Shown: positions 1 through 46,877 of the stretch, piece after piece
Layout of the letters: the number at the start of each line of letters is the position of its first letter
How positions within the stretch are numbered: position 1 is the stretch's first letter
Assembly (NCBI GenBank): GCA_019637395.1
Contig: JAHBVR010000030.1
Coordinates: forward strand, 1 to 46,877
Source: Vulcanimicrobiota bacterium
Lineage (GTDB): Bacteria > Vulcanimicrobiota > Xenobia > Xenobiales > JADMJV01
Length of the DNA stretch: 46,877 bases
Direction of reading: 5' to 3'
Made by a program: the position numbers and the translations under genes
The notes under the pieces: model-generated
What the model saw: only the letters and a program-made list of their open reading frames with translations
What the model was told of the DNA's origin: nothing
Database searches by the model: none

Positions 1-5
1 CTTCA

Positions 6-40
6 GAACCTCGGTTTCACCACCGAGGTTCTTTTATTTT
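6..40 (+). terminator. Intrinsic terminator of an upstream gene
   Basis: A perfect 9-bp stem (GAACCTCGG at 6-14, CCGAGGTTC at 23-31) closes an 8-nt loop and runs into CTTTTATTTT. It reads on the plus strand and would end a gene lying to the left of the window. The same CTTTTATTTT tail follows the minus-strand terminator near 28.3 kb. Confidence 0.85.
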
Positions 41-126
41 CCAGGTTCTTTCAGTCTCATCGTGCATACTCGAAACGAAGTTATCGCTCGAAGGCTTCGA
101 GATCGACCAGGGAGAATTTTCCGGCC

Positions 127-1275
127 ATGAAGATCAATCCATCCACGCAGACAACCAGGTCAGTCGCCCGGCGCAGAGCGGAAGGCCCCGACAAGAGCCC
201 AAGCGAGTCTTTCGCACCCGGTGAACGAGTGGACAAGCTGATCTCCGACCTCCGTAGCGGCAAGATTAAGTATGCGCCGGAGATCCAGGCCAGGGTTCGC
301 CAGCAGGAACTCACCCTGAGCGATTTCCCCTGCCAGAAGTACATCCTCAAGGCTGGAGAGACCGGCAATCTACCCACCGAAATCGTGGCCAAAGGAGAAA
401 AGTCCAAGTTCAAAGGCGCCACTACCGTCGACAGCAACCTCACCACCAGAGAGAACATCAAGGATCTGGAAAAACGTAACGAGGCCATCGCCGACAGTAT
501 CAACGCACTCTACGCCCAGAAGACCGAAAGCCTGATGGTTCTGCTGGAAGGCGACAACGCCGCCGGCAAAGACGGCATGGTCAAGCACGTTTTCACCATC
601 AACCCCATGACCACCAACGGTCAGATCGCCTTCAAAGGCGCCAACGAAGAAGAGCGCAAGCACGAACCCAACTGGCGCATCATGAAAAACCTGGCCGGCC
701 CCGGCCAGATCATGTTCCACAACCGCAGCCACTACGGAGACGTCGTCTTCGCGGCCAAGACTCCCGAGGACAAGGCCAAACGGTTGGCTGACATCAAAGA
801 ACTCGAATACGGCCTGACCATGGGCCTGCCCATGACCCCCGAAGGCCACATCGCGCTGCCTGACAAGAAGGGCAACGTCGACCCCAGCGCCGTCCAGCGC
901 CCGCCCATGCGCTTCATCAAAGTCTTGCTGGGCGTCTCTCAGGAAGAACAGGCGCTACGCCTGGCCGAGCGCTTGGAAAACGACGCCAAAGTCTACAAAG
1001 TCACCGCCGCCGACCTGGAAGGCCACCCCAAGCACGGTGAGGTGCAAACCAATTTCGCCGAAGCCATGGCCGCCGGCAGCACCGATTTCGCCCCCACCTA
1101 TTACCTGCCCAACGATAACAAAGTCACGGGCTGGCGCAAACTGGCCGAAATCGCCGACCGCGTACTCGAAAACATGGCCCCCGAGCCGCCCGGCAACAAA
1201 GACGGCATGTCGCTGGCCGACCGCCAGGCCGCCGCCAAGCAGTTGCGTGAGGAAGCCGAAAAGAAGTTGCGTTAA
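127..1275 (+). CDS. ppk2: Polyphosphate kinase 2 (PPK2) family protein
   Basis: PPK2 enzymes transfer phosphate between polyphosphate and nucleotides in the cytoplasm. The 382-aa product has the family P-loop at residues 141-148 (EGDNAAGK) and the second signature NRSHYGDVV at 199-207, close to the NRSHYEDVL form of class III PPK2s. A C-terminal stretch (about 270-350) resembles the family's lid and helical end. Residues 1-60 are a poorly conserved, charged extension. The ATG at 127 follows a GGGAGA about 12 nt upstream. The gene converges with the lipoprotein gene and their stop codons overlap by 4 bp. Family assignment is secure; whether AMP, ADP or GDP is the acceptor cannot be read from the sequence. 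Confidence 0.9.
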   Translation: MKINPSTQTTRSVARRRAEGPDKSPSESFAPGERVDKLISDLRSGKIKYAPEIQARVRQQELTLSDFPCQKYILKAGETGNLPTEIVAKGEKSKFKGATTVDSNLTTRENIKDLEKRNEAIADSINALYAQKTESLMVLLEGDNAAGKDGMVKHVFTINPMTTNGQIAFKGANEEERKHEPNWRIMKNLAGPGQIMFHNRSHYGDVVFAAKTPEDKAKRLADIKELEYGLTMGLPMTPEGHIALPDKKGNVDPSAVQRPPMRFIKVLLGVSQEEQALRLAERLENDAKVYKVTAADLEGHPKHGEVQTNFAEAMAAGSTDFAPTYYLPNDNKVTGWRKLAEIADRVLENMAPEPPGNKDGMSLADRQAAAKQLREEAEKKLR

Positions 1276-2126
1276 GGCGTCCAGACCTGGCCCGGCATCA
1301 ACCGGACCGTGTCCTCACCCTGAGCTAGTTCCAGCTCGTCGTCGGCCACTGACTTCACCTTATAGACGCCCACCTTGTCTCCGGGGCCGACCGCGAAAGT
1401 CTCACCCGCCTGCGTCAACACCGCCCGCCGAGCACTTCCATCCCCCAGAAAGCCTGTGAACTGAACAGGCTCTGACGAACCGGTTACCACTGACGGCGCC
1501 ACCGTGGGGATCGTCACCGGAGCAGCCGCTTCCACCGTGGCCGGGCTGGCCGTCGCCGTTTGCCAGGCGGGCGGCAAAGCCGCCTCAAGGCCGTCCAGCA
1601 CCGGTTTGATATTCATCAAAGCGCGAGTTCGGTCGTTGCGGGCCACACAGGTCTTCTTGCCCGCATCGTAGAGCCACTCCAGATAGACCCCGTTGTTGTG
1701 CACCCGGCGGGGCCGGTCGAAGGGATTGCCGCGCTTTCCAACCGTCGGCTTCTTGCCGCTGGTCAAATTGCTCAGCGGCTCGATCACGTAGGTCACCTCA
1801 AAAACCCCGGTCGCGGCCGGGTAGCATTCCCAGGTAACCCACAACTGATTTTTGCCGGCCGCGTTCAAATGCGCCACCAACTGGTCACAGCGGGCCTGAT
1901 TGGTCATCCCGTGCTGCACGAACTGGGCTGTGGCCCGCACGGCGGCGTTGGTATCCATTCCCGCTTCGGGCACGGGCGAGGCGGCGGCCACCGGGGTGGC
2001 CACCGCCGCTGCCGTCTCGACGGCCACGGGCGTGGCGGTGGCTGAAACGGTCGCCGAAGTCACGAGAGGGGGAGGAGCCGACTGACAACCGGCCAACAAA
2101 ATTCCCAACAAGCACCACCGAATCAT
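1272..2126 (-). CDS. Lipoprotein with GspC/PilP-like C-terminal segment
   Basis: The 284-aa product opens with a short hydrophobic segment ending in the lipobox LAGC (Cys14), so it should be lipidated. A Thr/Ala/Val/Pro-rich linker (about 20-55) follows, then a domain of unknown family (about 60-200), another low-complexity linker, and a final ~60-residue segment (FTGFLGDG...ELAQGED) that resembles the beta domain of GspC/PilP proteins. That similarity is by eye and modest. An upstream in-frame GTG at 2132 lies inside the Shine-Dalgarno GGAGG; the ATG at 2126, 5 nt after GGAGG, is the better start. That ATG and the start of the divergent RNA-repair gene share the palindrome CATG. Confidence 0.75.
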   Translation of the reverse strand: MIRWCLLGILLAGCQSAPPPLVTSATVSATATPVAVETAAAVATPVAAASPVPEAGMDTNAAVRATAQFVQHGMTNQARCDQLVAHLNAAGKNQLWVTWECYPAATGVFEVTYVIEPLSNLTSGKKPTVGKRGNPFDRPRRVHNNGVYLEWLYDAGKKTCVARNDRTRALMNIKPVLDGLEAALPPAWQTATASPATVEAAAPVTIPTVAPSVVTGSSEPVQFTGFLGDGSARRAVLTQAGETFAVGPGDKVGVYKVKSVADDELELAQGEDTVRLMPGQVWTP

Positions 2127-4029
2127 GCGCACCTCCGAACAACTTTACCACCAGATCCGCTGGGACAGCCGCTTCCAGGCCGCCGACTACGCGCTGGGCA
2201 TCCAGATCCGCAACGGCCCGGTCCAAGAGCTTCCCCTGCTCAGCTTCCAGCCAAACAAAGACATCCCCTGGCACCGTATCCTCTACATCAAAGGCCCCCA
2301 GGGCCTGGTCTGGGATCGCGCCACCGGACTCGACCAGTTGACGAACGACCTGCACAGCCCTCTCCAGTGGCCCCTCGACATCATCCTCTGGAACGTGTGC
2401 GCCGGCAAGCACGGCAGCAACAAGCACATTCCTCAAGACCCCTACCACATCCGCGTGCTGCTGGAAGCCGGTGACGAATTCTGTCACAATTTAGCCGAGG
2501 GAAACTACCGCTATCGCCACCAGGAGATGCTGGTCGACCTCCACTACCCGCCCCAAAAGGTCGTCCCCGTCAACCTCTCTCCGGGCAAAGACGCTCTGCT
2601 CATTCAATATCCTGAACTTCAGGTGGCCGTAGCCCATTTTACCAGCAACTACCGCCAACCCAACCACGAACTGAGGAACCAACAATGGAGAGTCCTGCAA
2701 CCTCACTTGAAGGCTCCCTGGCTTCTCCTCGGCGATCTGAATGCCGCCGACCAGGAACTGCAAAGTTGGCCCTGTCAGGATCTGACCCCTCCGACTCCCA
2801 GCTATAAGAACCGCCGCTACCAGCGCATCCTCTGCAGCCCCGACCTGGACGGCCAGGCCCAAACGCAAAAGAGCGAACTCTCCGACCACCACCCGATTAC
2901 CGCCCAAATCCTCAAACCCGAACGCAGCTACCAGCACGCCCTGGCCATCTTGCCCCCGCCTTACCAGCCCATCCAGGACATCCGCCGACTTAACGATCCC
3001 GCCTACGACCGTTGGCCCCCCCATCTCAACCTGGTTTTCCCCGGTCCCTCCCAGCCTAACTACGACCGCCTGCGCCTGGCCCTGGCCGACATCCAAAGAT
3101 TCACGGTAAGATTCAAGAAAGTAGAATGCTTCGATAACAAAACTTACTACTGGGCCCCCGAAGATCCGGCGCCCTTCCACCAACTCACCGACGCTCTCGG
3201 CTACCCGCGCATCACCCCTCACCTCACCCTGAGCAAGAAAGCCAGGCCCAGGCTAGAAGCCTGGGAGTTCGAAGTTCTTTCCGTCGACCACCTGGAAAAC
3301 CAGACACTCAAGCACTCCATCCCGCTACGCAAACCCCATCCCGCCTATGACAGAATTCGTCACCGCTGCAAAGCCTTGCAAGTCGGCTCCAGCTTGTATC
3401 TCGACAACCAGGACCTCGACCTGGTCACCCTCCAGCTCCCTCAGCCGCTTCCGGAAGAACGACAACTTCCGTCACTCATAAGAGGCCTCCATTATGACCT
3501 GGCCGACGCCAGTCACTGGCAGGCGGTGGAAGACCGCGACGCACTCTTTACCTACACACAAAGAGACTTTCCGGAAAAGCTGGCAAAATTATACAAGCAG
3601 TTGCATAAAACCGGCCTCAAGGGCCAGGCCTGGGGACTGCCCGGAGGACTGGCCTGGGCCGTTATTCTGGCTACCCGGGCCAGCGACTTCACCCGGCCTA
3701 TCGGGCTGCACCGCCACGACCCCAGCGGTAAACCGATGACGGTCTGGAGCCCTCATCCACCCGGCACCAACCTGACCGCTCACGTCCCCAAAGAGTTCCT
3801 GGCCATCCTCAAGCCAGACCAGGAATACGAGCCGCAAAAGCCCTACCTGGACATCCGGGCCTCCAACGGTATGGAACTGATCATGGATTTGCTCAGGCAG
3901 TTCAAGGCCCAACTGCGCCCCTTTGTCCACGAGGACGGTTGCTACCTCAGCCTGCGCAACGTTGACCCTGAAAGGGCTTTACAGCACGCTCGGAAGCTCG
4001 GCTATAAAGTCAGCTTGCGCGACGGCTGA
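2125..4029 (+). CDS. Multidomain RNA repair protein: MJ1316 (DUF504) - EEP - 2H phosphoesterase - poly(A) polymerase-like
   Basis: This 634-aa protein joins four RNA-end-processing modules. Residues 1-75 match the MJ1316/DUF504 domain (IRWDSRF, DYALG, RILYIKG, LVWDR), predicted to recognise cyclic RNA ends. Residues 83-262 are EEP-like with GDLN (203-206) and SDHHP (253-257), although the usual LQE metal ligand is not evident. Residues about 275-395 carry the paired 2H motifs HLNL (300) and HLTL (366), expected to open 2',3'-cyclic phosphates. Residues about 405-560 show a nucleotidyltransferase signature (GSS at 421, DLD at 430-432) followed by GLPGGLAWA (504-512), typical of the central domain of poly(A) polymerases. 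The reading as an RNA repair enzyme rests on these families; the substrate is unknown. No Shine-Dalgarno precedes the ATG. It overlaps the next gene's 3' end by 28 bp. Confidence 0.85.
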   Translation: MRTSEQLYHQIRWDSRFQAADYALGIQIRNGPVQELPLLSFQPNKDIPWHRILYIKGPQGLVWDRATGLDQLTNDLHSPLQWPLDIILWNVCAGKHGSNKHIPQDPYHIRVLLEAGDEFCHNLAEGNYRYRHQEMLVDLHYPPQKVVPVNLSPGKDALLIQYPELQVAVAHFTSNYRQPNHELRNQQWRVLQPHLKAPWLLLGDLNAADQELQSWPCQDLTPPTPSYKNRRYQRILCSPDLDGQAQTQKSELSDHHPITAQILKPERSYQHALAILPPPYQPIQDIRRLNDPAYDRWPPHLNLVFPGPSQPNYDRLRLALADIQRFTVRFKKVECFDNKTYYWAPEDPAPFHQLTDALGYPRITPHLTLSKKARPRLEAWEFEVLSVDHLENQTLKHSIPLRKPHPAYDRIRHRCKALQVGSSLYLDNQDLDLVTLQLPQPLPEERQLPSLIRGLHYDLADASHWQAVEDRDALFTYTQRDFPEKLAKLYKQLHKTGLKGQAWGLPGGLAWAVILATRASDFTRPIGLHRHDPSGKPMTVWSPHPPGTNLTAHVPKEFLAILKPDQEYEPQKPYLDIRASNGMELIMDLLRQFKAQLRPFVHEDGCYLSLRNVDPERALQHARKLGYKVSLRDG

Positions 4030-5207
4030 GTGGTTCCCTCAGCGCGCACAAACTCCGCCGCCGTCCCCTCAAACTCGCGGAATCCCCGCTTATACTCGGC
4101 AAAAGCACCCAGCACCGAGCGAGCCAGAGCGTCCTCCGCGCAGCCGCAGACCACCTCCAGCAGTTCCAACACCGAAGTCGATTTCAGAGACAGCCAGTGC
4201 CACAGGCGCGCCCGGCCCTCCCGCAAAGCCACCGCCCAAAAAGCCATCGGGGCCAGCGCCTGGGAAAACGACTGGGCGTCCACCATGCGTACTTCCAAAA
4301 AGCGGCGCAGACGCAAATCCGGAAACAACGTCCCCAAATGCGTCTCCCAGTCTGCCACCCCCGGAAACGTCCCGTGCCACCCCGAGCTTTCCCATTGCTC
4401 CCAGGTCAACTCGCCATACAACGGCTGCTTCTCCAGCGGCAGATCGCCGGCCAGAAACACCCCCGCCTGACGCGCCCAACTGGCGTACGCCGAAGCGATA
4501 TCTGGTTGAAAGGCTACCGGCGGAATGCCCGTGCGCGAAGCATCGATGCCGTCCCAAATCCGCTGGCGTTCCGAAGACACCACCCGCTGACCCTGGAAAA
4601 ACCAGGAATTAGAAAACAGCTCCTTCACAAAAGGGGTCAAAGCCAGGGTCAAGTTGATGGCGTCCTGCCACTCCGAAAGCCCCCCGGCTACATCCACATT
4701 GGGTTGCGCGGTGGCCGAATAGCGCATCATGTGCACACCGCGGCCCCCCGGCTGGGAAGCGAAATAACGATCCAGAATCTTATAGCGATGCTTGGGAACG
4801 AGCAGCGGCAAATCGGCGCCGGCCAACGGATTGGTGCCATGATCCAGAAACAGCACCTCACCCCGCCCGGCCTCTTCCAAGATGGACAACCCCATGCGCA
4901 AATCATCCAAAAGGCCCTGCAAAGTCAAACCGGGACAGGAAGCATACTCCAGTTGCCCACCGGGCTCCAATGAGAAATTGCCGCAACCCAGGTCCAACCC
5001 GATAATCTCGCCCGTCGGACCATCCTTCTTCAACTTTCCCTGGGAAGAAACGATACGCTGCATTAACTCCTGAGGAGAAACACGCGCCCCTGGAGTACCC
5101 AGGGGCGCGAGCGTTTCGGAGTCAAATCCGAACATTTCAATTTCAATCCCCATCAGGGGCTCAACGGGCTTGGAAAAATCCGGACGGATGGCCTCGAGAT
5201 TGCTCAT
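4002..5207 (-). CDS. Glutamate-cysteine ligase-like enzyme (GCS2/EgtA type)
   Basis: The 401-aa product resembles plant-type/EgtA gamma-glutamylcysteine ligases, which join glutamate and cysteine as the first step of glutathione or ergothioneine synthesis. Supporting motifs are GIEIEMFGF near the N-terminus, GGRGVHMMRYSATAQPN in the middle, and an NSWFFQGQRVVSSERQ...IWDGIDASRTG block that matches the family's NSP-containing segment. The ATG at 5207 was chosen; an in-frame TTG at 5231 adds eight residues and cannot be excluded. It lies downstream of the matrixin gene on the same strand and may be cotranscribed. Enzyme family is well supported; the exact product is not. Confidence 0.8.
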   Translation of the reverse strand: MSNLEAIRPDFSKPVEPLMGIEIEMFGFDSETLAPLGTPGARVSPQELMQRIVSSQGKLKKDGPTGEIIGLDLGCGNFSLEPGGQLEYASCPGLTLQGLLDDLRMGLSILEEAGRGEVLFLDHGTNPLAGADLPLLVPKHRYKILDRYFASQPGGRGVHMMRYSATAQPNVDVAGGLSEWQDAINLTLALTPFVKELFSNSWFFQGQRVVSSERQRIWDGIDASRTGIPPVAFQPDIASAYASWARQAGVFLAGDLPLEKQPLYGELTWEQWESSGWHGTFPGVADWETHLGTLFPDLRLRRFLEVRMVDAQSFSQALAPMAFWAVALREGRARLWHWLSLKSTSVLELLEVVCGCAEDALARSVLGAFAEYKRGFREFEGTAAEFVRAEGTTQPSRKLTL

Positions 5208-5243
5208 CCATTCGGCTTCGCAAGGGCCCAAAAAACGCCTTTT

Positions 5244-5918
5244 TCAGCGATTCGCCAGAATCGGCACCGTGTTGTTCTGGTGGTAAAGCCAGGTCAGCAT
5301 CGAATAATCGCGCTGCGTAATACGCACGTCATCGCCCGAGAAGGTCGGGCGCTCGTGCATCGAGCGATACATCAAATCCTGGGCGTTTACGGAATGATCC
5401 AGGCCCAGGGTATGACCCAGTTCGTGGGCCAATACTTCGGTCATCGAACCTTCCGGAATGTCCAGAGATTGAATGGCGATCCCGCTGATGCGCACACCGC
5501 GGGGACCCTTCTTCATGGTGGTCACGCCGGCCGCCCCTTCGGGCAGGTTGCAGTTCCACTGAATGGGAATCGCGCCTGGAACCGGCGCATTGACCACCTG
5601 GAAATAGTTGCCCACGCGATTCCACACGTTGGCCGCCTTCTGGGTAATAGCCTGACAGGCGGGATCCACGGAATAGATGCGCAGAGGAAGGTCAGCCTGG
5701 CTTACCCGGCAGGGTGTGCCGCGATAAGTGACGAGATCGTAACCGTCGGTGAGCTGGCCGACATCCTGGGCTGGAACAGAATGCGGCACGGGGATGGAGA
5801 GATTCAACATGCCGCCCCCGGGCAGTTGAAACGGGACAAAGAAGTTGGGTTGTTGCGCGGAGGCCACGGTGGCCATCAGCAGGGGGAGAGCGAAGCGGAA
5901 AACCCACGAAGCTTTAAT
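5244..5918 (-). CDS. Secreted matrixin-like zinc metalloprotease, probable ATT start
   Basis: The zinc-binding signature HELGHTLGLDHS (HExxHxxGxxH) and a downstream Met-turn candidate (DLMY) mark a metzincin close to matrixins. The first ATG (5876) would yield MATVASAQQ, which lacks a full signal peptide. Reading upstream in frame to the stop at 5934-5936 adds IKASWVFRFALPLL, and together they make a textbook signal peptide with cleavage after ASA. No ATG, GTG or TTG lies in that stretch, so the likely initiator is ATT at 5918-5916, with AAGGAG 11 nt upstream. Length is then 224 aa. The prodomain cysteine switch of animal matrixins is not obvious. The alternative is the shorter cytosolic start at 5876 or a base error. 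Confidence 0.8.
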   Translation of the reverse strand: MKASWVFRFALPLLMATVASAQQPNFFVPFQLPGGGMLNLSIPVPHSVPAQDVGQLTDGYDLVTYRGTPCRVSQADLPLRIYSVDPACQAITQKAANVWNRVGNYFQVVNAPVPGAIPIQWNCNLPEGAAGVTTMKKGPRGVRISGIAIQSLDIPEGSMTEVLAHELGHTLGLDHSVNAQDLMYRSMHERPTFSGDDVRITQRDYSMLTWLYHQNNTVPILANR

Positions 5919-5988
5919 TGTCTTACAGTCTCCTTAGAGGGGAATGTCCAATCTAACCAACCACGTCGAAAAAGGTTCCGCAACCTGA

Positions 5989-8049
5989 CTATTTCGCGGT
6001 AGCCCGATAGACTCCGTCCCACTCCGGCCCGGGAGGATCCGCGGCGAAGGCGCGGCAACGGGCCAGCAGGCGCCGCGACGGTTCGTCCTCAAAACCCTCC
6101 AGCAAGGCTGCCGCTCCGGCGAAATCCCGAGCTGAATAGCAATCAAAGGCCTGCTCATAGCGGGCCACAAATTCTCCGCCTTCGGCCAGCAGTTCGAAAA
6201 TCAAGATGCCCTGATGCTTGCCCTTCACCGCTACCCGGTCCAATCGCCGCAAGACAAATCCCTCTCCCAGCGACGAAGCCACATTCTCGCTGATGATGAT
6301 CGAGGTCCCGTATTGCTTGTTCAGCCCCTCCAGACGCGAAGCCAGATTCACGCCGTCTCCCAGTACCCCGTAGTTCAAACGATCAGGCGAGCCGAAGTGG
6401 CCCACCAAAACCTCATCGCGATGAATACCAAAACGCGTTCCCAACAAAGAAGCATCCGGCAGCGAAGCAATCTCGCGCTGGCAGAGCAGGGCCGTGCGGC
6501 AGGCCAGCTCCTCCCCGTTCGACACCTCGATCGGCGCGTTCCATAAAGACAGCAGGGCATCGCCGACCCGCTCCAGCACCGTGCCCCCGTTGCCCTGAAT
6601 GACCTGGTTCATCAACATCAAATAGGCGCCCAGCACCTCCGACAAACGGGCCGGGGTCAGCTTCTCGGCCATCGTGGTAAAACCGGCGATGTCCGAGAAC
6701 ATCAGCACCACCTGGCGCGGCTGACTGCCCAGCACCGGCTCCAGCCGGGCTTCAAAGAGCTGGCGCACCAACTCCACCGGCACATACTTGACCATGGCCC
6801 GCAAAGTCTTCTTGGCCGCCTCCAGCGCCGAAGCCACCTCGCCCACTTCGCGCAGATTCTGGCGCACCGGTTGGGCCGAGAAATCGAAGTCCCGCATGCG
6901 CACCGCCGTGTGATACAGGCGCCCCAACTCGCGCCGCAGCAAACCGAATAAGCCCACCACCAGCAAGGCAACCAGGGAGCCACCCAGCCCGGCCGAACTC
7001 AGCAATTGACGGCGCAACAGCGGCAAATTGCCCACCAAAGAACTCTCCGGCACCACCAGCCCGACCCACCAGTCCTGGGTGTTCTCCAGGCGCAAACGCC
7101 GCAAGCAAGCCACTGAATCACCTTCGCGCAACAAAATCGCGCCTTTGCCGTCGGCCGGAATGCGGCGCAGCACAGCCTCCACCACCGGTGGTAAATTCTC
7201 GGGCACCAGGCGCAGGTCGTCTCCGTCCTCGGCCACCTTGCCCTTGCCCCCGGGCACCACCGGGCTGATCAAGCGCCCGCGCGAATCGCACAGAAAGGCC
7301 TGGAAGGGCATCCCCCCCAGCTCCTGGCCCACGTTATCAAAGGCGTGATCCAACTGGTCGGTCATCAAGCCCACCCGGACCACCCCTAAAAATACGCCTC
7401 CCGGGCCTTCCACGGCCGACTGCACGGTGACTCCCACTCCGCCGATCTGTGAGTAGGAAAGGTCACTCCAAAGCGGGCTTTTGTCGCCGTTCAGAAAAAA
7501 TTCGCGAGGAGTGGTGTAGGTTGGGTGCAAGGACGGATCGGATCGTTTACCCATATCTTTCCAAAGGGTCTCACGAAAAACCGCGCCCGCCGGCCGCCGC
7601 CGCTCCCGGGCGCGTAGAGAAGAATCGATCTCGAAGGAGACGATTTCGCCCTGTAAGGTCCGAAAAACCGACAATTGCCCCACTCGCCGCCCCGAGGTAA
7701 AAGTCACCTCCGACAAACGGGGATTGGCCTGCAACCAGGTATAAAAGGAGGGCTCCTTGGGGCCCATGGTGGCCAACCGGGATTGCAGCGCGATCTCGCT
7801 CAGCACGCGAGCGGCCGGCGACAGAAAGTAGCGCACTTCCCCTTCCACATGTTGGGAAGTCTGCAGCAGCACCAGTTCAGAGGCCTGGCGCACCGAATCC
7901 TGAGAGAGCTTCTCCAGGTGGCGCAGCAACAGTCCCAGCACCAGGGCCAGCATCAATAGAAAAAACGCCACCAGCACACGTAAGCGAATCAAGAGAGCCA
8001 AAGGTTCGGCAGGTCTCCGGTCCCAACCTTGCAAACCAACGCAGGCCAT
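5989..8049 (-). CDS. Membrane-bound class III nucleotidyl cyclase with extracytoplasmic sensor
   Basis: Class III cyclases make cAMP or cGMP. The 686-aa product has an N-terminal membrane helix (LRVLVAFFLLMLALVLGLLL), a ~330-residue extracytoplasmic region of Cache-like character, a second helix (about 350-375), a short HAMP-like linker and a cyclase domain at about 440-615. Both metal-binding Asp motifs are present (FSDIAGFT and VGDALLSLW). At the purine-selecting position the sequence reads E-R-V-G-D, with Glu where adenylyl cyclases have Lys. The longer in-frame reading to 8214 would overlap the divergent outer-membrane gene; the ATG at 8049 shares a CATG with that gene's start. TTG codons just before the first helix are other possible starts. 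Confidence 0.85.
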   Translation of the reverse strand: MACVGLQGWDRRPAEPLALLIRLRVLVAFFLLMLALVLGLLLRHLEKLSQDSVRQASELVLLQTSQHVEGEVRYFLSPAARVLSEIALQSRLATMGPKEPSFYTWLQANPRLSEVTFTSGRRVGQLSVFRTLQGEIVSFEIDSSLRARERRRPAGAVFRETLWKDMGKRSDPSLHPTYTTPREFFLNGDKSPLWSDLSYSQIGGVGVTVQSAVEGPGGVFLGVVRVGLMTDQLDHAFDNVGQELGGMPFQAFLCDSRGRLISPVVPGGKGKVAEDGDDLRLVPENLPPVVEAVLRRIPADGKGAILLREGDSVACLRRLRLENTQDWWVGLVVPESSLVGNLPLLRRQLLSSAGLGGSLVALLVVGLFGLLRRELGRLYHTAVRMRDFDFSAQPVRQNLREVGEVASALEAAKKTLRAMVKYVPVELVRQLFEARLEPVLGSQPRQVVLMFSDIAGFTTMAEKLTPARLSEVLGAYLMLMNQVIQGNGGTVLERVGDALLSLWNAPIEVSNGEELACRTALLCQREIASLPDASLLGTRFGIHRDEVLVGHFGSPDRLNYGVLGDGVNLASRLEGLNKQYGTSIIISENVASSLGEGFVLRRLDRVAVKGKHQGILIFELLAEGGEFVARYEQAFDCYSARDFAGAAALLEGFEDEPSRRLLARCRAFAADPPGPEWDGVYRATAK

Positions 8050-8911
8050 GCTTGCCACCGCACGCCCTGCACTTGCGACCCTCATCCTGCTCCTCAGCGG
8101 CGCGCTGCATGCCCAGGACCTCGACGGCAGCAAGATCTTCACTACCGATACCAGCCCGCAAGAGCCGGGCACTTTTAGCTTGAATCTGCAATATCTGACC
8201 TCTACCGCCACCACCGAGTTCGCCTCGGGCGGCGGCCGCTCGCTGCTCGGGGGAGGCCGTCAGTCGCAACTCTTCAACTTGAGTGTGGCCGCCGGTCTGG
8301 CCGACAACCTGGACCTCACCCTCACCAGCGGCCTCAACAACCTGCAGGACAGCCTTCAGGAGGATCCCGACGAAGACGAATTCAGTCTTGGTGGAGGCGG
8401 CGCGCGCGGTTCCGGCCTCACCAATCTGAACGCCAGTTTACGCTGGCGTTTCTGGCAGGATGAAGAGGAAGGGCGCAGTCTGGCTTTCACCACCGGACCC
8501 GCCCTTAACTCCGACCTGCAAAAAGTGGGCGGCAATTATCAGGTAAACGGCACTTTTTTGGCCTGGCAGCAGTCGCTGCTCTTGCGTCAGGACTTCGACC
8601 CCTTTGTGGCCAATCTGGAGATCTACTACTCTTTTCCGCTTCAGTCCAGTGAGCAGACTTATCGCCAGTTCTCCACCAACATGGGTCTGGGTTGGAACGC
8701 CAACGATTGGTTGCTGCCGGTGGTCGAACTCAACTACTCGAGCGTTACGCCCAGTTTGAATGAACCGATTGAAAGTCTTTCCGTCACCGGCGGCCTGATA
8801 TTGAAGCCGAGCGAAGCGTGGCAGTTCACTCTGGGAGTGCAAAGGTCCGTGGCCGGCCGTAACATCGAGAACTACACCAGTTTTACGCTGGGAACTTCAG
8901 TCAACTTCTGA
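8048..8911 (+). CDS. Outer-membrane beta-barrel protein, transporter-like
   Basis: The 287-aa product starts with a signal peptide (TLILLLSGALHAQ, cleavage around HAQ-D) and continues with alternating amphipathic segments separated by Gly/Ser/Asn turns, such as FNLSVAAGLADNLDLTLTSGL and LSVTGGLILKPSEAWQFTLGVQ. It ends SVNF, with the terminal Phe recognised by the outer-membrane assembly machinery. The pattern fits the MetA/phenol-transporter-like barrels; cargo cannot be told. It is evidence that the cell has an outer membrane. No clear ribosome site precedes the ATG. The 3' end overlaps the convergent Nudix gene by 15 bp. Confidence 0.75.
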   Translation: MLATARPALATLILLLSGALHAQDLDGSKIFTTDTSPQEPGTFSLNLQYLTSTATTEFASGGGRSLLGGGRQSQLFNLSVAAGLADNLDLTLTSGLNNLQDSLQEDPDEDEFSLGGGGARGSGLTNLNASLRWRFWQDEEEGRSLAFTTGPALNSDLQKVGGNYQVNGTFLAWQQSLLLRQDFDPFVANLEIYYSFPLQSSEQTYRQFSTNMGLGWNANDWLLPVVELNYSSVTPSLNEPIESLSVTGGLILKPSEAWQFTLGVQRSVAGRNIENYTSFTLGTSVNF

Positions 8912-9439
8912 CTGATCGCATAGATAAAACAAGGCCGCGATCATCAAGGCATGCTGAATCTCCCCCGAGCGCACGGCGGCCAGCAGGGCCGGCCAGCTCC
9001 ACAATTCCACCGCGATTTCCTCGCCGTCATCCAGCGAGACTTCCCGCACCCGACGGCATCCGTCGGCCAGGTAGATAAAACAAGTATTGGACTGAAAGGC
9101 GGGATTGGGATAGACCTGACCCAGCAGGCGGATGCTCTCGGGTTCATAGCCGGTTTCCTCGACCAGTTCGCGGGCGGCCGCCAGGGCCGGATCCTCGCCG
9201 GGCTCGACCATGCCGGCGGGAATCTCTAAACTGGGAGCACCGATGCCATGACGAATCTGACGGACCAAAACGTATTGGCCGTCGACCGTGCGGGCGACCA
9301 CATTGACCCAATCGGGCGCCTCAACCACCACGCGACGGAGCACGTGCCCCGTGCGTGGTGATTTCAGCTGGTCGATGCGCGTAAAAAAAATGCCGTAGTC
9401 GCGACGCGACTCTGACTCAAGAAATTCCCAAGGCTGCAT
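8897..9439 (-). CDS. Nudix hydrolase, ADP-ribose pyrophosphatase-like
   Basis: The 180-aa protein has a complete Nudix box at residues 76-98 (G-x5-E-x7-REL-x-EE-x-G-Y), which binds the catalytic metals for cleaving nucleoside-diphosphate-linked substrates. Length, the upstream VVARTVDGQYVLVRQIRHG strand and the LEIPAG segment before the box match ADP-sugar pyrophosphatases of the NudF group. Cytoplasmic. It stands alone on the minus strand; its 3' end overlaps the outer-membrane gene. Substrate is inferred from general resemblance only. Confidence 0.88.
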   Translation of the reverse strand: MQPWEFLESESRRDYGIFFTRIDQLKSPRTGHVLRRVVVEAPDWVNVVARTVDGQYVLVRQIRHGIGAPSLEIPAGMVEPGEDPALAAARELVEETGYEPESIRLLGQVYPNPAFQSNTCFIYLADGCRRVREVSLDDGEEIAVELWSWPALLAAVRSGEIQHALMIAALFYLCDQSEVD

Positions 9440-9543
9440 GCCCCGGGACTTCTCAGCGGCCCCCTGGACCTCCCTGCGTCCACCTCGGTTTCCCGTTCCG
9501 AGGGTGTTCTAGGACTGTTCGGTCACCGCCGAGACCCGTCAAC

Positions 9544-9861
9544 TCACTTCGCTTTCGCTTTGGGAGCTTTCTTGACGGGCTTGGTATTGAGCATCTCTTT
9601 CAGTTGCTTGGAGGTGCGGTAACGAATACCGCGCCGCGCGGGGATTTTAACTGGCTCACCAGATACCGGATGAGTGGTTTTGCGAGCGGGACGCGCATAA
9701 ACGGCGAACGTCCCCAGGCCGCGGAGCTCACAGCGCTCCGTTTGCACGAGGTCCTCGCGCACCAATTCCAGTAGTCGGCTCAAGAATTCCCGGCCCTGAC
9801 GCAAAGTCAGGCCCATCTCCTTGGCGATCTGGTCTGCTAGTTGTTTCTGATTTCTTCCCAT
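9544..9861 (-). CDS. HU/IHF family DNA-binding protein with lysine-rich tail
   Basis: Small nucleoid proteins of this family bend DNA as dimers. The 105-aa product has the helical N-terminus (NQKQLADQIAKEMGL), the GLGTF turn leading to the beta-arm, and the RPARKTTHPVSGEPVKIPAR arm with the conserved Pro-containing tip. The C-terminus adds KKAPKAKAK, a basic tail beyond the usual ~90 residues. ATG at 9861 was preferred over an in-frame TTG two codons upstream. It is divergent from the response-regulator gene with a 167-bp spacer containing an AT-rich stretch. Confidence 0.88.
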   Translation of the reverse strand: MGRNQKQLADQIAKEMGLTLRQGREFLSRLLELVREDLVQTERCELRGLGTFAVYARPARKTTHPVSGEPVKIPARRGIRYRTSKQLKEMLNTKPVKKAPKAKAK

Positions 9862-10028
9862 GTGCAAAGGGTTCTCTGTAGTTTGTGAAGATTCCTAGCA
9901 AAAAAAGAAAATAGATCCGAATGGATACGCTCGTACTATATAGAGGAAGTGCAAAGCATGCTTTCGCCGGCCCCCGGAAGCACTGTGAACGCAGGAAAGG
10001 CCACCCGAAAAGCGCACCCTGCCATACT

Positions 10029-11627
10029 ATGGCCAACATCCTGGTTGTCGAGGACGACCCGATATTCCGCGACTCCGTTATGGGCTTTCTCAAGATGCAG
10101 GGCCATGAAGTGGACGGAGCCGCTTCCGCCGCCGAGGCCGTGACCAAGGTGCAAGCCACCTCCTATCAACTGCTCCTCAACGACATCCGCATCCAGGGTG
10201 AACTCGACGGCGTCGAGGCCCTCGAGGTCATCCGGCGCATCTGTCCCGAGATCCGCTGCATCCTGATGACCGGCTTTTCCGATGCCGACGCACCCTTGCG
10301 CGCCGCCCGTCTTCAAGCCGATGACTACCTGCTTAAGCCTTTCAAGCTCCAAACCCTGCTTCAGTCCGTGCGTTCCGTGCTCGAAAAGGACTGGGCGGGA
10401 CCAGAAAGCTACGAAAGCCCCTCTCATGAACTGCGCTGGCTCTTTGACGAACGACTCCAGCTCCTGGAAGCTCACCGCGAAGTCTCCCTGCACCAGTTCT
10501 TTTTGCTGGTTCGCTCTCAACGACTCAGTGCCCTGGATGCTTACGCCCTATTTTGTGTTTGGGAACAGCTCGAGCTCGACTACATGAACGACTCTTCTCC
10601 CCATAACTGGCCCCGTCTCACCCTCGGATACCAGCAGTGGCAGGCCACGTTACCCAAGGCTCAGCCTTCGGAAAAAAATTCACCAACTTTACCACTGAAT
10701 TTGTTCGCGTTGCTCTATGCCCGTATCCAATCGGGCCTGATCCAGAGTCGCCAGTTGCTGCAGGCGGTGCGCCTGCTGCACGACCCCCTGGCTCGCCAGG
10801 AGAGCATGCAATCCTACTGTCTTTACCACTGGATGTGGTCGGACCAGTTGGATCAGGGCGATCCCTTTCTGGGATTGACCGTCAACAACGTGCGCTTGCT
10901 GCGCCACCGTCGGGCTCCCAGCCCGGTCGTCCGTCTCTATGAAGGCGAGGGCGAGCGCCTGATCATGTGCGTGCCCGATAGCGACGACTGGGATCAACTG
11001 ATCGAGTTCGAGCTTTACACCGAACGCGCCGAGCTGCTGGCCCGCGAATACAATCACGTTTTTCTGCTTTATCAGGGGAATAAACTCTCGCTGGAAGAGC
11101 GCCTGCGCGGTCAAAAAGTCGATCCCTACAAGGCCTGGCGCATCTTACGCCCGGTTTTCCTCCAGGTGGCCGGTTACCATCAGCAGAATCGCTGCAGCGG
11201 CTGCTTCTCCCTGCGCGACATCGACAGCCCACCCGGGCAGCCCTGCCATCTCAGCTATTTTTCCCCGGCCGCCTATCAGGAAGCTCACCATAAACTGGGC
11301 GGAGGTCGCGGTATTCTCTCCAACTATGGAACCGCCCCGGAAGTCTTGCGCCAGTCCGAGCCCACGCCCCTTTCCGACCAGGCCGTGCTGGGACGGCTGC
11401 TCTTCGAGGTCGTGCACGGCGGTAACTACCCCGATCCTGACCTGCGCCAGCACATTCGCTTGCTGGGCCATCCCGACTCCAACCGGATGTTCACTCCCCA
11501 TCTGCAACCGCTCGGACCGCTTACGCCCATTTTCTACAAACTGGCCCACTCCGATCCGAGCCAACGCTACCCCAAGCTCGAAGAGGCCATCGCCGCCCTG
11601 GATCAGATCACGGCTTCCGGCCGCTGA
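10029..11627 (+). CDS. Response regulator fused to a pseudokinase-like domain
   Basis: Residues 1-120 are a receiver domain with the acidic pocket EDD (8-10), phospho-acceptor Asp52 (LLLNDIRI), Thr81 and Lys103, so it should accept phosphate from a histidine kinase. After a helical segment (130-285) the rest resembles a protein kinase C-lobe without catalytic residues: the place of the HRD loop reads NRCSGCFSLRDID, no DFG is visible, yet GTAPEVLRQ, SDQAVLGRLLFEVVHGGNYP and LAHSDPSQRYPKLEEAIAAL closely track kinase helices F to I. That points to a non-catalytic binding module. An in-frame start at 9921 is possible but the receiver begins exactly at the ATG at 10029. No HTH output domain was found, and no histidine kinase is adjacent. 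Confidence 0.85.
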   Translation: MANILVVEDDPIFRDSVMGFLKMQGHEVDGAASAAEAVTKVQATSYQLLLNDIRIQGELDGVEALEVIRRICPEIRCILMTGFSDADAPLRAARLQADDYLLKPFKLQTLLQSVRSVLEKDWAGPESYESPSHELRWLFDERLQLLEAHREVSLHQFFLLVRSQRLSALDAYALFCVWEQLELDYMNDSSPHNWPRLTLGYQQWQATLPKAQPSEKNSPTLPLNLFALLYARIQSGLIQSRQLLQAVRLLHDPLARQESMQSYCLYHWMWSDQLDQGDPFLGLTVNNVRLLRHRRAPSPVVRLYEGEGERLIMCVPDSDDWDQLIEFELYTERAELLAREYNHVFLLYQGNKLSLEERLRGQKVDPYKAWRILRPVFLQVAGYHQQNRCSGCFSLRDIDSPPGQPCHLSYFSPAAYQEAHHKLGGGRGILSNYGTAPEVLRQSEPTPLSDQAVLGRLLFEVVHGGNYPDPDLRQHIRLLGHPDSNRMFTPHLQPLGPLTPIFYKLAHSDPSQRYPKLEEAIAALDQITASGR

Positions 11628-12432
11628 TCAAGCAGTAAGAAAAATCATTCCGGTGCATTCCTACGGCCAGACTCAGGAAGCAGGCGCGCACGTGATTCCA
11701 GCGCACCTCGTTGAGACGGTCGCCGGCCAACCAGCGGGACAGGGCGAAACTCAGCGACAGCACCGGCGCATGCAGCGCCGTGGGCGCGATGTTCCAGGAA
11801 AAGTCGTGGCGCCGCAGCTCCTCAAAGCCCAGCTCGTGCAGTCCGTCCCACACCGCCGGCAGGTGCGGAAAGCAGTCCACCGCCCAGCCCCGGCTGATTT
11901 CCGACAATAGCCATTCGAAAAAACGGCCCCGCCGCGCCCGGGTCGTAAAACCATCCACCACCACAAAACGCGCGCCCGGCTTCAAGACCCGGAAAAGCTC
12001 CCGGTAAAAATCCGCCTTGTCCGGTCCGTGCGCATAACAATGGCTTTCCAGCGCGTAAGCCGCGGCCACCGAGTCGGCGGCCAGCGGCAAATCCAGATAG
12101 CTGGCCAACTGCACCCGGGATCCCAGCAAAGCCGCCTGCTCCACCTGCCAGGGCACCACCGTCACGCCCAGAATATTGCGCCCGCCCCAACGGCGCTCCA
12201 GCGAACGCATGCTGGCCCCCAATCCGCAGCCCAGGTCCAGCACCAGCTCGTCCAGACCCACTCCTTCCAGCCCCAGGCGCGAAAAGACCTGGCGGTTCAT
12301 CTCCTCCAGCATGGGTTCGCGGCGCAGCGGATTCAGACCCGGACGCCAGTAGCCGAAGTGCATATTGAACTGAGCGCTCCAGGTGGCATAATCCAGGCCC
12401 GTATCACTGAAGTATTGAACGACATCACTCAT
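11608..12432 (-). CDS. SAM-dependent methyltransferase, UbiE/tocopherol-methyltransferase-like
   Basis: The 274-aa protein has the Rossmann SAM-binding motif VLDLGCGLGAS, a motif-II-like ILGVTVVPWQV, and the post-motif FYRELFRVLKPGARFVVVDG. The N-terminal YFSDTGLDYATW...MHFGYW is typical of small-molecule C-methyltransferases acting on prenyl-ring or sterol-like substrates. It is the last gene of a three-gene minus-strand operon; its start overlaps the EEP gene's stop by 4 bp (ATGA at 12429-12432). The 3' end overlaps the convergent response-regulator gene by 20 bp. Substrate unknown. Confidence 0.85.
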   Translation of the reverse strand: MSDVVQYFSDTGLDYATWSAQFNMHFGYWRPGLNPLRREPMLEEMNRQVFSRLGLEGVGLDELVLDLGCGLGASMRSLERRWGGRNILGVTVVPWQVEQAALLGSRVQLASYLDLPLAADSVAAAYALESHCYAHGPDKADFYRELFRVLKPGARFVVVDGFTTRARRGRFFEWLLSEISRGWAVDCFPHLPAVWDGLHELGFEELRRHDFSWNIAPTALHAPVLSLSFALSRWLAGDRLNEVRWNHVRACFLSLAVGMHRNDFSYCLISGRKP

Positions 12433-13316
12433 AAAGTCACTCCGACAATCAGCGGCAGGTGGTCCGACCCCACCAGGGGGCCCACCCGGCAGTCAACCAC
12501 TTTGACATCCGGGCTCACAAAACACTGATCGATGGCGATGCGTAAAAAATTAGGCAAGGCCGAAGGCCAGGTGGCCAGCACTCCAAACCCGGCGCGGGCC
12601 GTCATCGCCTGGTCACGGATGGGAGCCAGGGAAGGCGACCAGGGGGTATTGTTCAAATCGCCCAGCAGGGCAAATGGCCTGGGGCATCCTCGCAAATGCT
12701 CTCCCAGGCCCGCCACCGTCTGGTTGCGCAAACGGGCGTGGGCCCCTCCGACAGGCGGCATCGGATGAGCGGCCACCACGTGCAGTTTGTGACCGCCCAC
12801 CAGGGTATCGGCCACGATCGTAGGCGGTCCGCCGCTTTCCAGCACCTGCACTCCCGTCAGTTCCCGCTTGCTCAGCAGGGCCATTCCGAAATTGTCGGAG
12901 CGAGGCAGCAGCTTCTGACCGGGATACTGAGCCAGCACTGGCGCCAAAGTCTCCAGGAGCGAGGGGCGGACTTCCAGCAGCACCACCACGTCGGCCTGCT
13001 CGCTTAGAAGAAAGTCGCGCACAAGTTCCGGAGTGGGGTTCTGAGCCAGCGCGTTGCATAGCAGCAGCTTGCCCCGGGCCAGGCCAGGCGAGCCGCCAAA
13101 GTAGAGGGGAAGGACGCAGGCCAGGTTGATCACCAGGCAGCTCATCCACAGCACCGCCGCCGCCCGCTCCCGCACCAGCGGCAACAGGCATAGTCCCAAT
13201 AACAAATAGGAGACGCGAGCGTGACCGAAAAGCTCCAACCACCACGGCTCACTCACCAACCCCAGCAGCGAGACCAACAATCCCGCCCCCAGGATCCAGC
13301 GAATCGCCCGGGTCAT
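12429..13316 (-). CDS. Membrane-anchored EEP-family phosphodiesterase
   Basis: Three hydrophobic segments in residues 1-90 are followed by an endonuclease/exonuclease/phosphatase domain (about 85-295). Visible family signatures are ADVVVLLEVRPS (metal-binding Glu), VVAAHPMPP, LLGDLNNTPWSP and the terminal GSDHLPL. The domain would face the periplasm, as in YafD-like proteins. Both ends use ATGA overlaps (13313-13316 and 12429-12432), so it is translated with its neighbours. The physiological substrate (lipid headgroup, nucleic acid or phosphoester) cannot be read. Confidence 0.85.
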   Translation of the reverse strand: MTRAIRWILGAGLLVSLLGLVSEPWWLELFGHARVSYLLLGLCLLPLVRERAAAVLWMSCLVINLACVLPLYFGGSPGLARGKLLLCNALAQNPTPELVRDFLLSEQADVVVLLEVRPSLLETLAPVLAQYPGQKLLPRSDNFGMALLSKRELTGVQVLESGGPPTIVADTLVGGHKLHVVAAHPMPPVGGAHARLRNQTVAGLGEHLRGCPRPFALLGDLNNTPWSPSLAPIRDQAMTARAGFGVLATWPSALPNFLRIAIDQCFVSPDVKVVDCRVGPLVGSDHLPLIVGVTL

Positions 13317-14380
13317 GTGGCCTGGGGGTCACCGGGTAGGGGAACGCGGAAAAATTGCGGTTGATATTGCTCGGGATGGGCCACCAGTTCGGCAAAGGGC
13401 AAAACGTTCCGGTTGTAGCTCACCAGCAAACCGCGTTCGTCGATCTCCTGCTCGTGGCCCTTGGCATTGTAGGTGAAACTGCCGGGATGCTCTTCCGTGA
13501 CCGGATGCACGGCCGCCTGCTCAAAGGGACCCTCGGGACGAGCCGAACGCAACAGCCGCACTTCGTTGCCCACCTGGGTCACCATCCAATACTGGCCCTC
13601 GCGCCGGAACACGCTCAACTCGTTGGCCACCTCGAGCGGCCGGCCCGTTCCATCCCGCAGGGCGCGAACCGGCCCGGGCGGACCCCAGCCTCCGTCCTGA
13701 AAGACTTCCCAATGATGGTCGGAGGCCAGTAGATCGTCGCCGCGCGGCACCCGAGCCACCACCAACTGCTTGCTCAGGCCAAAATCCTGGGTTCCATATA
13801 CATACTTGTATCTTTCGTCTTCACACAGGGCCGCCCCGAAGTGCAGCGCCGCTCCCTCGGCACCGCGCACCCCCGGCAGCAACTCCGAGAGCTGGCGGTA
13901 GGCGGTCACTTCCACATCGCCGACATGCGCGCCCGTTTTCACCTCGGCCAGCCACGAGTCCACAAAACGGAAGTTGAATCCCTCGGGGCCGGGCGCATTC
14001 TCGAAGCGCCCTAAAAACAACTGCTGGTGATTCTTTGCCGGCGCCGGCGCCCCATCATAGACCCAGAACCAGCCGCGCCCATCCGGCGGCGTAAAGGCCT
14101 GCTTCTCCGAGAACTCAAAACCGTCCGGGGTTTCCAGAGCCAGGCTGTTATGGGTCATGGAAATCGGCCCGCCCGCCTGGCCGGCCACCGTATCGGAAAA
14201 TACCCACAGTGTACGCTCTGAGCTCAAGGGCAGACTATAAGCGCCATCCGCTCCCAGCCAGCCCTCGGAGCGCTTGAATGAATCCTGATATTCCTTATCG
14301 CGCCGCGCCGGCAGCGGCAAGGTCTTCCTGCCATCGATCTTCAACCCGGCTAAACTAGCGCGAAAATGTGTCTTAAACAT
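13313..14380 (-). CDS. DUF4185/DUF5005-like beta-propeller protein
   Basis: The 355-aa protein contains EGWLGADGAYSLPL followed by TLWVFSDT, the hallmark first-blade sequence of DUF4185/DUF5005 proteins, which are five-bladed propellers related to glycoside hydrolase clans. Later repeats such as WFWVYDGAP and YWMVTQVGNEVRLLRS fit further blades. No signal peptide is seen with the ATG at 14380; the longer reading to 14551 overlaps the divergent PepSY gene and looks non-coding. It heads the three-gene operon with the EEP and methyltransferase genes. Activity on carbohydrates is a family-based guess. Confidence 0.7.
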   Translation of the reverse strand: MFKTHFRASLAGLKIDGRKTLPLPARRDKEYQDSFKRSEGWLGADGAYSLPLSSERTLWVFSDTVAGQAGGPISMTHNSLALETPDGFEFSEKQAFTPPDGRGWFWVYDGAPAPAKNHQQLFLGRFENAPGPEGFNFRFVDSWLAEVKTGAHVGDVEVTAYRQLSELLPGVRGAEGAALHFGAALCEDERYKYVYGTQDFGLSKQLVVARVPRGDDLLASDHHWEVFQDGGWGPPGPVRALRDGTGRPLEVANELSVFRREGQYWMVTQVGNEVRLLRSARPEGPFEQAAVHPVTEEHPGSFTYNAKGHEQEIDERGLLVSYNRNVLPFAELVAHPEQYQPQFFRVPLPGDPQAT

Positions 14381-14389
14381 TGACGGATC

Positions 14390-15592
14390 GTGAATAGCTT
14401 GACCGGCAGCCGTGTTTCGGTATACAAGAGCAAAGTTGTGTCCCGCCAGAACATTCGCCAGCTGTGGCTGAAACTTCACCGTTATCTGGGTCTCTTCTTG
14501 CTCCTGCTCTCCCTCCCCGTGGGACTCACCGGCAGCATCAACGTCTATCACCGAGAAATCGATCGTTTTCTCACCCCCGCCTTCTACACCCCCATAACCA
14601 CGCAGGGGCAGCCCCTACCGCTCCAACAAATTCTCGAGAAAGTCCGCCAGATCGACGACAGCCCCATCATCTCCATCATTCTTCCCGATGATTACTGGCC
14701 GGTGGTGCTGGTCCACCAGCGCCACGGCAAAATCGTCTTGCGCACTTCCATCGATCCCATCAGCGGCCAGATCCTGGGCCGGCGCGACCAGAGCAACGCC
14801 CTGCTGCCCAAGCTTTACAAACTCCACCAGGACCTGTTGCTCAGGCCGTATTGGGGCGAAGAGCTGGTGGGTATAGCCGGTATGGCCCTGGCCTTATCGT
14901 CCCTCTCGGGTCTGTGGCTGTGGTTTCCACGCAAAGCTCTGACCGTGCGCAAAGGCCAGAATTTCTTTCGCACCACCTGGGATGCTCACAATGCGCTGGG
15001 TTTTTGGGTCTCCCTGATCTTACTCTGGGTCGCCCTCTCGGGCACCGCCCTGGTCTTTCCCAAAGCCGCCCGCTTTACGCTGTGGCCGCTCAACCCGCGG
15101 GAATTCAAACCACACAGCGTTTCCCACGCGGAGCCGGCACCCCCTGAGGACCCCGACGCCATTCTGGCCGCCGCCCGCGCCTACCGCCCTGACGACGTGC
15201 CCCTGGTGCTCGGTCTGCCCACCGCCAAACTCAACACCTGGCGCGTGCCCATGCGGCCCAAGCACTACCACGGCACCGTGGGTGGCCTCACCCAACTCTG
15301 GATCGACCCCTGGACGCTCCAGGTGGTGCAAGAAAAATCCTCCGCCCAATGGACCGCCGGCGACCGCATCCTGGCCCACCAGTTCCCGCTGCATAACGGC
15401 AGCCTCTTCGGCGAGGCCGGCCGCGCCCTGGTTTTCCTCTCCGGCCTGGCCTTCCCGTTGCTGGGAATCAGTGGGGCTTATCTGTGGTGGCGCAAGCGCC
15501 GTCTGGCGGCCCGCAAGTCGTCCAAACCCTCACGGCCTGCCAGCCCTCCTGAGCAGCCTTCACCAGTTCCTGGCGATTCTGATAAACGATAA
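14390..15592 (+). CDS. PepSY-associated membrane protein (iron-reductase-like)
   Basis: The 400-aa protein has the PepSY-TM architecture: a first helix with LHRYLGLFLLLLSLPVGLTG, a periplasmic PepSY region, paired helices around 165-190 and 205-235 (LWDAHNALGFWVSLILLWVALSG in outline), a second PepSY-like region, and a last helix near 345-370. Conserved His residues in the helices resemble haem ligands. Relatives sit in the inner membrane and take part in siderophore-iron reduction or uptake. The GTG start at 14390 is tentative; GTG at 14438 is an alternative. It is divergent from the DUF4185-like gene with only 9 bp between starts. Confidence 0.82.
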   Translation: MNSLTGSRVSVYKSKVVSRQNIRQLWLKLHRYLGLFLLLLSLPVGLTGSINVYHREIDRFLTPAFYTPITTQGQPLPLQQILEKVRQIDDSPIISIILPDDYWPVVLVHQRHGKIVLRTSIDPISGQILGRRDQSNALLPKLYKLHQDLLLRPYWGEELVGIAGMALALSSLSGLWLWFPRKALTVRKGQNFFRTTWDAHNALGFWVSLILLWVALSGTALVFPKAARFTLWPLNPREFKPHSVSHAEPAPPEDPDAILAAARAYRPDDVPLVLGLPTAKLNTWRVPMRPKHYHGTVGGLTQLWIDPWTLQVVQEKSSAQWTAGDRILAHQFPLHNGSLFGEAGRALVFLSGLAFPLLGISGAYLWWRKRRLAARKSSKPSRPASPPEQPSPVPGDSDKR

Positions 15593-16013
15593 TGGCCGTG
15601 CCGCTCAGGCCGCCTACCAGCGATACCGCGGGTAAGCCGGCGCAGGCGCCGGCCAGGGCCAGACCACCGGCCGCGATCTTGGCCGTTCCGTAAAATCCCA
15701 GGTCGCGCCGCCCCTTACTCAACCCACGGTAACAGTCACCCAGCCCCTGGGCGATCACACCCAGGCCGCCGGCGCCGGCCGCCAGGTTCATGAGCGGCAA
15801 ACTGCCCAACTGCCTCAAGCCGGCCAGCGAGGCCAGGGTGGCCAGGTTGCTGAACAGACTGGAGGTCCCCGAGGTCAGCTGGGTGGTCCCGCCCACCACG
15901 TCCCCCTGCTGGTAGCTTTCGAAGCTGTCGCCGATTTCGGCCACACCCGAAGCGCGCGCGGCCAGCCCTCCCGTGGCCTGCCACAACTTCGGAGGCAGCG
16001 AGCGGGTGATCAT
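15468..16013 (-). CDS. Hypothetical Gly/Ala-rich hydrophobic protein
   Basis: I do not recognise this 181-aa product. It is rich in Gly, Ala and Leu with hydrophobic stretches (about 60-95 and 110-145) that could insert in a membrane, and a hydrophilic tail. The ATG at 16013 overlaps the stop of the upstream EEP gene as ATGA, which supports translation. Its last 125 bp overlap the convergent PepSY gene, an unusually long overlap, so the 3' part may be under dual constraint or the gene may be a poor call. Confidence 0.5.
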   Translation of the reverse strand: MITRSLPPKLWQATGGLAARASGVAEIGDSFESYQQGDVVGGTTQLTSGTSSLFSNLATLASLAGLRQLGSLPLMNLAAGAGGLGVIAQGLGDCYRGLSKGRRDLGFYGTAKIAAGGLALAGACAGLPAVSLVGGLSGTAIIVYQNRQELVKAAQEGWQAVRVWTTCGPPDGACATTDKPH

Positions 16014-17005
16014 TTTGGCGCCACCGTCAGTTCCGCCACCACGCCGCGGTGATCGGTAGGGTAGGGAGTGACCACGATGTCCGCATCCGGCCCGATGATC
16101 TTCACATCGCGCGCCTGGACCCCCTCCCCACTATACATGACGAAGTCCAGCCGATCGTGATGGTCCTTGGGATCGTCGGCCCTGGTTTGGGGCGACCAGG
16201 TCTCTCCCGGGTGGGTCATCTCATCGGGAAAAATCACCCGGTAGCTGTCCTTCAAGCCGGCCTCGGCGAAAGCTTTGCTGGAAGGCCATTCGACCTTGAG
16301 GGGATGGCGCCCGGAATCGGCCGCCCGCTGGGTCCAATCCAGATGAGAAGGCTCATTGAAGTCGCCGGTCAGCACTTTGGGGACGTCCACCGTGGCCATG
16401 TCCTCCAGTACCGACTGCACTTCGGCTCCACGCGCCAGCCGCGATTGCTCCTGAGCCTCCGCTTCCGACCTGATGAAAACCCCGTCTCCATAGGGAATCC
16501 CCAGCAATTGGTAAGGCTGATAGGGAGTATGATACAGGTGGGCGTTGAACACGGCCAGCGGCCGCCCGTTACTCAAGCGCACCACCATGCCGTGGCGAGC
16601 CGGAGTCACCGACTCCACCGGCAGCCGGGTCAACATGGACTTCCAGTCGTTCTGGCGCACCAACTGATAGCCCAACTTCTCACTCAGCGGTTGGGCGCAG
16701 GAACCGATTTCCTGCAGACCCACCACGTCCGGGTCGCCGGCCCGAATCACTTCCGCGATACCATCCACTCCTTCTTTGCAGTCCAACCACACATTCAGGC
16801 TCATCACCTTAACCTGGGCGGTAGGGTTGCTCTGAGCGGCCGCCGGCGTGGCCAGCAAACCGGCCGCGCTCAGCGCCGCCGCTCCCGCCAGTTTCCAGTT
16901 GGGGCCTGACCGCTCCGGGCTGAAAGTCTCGATTTCGGGCTGGGGCCGAATCGGGCGGCGCGCCGCCGCCCTGGACTTGACGGGTGATAGTTGGGACATT
17001 TCCAT
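16010..17005 (-). CDS. Exported EEP-family phosphodiesterase
   Basis: The 331-aa protein starts with a ~38-residue basic, Pro-rich leader, then a hydrophobic segment (LAGAAALSAAGLLATPAAAQ) that acts as signal or anchor. The EEP domain follows: VMSLNVWLD, DVVGLQEIGS with the metal-binding Glu, FNAHLYHTPY, VLTGDFNEPSH, and TDHRGVVAEL. These are the full catalytic set of DNase-I/sphingomyelinase-like phosphodiesterases. It is the third EEP protein in the window. A second Met two codons in (16999) is an alternative start. It is coupled to the downstream hypothetical gene. Confidence 0.85.
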   Translation of the reverse strand: MEMSQLSPVKSRAAARRPIRPQPEIETFSPERSGPNWKLAGAAALSAAGLLATPAAAQSNPTAQVKVMSLNVWLDCKEGVDGIAEVIRAGDPDVVGLQEIGSCAQPLSEKLGYQLVRQNDWKSMLTRLPVESVTPARHGMVVRLSNGRPLAVFNAHLYHTPYQPYQLLGIPYGDGVFIRSEAEAQEQSRLARGAEVQSVLEDMATVDVPKVLTGDFNEPSHLDWTQRAADSGRHPLKVEWPSSKAFAEAGLKDSYRVIFPDEMTHPGETWSPQTRADDPKDHHDRLDFVMYSGEGVQARDVKIIGPDADIVVTPYPTDHRGVVAELTVAPK

Positions 17006-17129
17006 CCCCTTACTCTAATCCCGTGTCCACCCCCGGCCGGCCGCAAAATGCAAACAATAAGTTTCCGATGTTACCAAAGTGGGCCCATTTTGACTCGAGA
17101 GATTCACGCTCTTGGTGTAGACTGGGGCC

Positions 17130-18110
17130 ATGCAGGTGAGAACCGTCTCTGTCTTCGATCCGGTCCAAAATCGCCAGCGCGAGGTTTCGCGCGAGGTCTG
17201 CCCGGGCCAGCCCCTGCCCTCGCTTCCCCAGGACGCCGTCGTCACGCTCAGCACCTATTCGGAGAAGCCTGCCGACCCGGAAAGAACCTACGGTTACCAC
17301 GATACCGTCGACCCCCAGGGGCAACCCTTCCAGCCCGATCTCCTTCACCAAAACGGTGTGCCCCCGAATGCCCTTTACCTCAATTCGCAGCAGGTGATTC
17401 ATTACAGCGGGAATTCCCCGGCCGTTCTCTTCTGCGAGCAGCTTCAAGAGGGCCCCAACCCTTACTCGATTGAAGTACTCGACCCCAGCCACGAGAGAAA
17501 CCGCTATATCCGCAATGCTGAGGAAAACTACCAGGGCGACGTGGTGCGTGCCATCGCTCAAGAAGTGGCCGCCAAGACGCCGGAGTTCGTCCGGCACATG
17601 GATCAGGCCGTGGCCGGCACTCGCCTGGCCTTCCTCCAGTCTCGCTACGGGCAGCGCCGGGACTTGAACATTCTCGAAGTCGGCCCGGGCACCACCGGCG
17701 GCGTGCCGCGTACTCTTTTGCAGCCCGGCAACGGGAACCTGTACACGGCCATCGATCTCTCTCCAGAGGCGCTCGAACTGGGTAAAAAGGTGCTGGCCAG
17801 CGACGGCATCGAGGTAGAGCGGATGACTCAGATGGTCGGCGATGCCTCTCGCCACATTCCCGTAGCCGATGCTTCCCAGGATCTGGTGTTGGGTTATGCC
17901 AGCATCTCCACCTGGGGCTCCAGCCAGGAAGTCAAAACCACCTTCACGGAACTGGCCCGAATTCTCAAGCCCGGTGGAGAACTGCTGGCGGCCGGCACCG
18001 GCCTGGAGCACGCCAGTCCCCCGGCCATCGCCCATATCTTGAGTCTCTTCGAACTGGTTCCCGAACGCGAGCCGGGCCAGTGTGTCGATTACATCCTGCG
18101 CCGCCGCTAG
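17130..18110 (+). CDS. SAM-dependent methyltransferase with unknown N-terminal region
   Basis: The 326-aa protein has an unrecognised N-terminal half (1-180) and a C-terminal class I methyltransferase: motif I ILEVGPGTTGGV, the acidic strand-2 end AIDLSPEA, DASQDLVLGYASI (motif IV) and FTELARILKPGGELLAAG. Substrate is unknown. It stands alone, divergent from the exported EEP gene (124-bp spacer). Confidence 0.82.
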   Translation: MQVRTVSVFDPVQNRQREVSREVCPGQPLPSLPQDAVVTLSTYSEKPADPERTYGYHDTVDPQGQPFQPDLLHQNGVPPNALYLNSQQVIHYSGNSPAVLFCEQLQEGPNPYSIEVLDPSHERNRYIRNAEENYQGDVVRAIAQEVAAKTPEFVRHMDQAVAGTRLAFLQSRYGQRRDLNILEVGPGTTGGVPRTLLQPGNGNLYTAIDLSPEALELGKKVLASDGIEVERMTQMVGDASRHIPVADASQDLVLGYASISTWGSSQEVKTTFTELARILKPGGELLAAGTGLEHASPPAIAHILSLFELVPEREPGQCVDYILRRR

Positions 18111-18111
18111 C

Positions 18112-18180
18112 AAAAATTTGCCCAGCCCAAGCGGTCGCTCACACGACTCCCGCGTGCTGTTAGAAGGCCAATTTTTGCAC
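18112..18180. repeat. Imperfect inverted repeat between convergent genes
   Basis: CAAAAATTTGCC (from 18112) and GGCCAATTTTTG (ending near 18177) are near-complementary and enclose a GC-rich loop between two convergent genes. It could act as a bidirectional terminator; the stem has a bulge and the loop is long. Confidence 0.4.
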
Positions 18181-18210
18181 ATCCTGGTGAGCGCTATTCC
18201 GCTGCGCGGG

Positions 18211-18969
18211 CTAGCTTGCCATCAGTCGGTTGGCTTCGGCCAGGTGCCCGCACAACAAGCGGTAACCGCGATCCAGTTGATCCCAGTGGAGCGGCAGCGC
18301 CGCCATCTCTCCGACCACCTGCTGCGCCTGCTCGAATTGCTCCACCAGCTCCGGGCCCGGCGCCTGACTCATGGCCTGCAACTGGCGCGCGGCCGCTTGA
18401 TAGCGGGCCCGCATGCCGCCGAGTTGCTCTAATACCGCTTCCGCTCGCCCGTCCTGACGCCAATCGGCGATGGCCCGCAGCAGGCGCTGCAAATCGGGCG
18501 GCAGCTGCCCCGCTGGCGCCACTTCCTTCCAGTCGCCCGCCGGTTCGTCGACCGCCAACGCCTGGCCACACTCCTGGCAGGCTGACCAGCCGGCCGGATT
18601 GACCTGCCCACAGGCCGGGCACAAACTCTGCTCCGACCAGGAAGCCCACAGGCTCGCCAGTTGCTCCAGTTGCTGGTAGAACGACAGCCATTCTGCGCGG
18701 CGCCGTTCGGCCTGGGGCCAGCCTCGCTGGCGGCGCATTTCCGCAAGCACTCCCAGACCGGCGGCAAAAGGGGCTGCCTCCGAGGTAATCTCGCGTAGCG
18801 CCTGGTAACTGCTCTCGACCTCTTCATCCACGGCTCCGGCCACCCGTTCCCAGTCTTCCGGCGCAGCCTCGGGATTCTCCGCCCACCAATCCAGGAAAAG
18901 CTGCAGGGGAGCGGGCTCCTCTTCTTCAGCAAAACTCCCCAACAGATTACGAATATGTTCGGACGACAC
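18211..18969 (-). CDS. Hypothetical zinc-ribbon protein
   Basis: The 252-aa product is largely helical and acidic with a central zinc ribbon at about 117-135 (CPACG...CQECG), which should bind one Zn. No known family was recognised. The GTG start is well supported by AGGAG six bases upstream. It is divergent from the glycine-zipper gene (89-bp spacer). Confidence 0.65.
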   Translation of the reverse strand: MSSEHIRNLLGSFAEEEEPAPLQLFLDWWAENPEAAPEDWERVAGAVDEEVESSYQALREITSEAAPFAAGLGVLAEMRRQRGWPQAERRRAEWLSFYQQLEQLASLWASWSEQSLCPACGQVNPAGWSACQECGQALAVDEPAGDWKEVAPAGQLPPDLQRLLRAIADWRQDGRAEAVLEQLGGMRARYQAAARQLQAMSQAPGPELVEQFEQAQQVVGEMAALPLHWDQLDRGYRLLCGHLAEANRLMAS

Positions 18970-19058
18970 GAAAAACTCCTAAAAACGGCAACATGATTAA
19001 CGATCTGGTTACAAAATCGCGCTTCTGAACCGTGGTCAGTTTTCCCTATGCTAAGAGT

Positions 19059-19649
19059 ATGGATATCGGAAACATCGCCAACCTGCTCGGCCAGATCGGC
19101 CAGGGCAACATCACCTCCAACCACGGTCCCGAGGCCCTGCTCGGCAGCATCGGGGATCTCACCGGTATCAACGGACTCGACTCCCTCAGTCAGGGCCTCA
19201 ATCAAGGCAGCCTGCAGGGTCTGGCTTCCGGACTGGCCGGCCTGGCCGGCAACTTACCCGGCATCGGCGGTATCGCCGGCCTGGCCAGCGATGCCATCAG
19301 CGGTAACCTGGACGCCGGCAGCGCTCTGCAGGGCGGCCTCTCGGCCATCGGCGGAATGATCGGCGGTCCTATCGGCGGACTGGCCGCCGGTGCCCTGGGC
19401 GGACTGCTCGGCGGTAAAGAAAACGGATTGAGTAAAGGCCTGGGCAGCATCGGCGGCGCCCTCGGCAAAGGACTCAGCAGTGTGGGCAAAGCCATCGGCG
19501 GCGCCCTGGGCATCGGCGACAAAGCCAGTTCTAAGAGCGCCGGAGCTAAAGGCGCGGAAGGTTCTAAGGGGGCCGGCAAGAGCGGCGACTCGGGCAAGTC
19601 CGGCGGAGCAGGCTCGGCCGGCGGTGGCGGTAAAGGCGGGAGCAAGTAG
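19059..19649 (+). CDS. Glycine-zipper, low-complexity protein
   Basis: The 196-aa product has an N-terminal half made of Gly/Leu/Ala with repeated GG pairs and a glycine-zipper core (GGMIGGPIGGLAAGALGGLL), and a C-terminal tail of Gly, Ser, Ala and Lys. Such zippers pack membrane helices or form pores or aggregates. No signal peptide or double-glycine leader is clear. The ATG at 19059 follows AAGAG. Function unknown; some glycine-rich bacteriocins have similar composition, but no dedicated exporter lies nearby. Confidence 0.6.
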   Translation: MDIGNIANLLGQIGQGNITSNHGPEALLGSIGDLTGINGLDSLSQGLNQGSLQGLASGLAGLAGNLPGIGGIAGLASDAISGNLDAGSALQGGLSAIGGMIGGPIGGLAAGALGGLLGGKENGLSKGLGSIGGALGKGLSSVGKAIGGALGIGDKASSKSAGAKGAEGSKGAGKSGDSGKSGGAGSAGGGGKGGSK

Positions 19650-19707
19650 CCCGAACGAGTTACGACTACTTAGCGGCGGTGAACCAGACCGTCCGTCCCC
19701 TTTTGAG

Positions 19708-19965
19708 TTAACGCAAATCCCCGTTCACCATCCCCCCCGACTCCGTTGAGAACTTCCAATTTGGCTTCGGGAATATTTTCATCAGCACTTTGGTAAGGTC
19801 TAGCGGAGTCAGCCAAAAGGCGGCAGGTCCAGCGCCGCAAAATTCCAGTTCCTTCGGGCGCAGCGGGTCGCGGCGCTCCCCCATCCAGCGCGAATAGAGC
19901 GCGTAGAGCAGCCCTAGTTTCTTAGAAGAAGTTGGCAGAGCCGGACCAACTCTCACTTCTGACAT
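19708..19965 (-). CDS. Possible small ORF or gene remnant
   Basis: A stretch in this frame (LLYALYSRWMGERRD, then ELEFCGAGPAAFWLTPLD) reads like real protein with host-like third-position GC. It follows the membrane-protein gene directly and overlaps its 3' end by 44 bp if the ATG at 19965 is used. No family was recognised. It may be an 85-aa protein or the tail of a decayed gene. Confidence 0.3.
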   Translation of the reverse strand: MSEVRVGPALPTSSKKLGLLYALYSRWMGERRDPLRPKELEFCGAGPAAFWLTPLDLTKVLMKIFPKPNWKFSTESGGMVNGDLR

Positions 19966-20413
19966 ACTCGATGCGAGGCCAGAACAGGCCGGTGGCAATC
20001 GACAGAGTCACCGTTTCGCCGGCCGGCAATTGGCGCGCCTGAATGGGAAAGTAGTCGCTCAAGCGGCCGCGCTCGGACTGGAACTGGATAAAAGCCCAGT
20101 TAGAGTCCTTTTCCGTCATGGCGAAATGGACTTCCATACCCACCACCGTCGCCGGCACTTTCTGATGGCCGGCCAGAATCACATTGGACCAGACGACTGT
20201 CGCCCACAGCCCGCACACCAGCAAAAGAGGCCGGCCGGCTCTTCGATACTTGAAGAACGGTAAGAACACCAGTAAGGAGCCAAGGGACCAGAAGGGACTA
20301 CGGGCCAACCACTGGCCCACCCCCAGCACTCCCGTCCAGGCCAGCACCAGAAAAAGGCCGAGCAAAGCAGCTATGGCGAACAGGAAAGGTCGAATCTGAG
20401 GCTCTCGTTCCAT
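19922..20413 (-). CDS. Hypothetical membrane protein
   Basis: The 163-aa protein has three likely membrane helices (about 8-28, 36-54 and 60-82) followed by an extramembrane beta-rich domain (about 85-163). No family was recognised. An in-frame GTG at 20434 is an alternative start but is poorly spaced from any ribosome site. Confidence 0.55.
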   Translation of the reverse strand: MEREPQIRPFLFAIAALLGLFLVLAWTGVLGVGQWLARSPFWSLGSLLVFLPFFKYRRAGRPLLLVCGLWATVVWSNVILAGHQKVPATVVGMEVHFAMTEKDSNWAFIQFQSERGRLSDYFPIQARQLPAGETVTLSIATGLFWPRIEYVRSESWSGSANFF

Positions 20414-20652
20414 AAATTCTATTCTAGCCAGCACCTCTCACCGACAGAAGTGCAAACCTCCCAGATTCTTTCAGTCCAGGTATCGCCCCGCCATCTTCTA
20501 CCCGAACCGCAGGATACAGCTCCTGCAAGCGCGCAGCGAGCATCAATGAGTGGTCATCGTCAGCCAGCCCAGCAGTCCGGTCCGCCAGACCATGCCCGCA
20601 AACGGGGGAATCAGAGCGGCCACCCTCGTCTCAGCATCTGCGGGGTTTTACG

Positions 20653-22743
20653 CTGAGGATCTACGGCATTCGCCATCACGGCCCCGGCAGCGCCGCCAGT
20701 CTGCTGGCCGCGCTGCAGGCCCAATCCCCCGATTCCATCCTGTTGGAAGGGCCACCCGATGGGGACGGGCTGCTGAGCACCACCGGCCTCTTGCCTCCGG
20801 TGGCCCTGCTGATATACCCGGAAACCCATGAGAGGGCGGCCTTTTATCCCTTCGCCGCCTTCTCTCCCGAGTGGGTGGCTTTGCGCTATGCCCAGGATCA
20901 TCACATCCCGGTGCGCTTCTGCGATCTGCCCCAGACTCACCAGATGGCACAGAACTGGCCGCGCGAGGACCGGCCCATCGACCCTATCGAACAACTGGGC
21001 GGCGAGGCCTGGTGGGAGCGGATCGTAGAGCAGCAGACCAGCCATGGCATTTTCGAGGCTATCACCGAGGCCATGGCGGTTCTCCGCGAGCAACCGGCTC
21101 AGGGACGAGAAGCTTTGCGCGAGGCCTGGATGCGCCGCACCATTCGCCAGGAAATCAAGGCCGGCCGCCAGGAAATCGCGGTGGTGTGCGGAGCCTGGCA
21201 TGCCCCCGCGCTGCTTCCAAGCAACTGGCCCGCCGTCAAGGAAGATGACGCGTTGCTCAAAGGCCTGCCCAAAGTGAAGGTCAGCGCTACCTGGATTCCC
21301 TGGACCTACGATCGCCTCTCCTTGGAGAGCGGCTATGGCGCCGGCATCGATTCTCCCGAATATTACCATCTATTATGGGAACATCCCCAGAAGGCGGGCC
21401 TCACCTTCCTGGTGCGCGCCGCGCAACTATTGCGCTCTCACGATCTGCCCGCCTCACCCGCCGCGGCCACCGAAGCGGTGCGCCTGGCCGAGGCGCTGGC
21501 CGCTCTGCGCGGTAAACCCCTGCCCGGCCTGGACGAATTGCTGGAAAGCGCGCGCACTGTGCTCACCTTCGGCGCCGAATCCCCTATGCAGTTGATCCGC
21601 CAGCAACTGGTCATCGGCCAGCGCATGGGCGAAATCCCCCCTGATGCTCCGCTGGTTCCCCTGGCCCGCGATCTCGCCGCCCTGCAAAAGCGTCTGCGCC
21701 TGCCGGTTTCCTCCGCCCACAGCGACCTGGAGTTGGACCTGCGCAAACCCAACGAACGCGAACGCAGTATGCTCTTTCATCGCCTCAACCTGCTGGCCAT
21801 CGCCTGGGCCCAGGCCCGCGAAACCAGCGGCCTGGGCACCTTCAAAGAAGGCTGGCGCCTGCAGTGGCAACCTGAATTCGCCCTGGAGTTGGTGCGCGCC
21901 GCCCGCTGGGGCAACACGGTCAAAGAAGCCACCGTAGCCTGTCTGCGCGAACGCGCCGCCGAGGCCACCTTCCTGGAGCTCAGCCAACTGGCCGAAGCCG
22001 CTCTCCTGGCCGCCCTGCCTGAAGCTCTGGACGAAATCCTGCGGCAACTGCAAAGCCGCGCTGCCCAGGGCTGGGACCCGGCTCACCTCTTGCAGACTCT
22101 GCCCACCCTGGCGCGCATCCTGCGTTACCCCGACGTGCGCGGAACCGAGGCCTCCATGCTGGAAAAGCTGCTGAGCGGCCTGCTCAAGCGCATTGCCATC
22201 GGCCTGCCGCTGGCCTGCGCCTCGCTCGACGACGACGCCGCCGGCCAGATCTACCGCCTGCTCTTGCCGGCTCATCAATCCCTGCGCACCCTGGACCGCG
22301 CCCCCTGGCTGGAACTCTGGAGCAGCGCTTTGGGCAAATTGGAAAATGCCCACGGACTGGTCAGCGGCCGCGCCGCCTGGCTGCTGCTGGAGATGAACCA
22401 GCTGGAAGCCGCCGGCGCCCTCTCTCGCGCCCTCAGCCACGCCGCCGGAGCCACCGCGGCCGCCGCCTGGGTGGAGGGCTTCCTGCGCGACAACGGCGAA
22501 CTGCTGGTCCACACCCCCGAACTGCTCGACATCCTGGACACCTGGATGCTCCCACTAGAAGAAGAACGCTTCCTGGAAATCCTGCCCCTGCTCCGCCGCA
22601 CCTTCGCCACCTTCCCCCCGGCCGTGCGCCGCAACCTCGGGCAGATTCTGGCCCGCGGCCACCAACCCCCCAAAACCGAACCCCTCAGTGACAGGTCCAC
22701 CTGGGTCCTCCCCATCCTTCACCGCCTGCTGGGGATCAGCTGA
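20653..22743 (+). CDS. DUF5682 family protein, probable CTG start
   Basis: DUF5682 proteins are large helical proteins of unknown function encoded beside MoxR ATPase, VWA, SWIM and DUF5691 genes. The N-terminal signature IYGIRHHGPGSAASLL and LLEGPPDG is intact, but the first ATG/GTG/TTG in frame (TTG 20743) lies after it. The frame stays open upstream with no canonical start for over 100 bases. The CTG at 20653 places Met exactly where the family usually begins (M-R-I-Y-G-I-R-H-H-G) and has GGGG about 9 nt before it, so I take it as the start, giving 696 aa. A further family feature is VVCGAWHAPAL near residue 175. It is followed by the hairpin array and the VWA operon. Confidence 0.82.
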   Translation: MRIYGIRHHGPGSAASLLAALQAQSPDSILLEGPPDGDGLLSTTGLLPPVALLIYPETHERAAFYPFAAFSPEWVALRYAQDHHIPVRFCDLPQTHQMAQNWPREDRPIDPIEQLGGEAWWERIVEQQTSHGIFEAITEAMAVLREQPAQGREALREAWMRRTIRQEIKAGRQEIAVVCGAWHAPALLPSNWPAVKEDDALLKGLPKVKVSATWIPWTYDRLSLESGYGAGIDSPEYYHLLWEHPQKAGLTFLVRAAQLLRSHDLPASPAAATEAVRLAEALAALRGKPLPGLDELLESARTVLTFGAESPMQLIRQQLVIGQRMGEIPPDAPLVPLARDLAALQKRLRLPVSSAHSDLELDLRKPNERERSMLFHRLNLLAIAWAQARETSGLGTFKEGWRLQWQPEFALELVRAARWGNTVKEATVACLRERAAEATFLELSQLAEAALLAALPEALDEILRQLQSRAAQGWDPAHLLQTLPTLARILRYPDVRGTEASMLEKLLSGLLKRIAIGLPLACASLDDDAAGQIYRLLLPAHQSLRTLDRAPWLELWSSALGKLENAHGLVSGRAAWLLLEMNQLEAAGALSRALSHAAGATAAAAWVEGFLRDNGELLVHTPELLDILDTWMLPLEEERFLEILPLLRRTFATFPPAVRRNLGQILARGHQPPKTEPLSDRSTWVLPILHRLLGIS

Positions 22744-22757
22744 GACAAACTCGGCTT

Positions 22758-23385
22758 ACTTGCCGGCCAGGCGGTGGATGTTACCGCCGGCGCTGGCAAG
22801 CCGGGACAGGCTCCCGGGTGGTTTCGCCACTTGCCGGCCAGACGGTAAATATTACCGCGAAATGGCAAGCCGGGCACGGAGGCCTCCGAGGGTTGTTACT
22901 TGTCGGCCAAGCGGCAAGTTTTACCGAGGAATGGCAAGCCGGGACAGCAGGCCCCCCTGGCGGTTTCGCCACTTGCCGGCAGGCGGTAAATATTACCGCG
23001 AAATGGCAAGCCGGGACCCCAAGTCCCCGGGTGGTTTTCGTCACTTGTCGCCCAGGCGGTAAATATTACCGCGAAATGGCAAGCCGGGACGCCAAGTCCC
23101 CGGGTGGTTTTCGTCACTTGTCGCCCAGGCGGTAAATATTACCGCAAAGTGGCAAGCCGGGACGGCAGACCCCGGGCGGTTTCGCCACTTGCCGGCAGGC
23201 GGTAAATATTACCGCGAAATGGCAAGCCGGGACGCCAGATCCCGGGGTGGTTTTCGTCACTTGCCGGCAGGCGGTAAATATTACCACGAAATGGCAAGCC
23301 GGGACGCCAGGTCCCCGGGTGGTTTTCGTCACTTGTCGCCCAGGCGGTAAATATTACCGCAGAGTGGCAAGTCGGGCGCGGAGGG
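22758..23385. repeat. Tandem array of nine ~72-bp double-hairpin units
   Basis: Units begin with ACTTG(C/T)C at 22758, 22829, 22898, 22971, 23043, 23116, 23187, 23259 and 23331 (spacings 69-73 bp). Most contain an inner stem GCGGTAA/TTACCGC around ATA, an outer stem CTTGCC/GGCAAG, then a second imperfect hairpin CCGGGAC/GTCCCCGG. Units 1 and 3 are the most diverged, and compensating changes keep some stems. The spacings are not multiples of three, so the peptide-like reading frames through it are not coding. It lies between the DUF5682 gene and the VWA operon. Confidence 0.92.
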
Positions 23386-23428
23386 GACCCGCGCGGGACT
23401 CCAGACCGCCAGCCCAGAACCAGACAGC

Positions 23429-23761
23429 ATGCCCTGCTTCCTGGTCATTCTCCTGACTGCTGCGGCCGCGGCCGAGGTCATGGACAAAGAGCCGAGCCTG
23501 TCTGAAATCTGGATGGCGGCCGCCCTCGCTGCTGTCCTCGCCTGGTTCCTGGGCCGACGGTTCCCCCGGCTGGGATGCCTGGCCCTGGTACCTTCCCTGC
23601 CCGTCCTCATGGTAGTCGAAGAAAGCTATGACAAATTCGTAGGTCAGGCCATCGTCCGTGAAGCAGGCCCAGGCTACATCGCTCAGGCTCATCTGGCCAT
23701 AGGATTGGTCCTGCTGGCCTACGCCAGCGGGCTCACCCGCCGCCCTGGAGTCGCTCGATGA
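23429..23761 (+). CDS. Small membrane protein upstream of VWA gene
   Basis: The 110-aa product has three probable membrane helices (about 1-16, 28-62 and 85-102). No family was recognised. Its stop overlaps the VWA start as ATGA (23758-23761), so both are translated together. It may anchor or accompany the VWA protein. Confidence 0.65.
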   Translation: MPCFLVILLTAAAAAEVMDKEPSLSEIWMAAALAAVLAWFLGRRFPRLGCLALVPSLPVLMVVEESYDKFVGQAIVREAGPGYIAQAHLAIGLVLLAYASGLTRRPGVAR

Positions 23762-24894
23762 GCGAGCGCCAACGCCGCTGGCGACTGCTCCTCGGCGAAG
23801 CCAGCGAGCTGCCCCTGGCTACCGCCGACTTGCGCCTCGACCAGTGTCTCAGCGGCCTTTACGGTGACGCCGACCGCAAAGGCGGGCTGGGCTCCTCCCT
23901 CCCATCCGTCTCAAGGTGGCTCGGTGATATCCGCACCTTCTTCCCCAACAGCGTGGTCCAGGTCATGCAGAAAGACGCGATCGAAAAAGTCGGATTGCGC
24001 CAGATGCTCAAAGACCCCGACTTCCTGGCTCAGGTCCAGCCCGATGTGCACCTGGTGGCCACCCTGCTCAGCCTCAGCAAAGTCCTGCCCGAGAAAACCA
24101 AAGCCACCGCCCGCCTGGTTATCACCAGGGTAGTCGAACAGCTCTTGAGGCGCCTGGCCCAGACCACCCGCTCGGCCGTCGAAGGAGGACTGCGCAAAGG
24201 CGCGCGCACCCTCCGGCCCCGCCACAAAGACATCGATTGGCTGCGCACTATCCGTGCCAATCTTAAAAACTACCAGCCCCATTACGGCCTCATCGCCGAT
24301 ATCAAAATCGGTCACTCCCGAAGAAGAAATTCATTGGCTGAGGTCATCTTGTGCGTGGACCAATCCGGCTCCATGGCCTCCTCAGTGGTTTACTCCGGCA
24401 TCTTTGCCGCCGTGCTGGCCAGCTTGCCCGCTCTGGATACCCAACTGGTCGTCTTCGACACCGCCATCGCCGACCTCACCCATCTGCTGGAGGATCCGGC
24501 GGAAGTGCTCTTCGGCACTCAGCTCGGCGGCGGCACCGACATCGCCGCCGCCCTCGGCTACTGCCAAAGCCTGATTCGGCGCCCCGCCGACACCGTCCTC
24601 GTGCTCATCAGCGACCTCTACGAAGGCGGCGATCAGCAACTCATGCTCTCCCGCGCCGCCGCCCTTACCGCCGCCGGCGTCCAGGTCATCGCCCTGCTGG
24701 CCCTCAGCGACGACGGCCGCCCCGGCTACGACCACGAAAACGCCGCCCACCTCGCCGCCATGGGCATCCCCGTCTTCGCCTGCACTCCCGACCAATTCCC
24801 CGACCTCATGGCCGCCGCCCTCCAACGACAAGATCTGTCACTCTGGGCCGCACGCCACAACATCGCTTCTCAGGGCCGGACCGTCTCGCCCTGA
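23758..24894 (+). CDS. VWA domain protein of the MoxR/DUF5682 cluster
   Basis: The 378-aa protein has a helical N-terminal half and a von Willebrand A domain from about 195. The metal-ion site DQSGSMAS (Asp201, Ser203, Ser205) is intact, with the Thr of LGGGTDI and the Asp of LISDLYE completing it. VWA proteins of this kind pair with MoxR AAA ATPases as adaptor or substrate in metal- or complex-maturation systems. The cognate MoxR is probably the one at 40.2-41.3 kb. The 3' end overlaps the convergent VOC gene by 25 bp. Confidence 0.88.
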   Translation: MSERQRRWRLLLGEASELPLATADLRLDQCLSGLYGDADRKGGLGSSLPSVSRWLGDIRTFFPNSVVQVMQKDAIEKVGLRQMLKDPDFLAQVQPDVHLVATLLSLSKVLPEKTKATARLVITRVVEQLLRRLAQTTRSAVEGGLRKGARTLRPRHKDIDWLRTIRANLKNYQPHYGLIADIKIGHSRRRNSLAEVILCVDQSGSMASSVVYSGIFAAVLASLPALDTQLVVFDTAIADLTHLLEDPAEVLFGTQLGGGTDIAAALGYCQSLIRRPADTVLVLISDLYEGGDQQLMLSRAAALTAAGVQVIALLALSDDGRPGYDHENAAHLAAMGIPVFACTPDQFPDLMAAALQRQDLSLWAARHNIASQGRTVSP

Positions 24895-25370
24895 TAGGCT
24901 GCCTCGATGGCGGCGATATCGATCTTCTTCATCTTCAACATCGCGTCCATAGCGCGCTTGGCCGCGGCCCTGTCGCTGCTGGTGGTCCGCTCGATCAACA
25001 ACCGCGGCGTGATCTGCCACGAGAACCCCCACCTATCCCGGCACCAGCCGCAATGGCTCTCCTCACCGCCATTCTCCACGATCGCCTTCCAGTAACGGTC
25101 CGTCTCGGCCTGATCCTCGGTATAAACCACCAGACTGATCGACTCGTTGGCCTTGAACATAGGCCCCCCGTTCAGCCCCAAAAACGGCTGCCCGCACACC
25201 GTAAACTCCACCGTCAACTCCTCGCCCGCCGGTCCAGAGGGCGTATCGGTGGGGGAGTGCATGGCCTTGCCCACAGAACTGTCCGGAAACACCGAAGCAT
25301 AAAACTCCGCCGCCTTGCGCGCCTCGCCGTGATCAAACCAAAGACATGTAGTCATCTTGTGCTTAGCCAT
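24870..25370 (-). CDS. VOC family protein, PhnB-like
   Basis: The 166-aa product matches the PhnB-like branch of the glyoxalase/VOC fold: TTCLWFDHGEARKAAEFYASVFPDS at the start (in outline), LGLNGGP, and ENGGEESHCGWCRDRWGFSWQITP with the conserved GWC and WQI blocks. Relatives are often annotated as 3-demethylubiquinone methyltransferase-like, but the activity is unproven. AGGAG 7 nt before the ATG at 25370 fixes the start over two upstream in-frame ATGs. Confidence 0.85.
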   Translation of the reverse strand: MAKHKMTTCLWFDHGEARKAAEFYASVFPDSSVGKAMHSPTDTPSGPAGEELTVEFTVCGQPFLGLNGGPMFKANESISLVVYTEDQAETDRYWKAIVENGGEESHCGWCRDRWGFSWQITPRLLIERTTSSDRAAAKRAMDAMLKMKKIDIAAIEAAYQGETVRP

Positions 25371-25465
25371 ACTCATTCTCCTCATGAAATAGAATCGGCT
25401 CTAGAATATCAGCAACCACCCACCGGCAAAAGTACTCCTATACGTTCGAAAAAGCCGACACGATT

Positions 25466-25815
25466 TCAAAACCTGATCGAGTGGAATGTCTGCGCAGAGA
25501 CCCGGTTGCGGCCGGCTTGCTCGGCTTCCTTCAAGGCCGCGCCGGCGGCCGCCAGGATCTCGCCCCGGGCGGCCACCCCCAAGGAGAGGGTAACCTTGGT
25601 CCTGGCTCGATGCGAGCGCGCAGGCGTTCGGCCTGAGCTACTCCTTGCTGGAGGTCGCCAGCCACCGTCAGATAAAACTCGTCGCCGCCGAAGTGTCCAA
25701 CGTTTCCGGAAGTGCCGACAAAGCTGCGGGTAGGTAATTGCTGCTCGGCCTTTTGAAAAACGCCTTGCGGGCGGCATCCACCACGGCCGGAGGATGGTCT
25801 GGTCCAACTTCCACC
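25466..25815 (-). pseudogene. Remnant of a GGDEF (diguanylate cyclase) domain
   Basis: One frame reads GHFGGDEFYLTVAGDLQQG and AQAERLRARIE, which is the active-site half of a GGDEF domain. A frameshift near 25600 moves to another frame that continues TKVTLSLGVA and then ALKEAEQAGRNRV, the domain's C-terminal signature. Upstream frames break again. So a diguanylate cyclase gene has decayed here by at least one frameshift and loss of its N-terminal part. Confidence 0.75.
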
Positions 25816-25927
25816 TGTGACCCGGGCAAGATTACGTCATAAGGTAGCGAGCACAGTTCGCTTCCTTAGACCATCACCAGATGGACGGCGCCACCGACCG
25901 GTCGCGACCAGAGCGCAACCCCACAGG

Positions 25928-26770
25928 TCAATTCAAGCAGCACTTCTTGTATTTCTTACCGCTGCCACAGACACAGGGGTCATTGCGTCCAATTTTGCTG
26001 GCAGTCCGCGACGGCATGACCTGGGCGCCAAATTCGCCAGCCATGAACCGGGCACGTTTCGCAAAGACCGAAAAGATTTCGGGAGTACTGCGCAGCAATC
26101 GTGTCGCCAATTCATGCAGGTAGGACTTGGAGACTGTCTCCGCTTTCTCCACTTCCAGCACCCGCTGTTGGAGGCGGTCGATGCGCACCGTTCCCAGCAC
26201 GGGGCCGTCGACCTGGAAGAGGAGCAGCAGCATCTCGCTGCAGTCACAGGCCGGGTTGCAGCAATACCAATCGCCGCAGCCGTATTCCACAGGGCCGCCT
26301 TCAAAGACCAGCGAAGGCTCGGCCGGTCGCACGCGATGGATGCTGACCATATCTCCCGGTTCCAAGTCGGACCAGTCCTTGGACTTCCAGGCGTCCGGAT
26401 CTTTCCATTCGGAGACGTCGGCCGCCCGTTTGCGCAGCTTGGCCAGCCATTTCCGGTCTTGCTTGAGGTAGGCGGCGACCCAACCCGCCAGCGGACCCTC
26501 TCCTTCGAACGATTGCACTTCGCCCGTGCGATGGTCCACCTGCACGCGGACGCCCGCGCTCTGGCTCCGCCAGGGCTCGGCGTGGCTGCCTCGCTCATAG
26601 CGAAGTTTCGAGATGAATAAGGTGTTCAGCGTACAGCTGCAATCGGGGGCTGAGCAGTGCAGATCCATCAGATCCACGGATACCAATCCTGGGGCGGAGT
26701 CTTGCGCCAGGGGGACGGTCAACAAGGCGCGAGCTTTGGGCCGGATCTCTCGATAGGCGATCATATACAT
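25928..26770 (-). CDS. SEC-C motif protein
   Basis: The 280-aa protein ends in a SEC-C zinc motif ([18 protein letters not shown]), as found in SecA and in many proteins linked to RNA or DNA processing. Two other Cys clusters (HCSAPDCSC near 40 and [10 protein letters not shown] near 170) suggest more metal sites. The body is of unknown family. It starts 3 bp after the Spo11-like gene's stop, with GGAG within that gene's end, so the two are probably one operon and may work together. Confidence 0.75.
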
Positions 26771-26773
26771 CGT

Positions 26774-28306
26774 TTAAACAGCTCCGCTTGTCCATCCTGA
26801 CTGAGATGGTTCGTTCCAGCTCGGAACGATGGAATCCTCGACCCTTTGGGCCAGCAATCCCTGCAAAACCACCGCCACCCGTTCCACCGGGTCCAACCGA
26901 TTGGCCGTGATTCCCATCGGCTTGCCGCCAATCCCGCCGCACTCTTGCATCCACAACTTGATCTTGCCGGCTTCGGAGGCTGACTCCGGCTCCAGGGGCA
27001 GCGCGTGCAGTTCCAATTCCTCGGCCGTAAACGACTCGGGCCGGACCAGATAGCCGTGCACTCCGCCCGGACACTCCACCCCATAGCGGGCCAACTGCTC
27101 GATATAGCTGCGCACGATAATCCAGCCGGCCGGATCATAGTCCACATAAGCAATAATCGTCAGCGGACCCAGATGGCGAATTTTCTCAGAAAAAAACTCG
27201 GTCGCCAGCAGCGAAGGCTGCCCTCCCAGCACCACGTAACTGACCCCGAACTGCTCGCTCAGAGCCTCCAGCTTATCTCCCAGGCTGTCCTTCTCGCACA
27301 CCACCAGCACCTGTGGAAGCCGCGAGCCGATCCGAAACTCTTGTTTGTCCTTATCTTTAAAGCCAAATTCCCGAAAAGTGCACAGCCGGTCCTCTCCCAC
27401 CATCTGCGCCAGCAAAGTCTGCAGCAAAAGGAAAGACGGAGTCGACGGTCCCCGGTCATCAGGATTCCAATCGAAATCCGACCTCGTCAAATAGCCCGCC
27501 CGATAAAGCGTGGTCTTGACCGCGTAATACCAAATCTCGCGGTAGTCGGCATAGGCGTGGTTGGGAATGCCCAATTTGCGGCGGCGTAGAATTTGCCAGA
27601 GAATGTTGGCCAGCAAATGGCGGGCGCTGCGGAAATCAGTCTTGAGACGCTCCCCTTGGGCATTGATCAGATCGTAAGGATAGTCGCGCTTATGGTCGCG
27701 CCAAACCCCGGGAGAATGTGGCTCCAGGTCAAAAAAGTGCGGTAGACCCAGGCGTTTGGCGGTCTGGAAATGGTTCTTATGCGAAACCAGCAGCGAACTT
27801 CCGTCATCCATGACCAGGCGGTGCCGGGTCAAGTCTCGCTCGATACGGCGCAAGCGAGCCCGATTAAAATACTGACCGCGCGCCAACAGCACCAATTCGG
27901 GAAATTCCCGGGCCTTCTGCACCGCCGTCAGCGGGCTCTCCACATCCCCCTGCATCGTATGCAATACCGAGCCCGTTCCTTGCGAAGTCAAAGTCACCAC
28001 GGAACTCAGCGCCGGCTCCACCCAGCCACTTGGCTGGAGCGGCGCATAAGCGTAGAGAAAGCCCGCCGGATCGCGCCAAGAATCCCCCTCGCGAGTCAGC
28101 AACTCCGGCAGCACCCAGGCCTCTCCCAGCGCCACCCACGGTCCCGCCGGCCGCTCTCCCGGAATGTGAGCCACCGCTCCCTCTCGCAAAGAAACCCGCC
28201 AGCGCCCAAAACCATCTGGAACCAGGGCGGCAATTTCACCGGCGGACCGAAAAAGTAATCCTTGTTCATCCTGGAGCGCGAGCATTTGCCTCGTTTCGGC
28301 AGGCAA
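26774..28306 (-). CDS. LytTR-like plus Spo11/topoisomerase VI-A-like protein
   Basis: The 510-aa protein appears to fuse DNA-binding LytTR-like segments (about 10-60 and 135-187, the latter reading FNRARLRRIE...LVMDDGSSLLVSHKN) to a Spo11/TopoVI-A-like core. The core has a helical region with YREIWYYAVK (about 255-264), placed like the catalytic-Tyr helix of topoisomerase VI A, then a Toprim domain with Glu338 (VVCEKD), GGQPSLLATEFF and the DxD at 389-391 (YVDYDPAG). Together these would make a metal-dependent DNA-cleaving enzyme. No B-type ATPase subunit is nearby. GGAGG precedes TTG 28306 by 9 nt; ATG 28285 is an alternative. The domain reading is by eye. Confidence 0.65.
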   Translation of the reverse strand: MPAETRQMLALQDEQGLLFRSAGEIAALVPDGFGRWRVSLREGAVAHIPGERPAGPWVALGEAWVLPELLTREGDSWRDPAGFLYAYAPLQPSGWVEPALSSVVTLTSQGTGSVLHTMQGDVESPLTAVQKAREFPELVLLARGQYFNRARLRRIERDLTRHRLVMDDGSSLLVSHKNHFQTAKRLGLPHFFDLEPHSPGVWRDHKRDYPYDLINAQGERLKTDFRSARHLLANILWQILRRRKLGIPNHAYADYREIWYYAVKTTLYRAGYLTRSDFDWNPDDRGPSTPSFLLLQTLLAQMVGEDRLCTFREFGFKDKDKQEFRIGSRLPQVLVVCEKDSLGDKLEALSEQFGVSYVVLGGQPSLLATEFFSEKIRHLGPLTIIAYVDYDPAGWIIVRSYIEQLARYGVECPGGVHGYLVRPESFTAEELELHALPLEPESASEAGKIKLWMQECGGIGGKPMGITANRLDPVERVAVVLQGLLAQRVEDSIVPSWNEPSQSGWTSGAV

Positions 28307-28320
28307 CTTTCGCACCCTCC

Positions 28321-28354
28321 AAAATAAAAGGGCGCGGCCTGAAAGACCGCGCCC
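28321..28354 (-). terminator. Intrinsic terminator of the poly-proline peptide gene
   Basis: On the minus strand a perfect 8-bp stem GGGCGCGG/CCGCGCCC (28330-28337 with 28347-28354) closes a 9-nt loop and runs into CTTTTATTTT. It ends the gene at 28370-28654 just before the Spo11-like gene. Confidence 0.88.
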
Positions 28355-28369
28355 AGTTTCGAAACAGAA

Positions 28370-28654
28370 TTAGAAGGCGGAGTTGCCGCCCTGCATAAGG
28401 CTTTGCAAGATTTGGCTAAGCTGATTGCTGATGCCGCCGCTGGTGAGCGAACTGAGCGCATCGCTGCTGAAGGTCGTTCCGTCCAGACCGTTGCAGCCGT
28501 TCAATCCATTGAACTGCGGGGGCGGAGGCGGCGGCGGAAATTGGCCTTGAATACCCTGAAATCCGCCCGGTGGAGGCGGCGGAGGGGGAGGGGTATTGCC
28601 CAAATTGTAGTTGTTGTTAAAATTGTTGCCGAATCCACCGATAGAAAAAGCCAT
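28370..28654 (-). CDS. Poly-proline, Asn/Gly-rich small protein
   Basis: The 94-aa product has an N-terminal Gly/Asn/Phe segment, two long proline runs (8 and 7 residues) around GGFQGIQGQF, and a Ser/Gln/Leu-rich helical tail. AGGAG 9 nt before the ATG and the strong terminator directly after show an expressed single-gene unit. Poly-Pro runs of this length normally need elongation factor P for translation. No signal peptide; function unknown. Confidence 0.7.
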   Translation of the reverse strand: MAFSIGGFGNNFNNNYNLGNTPPPPPPPPGGFQGIQGQFPPPPPPPQFNGLNGCNGLDGTTFSSDALSSLTSGGISNQLSQILQSLMQGGNSAF

Positions 28655-28776
28655 TTGTGTTTACTCCTAAGTGTGTGTAGCTCGATTGCCCAGCACCAGA
28701 ATAGCCTCTCTATATGTGCCGGAGTTTACGTTGTATAAGACGTGGCTAAAGCTTTGCTGAAAGTCTGATTAAGTAG

Positions 28777-28932
28777 GCGGAAATTTACCTGGCTCGCAAA
28801 AGGGAGACCCACCGCCTCACCCGCTCAAGCGACTCCATCGCCGCATCGCTCGGCTACGAGTCGGAGAGCGCGGTTAGCGTCGCCTTCAAGCGCGTGACGG
28901 CCACTACGGACGGAGCCGAAAGCCGCAACTGA
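28777..28932 (+). pseudogene. Remnant of an AraC-family HTH domain
   Basis: This open stretch translates to a short peptide containing SDSIAASLGYESESAVSVAFKRVT, in outline the second helix-turn-helix of AraC-family activators (consensus IA..LGYESESAFSRAFKR). The N-terminal domain and the first HTH helices are missing and a stop follows shortly after. The rest of 28655-29009 holds only the upstream region of the poly-proline gene; I see nothing else in it. Confidence 0.7.
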
Positions 28933-29009
28933 CCTGACCCCGATGTGCCAGAACCCGGCTCTGCGCCGGGGAGCCCGGGACGACAGCGCTGCCTTGCTGG
29001 CGTGACCAT

Positions 29010-29501
29010 TCAGGGCAGACGGCGCCAGGGAGGATGGCCGAGTTCCAGGAGCCGCTCGAAGGCGAGCATGGACAGGCAAGCGAGAACGGTGAAGGTGATG
29101 GTGAAGGGGTGTTTGGCGCCATAGAGAGCGTAGGCGCCGGAGACTGCGATGACCCAGGGGCGGATGAGGGTCATGGGGCCGAGGAGCAGGATGGTGGCCA
29201 GCACGGTCGTTTCGTGAATATTCCACAGGTAGATGGAAAGGGCGGCCAGGCCGACCCAGGCGAACTTGGACAGGACCGAGAGCATTCGGGCGCCGGCGGC
29301 CAGCAGGTCGGCCCAGTCGGGGCAGCCGGTGCTGAGCGCGCTGAAGGCCAGGATGAGAAGGCCGGCGAGCAGGATGGCTCTTTGGATGCATTCGCGGTAG
29401 TAGGGAACCAGATAGATTCGCGGATTGCGGCCGGCACCGGAGCGGAAGCCGGCCAGACCGCCGTCGACCAGGATGAGAAGGGCCAGTTTCAGTTGGATCA
29501 T
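29010..29501 (-). CDS. Hypothetical multi-pass membrane protein
   Basis: The 163-aa product has about four membrane helices (RAILLAGLLILAFSAL, FAWVGLAALSIYLW, VLATILLLGPMTLI and FTITFTVLACLSMLAF). The ATG at 29501 overlaps the methyltransferase stop as ATGA, supporting coupled translation. No family recognised. Confidence 0.65.
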   Translation of the reverse strand: MIQLKLALLILVDGGLAGFRSGAGRNPRIYLVPYYRECIQRAILLAGLLILAFSALSTGCPDWADLLAAGARMLSVLSKFAWVGLAALSIYLWNIHETTVLATILLLGPMTLIRPWVIAVSGAYALYGAKHPFTITFTVLACLSMLAFERLLELGHPPWRRLP

Positions 29502-30391
29502 GCAAAAGAGCTCATTCGTGCGGATTGAAAATTGGCGATGAGCGAGGGGGTCAGGCCGACCAGGCCGTTCAGGGTGCGAAAGATGGGAAGCAGGGAAGGC
29601 TGCCCGTCCAACAGGCTAAATTTCAAAGGGCTGTGCAGCCGGCGAGCCGCCCGGAGCAAGCGGTCTCCCGGGTGGGCTCGCACGGCTGAGAGGACTCCGT
29701 CGTGACGGGCCAGGGCTTCGCGCATTCGGGCTTGATGGAAAACCCAGGCTCCCGGGTAGGCCGCCCAGGAAGCTTTGACATCCAGGTGCAGCAAGGCCCG
29801 AGCCCCCCACTGGCCCTGCAGAAAATCGTCCAGGGCCTGACCCCGAAAGTGGTGCAGAACCCCGGTCGAAATGAAAATATGAGCCGGTTGGTCTAGTCGT
29901 AGCGCGTTTGCGGTCAGAAAACGAGCGGCCAGGCCTTCTTGCTCGGCCAGGCGGCGGGCGCTGGCAATCAAGCAGGCGTTATAGTCGCAACCGACCAGCT
30001 CTACCTCCGCCGGCAGCCTCCCGTGGGCGGCCAGCCAGCGCAGGCCGTACCCTTGCCCGCAGCCGATATCGACGATACGGACGCGAATGAGCCCCTCCTC
30101 CAAAAGCAAGCGAACCAGAGGGCGAAGTAGCCTGGCCAGTTGCTCGCCCACGCGAAATTCCAGGGACAGTCGCTGCAGTTCCGTATGAGCCCGCAGCAGG
30201 ATGTGGTCAACAGCCTCGCCATCCAGGCAATCGCGCGCGTGGGCAATACCATGGACAATCCGGTAGGCCCGCGTCATACCGAGCTCTTGGAGACGTTTGA
30301 GGACGGCGCTACGCTGGACGGGGCGACGCGCCAAACTGGTCGGGTCGTAATCAATGATGAGATCAGAAATCTCAGGCCAGTCTGGCTGCAT
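29498..30391 (-). CDS. Class I SAM-dependent methyltransferase
   Basis: The 297-aa protein has a helical N-terminal domain (1-100) and a Rossmann methyltransferase domain with motif I IVDIGCGQGYG, GCDYNACLI at strand 2, and FISTGVLHHF (motif IV/post-IV). The substrate is unknown. It is coupled to the downstream membrane protein gene. Confidence 0.85.
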   Translation of the reverse strand: MQPDWPEISDLIIDYDPTSLARRPVQRSAVLKRLQELGMTRAYRIVHGIAHARDCLDGEAVDHILLRAHTELQRLSLEFRVGEQLARLLRPLVRLLLEEGLIRVRIVDIGCGQGYGLRWLAAHGRLPAEVELVGCDYNACLIASARRLAEQEGLAARFLTANALRLDQPAHIFISTGVLHHFRGQALDDFLQGQWGARALLHLDVKASWAAYPGAWVFHQARMREALARHDGVLSAVRAHPGDRLLRAARRLHSPLKFSLLDGQPSLLPIFRTLNGLVGLTPSLIANFQSARMSSFA

Positions 30392-30463
30392 CTCGGGCTC
30401 CTGGCGCAGGGGTTGGCCAACGCAAGCGACCTTCCTGCGGGGACCTGGGGAATTGCCACCTTT

Positions 30464-31495
30464 CTATTTCTGGTTAAAGTAAGCGGCGGTCTTGGTGGAG
30501 TCGAGTTCACGCGCGGTAGTGCCGGGCACGTTGGTGGTCAGTTGGTCCTCCACCAAGCGCTCGACCTCTTCGCTGCTCATTTGCTGATTCAGGGCGTGGG
30601 CTTTGGTCATGGCTGCGGCCGCGCGCGGGGCGGAGTAGGAGGTGCCGGGGTCGGTGGCCCTGGGAGACTGGCCGCGGGCATAAAGCTTCACATTCTTAGA
30701 GGGGTTGCTATAGCTTTCAATCTGCTTGCCGTCGGCCGATACAGCCCCTACCGTGGTAGTTTGTGGCGTGCTCAGGATGTTGTCATAAAAATCGGCGCTT
30801 TTGCCGGTGCGACTGATATCGCCGGAATTCTCGGCGGCAACCACCACCGAATTGTGATTTTTCTCGAAAGAAACCACGGCCTCATCATACTGAGCCTTGG
30901 CCTGCTTAAATTCCTGGCCGCCGGCGGCCTTCTCCATCTGCCCGGCCAGGGCTTGCTTCATGCGCTGCTCCGCGGGGCCGCTGATCCGCTTGTCAGGATT
31001 CAGCAGAGCGGCTCGGAGCTTTTCGGGGTCCTGGTTGGCGGCGCGCGCGAAATTGTTGAAGAGGGCCTTAGACTGGACCAGCTCGGCTTCTTTCTGCTTG
31101 CGCTGAGGATCATACTCAGAAATCGGCGCGTCCTCGATGCCTGCGTACATCTTCTTGTAATACTGGTCGACTACCGAAGCTTTGCTCATGCCTGAGGAAA
31201 AGTTGACCACCGAGTTCTTAACACCCTGATTTTCCAGCGATTTCAGCTCGCCGGTGGCCATTTCCAGGCTTTTTACCTGCAGCCGGGCCATGTCGGCGCG
31301 CAGACTCTTGCTGAAATCCGCGCCGGGCATGGACGGGGTGTAAAGGTCCTGGTTCAAGTCCAACCGCTCGGGCTTGGAGTGCTCGACGATGGGACCGTTA
31401 AAGCCCTCGTGGCGGGCGGCGCGCACCACCCGGTCGCCATGGTCGGTCTTGTTGGCGTTGAAGTTATCGAAGACGTAGAGTGTTCCGACGGCCAT
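30464..31495 (-). CDS. Minimal S8 (subtilisin-like) protease without signal peptide
   Basis: The 343-aa protein begins directly with the catalytic core: Asp10 (YVFDNF), His19 (DHGDRV), oxyanion Asn223 (VVVAAENSG) and Ser286 (GTSYSAP), all in subtilase order. Between His and Asn there is a ~100-residue highly charged helical insertion (about 115-215), unusual for the family. No signal peptide or prodomain is visible, so it is likely cytoplasmic or exported by an unknown route. GGGGAG lies 9 nt before the ATG. Confidence 0.8.
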   Translation of the reverse strand: MAVGTLYVFDNFNANKTDHGDRVVRAARHEGFNGPIVEHSKPERLDLNQDLYTPSMPGADFSKSLRADMARLQVKSLEMATGELKSLENQGVKNSVVNFSSGMSKASVVDQYYKKMYAGIEDAPISEYDPQRKQKEAELVQSKALFNNFARAANQDPEKLRAALLNPDKRISGPAEQRMKQALAGQMEKAAGGQEFKQAKAQYDEAVVSFEKNHNSVVVAAENSGDISRTGKSADFYDNILSTPQTTTVGAVSADGKQIESYSNPSKNVKLYARGQSPRATDPGTSYSAPRAAAAMTKAHALNQQMSSEEVERLVEDQLTTNVPGTTARELDSTKTAAYFNQK

Positions 31496-31668
31496 TTTGA
31501 TTCGCTCCCCAGCGTTTGTTCTCTATCTGTGAGCTAAACTTAATCCCTGGCGATTATAAGCGCCTTACCGGCGCCCTCGGCATGTTAATGAATTGTGAAC
31601 TTTTGGGTCGGGGGTCTCCGCAGCCGCGCTCGGGATACCAGGCAGCCTGGCCTTCTACCGCTCCTAAT

Positions 31669-32265
31669 TCAGTTGCCGCAGCGCGAACTGGCCTGCAGGC
31701 TGATGGTCTGTCCCTGGAGCGAACCGTAGGTGGGGCGGCGAGTGTCGATATTGACGGTGCAGACCCGGCCATTGAGCACAAAATTGGTATTGGTCACATC
31801 TTTGAGCAAAGTCTCACCACCCGAGGTGTAGGTTGCCAGCGGCTGGGGGCCGGAGCCAAAATCGCAGTCCACCAGAGTCTTCAGCGTACTATTCGGGCTG
31901 GTCAGCGGCAGCTCTCGGCGTCGCAGGGTCTGGCTTGAGCTGTCCCAATAGTAGAGCACAAACTTCTGCCACAGCGGTCTGAGCATCGGGGCGCTCGAGG
32001 TAAAGCTGGCCTGTTGATTTCGGGCCGACGCGAAGCTCACCGTGGCTCCGCTGACCAGCACCGTATCCGGGCTGGTTTCAGCAAACTCGTTGTTCCAACG
32101 CACGGTAACGGTCCGCAGTTCTTGCAGAAGATCCAGGCTTACATCCGAGCGTGACCAGGCCAGCGAGCCACATCGGAAGATGTAAAACGTGGCCGCCAGC
32201 AGCAGCCCGAAGATGGCCGAGGCCAAACTGATCTCCACCAGCGTGGCGCCCCGTTTAGATCGCAT
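31669..32265 (-). CDS. Type IV pilus minor pilin, PilW-like
   Basis: The 198-aa product has a prepilin peptidase site and hydrophobic helix (KRGATLVEISLASAIFG, cleaved after Gly with Glu at +5), then a globular domain with paired cysteines. It is the last gene of a three-gene run PilX-PilV-PilW-like; its start overlaps the previous gene by 11 bp. Minor pilins prime assembly of type IV pili or type II secretion pseudopili. Confidence 0.8.
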   Translation of the reverse strand: MRSKRGATLVEISLASAIFGLLLAATFYIFRCGSLAWSRSDVSLDLLQELRTVTVRWNNEFAETSPDTVLVSGATVSFASARNQQASFTSSAPMLRPLWQKFVLYYWDSSSQTLRRRELPLTSPNSTLKTLVDCDFGSGPQPLATYTSGGETLLKDVTNTNFVLNGRVCTVNIDTRRPTYGSLQGQTISLQASSRCGN

Positions 32266-32659
32266 ACATCAGGCTTTCCGCATCCACGCGATGCACACTC
32301 CAGCGGGCGCTGACGTGCACAATGTAGACGTCCGGCTCACCGGCTTTGGGCTTCACATCCACCCTAAGCACATATTGCTGGCCGTCCACCTGCGTCCCTG
32401 GGTAAGGACCGGGCGGAAAGCCGCCCACCGCCGCAGTCGGCACGGAACCATCGAAAATCATCGTGCTGGTGGGCAGTCCTCCCAGGCCCTTACTGCGCTC
32501 GAGCACCTGGCGGCACAGATCGGTGGCCACAGCCGTCTGCTCCTTAACCCGGGTGGAACGCAAGCCGGTTAGAAAGACTGTCACGATGGCAATCAAGGCG
32601 ATGGCCACCAGGCCCAAACTGATCAGGACCTCCAGCAGGGTCAGGCCGCGCTGTTTCAT
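32255..32659 (-). CDS. Type IV pilus minor pilin, PilV-like
   Basis: The 134-aa product has the prepilin signature RGLTLLEVLISLGLVAIALI (cleavage after Gly, Glu at +5) and a short globular domain. Its start overlaps the PilX-like stop as ATGA, and it overlaps the PilW-like gene by 11 bp. Expected in the inner membrane before assembly into a pilus. Confidence 0.85.
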   Translation of the reverse strand: MKQRGLTLLEVLISLGLVAIALIAIVTVFLTGLRSTRVKEQTAVATDLCRQVLERSKGLGGLPTSTMIFDGSVPTAAVGGFPPGPYPGTQVDGQQYVLRVDVKPKAGEPDVYIVHVSARWSVHRVDAESLMYAI

Positions 32660-34389
32660 TCCTGAATGATCATCTTCAAGGCCATCGTGCCTACCGTCGA
32701 GCCCACCGCCTCCGATTGACTCTGCACAAAAGTTACGCTGGTGCGCTTCTTCAGGTAAAGCTCGCCGGGGCGCACGGTGGTCGTGCCATCCGGCATGGAA
32801 GGCAGCTGGCTGGAATCGTCCATGGCCTGCAACGAACCGAGTATATTCATGTCATTTTCTGCATAGACGAATCCATTGGTATAAACCTGGCCGACAAACA
32901 CGGCGCTGCCCGGGCTCTTGTAGTTGAGGCCGCCCAGCATCTGATTCATGCGATTCATAATGGCCACCTTTTCCGAAGCGGGCCGTTGGCAAAGGCGGTC
33001 ATTGAAGGCATCAAACAGGCCGCCGTGGCTCTTGCCGTCGGCCAGAAAGGCATCCAGCACAGCATCTTGAGGTTTGACTCCCGGCCCTGAATCGCCGCCC
33101 AAAGGCCAATCGAACATACCGCTGTTAGAGCTGTTGCTCAACAAATCCAGGCGCTTGTTCAGAAAATCCTTGCGTGGCGAGGCCGGCTCGGCCGCCAGGG
33201 CGCTGCGCAGACTCGTCACCGAGGCGCGAATATCGGCCGGTACCGTATCGTAAATCCCGTTGTTGAAATAGGGAGAGGGATCTCCGCTGGCCAGGCCGGT
33301 CTGCAGCAGGCTCAAGCTGGTCTGCAGGACCGTGGTGGCGGCCGGGTCCAGGCTTGCCATATATTCGCTGCCGTCATAGCCCTGCAGGCTGACGCTGCCG
33401 TGACTGAGCAGGCTGACCTGTTGTCCGGCCGCCGCCTGCATAGCCGCGTCGCCGTGCAGAGTAGTGTTTCCGGCCACGAATAACGAACCCGTTCCCTTGA
33501 TCGAACCCGTCACATTGACCGAGCCGTTCACGTAGAGATTGCTCTGGTCCAACTCCAGGTCGCCGTTATAATTGAGATTGCCGGAATGGTAGTGGTCGCC
33601 GGAGGAGACCACCGTCAGGCCCGGAGTCGTCACCAGTGCCGTTGCGCTGGAATGTGAGCTGATCCGTCCGAGAATATCGGGGTGGGGCATCTCCTGAGAA
33701 TTTGAGCCCGGCTTCAAACCCTGGCTCACGTTGGCGCCGGTGGCCTGAATGGAGGAGCCTGAAGTGCTAACGGTTCGAATGGAACCGTCGATGTTGGCGC
33801 TACCGCCGGATGCAATCCATTGGATCTGGCCTGCCTGATTGGAAGCGGAATTGGAAACCAGGTCGGCCGACACAGGGGTGGCGTCTTCCAGACTGGTGAC
33901 GCCCCCGATTTGCACATCGCCGACCAGCGTGATGTTGCCGGAAGCCAGGATGGCGCTGCGCAGAGGCAGCCTGGGCAGCCCCTCCTTGACCACCGCCTCA
34001 ATACGTCGCACCCGCTCCCCATGGCGCCCGTAGACCACCAGATAAGCCGAACGAGCGGCCACCGTTCCAGGTCCCCGCGGGCCGGACTGGGCTGTATCCG
34101 CTCCTAGATTGTTGACCGAAGCGCCTGGCCCGAAATCGACCAGATAGGTGGCGCCGTTGGACATCGTGCCTGTGATGTTGCTGGCAAACGCATGATTTAC
34201 CGCCAACCTGGACATCGCCAGTGAAAGCCCTGACTCAGCCGCGTACTGAGCCGAGGTCATCGAGGAATTGCCACGCCCAAGAATCGACTCCCCGAAGGTG
34301 CGAATGATCGAAGAACTCAACATCATTGTCATAATGGTGAGCAGTAACAGGGTCGTAATCAGCGCAATGCCCCGGGTATGACGTCGCAT
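32656..34389 (-). CDS. PilX-like pilus assembly protein with bactofilin-like middle
   Basis: The 577-aa protein starts RRHTRGIALITTLLLLTIMTM, the PilX-type N-terminal helix, followed by AQYAAESGLSLAMSRLA. The middle has short beta repeats (NLYVNGSVNVTGSIKGTGS, AGNTTLHGDA) that resemble bactofilin-like or polymer-forming beta-helices. The ATG at 34389 was chosen; the longer reading to 34506 overlaps the start region of no feature that supports it. Together with the two minor pilins it forms an operon. Confidence 0.75.
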   Translation of the reverse strand: MRRHTRGIALITTLLLLTIMTMMLSSSIIRTFGESILGRGNSSMTSAQYAAESGLSLAMSRLAVNHAFASNITGTMSNGATYLVDFGPGASVNNLGADTAQSGPRGPGTVAARSAYLVVYGRHGERVRRIEAVVKEGLPRLPLRSAILASGNITLVGDVQIGGVTSLEDATPVSADLVSNSASNQAGQIQWIASGGSANIDGSIRTVSTSGSSIQATGANVSQGLKPGSNSQEMPHPDILGRISSHSSATALVTTPGLTVVSSGDHYHSGNLNYNGDLELDQSNLYVNGSVNVTGSIKGTGSLFVAGNTTLHGDAAMQAAAGQQVSLLSHGSVSLQGYDGSEYMASLDPAATTVLQTSLSLLQTGLASGDPSPYFNNGIYDTVPADIRASVTSLRSALAAEPASPRKDFLNKRLDLLSNSSNSGMFDWPLGGDSGPGVKPQDAVLDAFLADGKSHGGLFDAFNDRLCQRPASEKVAIMNRMNQMLGGLNYKSPGSAVFVGQVYTNGFVYAENDMNILGSLQAMDDSSQLPSMPDGTTTVRPGELYLKKRTSVTFVQSQSEAVGSTVGTMALKMIIQE

Positions 34390-34430
34390 CCAGGAAGATT
34401 TAGCAGGTGACTTGCATCTCCTCCAGCAAG

Positions 34431-35264
34431 TCAGGATAGCTTCCGCATCCCCAGTCCCAAGCCGCCGATGCCCAGGCCCACCAGGCCCAGCACCAGGCCT
34501 TCCCAAAAATATCCGAGAGTCCAGCCCGCCTCAAAAGAGGCCACCTTCGGATGCCCCGGCTGGTAACGCAACCAGTGCTTACTTCCTGCCGGCAAAAGGC
34601 CACTGCGCCCCCGCGACCCCAGCACGCTGCGGATTTCCCTCCCATCCACCACATAGGCGAACTCAGCGTCCACGCCCCAGATACGCCGGCTGCGCTGCAC
34701 CTCCCAACTGGAGATGACCGTGCCCTCCACTGCGGGCCAATGCCGCAGAACGTCTATTCGAGAGTAGCCCACCACCAGGCCGCCGGCTATCATTCCCAGT
34801 CCCAGCACCAGGAAAATACTCCCGGCAATCTTGATGGCGTCCTTGCGCTGCGACAGGGCCACCACGCCCACCGGAATGAAGACGAACAACAAAGCGCCGC
34901 CGGCCAGCGCCCAGGGCATGATGGCGTCCTGCGGTTGGGGCGGCCAGCGTAAGTCCTTGGCGTCGGCGGGATTTTGGGGAAAGGCCAGGTTCGTGCCCGC
35001 CGGTGTCTCGTCCAGGGTGGCCTGCATGCGGCTGGCCAGTTGGCTTGCCCAGCCCGTGCGCACCTGCCGCTCCCCATCGGCCGTGCGCACCGTCAACTCA
35101 CCCACATATTTGCCGTGAGCGTCCGGCAGCACCCGCGAGCTTACCACTTGACCGCTCACTCGCGCCCAACCGGCTATCTGGTGCTGATTCCAACCTGACC
35201 AGCCGGCTACCGCCAACAATAGTAAGGCCACCGCCCAGAAGATCAGTACGACCGGGTCTCTCAT
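34431..35264 (-). CDS. DUF3592 family membrane protein
   Basis: The 277-aa product has four membrane helices: one at the N-terminus, two central (about 113-130 and 147-170) and one near the C-terminus. Two soluble DUF3592-like beta domains lie between them (VSGQVVSSRVLPD... and VEGTVISSWEVQRS...). The function of DUF3592 is not known. It is upstream of the pilin genes with 41 bp between, so may be cotranscribed. Confidence 0.75.
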   Translation of the reverse strand: MRDPVVLIFWAVALLLLAVAGWSGWNQHQIAGWARVSGQVVSSRVLPDAHGKYVGELTVRTADGERQVRTGWASQLASRMQATLDETPAGTNLAFPQNPADAKDLRWPPQPQDAIMPWALAGGALLFVFIPVGVVALSQRKDAIKIAGSIFLVLGLGMIAGGLVVGYSRIDVLRHWPAVEGTVISSWEVQRSRRIWGVDAEFAYVVDGREIRSVLGSRGRSGLLPAGSKHWLRYQPGHPKVASFEAGWTLGYFWEGLVLGLVGLGIGGLGLGMRKLS

Positions 35265-35337
35265 CCGGGGGCCTTCGCGATCGGTCGCGAAAATCCGTTG
35301 GACAGCCTCTAAACAGACGTGTAAAACTTGCCCATAC

Positions 35338-35358
35338 TGTTAACAAAGTGTTCACTTT
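35338..35358. promoter_or_regulatory. Pair of adjacent palindromes, operator-like
   Basis: TGTTAACA (35338-35345) and AAAGTG-TT-CACTTT (35345-35358) are two perfect inverted repeats placed between the divergent DUF3592 gene and the leader ORF. TTAACA within the first resembles a -35 element, but no convincing -10 follows. Confidence 0.45.
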
Positions 35359-35400
35359 GGTCACCCCGATTTTGGTGTCGCTTGAATCCCGAGGAGTAAA

Positions 35401-35469
35401 ATGAATTCATTGGAGACAAGCAATCGCGCCTCTCCAATTCAATTGAACGTTGAAGGTCGCTCCCTCTGA
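35401..35469 (+). CDS. 22-aa leader peptide or small protein
   Basis: A short ORF (MNSLETSNRASPIQLNVEG, ending RSL) has a near-perfect GAGGAG four bases before its ATG, and it is followed 12 bp later by a strong terminator hairpin. The glycosyltransferase gene begins beyond that hairpin. This layout fits a leader peptide with attenuation or a tiny independent gene. No run of regulatory codons is visible. Confidence 0.5.
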   Translation: MNSLETSNRASPIQLNVEGRSL

Positions 35470-35481
35470 ATAACATTTAGC

Positions 35482-35515
35482 GCTCTCCCGGATTTCCGTG
35501 GAGAGCATTTTTTTT
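35482..35515 (+). terminator. Strong intrinsic terminator ahead of the glycosyltransferase gene
   Basis: GCTCTCC/GGAGAGC (35482-35488 with 35500-35506), extended by an inner CGGA/TCCG, forms a long hairpin followed by A and eight T residues. It would stop most transcription 40 bp before the glycosyltransferase ATG, so that gene needs readthrough or its own promoter. Confidence 0.88.
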
Positions 35516-35555
35516 GTCCAAAGGACATGCAGCCGGTCTTCGCAAACTGAAGCCT

Positions 35556-36908
35556 ATGAACGCCCAAAGAATCGCTCGTTACGCGTTTTCCTGGATCGCC
35601 GCCGAGGTCTCCACTCTCTCCCGCTATTACGATTGTATGGTCCAGTGGCGCCCCCGGGTAGAGGACAAGGGCCAACTGCTCGAGCTGATCGATAGTCCCA
35701 AGAAAGTGGTCGCCACCGAGTTCGACGAAATCAAGGCTCTCGGCCACCAGCACCAGGCCATTCTGGTGCTGGTCAACGGTAACTTCAACTACGACCATGA
35801 TATCCAGGCCACCCTGGCCTCTCTTCATTCCGTCCTCCATCGCGCCAGCCGCGTAGTGCTGGTCAGCTACAACTCCTATCTGAACTGGGTCTACAAAGCG
35901 GCCAACTGGATGGGTCTGCGCAAGGACGAGTTGCCGACCACCTTTATCACCCGTGGGACTTTGAATACTCTGGCCAGGCTGTCGCAGTTCGAAGTAGTGC
36001 GCTCCCGCCCCACCTGCGTCAGCCCGCTGCGCCTCAAGTCGCTGGGCAACCTGCTCAATCGCTCGGCCGGTGTTAATCCACTCTCCCGCCTCACCTCGCT
36101 GGCCGAGGTCACCGTCTTGCGCCCCCAGATATCCTCCGCCCAGCGCCCCTCCCTGAGCATCGTCGTGCCCACCCGCAACGAACGCGGCAACATTCGCGCC
36201 GTGCTCGAGCGCATTCCCGATCTCGGTTGTTCCCTCGAGATCATCTTCGTGGAGGGGCATTCTAAAGACGGCACCTGGGAAGAAATTCAGCGGCTCATTC
36301 CTGAATATCAGCATCGTTTTCCGATTCTGGCCATGCAGCAGACAGGTATCGGCAAATGCGACGCTGTCCGCCTCGGCTTCTCCCAAGCCAGCGGCGAGCT
36401 CCTTACTATTCTTGATGCAGATCTTACCATGCCGCCTGAGCTCTTGGGCCGGTTTTACGACGCCTACCTGTCCGGCCTGGGCGATTTTGTCAACGGCAAT
36501 CGCCTTACTTATCCTATGGAAGGCAAAGCCATGCGCTTCCTCAACCGCCTGGGCAATATTTTCTTCGCCAAAGCCCTGAGCGCGGTGCTGGAAGCTCCCT
36601 TAGGGGATAGCCTGTGCGGCACCAAACTGGTCACCAATTCCGCCTATAAAAGAATGGTTCACTGGCGTGGGGATTTCGGCGATTTCGATCCCTTCGGTGA
36701 TTTCGAATTGCTCTTCCCGGCCGCCACTCTGGGCCTGGGGATTATCGACATCCCCATTCGCTACCGCGACCGCACCTACGGGAGCACCAATATTAGCCGT
36801 TTCCGCCACGGCTTCATCCTACTGAAGATGACGGCCGTCGGCCTCTTCCGCGTGCGCCTATCCCCGAACCCCGTGAATCTGCAGGCTACCGGCAATCTCC
36901 CGCAATAG
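35556..36908 (+). CDS. Family 2 glycosyltransferase with a degenerate methyltransferase-like N-terminus
   Basis: Residues about 198-420 are a GT-A glycosyltransferase: LSIVVPTRNERGNI, the metal-binding DAD (287-289) in LTILDADLTM, and GDSLCGTKLVT and FGDFELLFPAA acceptor-side motifs. Residues 1-190 resemble the methyltransferase domain found fused to such enzymes (VLVSYNSYLNWVYKAANWMGL), but the SAM-binding GxGxG is absent. The ATG at 35556 was chosen; an in-frame TTG at 35514 sits in the T tract of the terminator. Likely acts on cell-surface or lipid-linked sugars. Confidence 0.85.
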   Translation: MNAQRIARYAFSWIAAEVSTLSRYYDCMVQWRPRVEDKGQLLELIDSPKKVVATEFDEIKALGHQHQAILVLVNGNFNYDHDIQATLASLHSVLHRASRVVLVSYNSYLNWVYKAANWMGLRKDELPTTFITRGTLNTLARLSQFEVVRSRPTCVSPLRLKSLGNLLNRSAGVNPLSRLTSLAEVTVLRPQISSAQRPSLSIVVPTRNERGNIRAVLERIPDLGCSLEIIFVEGHSKDGTWEEIQRLIPEYQHRFPILAMQQTGIGKCDAVRLGFSQASGELLTILDADLTMPPELLGRFYDAYLSGLGDFVNGNRLTYPMEGKAMRFLNRLGNIFFAKALSAVLEAPLGDSLCGTKLVTNSAYKRMVHWRGDFGDFDPFGDFELLFPAATLGLGIIDIPIRYRDRTYGSTNISRFRHGFILLKMTAVGLFRVRLSPNPVNLQATGNLPQ

Positions 36909-36918
36909 GCAGTGTTAC

Positions 36919-37020
36919 CCGCCCTCCCCGGGCACCTTGCCAACTTCCCGGTAACTCTTGCCAAATTGCCGGCAAGTTGCCGGCCCGCCCCGGGGACCCT
37001 TGCCAACTTCCCGGCAACTC
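36919..37020. repeat. Two-copy direct repeat with palindromes between convergent genes
   Basis: The block TTGCCAACTTCCCGG occurs at 36937 and 37000 (63-bp offset), each copy preceded by CCCCGGG and followed by (T/C)AACTC. Between them lie TTGCCGGCAA and other CTTGCC/GGCAAG inverted repeats. The CTTGCC/GGCAAG arms recall the units of the 22.8-23.4 kb array. Confidence 0.7.
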
Positions 37021-37024
37021 CCGC

Positions 37025-38872
37025 CTAAAACCGCTCTTCCAAAAACCGCGCCAAACGCATGCGCAATTTGTCCTGGCCGGGCTCCATGAAGAACTCCAGC
37101 ACCAGGCTGCGCTTGCGCCCGTGCAAACGGAGATACTGATCGCCAATCGGCACCAGTGCCTCCAATGCGTCCTCCATCTGAGCGGAACTGATGCCGTGCT
37201 CGATCACCAGGTAACTCAAAAACTCACAGAACAGCCCGGCCAGCACTTCGGCCACCTGGGAGCGCTTGCCCCAGGCTCCTAAAAACAGCGGCACCAGCAT
37301 GGCCAGCGCCGCCCCCTCGTCCGGCTCGTCGATGTCCATGCGGGCCAGCACTCCATCGGGCTGCTGCACCGCCTCACCGCTGGCCGCCAGCTCGGGCACC
37401 CAGGTCAGAAGCCACTGCACCCGCTGGCACAGTTCCCGGGTCAAAGGCAAAGAATCCGGCGGTTGGTGCACCAGCCAGGGATAGGTGTCCCCGGGAAAAC
37501 GCAGCCCGTGGTGCTCTAAAAATTGCAAATCCCGAGCCGAAACCAGCCACTCCTCAGACAAACTGAAGCCCACCAGCGGCAGCACGTGCTCGCCGGAAAT
37601 CATGCCCACCGCCCGGTCCGGATGGTCAAATAAAGCCAGCCCGTATTCCTGGCCACCCGAGCCCATCACCACCGCGCCCCAGGGCTCCTGATCGCCCCAC
37701 TGAAAAATCAGCACCTCGTCGCTGCCGATGCGCTCCCAAGGCGCTTTCTCGAAAAAACGCCGGGCCTCCTGAAAAAAAGCCAGCGCTTCCCGCTCCGACA
37801 AAGTATCGGTCAGACTCGGGCCGGCCGATTCCATACGCAGAGCCAGCCCCTTTAGAGCCTGGTCCACGGCCGGCAAGGTCTCCCGTAACTCACAGCGCCC
37901 CTCCAACCAGTGCTCGGCCACATAGGCGCACAGAGCCGAGTCGTCCAACCACAAGACCTGGGGCTGCACCGGCTGACTGCGCAGCCAGGCCAAAATCTGC
38001 GCCGGCTCCTGACGTTCCAGCTGCTGATCGAAAGCCAGGATCTGCCCGCTTTCCTCATCCGCCAGAGCCAAAAGACGCGGACGGCGAGGAGCCTCCCGAG
38101 CTTCCTGAATGACCGCCGGCGACCACCGCTGGGACAGACTCATCGTCCCCGGAGCCACCGGCTGGCGGACTTCCGGCTCCACCTTGAGAAAAGTGGCCGC
38201 CTCGCTTTGCTGGCTGAAACCTTTCCTGGCAAATTCCAACCACTGATCCCAAACCGCCGGGTGCTTCAGAAAAATCGGATCCGAGTGATGCTCGGCGAAA
38301 TCTCGCCATAAGGCCAGATTGGGCTGGCGAATCACATTGGGCTTATCCAGCAAATCCCCGTTGACCAGCCGCACCAGCCAGAGTTCTCCCGTCTGGCCCG
38401 TGTAACCAGAGGCCACCTGGTGTACCGTTCCCGTCCACAAATCACGCAGACTCACGAGTTCTCCGCGCTGCCCCTGGTGCACGTAAAAGCCCAGCCGAGA
38501 CTGGCACATCCACTCCAGCGCCTGACAACGCAACGGGTGCATGCCGCTGGCCCGGCCCAGTTCCAAACAAATCGAGCCGGGCGTCTCGCCGGTTTCGGGA
38601 TCGGACACATCAAAATAAAGGACGCTGCCCAAGAAGAGCCAGTCCAACGAACTTTCGTAAACCCGCCGCCCCAAATCCACGCAATGGCGCAACTCATCGA
38701 AAGCGGAGAATTTCTTGAGCACTCCCAGCAAATCACTGACCTGAGCCAGCGCCACAGCCAGCGGACTCCCCTTCGGTTCGGCCCGCCACGTCTTGGATTG
38801 TAAATGCTTGGCCAGCGCCTTTTGCTTGGGCTCCTTTGCATAGGCGATCAGGTTGTGCGAAATATTGTTCAT
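37025..38872 (-). CDS. Large hypothetical protein
   Basis: I do not recognise this 615-aa product with confidence. It is soluble and mixed alpha/beta. A middle segment (about 265-350) recalls DUF6930-type regions, only loosely. It lies 45 bp downstream of the GFA/ankyrin gene on the same strand and may be the last gene of the MoxR operon. Confidence 0.6.
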   Translation of the reverse strand: MNNISHNLIAYAKEPKQKALAKHLQSKTWRAEPKGSPLAVALAQVSDLLGVLKKFSAFDELRHCVDLGRRVYESSLDWLFLGSVLYFDVSDPETGETPGSICLELGRASGMHPLRCQALEWMCQSRLGFYVHQGQRGELVSLRDLWTGTVHQVASGYTGQTGELWLVRLVNGDLLDKPNVIRQPNLALWRDFAEHHSDPIFLKHPAVWDQWLEFARKGFSQQSEAATFLKVEPEVRQPVAPGTMSLSQRWSPAVIQEAREAPRRPRLLALADEESGQILAFDQQLERQEPAQILAWLRSQPVQPQVLWLDDSALCAYVAEHWLEGRCELRETLPAVDQALKGLALRMESAGPSLTDTLSEREALAFFQEARRFFEKAPWERIGSDEVLIFQWGDQEPWGAVVMGSGGQEYGLALFDHPDRAVGMISGEHVLPLVGFSLSEEWLVSARDLQFLEHHGLRFPGDTYPWLVHQPPDSLPLTRELCQRVQWLLTWVPELAASGEAVQQPDGVLARMDIDEPDEGAALAMLVPLFLGAWGKRSQVAEVLAGLFCEFLSYLVIEHGISSAQMEDALEALVPIGDQYLRLHGRKRSLVLEFFMEPGQDKLRMRLARFLEERF

Positions 38873-38917
38873 GGCCCAGCGATTCCCAACCCCCTTTAAT
38901 GTCCCTGCCCGTATTTT

Positions 38918-40240
38918 TCAGCTCAAGCGGGCCACGATCTGAGCGTGGCCATCGGCCCGAGTGTCTTCGATGTTGCCGGATTTCATCTGGAGCACGCGTT
39001 CGCCGCGTGTGTTCAGATGCCAGCGATAGCGCACTTTGCCATACTGCAGCATGCGTTCGCGCAAACGTCCCAGCAAATCGGGCAGCCATTCCAACGCATA
39101 ATCGCGCGGCGCCCGGCCCTGCTCATCACGCTGTTCCCGGTCGGCCCCAAAAGCCAGTAGCAACTCGACGACCGACAGAGAGCCATAGTCGGCCGCCCGA
39201 AATAAAGCCGCGTTCGGGTCGGCTCCGGCCTGCAGCAGGGCTTTGGCGCACTCATAATGGCCGTGGCCGCAGGCGTAATCCAGGGCGGTCATAGGTGGTT
39301 CCTCCAGCAGATCGGCCGGCACGCCCGCGTCCAGCAGCGCCTGCAGACGAGTGCTATGGCCCCAACAGGCACAGTAGTGCAGCGCGTGGCTGCCGTCTCG
39401 GTTGAGCAGCGAGGGCTCAGCTCCATGAGCCAGCAGCAAAGTCACCATGGCCTGGGAATTCTTGGCCGCCTTGTAGAGCGGAAATTCTCCATCATCGTCC
39501 GGCAACTCCAGGTCCGCGGCCGCCCGCAGCACTACCCGGGCGGCTTCGGTAGTGGAATGTTGGGCCACGATCGGCAGCATCTTTTGGGCCTCGCAACCGT
39601 AATCCAAAAGCAGGCGCAGCAGTGCCGGGGTGTCCCGCTTGCGACTGCGACTGGCCGGCGCCACCGCCAGTTCGGGCCGCGCCCCGCGCTTCAGCAAGAA
39701 ACGGCACACCGCCAGATGCGCTCCGCGGGCCGCCAGCATCAAAGGGGTAGCGCCGTCCACCAGCGCGTCCAGCGGAAATCCGGCCGCCACCAATTGGCGG
39801 ACCCGGGCCAGGTCGCCCGCCTCGGCCGCCTTGTGCAAAGACTCCACAGGAAGTTCCGATTTGCCAAAAAAGCGCGGTAGCTCCCAGTCGAACCAGGCGG
39901 GTTTTTCTTCCACGCTGACGTGGCTTTCCAAATCCCGGTCCAAAGGATCACGCAAGGAGGCTATCGTTACATAAGTACGATCGGAACTTTGGTTGGAATG
40001 ATAAAACAGGGTGGTGCCGCAACGGCTGCAAAATTCCCAGATGACCTGCGGCGAGCTGGGGTAAATGCGCAATTTTTCATGCCCCTCCAGCAGCTCGAAC
40101 TGCTCATTGGGCACGGAGGTCCAGCTCACCATGGGAGCACCGGTGGCGCTGCGGCACGACTGGCAGTGGCAGTGTCCGGCGAAATCGGTGGGCGGCGTCA
40201 GTCGGTAGCGCACAGCCCCGCAGAAGCACTGGCCTTGCAT
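38918..40240 (-). CDS. GFA (CENP-V) domain fused to ankyrin repeats
   Basis: Residues 1-125 form a GFA/CENP-V zinc domain with CFCGAVRY, CHCQSCRSATGAP and CSRCGTTLFYHS, the usual Cys sets for two zinc ions. Residues about 155-380 are ankyrin repeats (for example LHKAAEAGDLARVRQLVAAG and ALDYACGHGHYECAKALLQAG). A basic ~45-residue tail ends the protein. The start lies 3 bp after the MoxR stop, so it is probably in that operon. Ankyrins suggest a protein-binding role; GFA-fold activity on thiol adducts is only family-based. Confidence 0.85.
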   Translation of the reverse strand: MQGQCFCGAVRYRLTPPTDFAGHCHCQSCRSATGAPMVSWTSVPNEQFELLEGHEKLRIYPSSPQVIWEFCSRCGTTLFYHSNQSSDRTYVTIASLRDPLDRDLESHVSVEEKPAWFDWELPRFFGKSELPVESLHKAAEAGDLARVRQLVAAGFPLDALVDGATPLMLAARGAHLAVCRFLLKRGARPELAVAPASRSRKRDTPALLRLLLDYGCEAQKMLPIVAQHSTTEAARVVLRAAADLELPDDDGEFPLYKAAKNSQAMVTLLLAHGAEPSLLNRDGSHALHYCACWGHSTRLQALLDAGVPADLLEEPPMTALDYACGHGHYECAKALLQAGADPNAALFRAADYGSLSVVELLLAFGADREQRDEQGRAPRDYALEWLPDLLGRLRERMLQYGKVRYRWHLNTRGERVLQMKSGNIEDTRADGHAQIVARLS

Positions 40241-40243
40241 CGC

Positions 40244-41317
40244 TCAGTCCAATTCTCGGCAGGCGCGATACAGATCCTTCCAGCCCTCGCGCTCCTTCAC
40301 CACCGTCTCCAAATACTCGCGCCAGGCCAGCTGATCCTGAATCGGGTCTTTCACCACCGCCCCCACCAGACCGGCGGCCACATCGGCCATGGTCACCTGG
40401 CCGTCGCCAAAGTGAGCGGCCAGGGCGCGTCCTTGATTCATGACCGAGATGGCCTCGGCCGTGCTCAGGGAGCCGGTGGGACTCTTCAGCTTGGTCTTGC
40501 CGTCTGCCGTCAAGCCCGAACGAAGCTCCCGAAAGACCGTAACCACCCGCTGGATCTCGGCCAGGGCCGGTAGTTCCCCGGGCAATTCCAGCGCCTTCCC
40601 CAGACTTTCCACCCGCCGCGAAACGATATCCACCTCCTCCTCCAACGAGGAGGGGACCGGTAAAACCACCGTGTTAAATCGTCTTTTCAGCGCGCTGGAT
40701 AATTCGTTCACGCCGCGGTCACGGTCATTGGCGGTGGCGATCAAATTGAAGCCGCGCACCGCCTGCACCTGGGAATTCAACTCGGGCACCGGCAAAGTCT
40801 TCTCCGACAAAATCGTGATCAGCGAATCCTGCACATCGGCCGGCACGCGCGTCAGTTCCTCCAGGCGCGCCAACTTACCCTCGCGCATGGCCACCAGGAT
40901 GGGGCTGGCCACCAGGGCCGCGAAACTCGGCCCTTCGGCCAGCAGGCGCGCGTAATTCCAGCCGTAACGAATCGACTCTTCACTGCTGCCGGCCGTGCCC
41001 TGCACCAGCAGGGTGGAGTCTCCGCTGATGGCCGCGGCCAGGTGCTCGGAAACCCAGGTTTTGGCCGTGCCCGGCACGCCCAGCAGCAGTAAAGCCCGGT
41101 CCGTGGCCAGAGTGGCCACCGCGATCTCGATAGCCCGGGCGCTGCCGATGTATTTGGGAGTGATCACGGTCTCGCCGGCCTTACCGCCCAGCAGATAGGT
41201 GCGCACCGCCCAGGGCGACAAACGCCAGCCCGCCGGCCGCGGCCTGTCGTCTATGACCTCAAGGGCCTGCAACTCCGTGGCAAACTGTTGCTCAGCCGTC
41301 TCGCGTAAAACGCTCAT
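40244..41317 (-). CDS. MoxR-type AAA+ ATPase
   Basis: The 357-aa AAA+ protein has Walker A GVPGTAKT (80-87), and the Walker B acidic pair reads LEEL (153-156) rather than the usual DE, in an ELTRVPADVQDSLITIL block typical of this subgroup. IATANDRDRGVNELSSALKRRFN carries sensor 1 and the arginine finger. MoxR ATPases remodel partner proteins together with VWA adaptors. ATG 41317 overlaps the DUF5691 stop as ATGA; a longer reading to 41485 overlaps that gene and is unlikely. The VWA partner is probably at 23.8-24.9 kb. Confidence 0.9.
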   Translation of the reverse strand: MSVLRETAEQQFATELQALEVIDDRPRPAGWRLSPWAVRTYLLGGKAGETVITPKYIGSARAIEIAVATLATDRALLLLGVPGTAKTWVSEHLAAAISGDSTLLVQGTAGSSEESIRYGWNYARLLAEGPSFAALVASPILVAMREGKLARLEELTRVPADVQDSLITILSEKTLPVPELNSQVQAVRGFNLIATANDRDRGVNELSSALKRRFNTVVLPVPSSLEEEVDIVSRRVESLGKALELPGELPALAEIQRVVTVFRELRSGLTADGKTKLKSPTGSLSTAEAISVMNQGRALAAHFGDGQVTMADVAAGLVGAVVKDPIQDQLAWREYLETVVKEREGWKDLYRACRELD

Positions 41318-42522
41318 GCCATCTCCTTGTGCATCGCCGCGCGGAAGGAATGCAGTGCCAGCATTTTTTCCACCGCGGAACTCCAGCTTCTCCAGTGCGG
41401 GCTTCCCTCCGGCCAACCCTGCTCCAGCGACTGATTCACGGCAAAACCATGGCCCAGGGCGGGCACTGCCTGAGCCGCGCTCCAATCGTAGCGCCCCTGC
41501 GTCAGGACGAGCAACTCGCGCCGGATCTTGGCGGCCAGCGCGGGACTGAAAGGCCGGTGCAGCCGGTACCAGTCCCAGCGGGGTCCCCCGGCCAGCAAAA
41601 AGGCGTCCCGCTCGCTCCCATCCAGCAACAGAAACAACTGCTGGTCCAGCACTCCCGCCCGCAACAGACCGGCCGCCCAGTCCTTGCGCCCTTGCGCCCG
41701 GGCCGCCCGCGTAAAACCCTGCAGCCAGGCCTCGCGCCAGACTCCCCGTGGCTCCGTGAAAACCCCGAGCGGAGCCAGCGCGGCCAGTTGCGCCAACCAG
41801 CCCGCTTTCTCACCCAATCCTGAAAAACTCAGCTCAAAGCCCGGATTGGCCGGAGGCGGCTCGCCCGTCGCCAGCAGTTCGCTCCATTTCGCCGTCACGG
41901 GAAACTCCGGGAAACGCCACAGCCCTTGGGCCGCCGTGGTGCGCACCAACTTGCTGCGATCACCCAACCCCATCTCCAGCACCTCCAGGTCGGCCACCGC
42001 ACTCAGCAACAAGGCTCGCGTCTCGGCGTTCTCCTGTTTCCAGACCTGGCGCAACAACTCGGCCGCTCGCCGCGGCTGCTGGCCGGCCAGCCACTCGGCC
42101 CGGGCACGCGCGCTGCCCGTCTCCCAAACCTCCAGGCCGTCCGCCACTCCCAGATGATGGCTCCACTCGGGATTCTGACGAGCCAGCCACAGCCCGCGAG
42201 GCCCGGCCGCCTCCAGCAAGCGCGCCCCCCGCCCCAAGTTCAGAGCTTGCGGCAACAGTGCCGGATGTATCCTGCGACCCCGGCACAGTTCCAGCCATTC
42301 CTCCAGGCAGTCCAGCCGCTCGCCTCCCAGAATTTCGACCAAAGTCCCTCGCGGAGCCAGAGGGCGTCCATCCGGCTGCTCATCCGGCGGCCCGGGCACA
42401 CCTTCTTCCAACACATGCCCGGCCAGAGCCGACAGCGAGCGCACGACCAGTTCGTTCAAGAGGTTCCCGGCAAAAGCTCGCCGTTGGGTGCCCGCCATGA
42501 GCACCGGCATCAGCTCATCCAC
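41314..42522 (-). CDS. DUF5691 family protein
   Basis: The 402-aa helical protein is typical of DUF5691, found between SWIM and MoxR genes: it starts with the MAGTQRR-type motif and contains a HEAT-like series of helices rich in Leu, Ala and Trp (for example WLARQNPEWSHHLG and LLRQVWKQENAETRALLLSAVADLEVLEMGLGDRSKLVR in outline). Function unknown. It overlaps the SWIM gene by 8 bp and MoxR by 4 bp. Family call is mainly by context and general pattern. Confidence 0.75.
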   Translation of the reverse strand: MDELMPVLMAGTQRRAFAGNLLNELVVRSLSALAGHVLEEGVPGPPDEQPDGRPLAPRGTLVEILGGERLDCLEEWLELCRGRRIHPALLPQALNLGRGARLLEAAGPRGLWLARQNPEWSHHLGVADGLEVWETGSARARAEWLAGQQPRRAAELLRQVWKQENAETRALLLSAVADLEVLEMGLGDRSKLVRTTAAQGLWRFPEFPVTAKWSELLATGEPPPANPGFELSFSGLGEKAGWLAQLAALAPLGVFTEPRGVWREAWLQGFTRAARAQGRKDWAAGLLRAGVLDQQLFLLLDGSERDAFLLAGGPRWDWYRLHRPFSPALAAKIRRELLVLTQGRYDWSAAQAVPALGHGFAVNQSLEQGWPEGSPHWRSWSSAVEKMLALHSFRAAMHKEMA

Positions 42523-43756
42523 AGAGCACCTCGCAGCCCCACTCGCTCCACACCGTCAGAGGCCGCAGGCGCCGGCCGTCCCACTCGCCAAACACGGTCA
42601 CCGGGCCGCCTCCGCTCAGCGCCAGCAACTGCCAGACCCGGGTAAAAGGCTGGCGATACAGGATCAGTCGCCCCTCCATCAGCAAACCCTGGGTGCTCGG
42701 GCAGACCGAACCCAGCACCGCCGGAAATTCCTCGATCCAGGGATTCCGGCTCAAAGCCCGGGCGAAGTCATCCTGCAGGCAGCCGGCCACCGGTGTCCCT
42801 TCTCCCAGGACCTCCGCATCGCGCAGCAAAGCTCGCTGTCCCCCGGCATAAAAACAGGCGGTGGCGCGCATCCGCAGGCCCGGCGTCCACAGCCTGGGTA
42901 GAGGTCGTCCACTCGGGGCGAAATCCAAAATCAGGGCGTGCCGGCCGGACTCCTGCCCCCGCAGCCAGGTGCGCTGCATCACCAGATGATCTTGTTCCGA
43001 CTGGCGCTGACCCAGTACCACCCAGAAATCGGAGACTCCGGGTTGGGCCAGCACTTCCTCCTGACTCTGGTTCCAGCCCAGACGGTTGCGGATTTCTCCC
43101 TGCAAATCTCCGGGCCGCCTGGAGCCCTCCAGCAGCAGATGCAATCGTCCCAGGTGGAGAGCCAGGGCCTCGGGCCGTCCCAGGATTTCAGGAATACGGC
43201 GAAGCTGCCGGGCCAACCCGGGCGCCTGCAGATCCACCAGACGGGCCGCCGCCGTGTTCCAATGCGCCTCCGGCCAGGTGGCAGCCGAAGCCAGCCCGGC
43301 TCGCAACAGGTCGTCCAACCAGCCGCGCGCGAAGGCAATGCCCTCCTCTACCCGCGCCTCACGGGCTTCCAGCCGCTTCTGCGCGGCCGCCTGGTCGGGA
43401 GGGCCGCTGGGAGCCGCCTTCTTGGCCGCCCGCTGGTCGCGCCCGGCCAACCACTGGCCGACCCAACTCGGAGGTTCTCCCTCGGCCAGAGCCTGCGGCC
43501 GCGCCGCCCACATCAACATCAAGCCCAGACCGTGCTTACAAGGAAACTTGCGGCTCGGACAGGTGCAGCGAAAAGCCGGCTCGCTCAAGTCCACCTGGGC
43601 TTGATAAGGAACCCTACCGCTCCCCTGACAAAGCCCCCAGAGCGCCCGCTCATTGCGCCCCAGCGCCGACCACTTGCGCGGCTCGGCCACCGAACGCCCG
43701 GTCTTGAGGGCTGCCGCATCCGGCGCTAACCCCTCCACCTGCTGCAAAGACCACAT
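42515..43756 (-). CDS. SWIM zinc finger protein
   Basis: The 413-aa protein has a SWIM zinc finger CxCx(6)CxH (Cys64, Cys66, Cys73, His75 in FRCTCPSRKFPCKHGLGL), which binds DNA or protein. The rest is helical, then a beta-rich C-terminal half. SWIM proteins of this length head the MoxR/DUF5691/DUF5682/VWA clusters. Its operon runs SWIM, DUF5691, MoxR, GFA/ankyrin. The start at 43756 has only a weak ribosome site. Confidence 0.88.
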   Translation of the reverse strand: MWSLQQVEGLAPDAAALKTGRSVAEPRKWSALGRNERALWGLCQGSGRVPYQAQVDLSEPAFRCTCPSRKFPCKHGLGLMLMWAARPQALAEGEPPSWVGQWLAGRDQRAAKKAAPSGPPDQAAAQKRLEAREARVEEGIAFARGWLDDLLRAGLASAATWPEAHWNTAAARLVDLQAPGLARQLRRIPEILGRPEALALHLGRLHLLLEGSRRPGDLQGEIRNRLGWNQSQEEVLAQPGVSDFWVVLGQRQSEQDHLVMQRTWLRGQESGRHALILDFAPSGRPLPRLWTPGLRMRATACFYAGGQRALLRDAEVLGEGTPVAGCLQDDFARALSRNPWIEEFPAVLGSVCPSTQGLLMEGRLILYRQPFTRVWQLLALSGGGPVTVFGEWDGRRLRPLTVWSEWGCEVLCG

Positions 43757-43769
43757 CCTGAGTCAGGTT

Positions 43770-43860
43770 TCAGGCAGCCATCACTATTTCCTGGAACTTC
43801 TCCAGCGCGGCCGGGTAGCCGATAGCACACCTCACGTGGTAGACTTGAAGCTGTGACAGA
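43770..43860 (-). pseudogene. Possible C-terminal remnant of a lost gene
   Basis: Just upstream of the SWIM gene the minus strand reads VYHVRCAIGYPAALEKFQEI and then VMAA followed by a stop, with GC-rich third positions like host genes. The frame loses that character upstream, near the low-GC phage-like region. It may be the tail of a gene truncated by insertion of that element. No family recognised. Confidence 0.3.
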
Positions 43861-43932
43861 GAAGGCCAAACATTACGTATGATCTGTCCGCTTCTGATTT
43901 GAAGGATTCGACTTGGCTTGAAAAACTTTACT

Positions 43933-44604
43933 TCAGGTTTTCTTGGGCTTCGGCGGCGCTGGCACGCGGTCAAGGAGCAGGTTCACCTTATCTAAGAGGG
44001 TCATTTGTAGCATGGTGAGCGCATGCACAGAGTTCTCGAGGGTGGATAACCGTTCTTCGATGGCGTTGCCGGTGTAGGGCATGGACTTGGTGGCCAGGAT
44101 GCGCTCTTTGATGGAGGACGTGGGATTGAAGTCCGTGCCAAAAGCGTTTCGGAGCATCTGGATTTCGAAGGCGGTTGGTTTCTGGCCGTTGAGCAGCTCC
44201 TGGATGCGGTCGACCGAGAGGTCAGGAAGAATGCGGGCCAACTGCCTCAGGCTGAAGCCCAACACCTTGAGAGCTGGGCGGGTAAATTTTTGGAGCTTGG
44301 CCAGCGGGAAGCGGCTGAGCCAGGGATCCGTGATCTCACCGGGCATCGCTGCGCCTTCCAAGTCTGGAAAGGGAGCGACCTGGAAGAAAAACTGGCGATC
44401 CACCTGAAAGACCTCAGCCAGTTTGTCGGCCATCTCCAGAGGGGGCTCCGCTTCGCCTAGCTCCCAGCGAGCCAGGGTGACTCGATGAACGCCAAGTTTG
44501 TCGGCCAGGTCCTGCTGCGACCATTGTTCTTTCCGGCGTAGCGCGCGCACGCGGGAAACGTTGATGCCCCTGTGATGGACTGAGTGTTCTTTGGATTGTC
44601 CCAT
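43933..44604 (-). CDS. XRE-family regulator with a second HTH-like segment
   Basis: The 223-aa protein has an N-terminal XRE helix-turn-helix (VSRVRALRRKEQWSQQDLADKLGVHRVTLARWELGEAEPP in outline, about 16-60). A second HTH-like run (SLRQLARILPDLSVDRIQELLNG, in part) lies near 115-150, and a coiled-coil-like C-terminus suggests dimerisation. GAGG nine bases before the ATG at 44604 sets the start. It is divergent from a second, small XRE gene across an AT-rich promoter region, an arrangement like phage repressor/Cro pairs. Confidence 0.82.
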   Translation of the reverse strand: MGQSKEHSVHHRGINVSRVRALRRKEQWSQQDLADKLGVHRVTLARWELGEAEPPLEMADKLAEVFQVDRQFFFQVAPFPDLEGAAMPGEITDPWLSRFPLAKLQKFTRPALKVLGFSLRQLARILPDLSVDRIQELLNGQKPTAFEIQMLRNAFGTDFNPTSSIKERILATKSMPYTGNAIEERLSTLENSVHALTMLQMTLLDKVNLLLDRVPAPPKPKKT

Positions 44605-44763
44605 CGCATGATACCTCACAAACGGGGTTGCTGCATACCCCTGATTTGTTAAGTCATACTATAAAATGTAGCGCAGGATCTAGACTGATACCGGTGTATA
44701 CTATGTCGTAGTGGGATGCTGTTATATAAAGCACATGGGTCGGATTTTGGCGAAGGGAAACCG

Positions 44764-44807
44764 GACACTCAATGACGATTGTAGTTAGCGTAAGGAACGT
44801 GTATAAC
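44764..44807 (+). promoter_or_regulatory. Promoter of the small XRE gene with a degenerate operator
   Basis: TTGTAG (44779-44784), a 17-bp spacer and TATAAC (44802-44807) form a sigma-70-like promoter. GACACTCAATGAC (44764-44776), two changes from the GACATTNAATGTC palindrome, lies 2 bp upstream of the -35. The rest of 44605-44860 is AT-rich with several TATA-like words and likely holds the divergent promoter of the other XRE gene. Confidence 0.5.
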
Positions 44808-44860
44808 ATACAGAGGAAGCAAATACCCGCCAGAGGCGGAGAGGAAGGGAAGAAGAGTCC

Positions 44861-45085
44861 GTGAGAGGAGAACCGATACTAAAAGGCCTGAAAAGGCTGA
44901 GGGAAGCGAAGAAACTGACACAGGAGGTGTTGGCGCAGCTGCTGGGAGTTTCTGTCAGGCAACTGTGTCGCTGGGAGACCCAAGAGGCACAACCACGCAC
45001 GAGAGGCATGGAAGCCCGGATTTGCGAGATTCTGGGATGCACCACGGCGGAACTGCGGGGATGGGATCTGTCGCAAGCCGCCTAG
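44861..45085 (+). CDS. Small XRE-family regulator, Cro-like
   Basis: The 74-aa protein is essentially one XRE helix-turn-helix (LKRLREAKKLTQEVLAQLLG, VSVRQLCRWETQEAQPRTRG) plus a final helix. Its GTG start follows a weak purine-rich site. Paired divergently with the larger XRE protein, it looks like the Cro side of a lysis/lysogeny-type switch. The stop codon is followed immediately by a 13-bp palindromic operator. Confidence 0.8.
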   Translation: MRGEPILKGLKRLREAKKLTQEVLAQLLGVSVRQLCRWETQEAQPRTRGMEARICEILGCTTAELRGWDLSQAA

Positions 45086-45129
45086 ACATTAAATGTCGAT
45101 TGCGGAAAGCGGGCAAAAGGGCTTAAAAT
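45085..45129 (+). promoter_or_regulatory. Operator plus promoter, unit A
   Basis: The perfect palindrome GACATTAAATGTC (45085-45097) lies 2 bp upstream of TTGCGG (-35, 45100-45105), with an 18-bp spacer to TAAAAT (-10, 45124-45129). A hairpin TTAGAG/CTCTAA starts a few bases after, where transcription should begin. Confidence 0.6.
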
Positions 45130-45133
45130 ACTC

Positions 45134-45240
45134 TTAGAGGGAGGGATACAAAACGATTTCGTCTCTAATATAGGACCTGTGATGCCCTGAGTCAAGAGCC
45201 AATTTTGAAGGCTTGCGGCTAGCTTTGCTGTGCCTTTTTA
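45134..45240 (+). ncRNA. Leader segment A, possible short structured RNA
   Basis: After the unit A promoter comes a hairpin containing ATTTCGTCTCT (45156-45166), the word GCTTGCGGCTAGCTTTGCT (45211-45229), and AAGGC/GCCTT followed by a T run, which may terminate the transcript. The same elements recur about 190-196 bp downstream. No ORF of note lies in it. Confidence 0.45.
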
Positions 45241-45270
45241 CCGGTTTTCAGCTCGGTCATCAGGCCACCG

Positions 45271-45330
45271 GACATTCAATGTCTATCCACATTTAATGTG
45301 GTTCCCGGAGTCGGAGAAACTCGGTAACAT
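45271..45330 (+). promoter_or_regulatory. Double operator plus promoter, unit B
   Basis: GACATTCAATGTC (45271-45283) and CCACATTTAATGTGG (45287-45301) are perfect palindromes with centres 17 bp apart. TTCCCG (45302-45307), a 17-bp spacer and TAACAT (45325-45330) follow. The hairpin GGGAGAGA/TCTCTCCC (45339-45365) and GCTTGCGGGCTAGCTTTGCT (45401-45420) repeat the leader of unit A. It leads into the small gene at 45464. Confidence 0.6.
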
Positions 45331-45463
45331 ACCTTTAGGGGAGAGAGATGAATTTCGTCTCTCCCTGAAAGCGGTTTAATTCGGTCAACTCAAACCACAA
45401 GCTTGCGGGCTAGCTTTGCTATTGCCTAAAAGCAGACAAAATCATTTTTAGGAGCAATGAATC

Positions 45464-45625
45464 ATGCATAGAAAAGGCTGGATCTGCTTGGGTCCTGGAT
45501 GCCACAAGCGTAAGCGCAACGCGGACGCCGGTGGATTGCCAGGCCAGCGGCGACTTCGCATCTACGGTGACGAACCAAAGCAATCTGAGGTCCCACCGTC
45601 GAGGGGGCTTAATGGTGAGAGTTGA
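45464..45625 (+). CDS. Small basic protein of the phage-like region
   Basis: The 53-aa product (starting MHRKGWICLGPGCHKRKRN) is basic with two Cys and a His near the start. AGGAG lies nine bases before the ATG. Its TGA overlaps the holin-like gene's ATG (TGATG), so it is translationally coupled to the lysis genes. Function unknown. Confidence 0.6.
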   Translation: MHRKGWICLGPGCHKRKRNADAGGLPGQRRLRIYGDEPKQSEVPPSRGLNGES

Positions 45626-45933
45626 TGTTGGAAAGTGACCTGGTCAAGCTTCTGGTGGAAGTGTCTTCCTTTGGCCTGGTGGCCTGGCTGATGCTGCAAA
45701 CCTTTTCGAAGACGATTCCTGCGATGATGGAGCAATTTCGTCAGGATTTGCAGCGGGAGCGAGAGGCATCGGAACGGGGCTTGCGCGAGGTCACGGAGGC
45801 TTTGGAACGTCTCAGCATTATCCTTATCTACCACGACGCTACTTGCCGCGGCACCGAAAACATCGGGTCCACGGATGAATTGTTGCGCGTATTGCGCGGA
45901 AAACCGGCGAAAGGAGGTCCGAAAGATGAATAA
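45625..45933 (+). CDS. Holin-like membrane protein
   Basis: The 102-aa product has one N-terminal membrane helix (LVKLLVEVSSFGLVAWLML), then a charged coiled-coil (FRQDLQREREASERGLREV), the layout of BhlA/UviB-type small holins. It sits directly before an endolysin gene, overlapping it by 8 bp. A pore-forming role in lysis is inferred from context; no family signature proves it. Confidence 0.65.
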   Translation: MLESDLVKLLVEVSSFGLVAWLMLQTFSKTIPAMMEQFRQDLQREREASERGLREVTEALERLSIILIYHDATCRGTENIGSTDELLRVLRGKPAKGGPKDE

Positions 45934-46597
45934 GTGGCGGTTGTTTGCACCGGCGGAAGACTGGCTGCACCCGATCGAGATTGAGGAGTCCGAGTTGCCG
46001 TTGTTGGCGACGGTGGGCGAACGGCTCGGTCTGCGGGTGGGTCGGAATGATGCGCAGCGCAAGTTCTTCCTGGGCCTCCCTACGGTGCCGAAAACTTCCA
46101 GTGGCGGCGAGGGTGTGACTTACCCGAGCGGCCTGTCGATTCCCAAAGCAGTGCTGTCCGTGGCCGAAGCGGCGCGGTATGGCACCACCGGGATCTACAC
46201 GGCCGCGCCGCTGCTGGCGGCCAGGGCCAGCGATAAGTTGAGCCAGCATTTTTCGGCTGGAGAATTCTACCCGGGGGACTCGTCCTACCGATTCCTGCGG
46301 ATTTCGGCGGAGCTGATACGCCGACTTGAAAAAATCCGCACGGCGCTGGGCGGAGTGGCCATCACGGTCCACTCCGCCTACCGACCGCCCGAATACAACC
46401 GTTTGGTGGGCGGCGTGTCCAACAGCGCCCACATCGACGGCCTGGCGGCGGATATTTCCGCGGCCGGGATTTCCACCGAGGCTTTGCGGCGCGTCTGCGA
46501 GGTCATCATTGGCGACGATGGAGGCGTGGGCTTCTATCCGAGCCAGGAGTTTTGCCACATTGACGTGCGCGGCTATGGCAGCCGCTGGAATGGATAG
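45926..46597 (+). CDS. Endolysin, peptidase M15-like
   Basis: The 223-aa protein has an unrecognised N-terminal ~100 residues and a C-terminal M15 peptidase domain: LSQHFSAGEF, HSAYRPPEYNRLVGG, SAHIDGLAADI (His169, Asp176) and CHIDVRG (His211), the zinc-binding set of L-Ala-D-Glu or D-Ala-D-Ala peptidases that cut cell-wall peptides. AAAGGAGGT seven bases before the ATG at 45926 fixes the start. With the holin-like gene it makes a lysis cassette. Confidence 0.88.
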   Translation: MNKWRLFAPAEDWLHPIEIEESELPLLATVGERLGLRVGRNDAQRKFFLGLPTVPKTSSGGEGVTYPSGLSIPKAVLSVAEAARYGTTGIYTAAPLLAARASDKLSQHFSAGEFYPGDSSYRFLRISAELIRRLEKIRTALGGVAITVHSAYRPPEYNRLVGGVSNSAHIDGLAADISAAGISTEALRRVCEVIIGDDGGVGFYPSQEFCHIDVRGYGSRWNG

Positions 46598-46671
46598 GAG
46601 GTGATACCGCCCGTGCTATAGCTGACCAAACGCTAACTCTTCTCTGAGACCCACATCCGATGACGCCTCTC

Positions 46672-46846
46672 GCAGGGCTTAGCTTCGTGCTGCCCTGCGG
46701 GGGGCGGGAAAGGAGTTCCCGCCATCGAGGTGGCGTTGTCCCGTTGACTCCATGCGGGAAACGCCACCTCGGCAGCGGCGATTCCGTCCTGTTCGAAACC
46801 CAAAAAACAATGCCCAAGCAGGCCTTCGCTTCGTGCTGCCTGTTTG
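46672..46846 (+). other. Cluster of four hairpins between endolysin and next gene
   Basis: H1: GCAGGGC/GCCCTGC (46672-46698). H2: GGCGGGAA/TTCCCGCC (46703-46723). H3: CGAGGTGGCGTT/AACGCCACCTCG with inner TCCCG/CGGGA (46726-46771). H4: CAAGCAGGC/GCCTGTTTG (46815-46846). H1 and H4 both show CTTCGTGCT in the loop. No T tract follows, so simple termination is not the only reading. The 268-bp gap 46598-46865 contains nothing else I can name. Confidence 0.75.
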
Positions 46847-46865
46847 GAGCCCAGAAAGGATAACC

Positions 46866-46877
46866 ATGTCTAGTGAA
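46866..46877 (+). CDS. Start of a gene cut by the window edge
   Basis: AAGGA five bases before ATGTCTAGTGAA gives a well-placed start running off the window. Only four codons are visible (M-S-S-E), so no function can be given; by position it belongs to the phage-like element. Confidence 0.5.

Follow-up and report, generated by a model that had tools for sequence, protein, structure and literature searches.

The 634-aa protein encoded near the start of the window (the whole analyzed stretch of 46,877 nucleotides) is a compact, probably polymerase-dead member of a known predicted RNA-repair family, ordinary in kind and unusual in form. We consider it likely (probability about 0.6) that this protein is a 2H-based healing enzyme for RNA ends bearing a 2',3'-cyclic phosphate and that it feeds a ligase pathway encoded elsewhere in the genome; each single step of such a mechanism is less certain than the whole. 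The coordinates and the frame of the gene, proposed in an earlier sequence-only reading, were verified (Table 1), and the module order MJ1316, EEP (endonuclease/exonuclease/phosphatase), 2H, and poly(A) polymerase (PAP) agreed with Pfam, the predicted fold, and the family profile. Thus, the ORF, the family, and the order of modules stood, whereas a lost ligand in EEP and a working nucleotidyltransferase, also suggested in that reading, did not.

Table 1. Features of the MJ1316-EEP-2H-PAP-like gene and its neighbours in the window.
Feature	Residues	Position	Strand	Basis
ORF, compact MJ1316-EEP-2H-PAP-like protein, 634 aa		2125..4029	+	ORF list, syntenic ortholog, dN/dS 0.16
MJ1316 domain, predicted cyclic RNA end recognition	1-65	2125..2319	+	Pfam PF04457
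EEP domain, TDP2-like fold	81-266	2365..2922	+	fold, sub-threshold Pfam, conserved columns
2H phosphoesterase domain (H300-L-N-L, H366-L-T-L)	270-400	2932..3324	+	Pfam PF13563
Nucleotidyltransferase palm of PAP, shortened remnant (G421-S-S, D430-L-D432, D458)	405-463	3337..3513	+	
PAP-central-like helical region (GLPGGLAWA)	464-563	3514..3813	+	family profile
C-terminal region, possibly reduced RRM-like PAP RNA-binding domain	574-634	3844..4026	+	alignment position, beta-alpha pattern
Lipoprotein gene, divergent, start overlaps ORF start		1272..2132	-	
409-aa gene resembling glutamate-cysteine ligase, convergent		4002..5231	-	named by inspection

The 634-aa ORF is a functioning gene, and every structured domain of its product is under purifying selection. 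The ortholog in a congener, isolate SZAS-1, is 71% identical, has the same neighbour genes, and shows the same shortened layout. Between the two proteins, dN/dS was 0.16 for the whole gene, and 0.10 for MJ1316, 0.19 for EEP, 0.16 for 2H, 0.17 for the PAP-like region, and 0.09 for the C terminus; two neighbour genes gave nearly the same values, 0.09-0.12, all of these ratios being rough because synonymous sites are close to saturation. The predicted structure of the protein had a mean pLDDT of 73 and a pTM of 0.43.

The convergent 409-aa gene overlaps the end of the ORF by 28 bp. At 2124-2141, a CATG holds both the ATG of the ORF and a potential start (ATG) for the divergent lipoprotein gene, and codons 2-5 of the ORF read GGAGGTG on the opposite strand, a good ribosome-binding site for the lipoprotein gene. 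The window also encodes, at 12429-13316 on the minus strand, a second EEP-like protein; it is 295 aa long, has what appear to be membrane segments at its N terminus, and has no bearing on the gene discussed here.

To collect relatives, one genome per species was scanned with a profile; this yielded 293 relatives, 80 of which were fetched. A frame longer than 600 aa with a stop was found at 69 of the fetched loci (median length, 970 aa). Full-length members match the MJ1316, EEP, 2H, and PAP_central families of Pfam, and some of them also match PAP_NTPase. Against solved structures, the family profile matched human PAP gamma (E 4e-46) and TDP2 (E 1e-17); the model of the Argonema member likewise matched nuclear PAPs (E 3e-23) and TDP2 (E 2e-15). 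An ORF for an RNA ligase, a P-loop kinase, or both (Pfam: RNA_ligase, AAA_33) was found directly upstream in 65 of the 70 full-length relatives, with the ligase-kinase from Embleya used as the query for this count. Mostly, this ORF overlaps the start codon of the relative or ends within a few bases of it. Ligase and kinase are two separate genes at one locus (L014), and the operon of Argonema has the order RNA ligase, HD-kinase, MJ1316-EEP-2H-PAP. The wider family, in which a nuclear-type PAP, a TDP2-like EEP, and a 2H domain are encoded behind a ligase-kinase gene, is common in actinomycetes; no biochemistry on it was found in the literature searched. The RNA-end-repair role suggested by the sequence-only reading is supported by the profiles, by the fold and, above all, by this genomic context, that is, by the ligase-kinase gene at the start codon of nearly all relatives.

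The window protein shares 23-32% identity with the actinomycete and cyanobacterial MJ1316-EEP-2H-PAP proteins (Calothrix thpR_2, BAY66805.1; Embleya; Nonomuraea; Argonema). Like them, it has the characteristic domain order, the MJ1316 domain, the active-site residues of EEP and 2H, and a PAP-central match. In contrast to them, it is 634 rather than a median of 970 aa long, has a shortened palm, forms a long separate branch, and is encoded without an adjacent ligase-kinase gene; a ligase or kinase gene directly upstream, usual though not universal in the family, is absent at the window locus. The spacings between active-site residues are shortened along the whole protein in comparison with relatives. 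Short paralogs of 281-304 aa from Streptomyces and its relatives (L019, L025, L039, L044, L050, L065, and L085) have no ligase-kinase gene nearby. They share MJ1316 with the window protein and are devoid of EEP and PAP; L019, the one scanned, also has 2H and consists of MJ1316 and 2H only. The 634-aa protein matched no anti-phage defence model in PADLOC.

MJ1316 is the most conserved domain of the protein (86% identity to the congener) and matched PF04457 over aa 1-65 with an E-value of 3.4e-14 (53.7 bits; cut-off, 26.3). The Pfam match of EEP, aa 133-224, was under the cut-off (E 0.0019). The predicted structure of aa 81-266 was nevertheless superimposed by VIA-align on TDP2 and other EEP enzymes over 180-187 residues (Z 20-21, 2.2-2.4 A). 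TDP2, a 5'-tyrosyl phosphodiesterase, was the top match among those listed (Z 20.9, 2.2 A, 180 residues), with other EEP proteins close behind; since the Z values for many EEP enzymes lie so close together, a TDP2-like specificity cannot be read from the predicted fold. The matches listed by Foldseek and VIA-align for the window model comprise EEP folds only, and the absence of PAP among them is no evidence against it.

An alignment of 30 sequences, including representatives of three other phyla, showed residues N90, E114, H171, D204, N206, D254, and H255 of EEP to be invariant. EEP had earlier been described as seeming to lack the LQE ligand and hence as having possibly lost one activity; the motif in fact reads LLE, and its Glu is the invariant E114. 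Gln233 replaces the family Asp of the R-L-D-R motif, which is Asp in 28 of the 30 sequences. The domain is about 70 aa shorter than in relatives, with an N-to-H spacing of 165 vs. about 230. With its metal and catalytic residues retained, EEP appears reduced yet catalytically plausible. The 2H domain matched PF13563 over aa 278-378 (E 4.8e-15, 56.3 bits; cut-off, 27), and both H300 and H366, each heading an H-x-[T/N/S]-x motif, are invariant in the 30 sequences, which bears out the HLNL/HLTL module recognized in the sequence-only reading; the spacing of the two His residues is 66 vs. 84 in relatives. These are the motifs of the LigT/ThpR 2',3'-cyclic phosphodiesterases, and opening of a cyclic phosphate is the predicted activity. 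Judged by their residues, both phosphodiesterase modules look intact.

No PAP family of Pfam was matched in the 634-aa protein. A PAP profile built from 68 relatives gave 17.7 bits for the window protein and 20.4 bits for its ortholog, and the best of 200 shuffles reached 0.4 bits, in agreement with the PAP module to which GLPGGLAWA had earlier been assigned. Residues D430, D432, and D458 can be aligned with the catalytic Asp residues of the family in the 30 sequences, though the assignment of the DLD motif is unsure because the family profile puts it under the third Asp and not under DxD. An alignment of the C terminus only (A3) put DLD into a wrong column of the family and was excluded from the conclusions. 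The nucleotidyltransferase segment is about half the family length: D432 and D458 are 26 residues apart, whereas actinomycete relatives have a median of 49 and the family range is 37-52, and the GS-to-DxD spacing is likewise below that of relatives. In the predicted structure, aa 405-463 had a pLDDT of 29-57 and formed no sheet. The Argonema protein, predicted with the same 30 sequences as a positive control, showed a confident PAP palm, most of it at a pLDDT of 88-95; its strands span 629-632, 647-654, 687-692, and 695-704. This protein is 25-33% identical to the other alignment rows; as it is not much nearer to them, alignment depth alone cannot explain the missing palm in the window protein. 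Of the two, however, it is the window protein that has diverged further (branch of 3.67 in the tree).

The catalytic palm is thus shortened and, as the model and the spacings suggest, probably inactive. The sequence-only reading had assumed a working nucleotidyltransferase on GSS...DLD and had placed the damage in EEP; structure prediction gave no nucleotidyltransferase fold for this segment, an outcome that the sequence-only reading had itself named as refuting this part, and it is this module that is most probably dead. The palm is kin by descent to that of the family, and nucleotidyltransferase activity should not be assumed from this kinship. The region of aa 574-634, where model confidence is low, is possibly a reduced RRM-like RNA-binding domain of PAP. 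Nucleotidyltransferases that restore lost bases and adjoin ligases have been described (PMC9503650). The full-length relatives would be expected to extend the healed 3' end with nucleotides ahead of ligation. That all four modules of the window protein are active, with a minimal nucleotidyltransferase performing this step, is unlikely: the alignable Asp residues, the purifying selection on the PAP-like region, and the confident eukaryote-like PAP fold of relatives fit it, but the contracted Asp spacing, the missing palm sheet, and the unsure motif assignment do not.

Genes for potential partners of a healing enzyme were found elsewhere in the same genome. An RNA ligase and an HD-kinase (HD and P-loop kinase domains) are encoded adjacently on another contig and are orthologs of the Argonema operon genes, with 58 and 43% identity, respectively. 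At this locus (L093, 4176-7698; contig 36), an oxidoreductase-like ORF lies ahead of the pair and a methyltransferase ORF overlaps its end, so that the operon is possibly wider. The same split layout, with ligase and HD-kinase away from the family member, was found in Catellatospora, and in a Myxococcales genome, ORFs resembling the ligase and the HD-kinase lie at a distance from the family member. The own genome also carries KptA/Tpt1 (E 1.5e-51) and RtcB; a genome-wide search with PF02834 as the sole profile of the 2H kind gave no LigT match. Deinococcus and phage RM378 have HD-type kinases for which a 3'-phosphatase domain has been described (PMC1997131). The HD-type PNKP of Deinococcus radiodurans, which was studied on DNA ends, combines HD and P-loop kinase domains as the unlinked gene does (PMC1997131), and is kin of this partner candidate, not of the 634-aa protein.

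In the proposed pathway, MJ1316 would hold RNA 3' ends bearing a 2',3'-cyclic phosphate, and 2H would open this phosphate to leave a 2'-phosphate and a 3'-OH. The 5'-OH end would be phosphorylated by the HD-kinase encoded elsewhere, the two ends would be sealed by the unlinked ATP-dependent RNA ligase, and KptA would take off the remaining 2'-phosphate; a route in which 2H leaves a 2'-phosphate for KptA has been described for the clean-up of 2',3'-cyclic ends (PMC9503650). EEP may act as a phosphodiesterase in trimming or unblocking an end, and the PAP-like C terminus would no longer polymerise, being retained as an RNA-holding or structural part. We infer the step order, the substrate, and the joint working of the unlinked parts, as well as the loss of polymerase activity. 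Counting against this role, no ligase gene lies beside the gene in this genus, and 2H could be superfluous if 3' phosphates are already taken off by the kinase through its HD domain. More tentatively, the protein could be a streamlined, healing-only version of a larger bacterial repair operon that unites nuclear-type PAP, TDP2-like EEP, 2H, ligase, and kinase; in it, a eukaryote-type PAP has turned into a non-catalytic RNA-holder and active MJ1316, EEP, and 2H serve the ligase and kinase genes elsewhere in the genome.

It seems quite unlikely that the protein acts alone and outside RNA repair, either on small nucleotides (cyclic or 2'-5'-linked) or, through its TDP2-like EEP, in the removal of 5' adducts. 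2H enzymes include 2',5'-phosphodiesterases, TDP2 is the closest solved EEP fold among the matches listed and is also hit by the family profile, and no ligase is linked at the window locus; but RNA ends are indicated by the presence of MJ1316 and by the ligase-kinase gene to which nearly all relatives are linked, and the near-equal Z values do not single out TDP2.

Within the phylum, the MJ1316 gene was found in only 2 of 149 genomes, those of the window organism and one congener. The ligase and HD-kinase pair was found in all 5 congeners and, within the order, in two more genomes; thus, the pair works without the MJ1316 gene. At the corresponding locus, congener G002 has a deletion relic (L096, 2236-2460), in which only the gene ends remain around internal deletions between intact flanking genes, and congener G001 has an empty site, so the gene is dispensable. 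Both the wider spread of the pair and this dispensability also count against the proposed role. The site in G001 was rejected as a second deletion scar: the end bases it shares overlap neighbour genes or form their ribosome-binding site. The branching of G000-G003 was left unresolved by the congener tree. No relative was found in phages, in IMG/VR viral contigs (two scans), or in E. coli genomes, and a phage origin is accordingly unsupported. The gene is accessory, was probably acquired, and is being lost in places. Decay of an acquired repair protein that is heading for loss and has no present role would suit the relic, the empty site, and the large internal shortening along the whole protein, but is very improbable for a gene that two lineages hold at full length with the same shortened layout, at 71% identity and with dN/dS of 0.09-0.19 in the structured domains.

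The bacterial Pnkp1-Rnl-Hen1 complex consists of different proteins, protects the 3' end by methylation, and has no 2H, EEP, or PAP. It heals and seals ribotoxin-cleaved RNA (PMC4411300), a healing-plus-sealing logic that the proposed pathway would share. The RNA-repair systems with MJ1316 that Burroughs and Aravind predicted (2016; NAR 44:8525), as presented in PMC6514570 and PMC9503650, likewise have MJ1316 as a cyclic-end recognition domain fused to RNA-repair domains, and 2H for the clean-up of cyclic ends. The window protein suggests that this repair family can do without its nucleotide-adding step and still preserve the domains for end healing, and that an MJ1316-EEP-2H-PAP-like protein can work away from the ligase operon. 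Its compact form offers a small construct with clear mutants for assigning functions to the modules.

Follow-up and report, generated by a model that had tools for sequence, protein, structure and literature searches.

The MIRU loci of mycobacteria are dispersed through intergenic DNA and consist of head-to-tail units of tens of base pairs in variable copy number, and the BOX elements of Streptococcus pneumoniae are dispersed intergenic hairpin elements whose boxB module amplifies in tandem. In E. coli, the bacterial interspersed mosaic element BIME-2 binds DNA gyrase (PMC2817692). Clustered REPs are short palindromic intergenic repeats, most of which lie in convergent and unidirectional gaps (PMC3733652). 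Here we analyzed a tandem array in a window of 46,877 nucleotides, the whole stretch under study (positions 1 to 46,877 of contig JAHBVR010000030.1, Vulcanimicrobiota bacterium, GCA_019637395.1), and found that it represents one locus within a lineage-specific extragenic palindromic repeat family. A literature search found no description of repeats in the Eremiobacterota phylum.

Architecture of the window array

Tandem Repeats Finder placed the array at 22758–23376 with a period of 73 bp, 8.6 copies and 82% matches (score 686). The matches of a covariance model, R1, resolved it into nine head-to-tail units on the forward strand (22758–23372), which start at 22758, 22829, 22898, 22971, 23043, 23116, 23187, 23259 and 23331, lie 69–73 bp apart (mean period 71.6 bp) and have E-values of 5e-9 to 7e-15 in a whole-genome search. 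The first unit (22758–22801, forward strand) is the most decayed and has the lowest score of the array, 40.8 bits. In each unit, CTTGCC/GGCAAG encloses GCGGTAA/TTACCGC, and the unit forms one long nested hairpin, with an outer ACTTGCC/GGCAAGC and an inner GCGGTAA/TTACCGC stem, that folds on either strand. The first-pass annotation had described nine tandem units of ~72 bp with these stems, and they proved real and correctly placed.

The unit comprises a palindromic element and a spacer. Alignment, fold and half-site counts delimit, for example, an element at 22971–23011 (forward strand; nominally 42 bp, here 41 bp) with the half-sites TTGCC, GGTAA, TTACC and GGCAA. Spacer comparison assigns 23012–23042 (forward strand) as the spacer that follows, which is 31 bp long here; most of the family's arrays have 18 bp, and the window array is the long-spacer version. 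The spacer is able to form a weaker third hairpin, and folding of one unit gave a z of –2.65 as RNA and –3.0 as DNA. The window had no Rfam match at or above the gathering score.

Distribution of the repeat family

A search allowing up to 3 mismatches to the core GGCGGTAAATATTACCGC returned 90 matches in the 7.66-Mb genome, as compared with 6 for the reversed control. Together with R1, this search located ten further tandem arrays in the window's own genome (G000, from an uncultured member of the Eremiobacterota), on contigs C2, C3, C4 (two), C5, C8, C12, C16, C17 and C31, as well as a few single elements, so that its eleven arrays and singles together amount to ~85 units. The dispersed unit consists of a 42-bp palindrome with the consensus ACTTGCCGGCCTGGCGGTAAGAATTACCGCnGnCTGGTAAGT and a spacer that differs between arrays; across the family it is a double palindrome with four half-sites (TTGYC>, <GGYAA, TTACC>, <GGYAA) and a poorly conserved, G-rich spacer, normally of 18 bp.

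Among 57 relatives searched, two Candidatus Eremiobacterota MAGs of the same genus carry the family in number (G001, 143 matches; G002, 37 matches, at E 1e-7). The remaining 55, including two other same-genus genomes and another genus of the taxonomic family, gave none, bar one marginal match of 26 bits in a distant genome (G015). An exact-pattern search of 84,980 species genomes yielded otherwise isolated matches only, in Saccharibacteria, Sphingomonas, Methanomicrobiales and Gemmatimonadetes; of these, L063 reached 18 bits and the four others had no match at E 0.01, and such isolated matches outside the genus are probably chance. A viral origin was rejected, as 2.9 million viral contigs held no exact match. 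As to clustering around dnaA, no array is listed on the contigs that carry this gene (C23 in G000, C25 in G001 and C37 in G002). In G001, a single contig of 143 kb (C4; loci L084–L090) bears about nine arrays of the window family, far denser than the rest of that genome.

Genes flanking the window array

The window array lies between a DUF5682 gene (20743–22743, forward strand; PF18934, 3.4e-218), whose stop codon is 15 bp before the array, and a VWA_CoxE gene (23758–24894, forward strand; PF05762, 8.3e-53), a position that favors a tie to the DUF5682/VWA (MoxR-type) operon, as had been suggested in the first-pass annotation. Orthologues of the DUF5682 protein in G002 (88%), G001 (83%) and G004 (62%) all adjoin a VWA gene, yet the DUF5682–VWA interval is free of an array at all three orthologous loci. 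In G004 the two genes almost touch, and in G002 the spacer is organized differently and includes two short GGCAAGTC-like repeats, possibly a remnant. Among the neighbours scanned with Pfam, only DUF5682 and VWA_CoxE were found, and no AAA/MoxR gene. The genome search for the core, set beforehand as the refuting test of this link, placed the ~85 units at many unrelated loci. Because the unit is dispersed and the array is absent at the relatives' loci, the link with the MoxR system falls; an operon-tied array is very improbable, and we reject it as a conserved link. DUF5682, the small ORF described below and VWA_CoxE are context only, DUF5682 is not functionally linked to the array, and local regulation of DUF5682/VWA is not the arrays' role. 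An array beside an interesting operon need not be part of that operon.

A small ORF of 110 amino acids (23429–23761, forward strand) starts 57 bp past the array, between DUF5682 and VWA. It has no Pfam match and is kept in G002 (61% identity over 90 amino acids); the interval in G001 and G004 is too short for it.

Placement behind gene 3' ends

Genes were called with a home-made gene caller, and 40 array or single loci had both flanks called. Convergent gaps account for 24 of these loci, tandem gaps for 14 and divergent gaps for 2, as compared with 21, 86 and 87, respectively, of the 194 array-free gaps of at least 50 bp in the same DNA (Fisher p = 1e-10 for the convergent excess and 5e-7 for the divergent deficit). 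The nearest stop codon is usually 8–80 bp from the array, and the family sits mainly behind gene 3' ends. In tandem-gene gaps, of which the window array occupies one, orientation shows no preference (8 vs 6).

Conservation of the half-sites

Of the stem cells in 140 distinct units, 91% are paired. Double compensatory changes were found in 3 cells, as compared with 4.3 in shuffled columns, and covariance analysis within the own genome gave 0 vs 1.8 in shuffles; neither is an excess. Without an excess of compensatory base changes, the data lend no support to a conserved RNA fold. The reading that structure rather than sequence is conserved and the earlier proposal that the array may be a processed structured RNA are therefore not borne out by covariation, and the palindrome is kept as sequence. 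Four pentamers, TTGYC, GGYAA, TTACC and GGYAA, are near-invariant, as expected of putative protein half-sites. One-sided changes often retain G–U pairing on the plus strand, which leaves a weak argument for RNA.

Folding is more stable than in control intergenic DNA (mean z –0.1) for units of the window family (–1.4) and, on average, of other array families (–1.0). Many G001 arrays have a T run after the element, which is no general feature in the other two genomes, and a classical terminator precedes at least one array (L013); intrinsic-terminator behaviour is not general in the family.

Array periods

For the 35 arrays in which three or more units were detected, the modal period is 59–62 bp in 28, 50–52 bp in 5 and 69–72 bp in 2, the window array entering this count as 69 bp with its weak units skipped (true mean by R1, 71.6 bp). 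The change in period is confined to the spacer (8 vs 18 vs 28–31 bp), and the 42-bp element is constant in length. The variants are one DNA turn shorter or longer than ~60 bp, a pattern suggestive of a DNA-platform role.

A further 1.19 Mb of G001 contained 16 more intergenic arrays, almost all of them belonging to other sequence families. Taken over all array families of the three genomes, 18 collapsed family-modes cluster near 39, 50, 61 and 71 bp. Their best periodicity is 10.7 bp (p 0.012–0.023 against smooth or uniform nulls) in a test that is small, made after the pattern was noticed and sensitive to how families are collapsed, and the helix-step clustering is suggestive, not proof. Two other families contain pairs one turn apart (38.6/49.1 and 48.6/59.0 bp). 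No intergenic array of such kind occurred in 389 kb of G003–G006, a sample too small to decide.

A second tandem family, with the core GCGCCCACCGGTGTCGG, has a period of ~39 bp in G001 (L084:14310–15586, L090:2003–2672, L094:7904–9096, L215:13112–13451 and L216:12087–12513) and of 49 bp in G002 (contig C16, L119:3047–3715). Another palindromic repeat, with GCCACCACCTGAGGT / ACCACAGGTGGTGGC arms, is single in G000 (L015:4864–4929 and L020:5130–5190) and forms 61–72-bp tandem arrays in G001 (L181, L223 and L227).

It is conceivable, although on balance we doubt it, that Eremiobacterota genomes build or select intergenic arrays with helix-set periods (~39, 50, 60 and 71 bp) from several unrelated families, and even from different sequences at a single site. 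If true, this would point to a hitherto unknown system that would assemble, or make use of, helically phased arrays behind gene ends, for example to absorb supercoils between convergent genes.

Turnover and homogenization

Three of the eleven own-genome arrays occupy conserved sites, G001 sharing the two on C4 and G002 the one on C2. For six, the orthologous interval was found with both flanks and holds no element; for the other two, one flank only was located or the flanks lie on different contigs. The convergent site on C12 of G000 (L015:4864–5133) shows three different states: the own genome has a window-family array, G002 (L119) an unrelated tandem array of ~49-bp units, and in G001 (L109) the convergent genes abut. 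This site is a possible hot spot for array formation.

Elements within one array are 89–93% identical. Those of orthologous arrays are 74–83% identical, as compared with 76–82% for unrelated arrays in different genomes, and the spacers follow the same pattern. Since identity within an array is high and orthologous arrays are no more alike than random ones, internal homogenization outpaces species divergence. The arrays are amplified head-to-tail in place, and their sites are gained and lost between species, that is, concerted evolution with rapid turnover.

Possible roles of the arrays

From this structure we infer a function. Our leading, still tentative, reading is that the family forms lineage-specific, BIME-like extragenic arrays that act at the DNA level, as a helically phased protein-binding or topology platform; of the classes first proposed, a BIME-like or protein-binding array best suits the window array. 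By analogy with BIME-2, gyrase or a nucleoid protein, as the DNA-binding or topology protein, would bind repeatedly along one helix face, convergent gene ends being where positive supercoils meet. Replication slippage or unequal exchange at a hairpin probably gives rise to the arrays. The dispersed distribution with its 3' placement bias, the near-invariant half-sites without excess compensatory changes, the three period classes (59–62, 50–52 and 69–72 bp) that differ in the spacer only, with a best step of 10.7 bp, and the homogenization within arrays, orthologous ones having no extra similarity, all argue for such a platform, and gyrase binding by BIME-2 offers a precedent (PMC2817692). However, the helical-period signal is of modest strength, stems from a single clade and may partly reflect an inherited ancestral 60-bp unit. 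The one-sided changes that keep G–U pairing on one strand may also suit a role in RNA, in which transcribed hairpins act as a 3' element that stabilizes or terminates convergent mRNAs. We consider this unlikely: the position behind stop codons, the stable hairpins with 91% of stem cells paired and the T run past the element in many G001 arrays agree with it, but compensatory changes are not in excess, orientation in tandem-gene gaps is unbiased, the other two genomes have no general T run, and at least one array is preceded by a classical terminator.

The main rival to the DNA platform is neutral, satellite-like DNA, which we regard as a serious though less than even prospect. Palindromic seeds behind gene ends would expand and contract by hairpin-promoted slippage, and purifying selection would clear them from promoters and genes, leaving a 3' bias without function. 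The loss of many sites between sister species also fits neutral turnover and counts against the platform. Gain and loss at most sites, strong homogenization within arrays, the different array family at the G002 orthologue of the C12 site and the coexistence of several array families in these genomes are all consistent with satellite DNA. Against it, the half-sites are almost invariant in three species while the spacers drift, and most arrays hold a period within 1–2 bp of 60. The family keeps its half-sites and period through sister-species turnover and occurs alongside other array families of similar period, offering a testable case of topological devices between convergent genes vs tolerated satellite DNA.

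Comparison with known systems

As a rule, extragenic palindromes are associated with RAYT transposases and tagged REP families; the window family is untagged and has no transposase in two of its three hosts. In 277 units, the four GTAG/CGTC tag strings turned up 33 times close to a unit end, at a chance-like level and in few arrays, with no conserved tag, and the RAYT (Y1) transposase PF01797 is absent from G001 and G002. Membership of the tagged REP superfamily or of RAYT REPINs was rejected on these two grounds. In G000, a Y1 transposase gene (C17:499–854; L102, L105) lies as two adjacent fragments in different frames and is probably broken. The array is not a CRISPR, as the first-pass annotation had held: spacers within an array are homologous (identity 0.71–0.73), and Pfam found no cas gene among the scanned neighbours. 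Integron attC sites, considered for the 60-bp hairpin units, were rejected by inspection, with no cassettes between units and no RYYYAAC/GTTRRRY consensus ends.

The likeness to MIRU, drawn by description, lies in dispersed, intergenic, head-to-tail units in variable copy number, whereas palindromic half-sites and a helix-related period are features of the window family. BOX elements likewise are dispersed intergenic hairpins with tandem amplification; in them, boxA and boxC ends flank the amplified module, whereas the ends of the window-family arrays are plain or decayed units. Like GTAG/CGTC REPs, the window family is intergenic and lies mostly in convergent or tandem gaps (24 + 14 of 40). 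It shares with BIME-2/REP extragenic palindromes, tandem clusters and dispersed copies. Unlike BIMEs, in which REPs alternate in orientation, it is strictly head-to-tail, with all units of an array on one strand, and each unit holds a nested double palindrome. The family belongs to an ordinary repeat class with unusual features, namely an exclusively head-to-tail arrangement, the absence of a transposase from two of the three hosts, a near-fixed and perhaps helix-related period, and rapid turnover with conserved half-sites. We class it with extragenic palindromic arrays, as a variant that is untagged and head-to-tail and that, judged by position, palindromy and tandem amplification, would work most like BIME-2.
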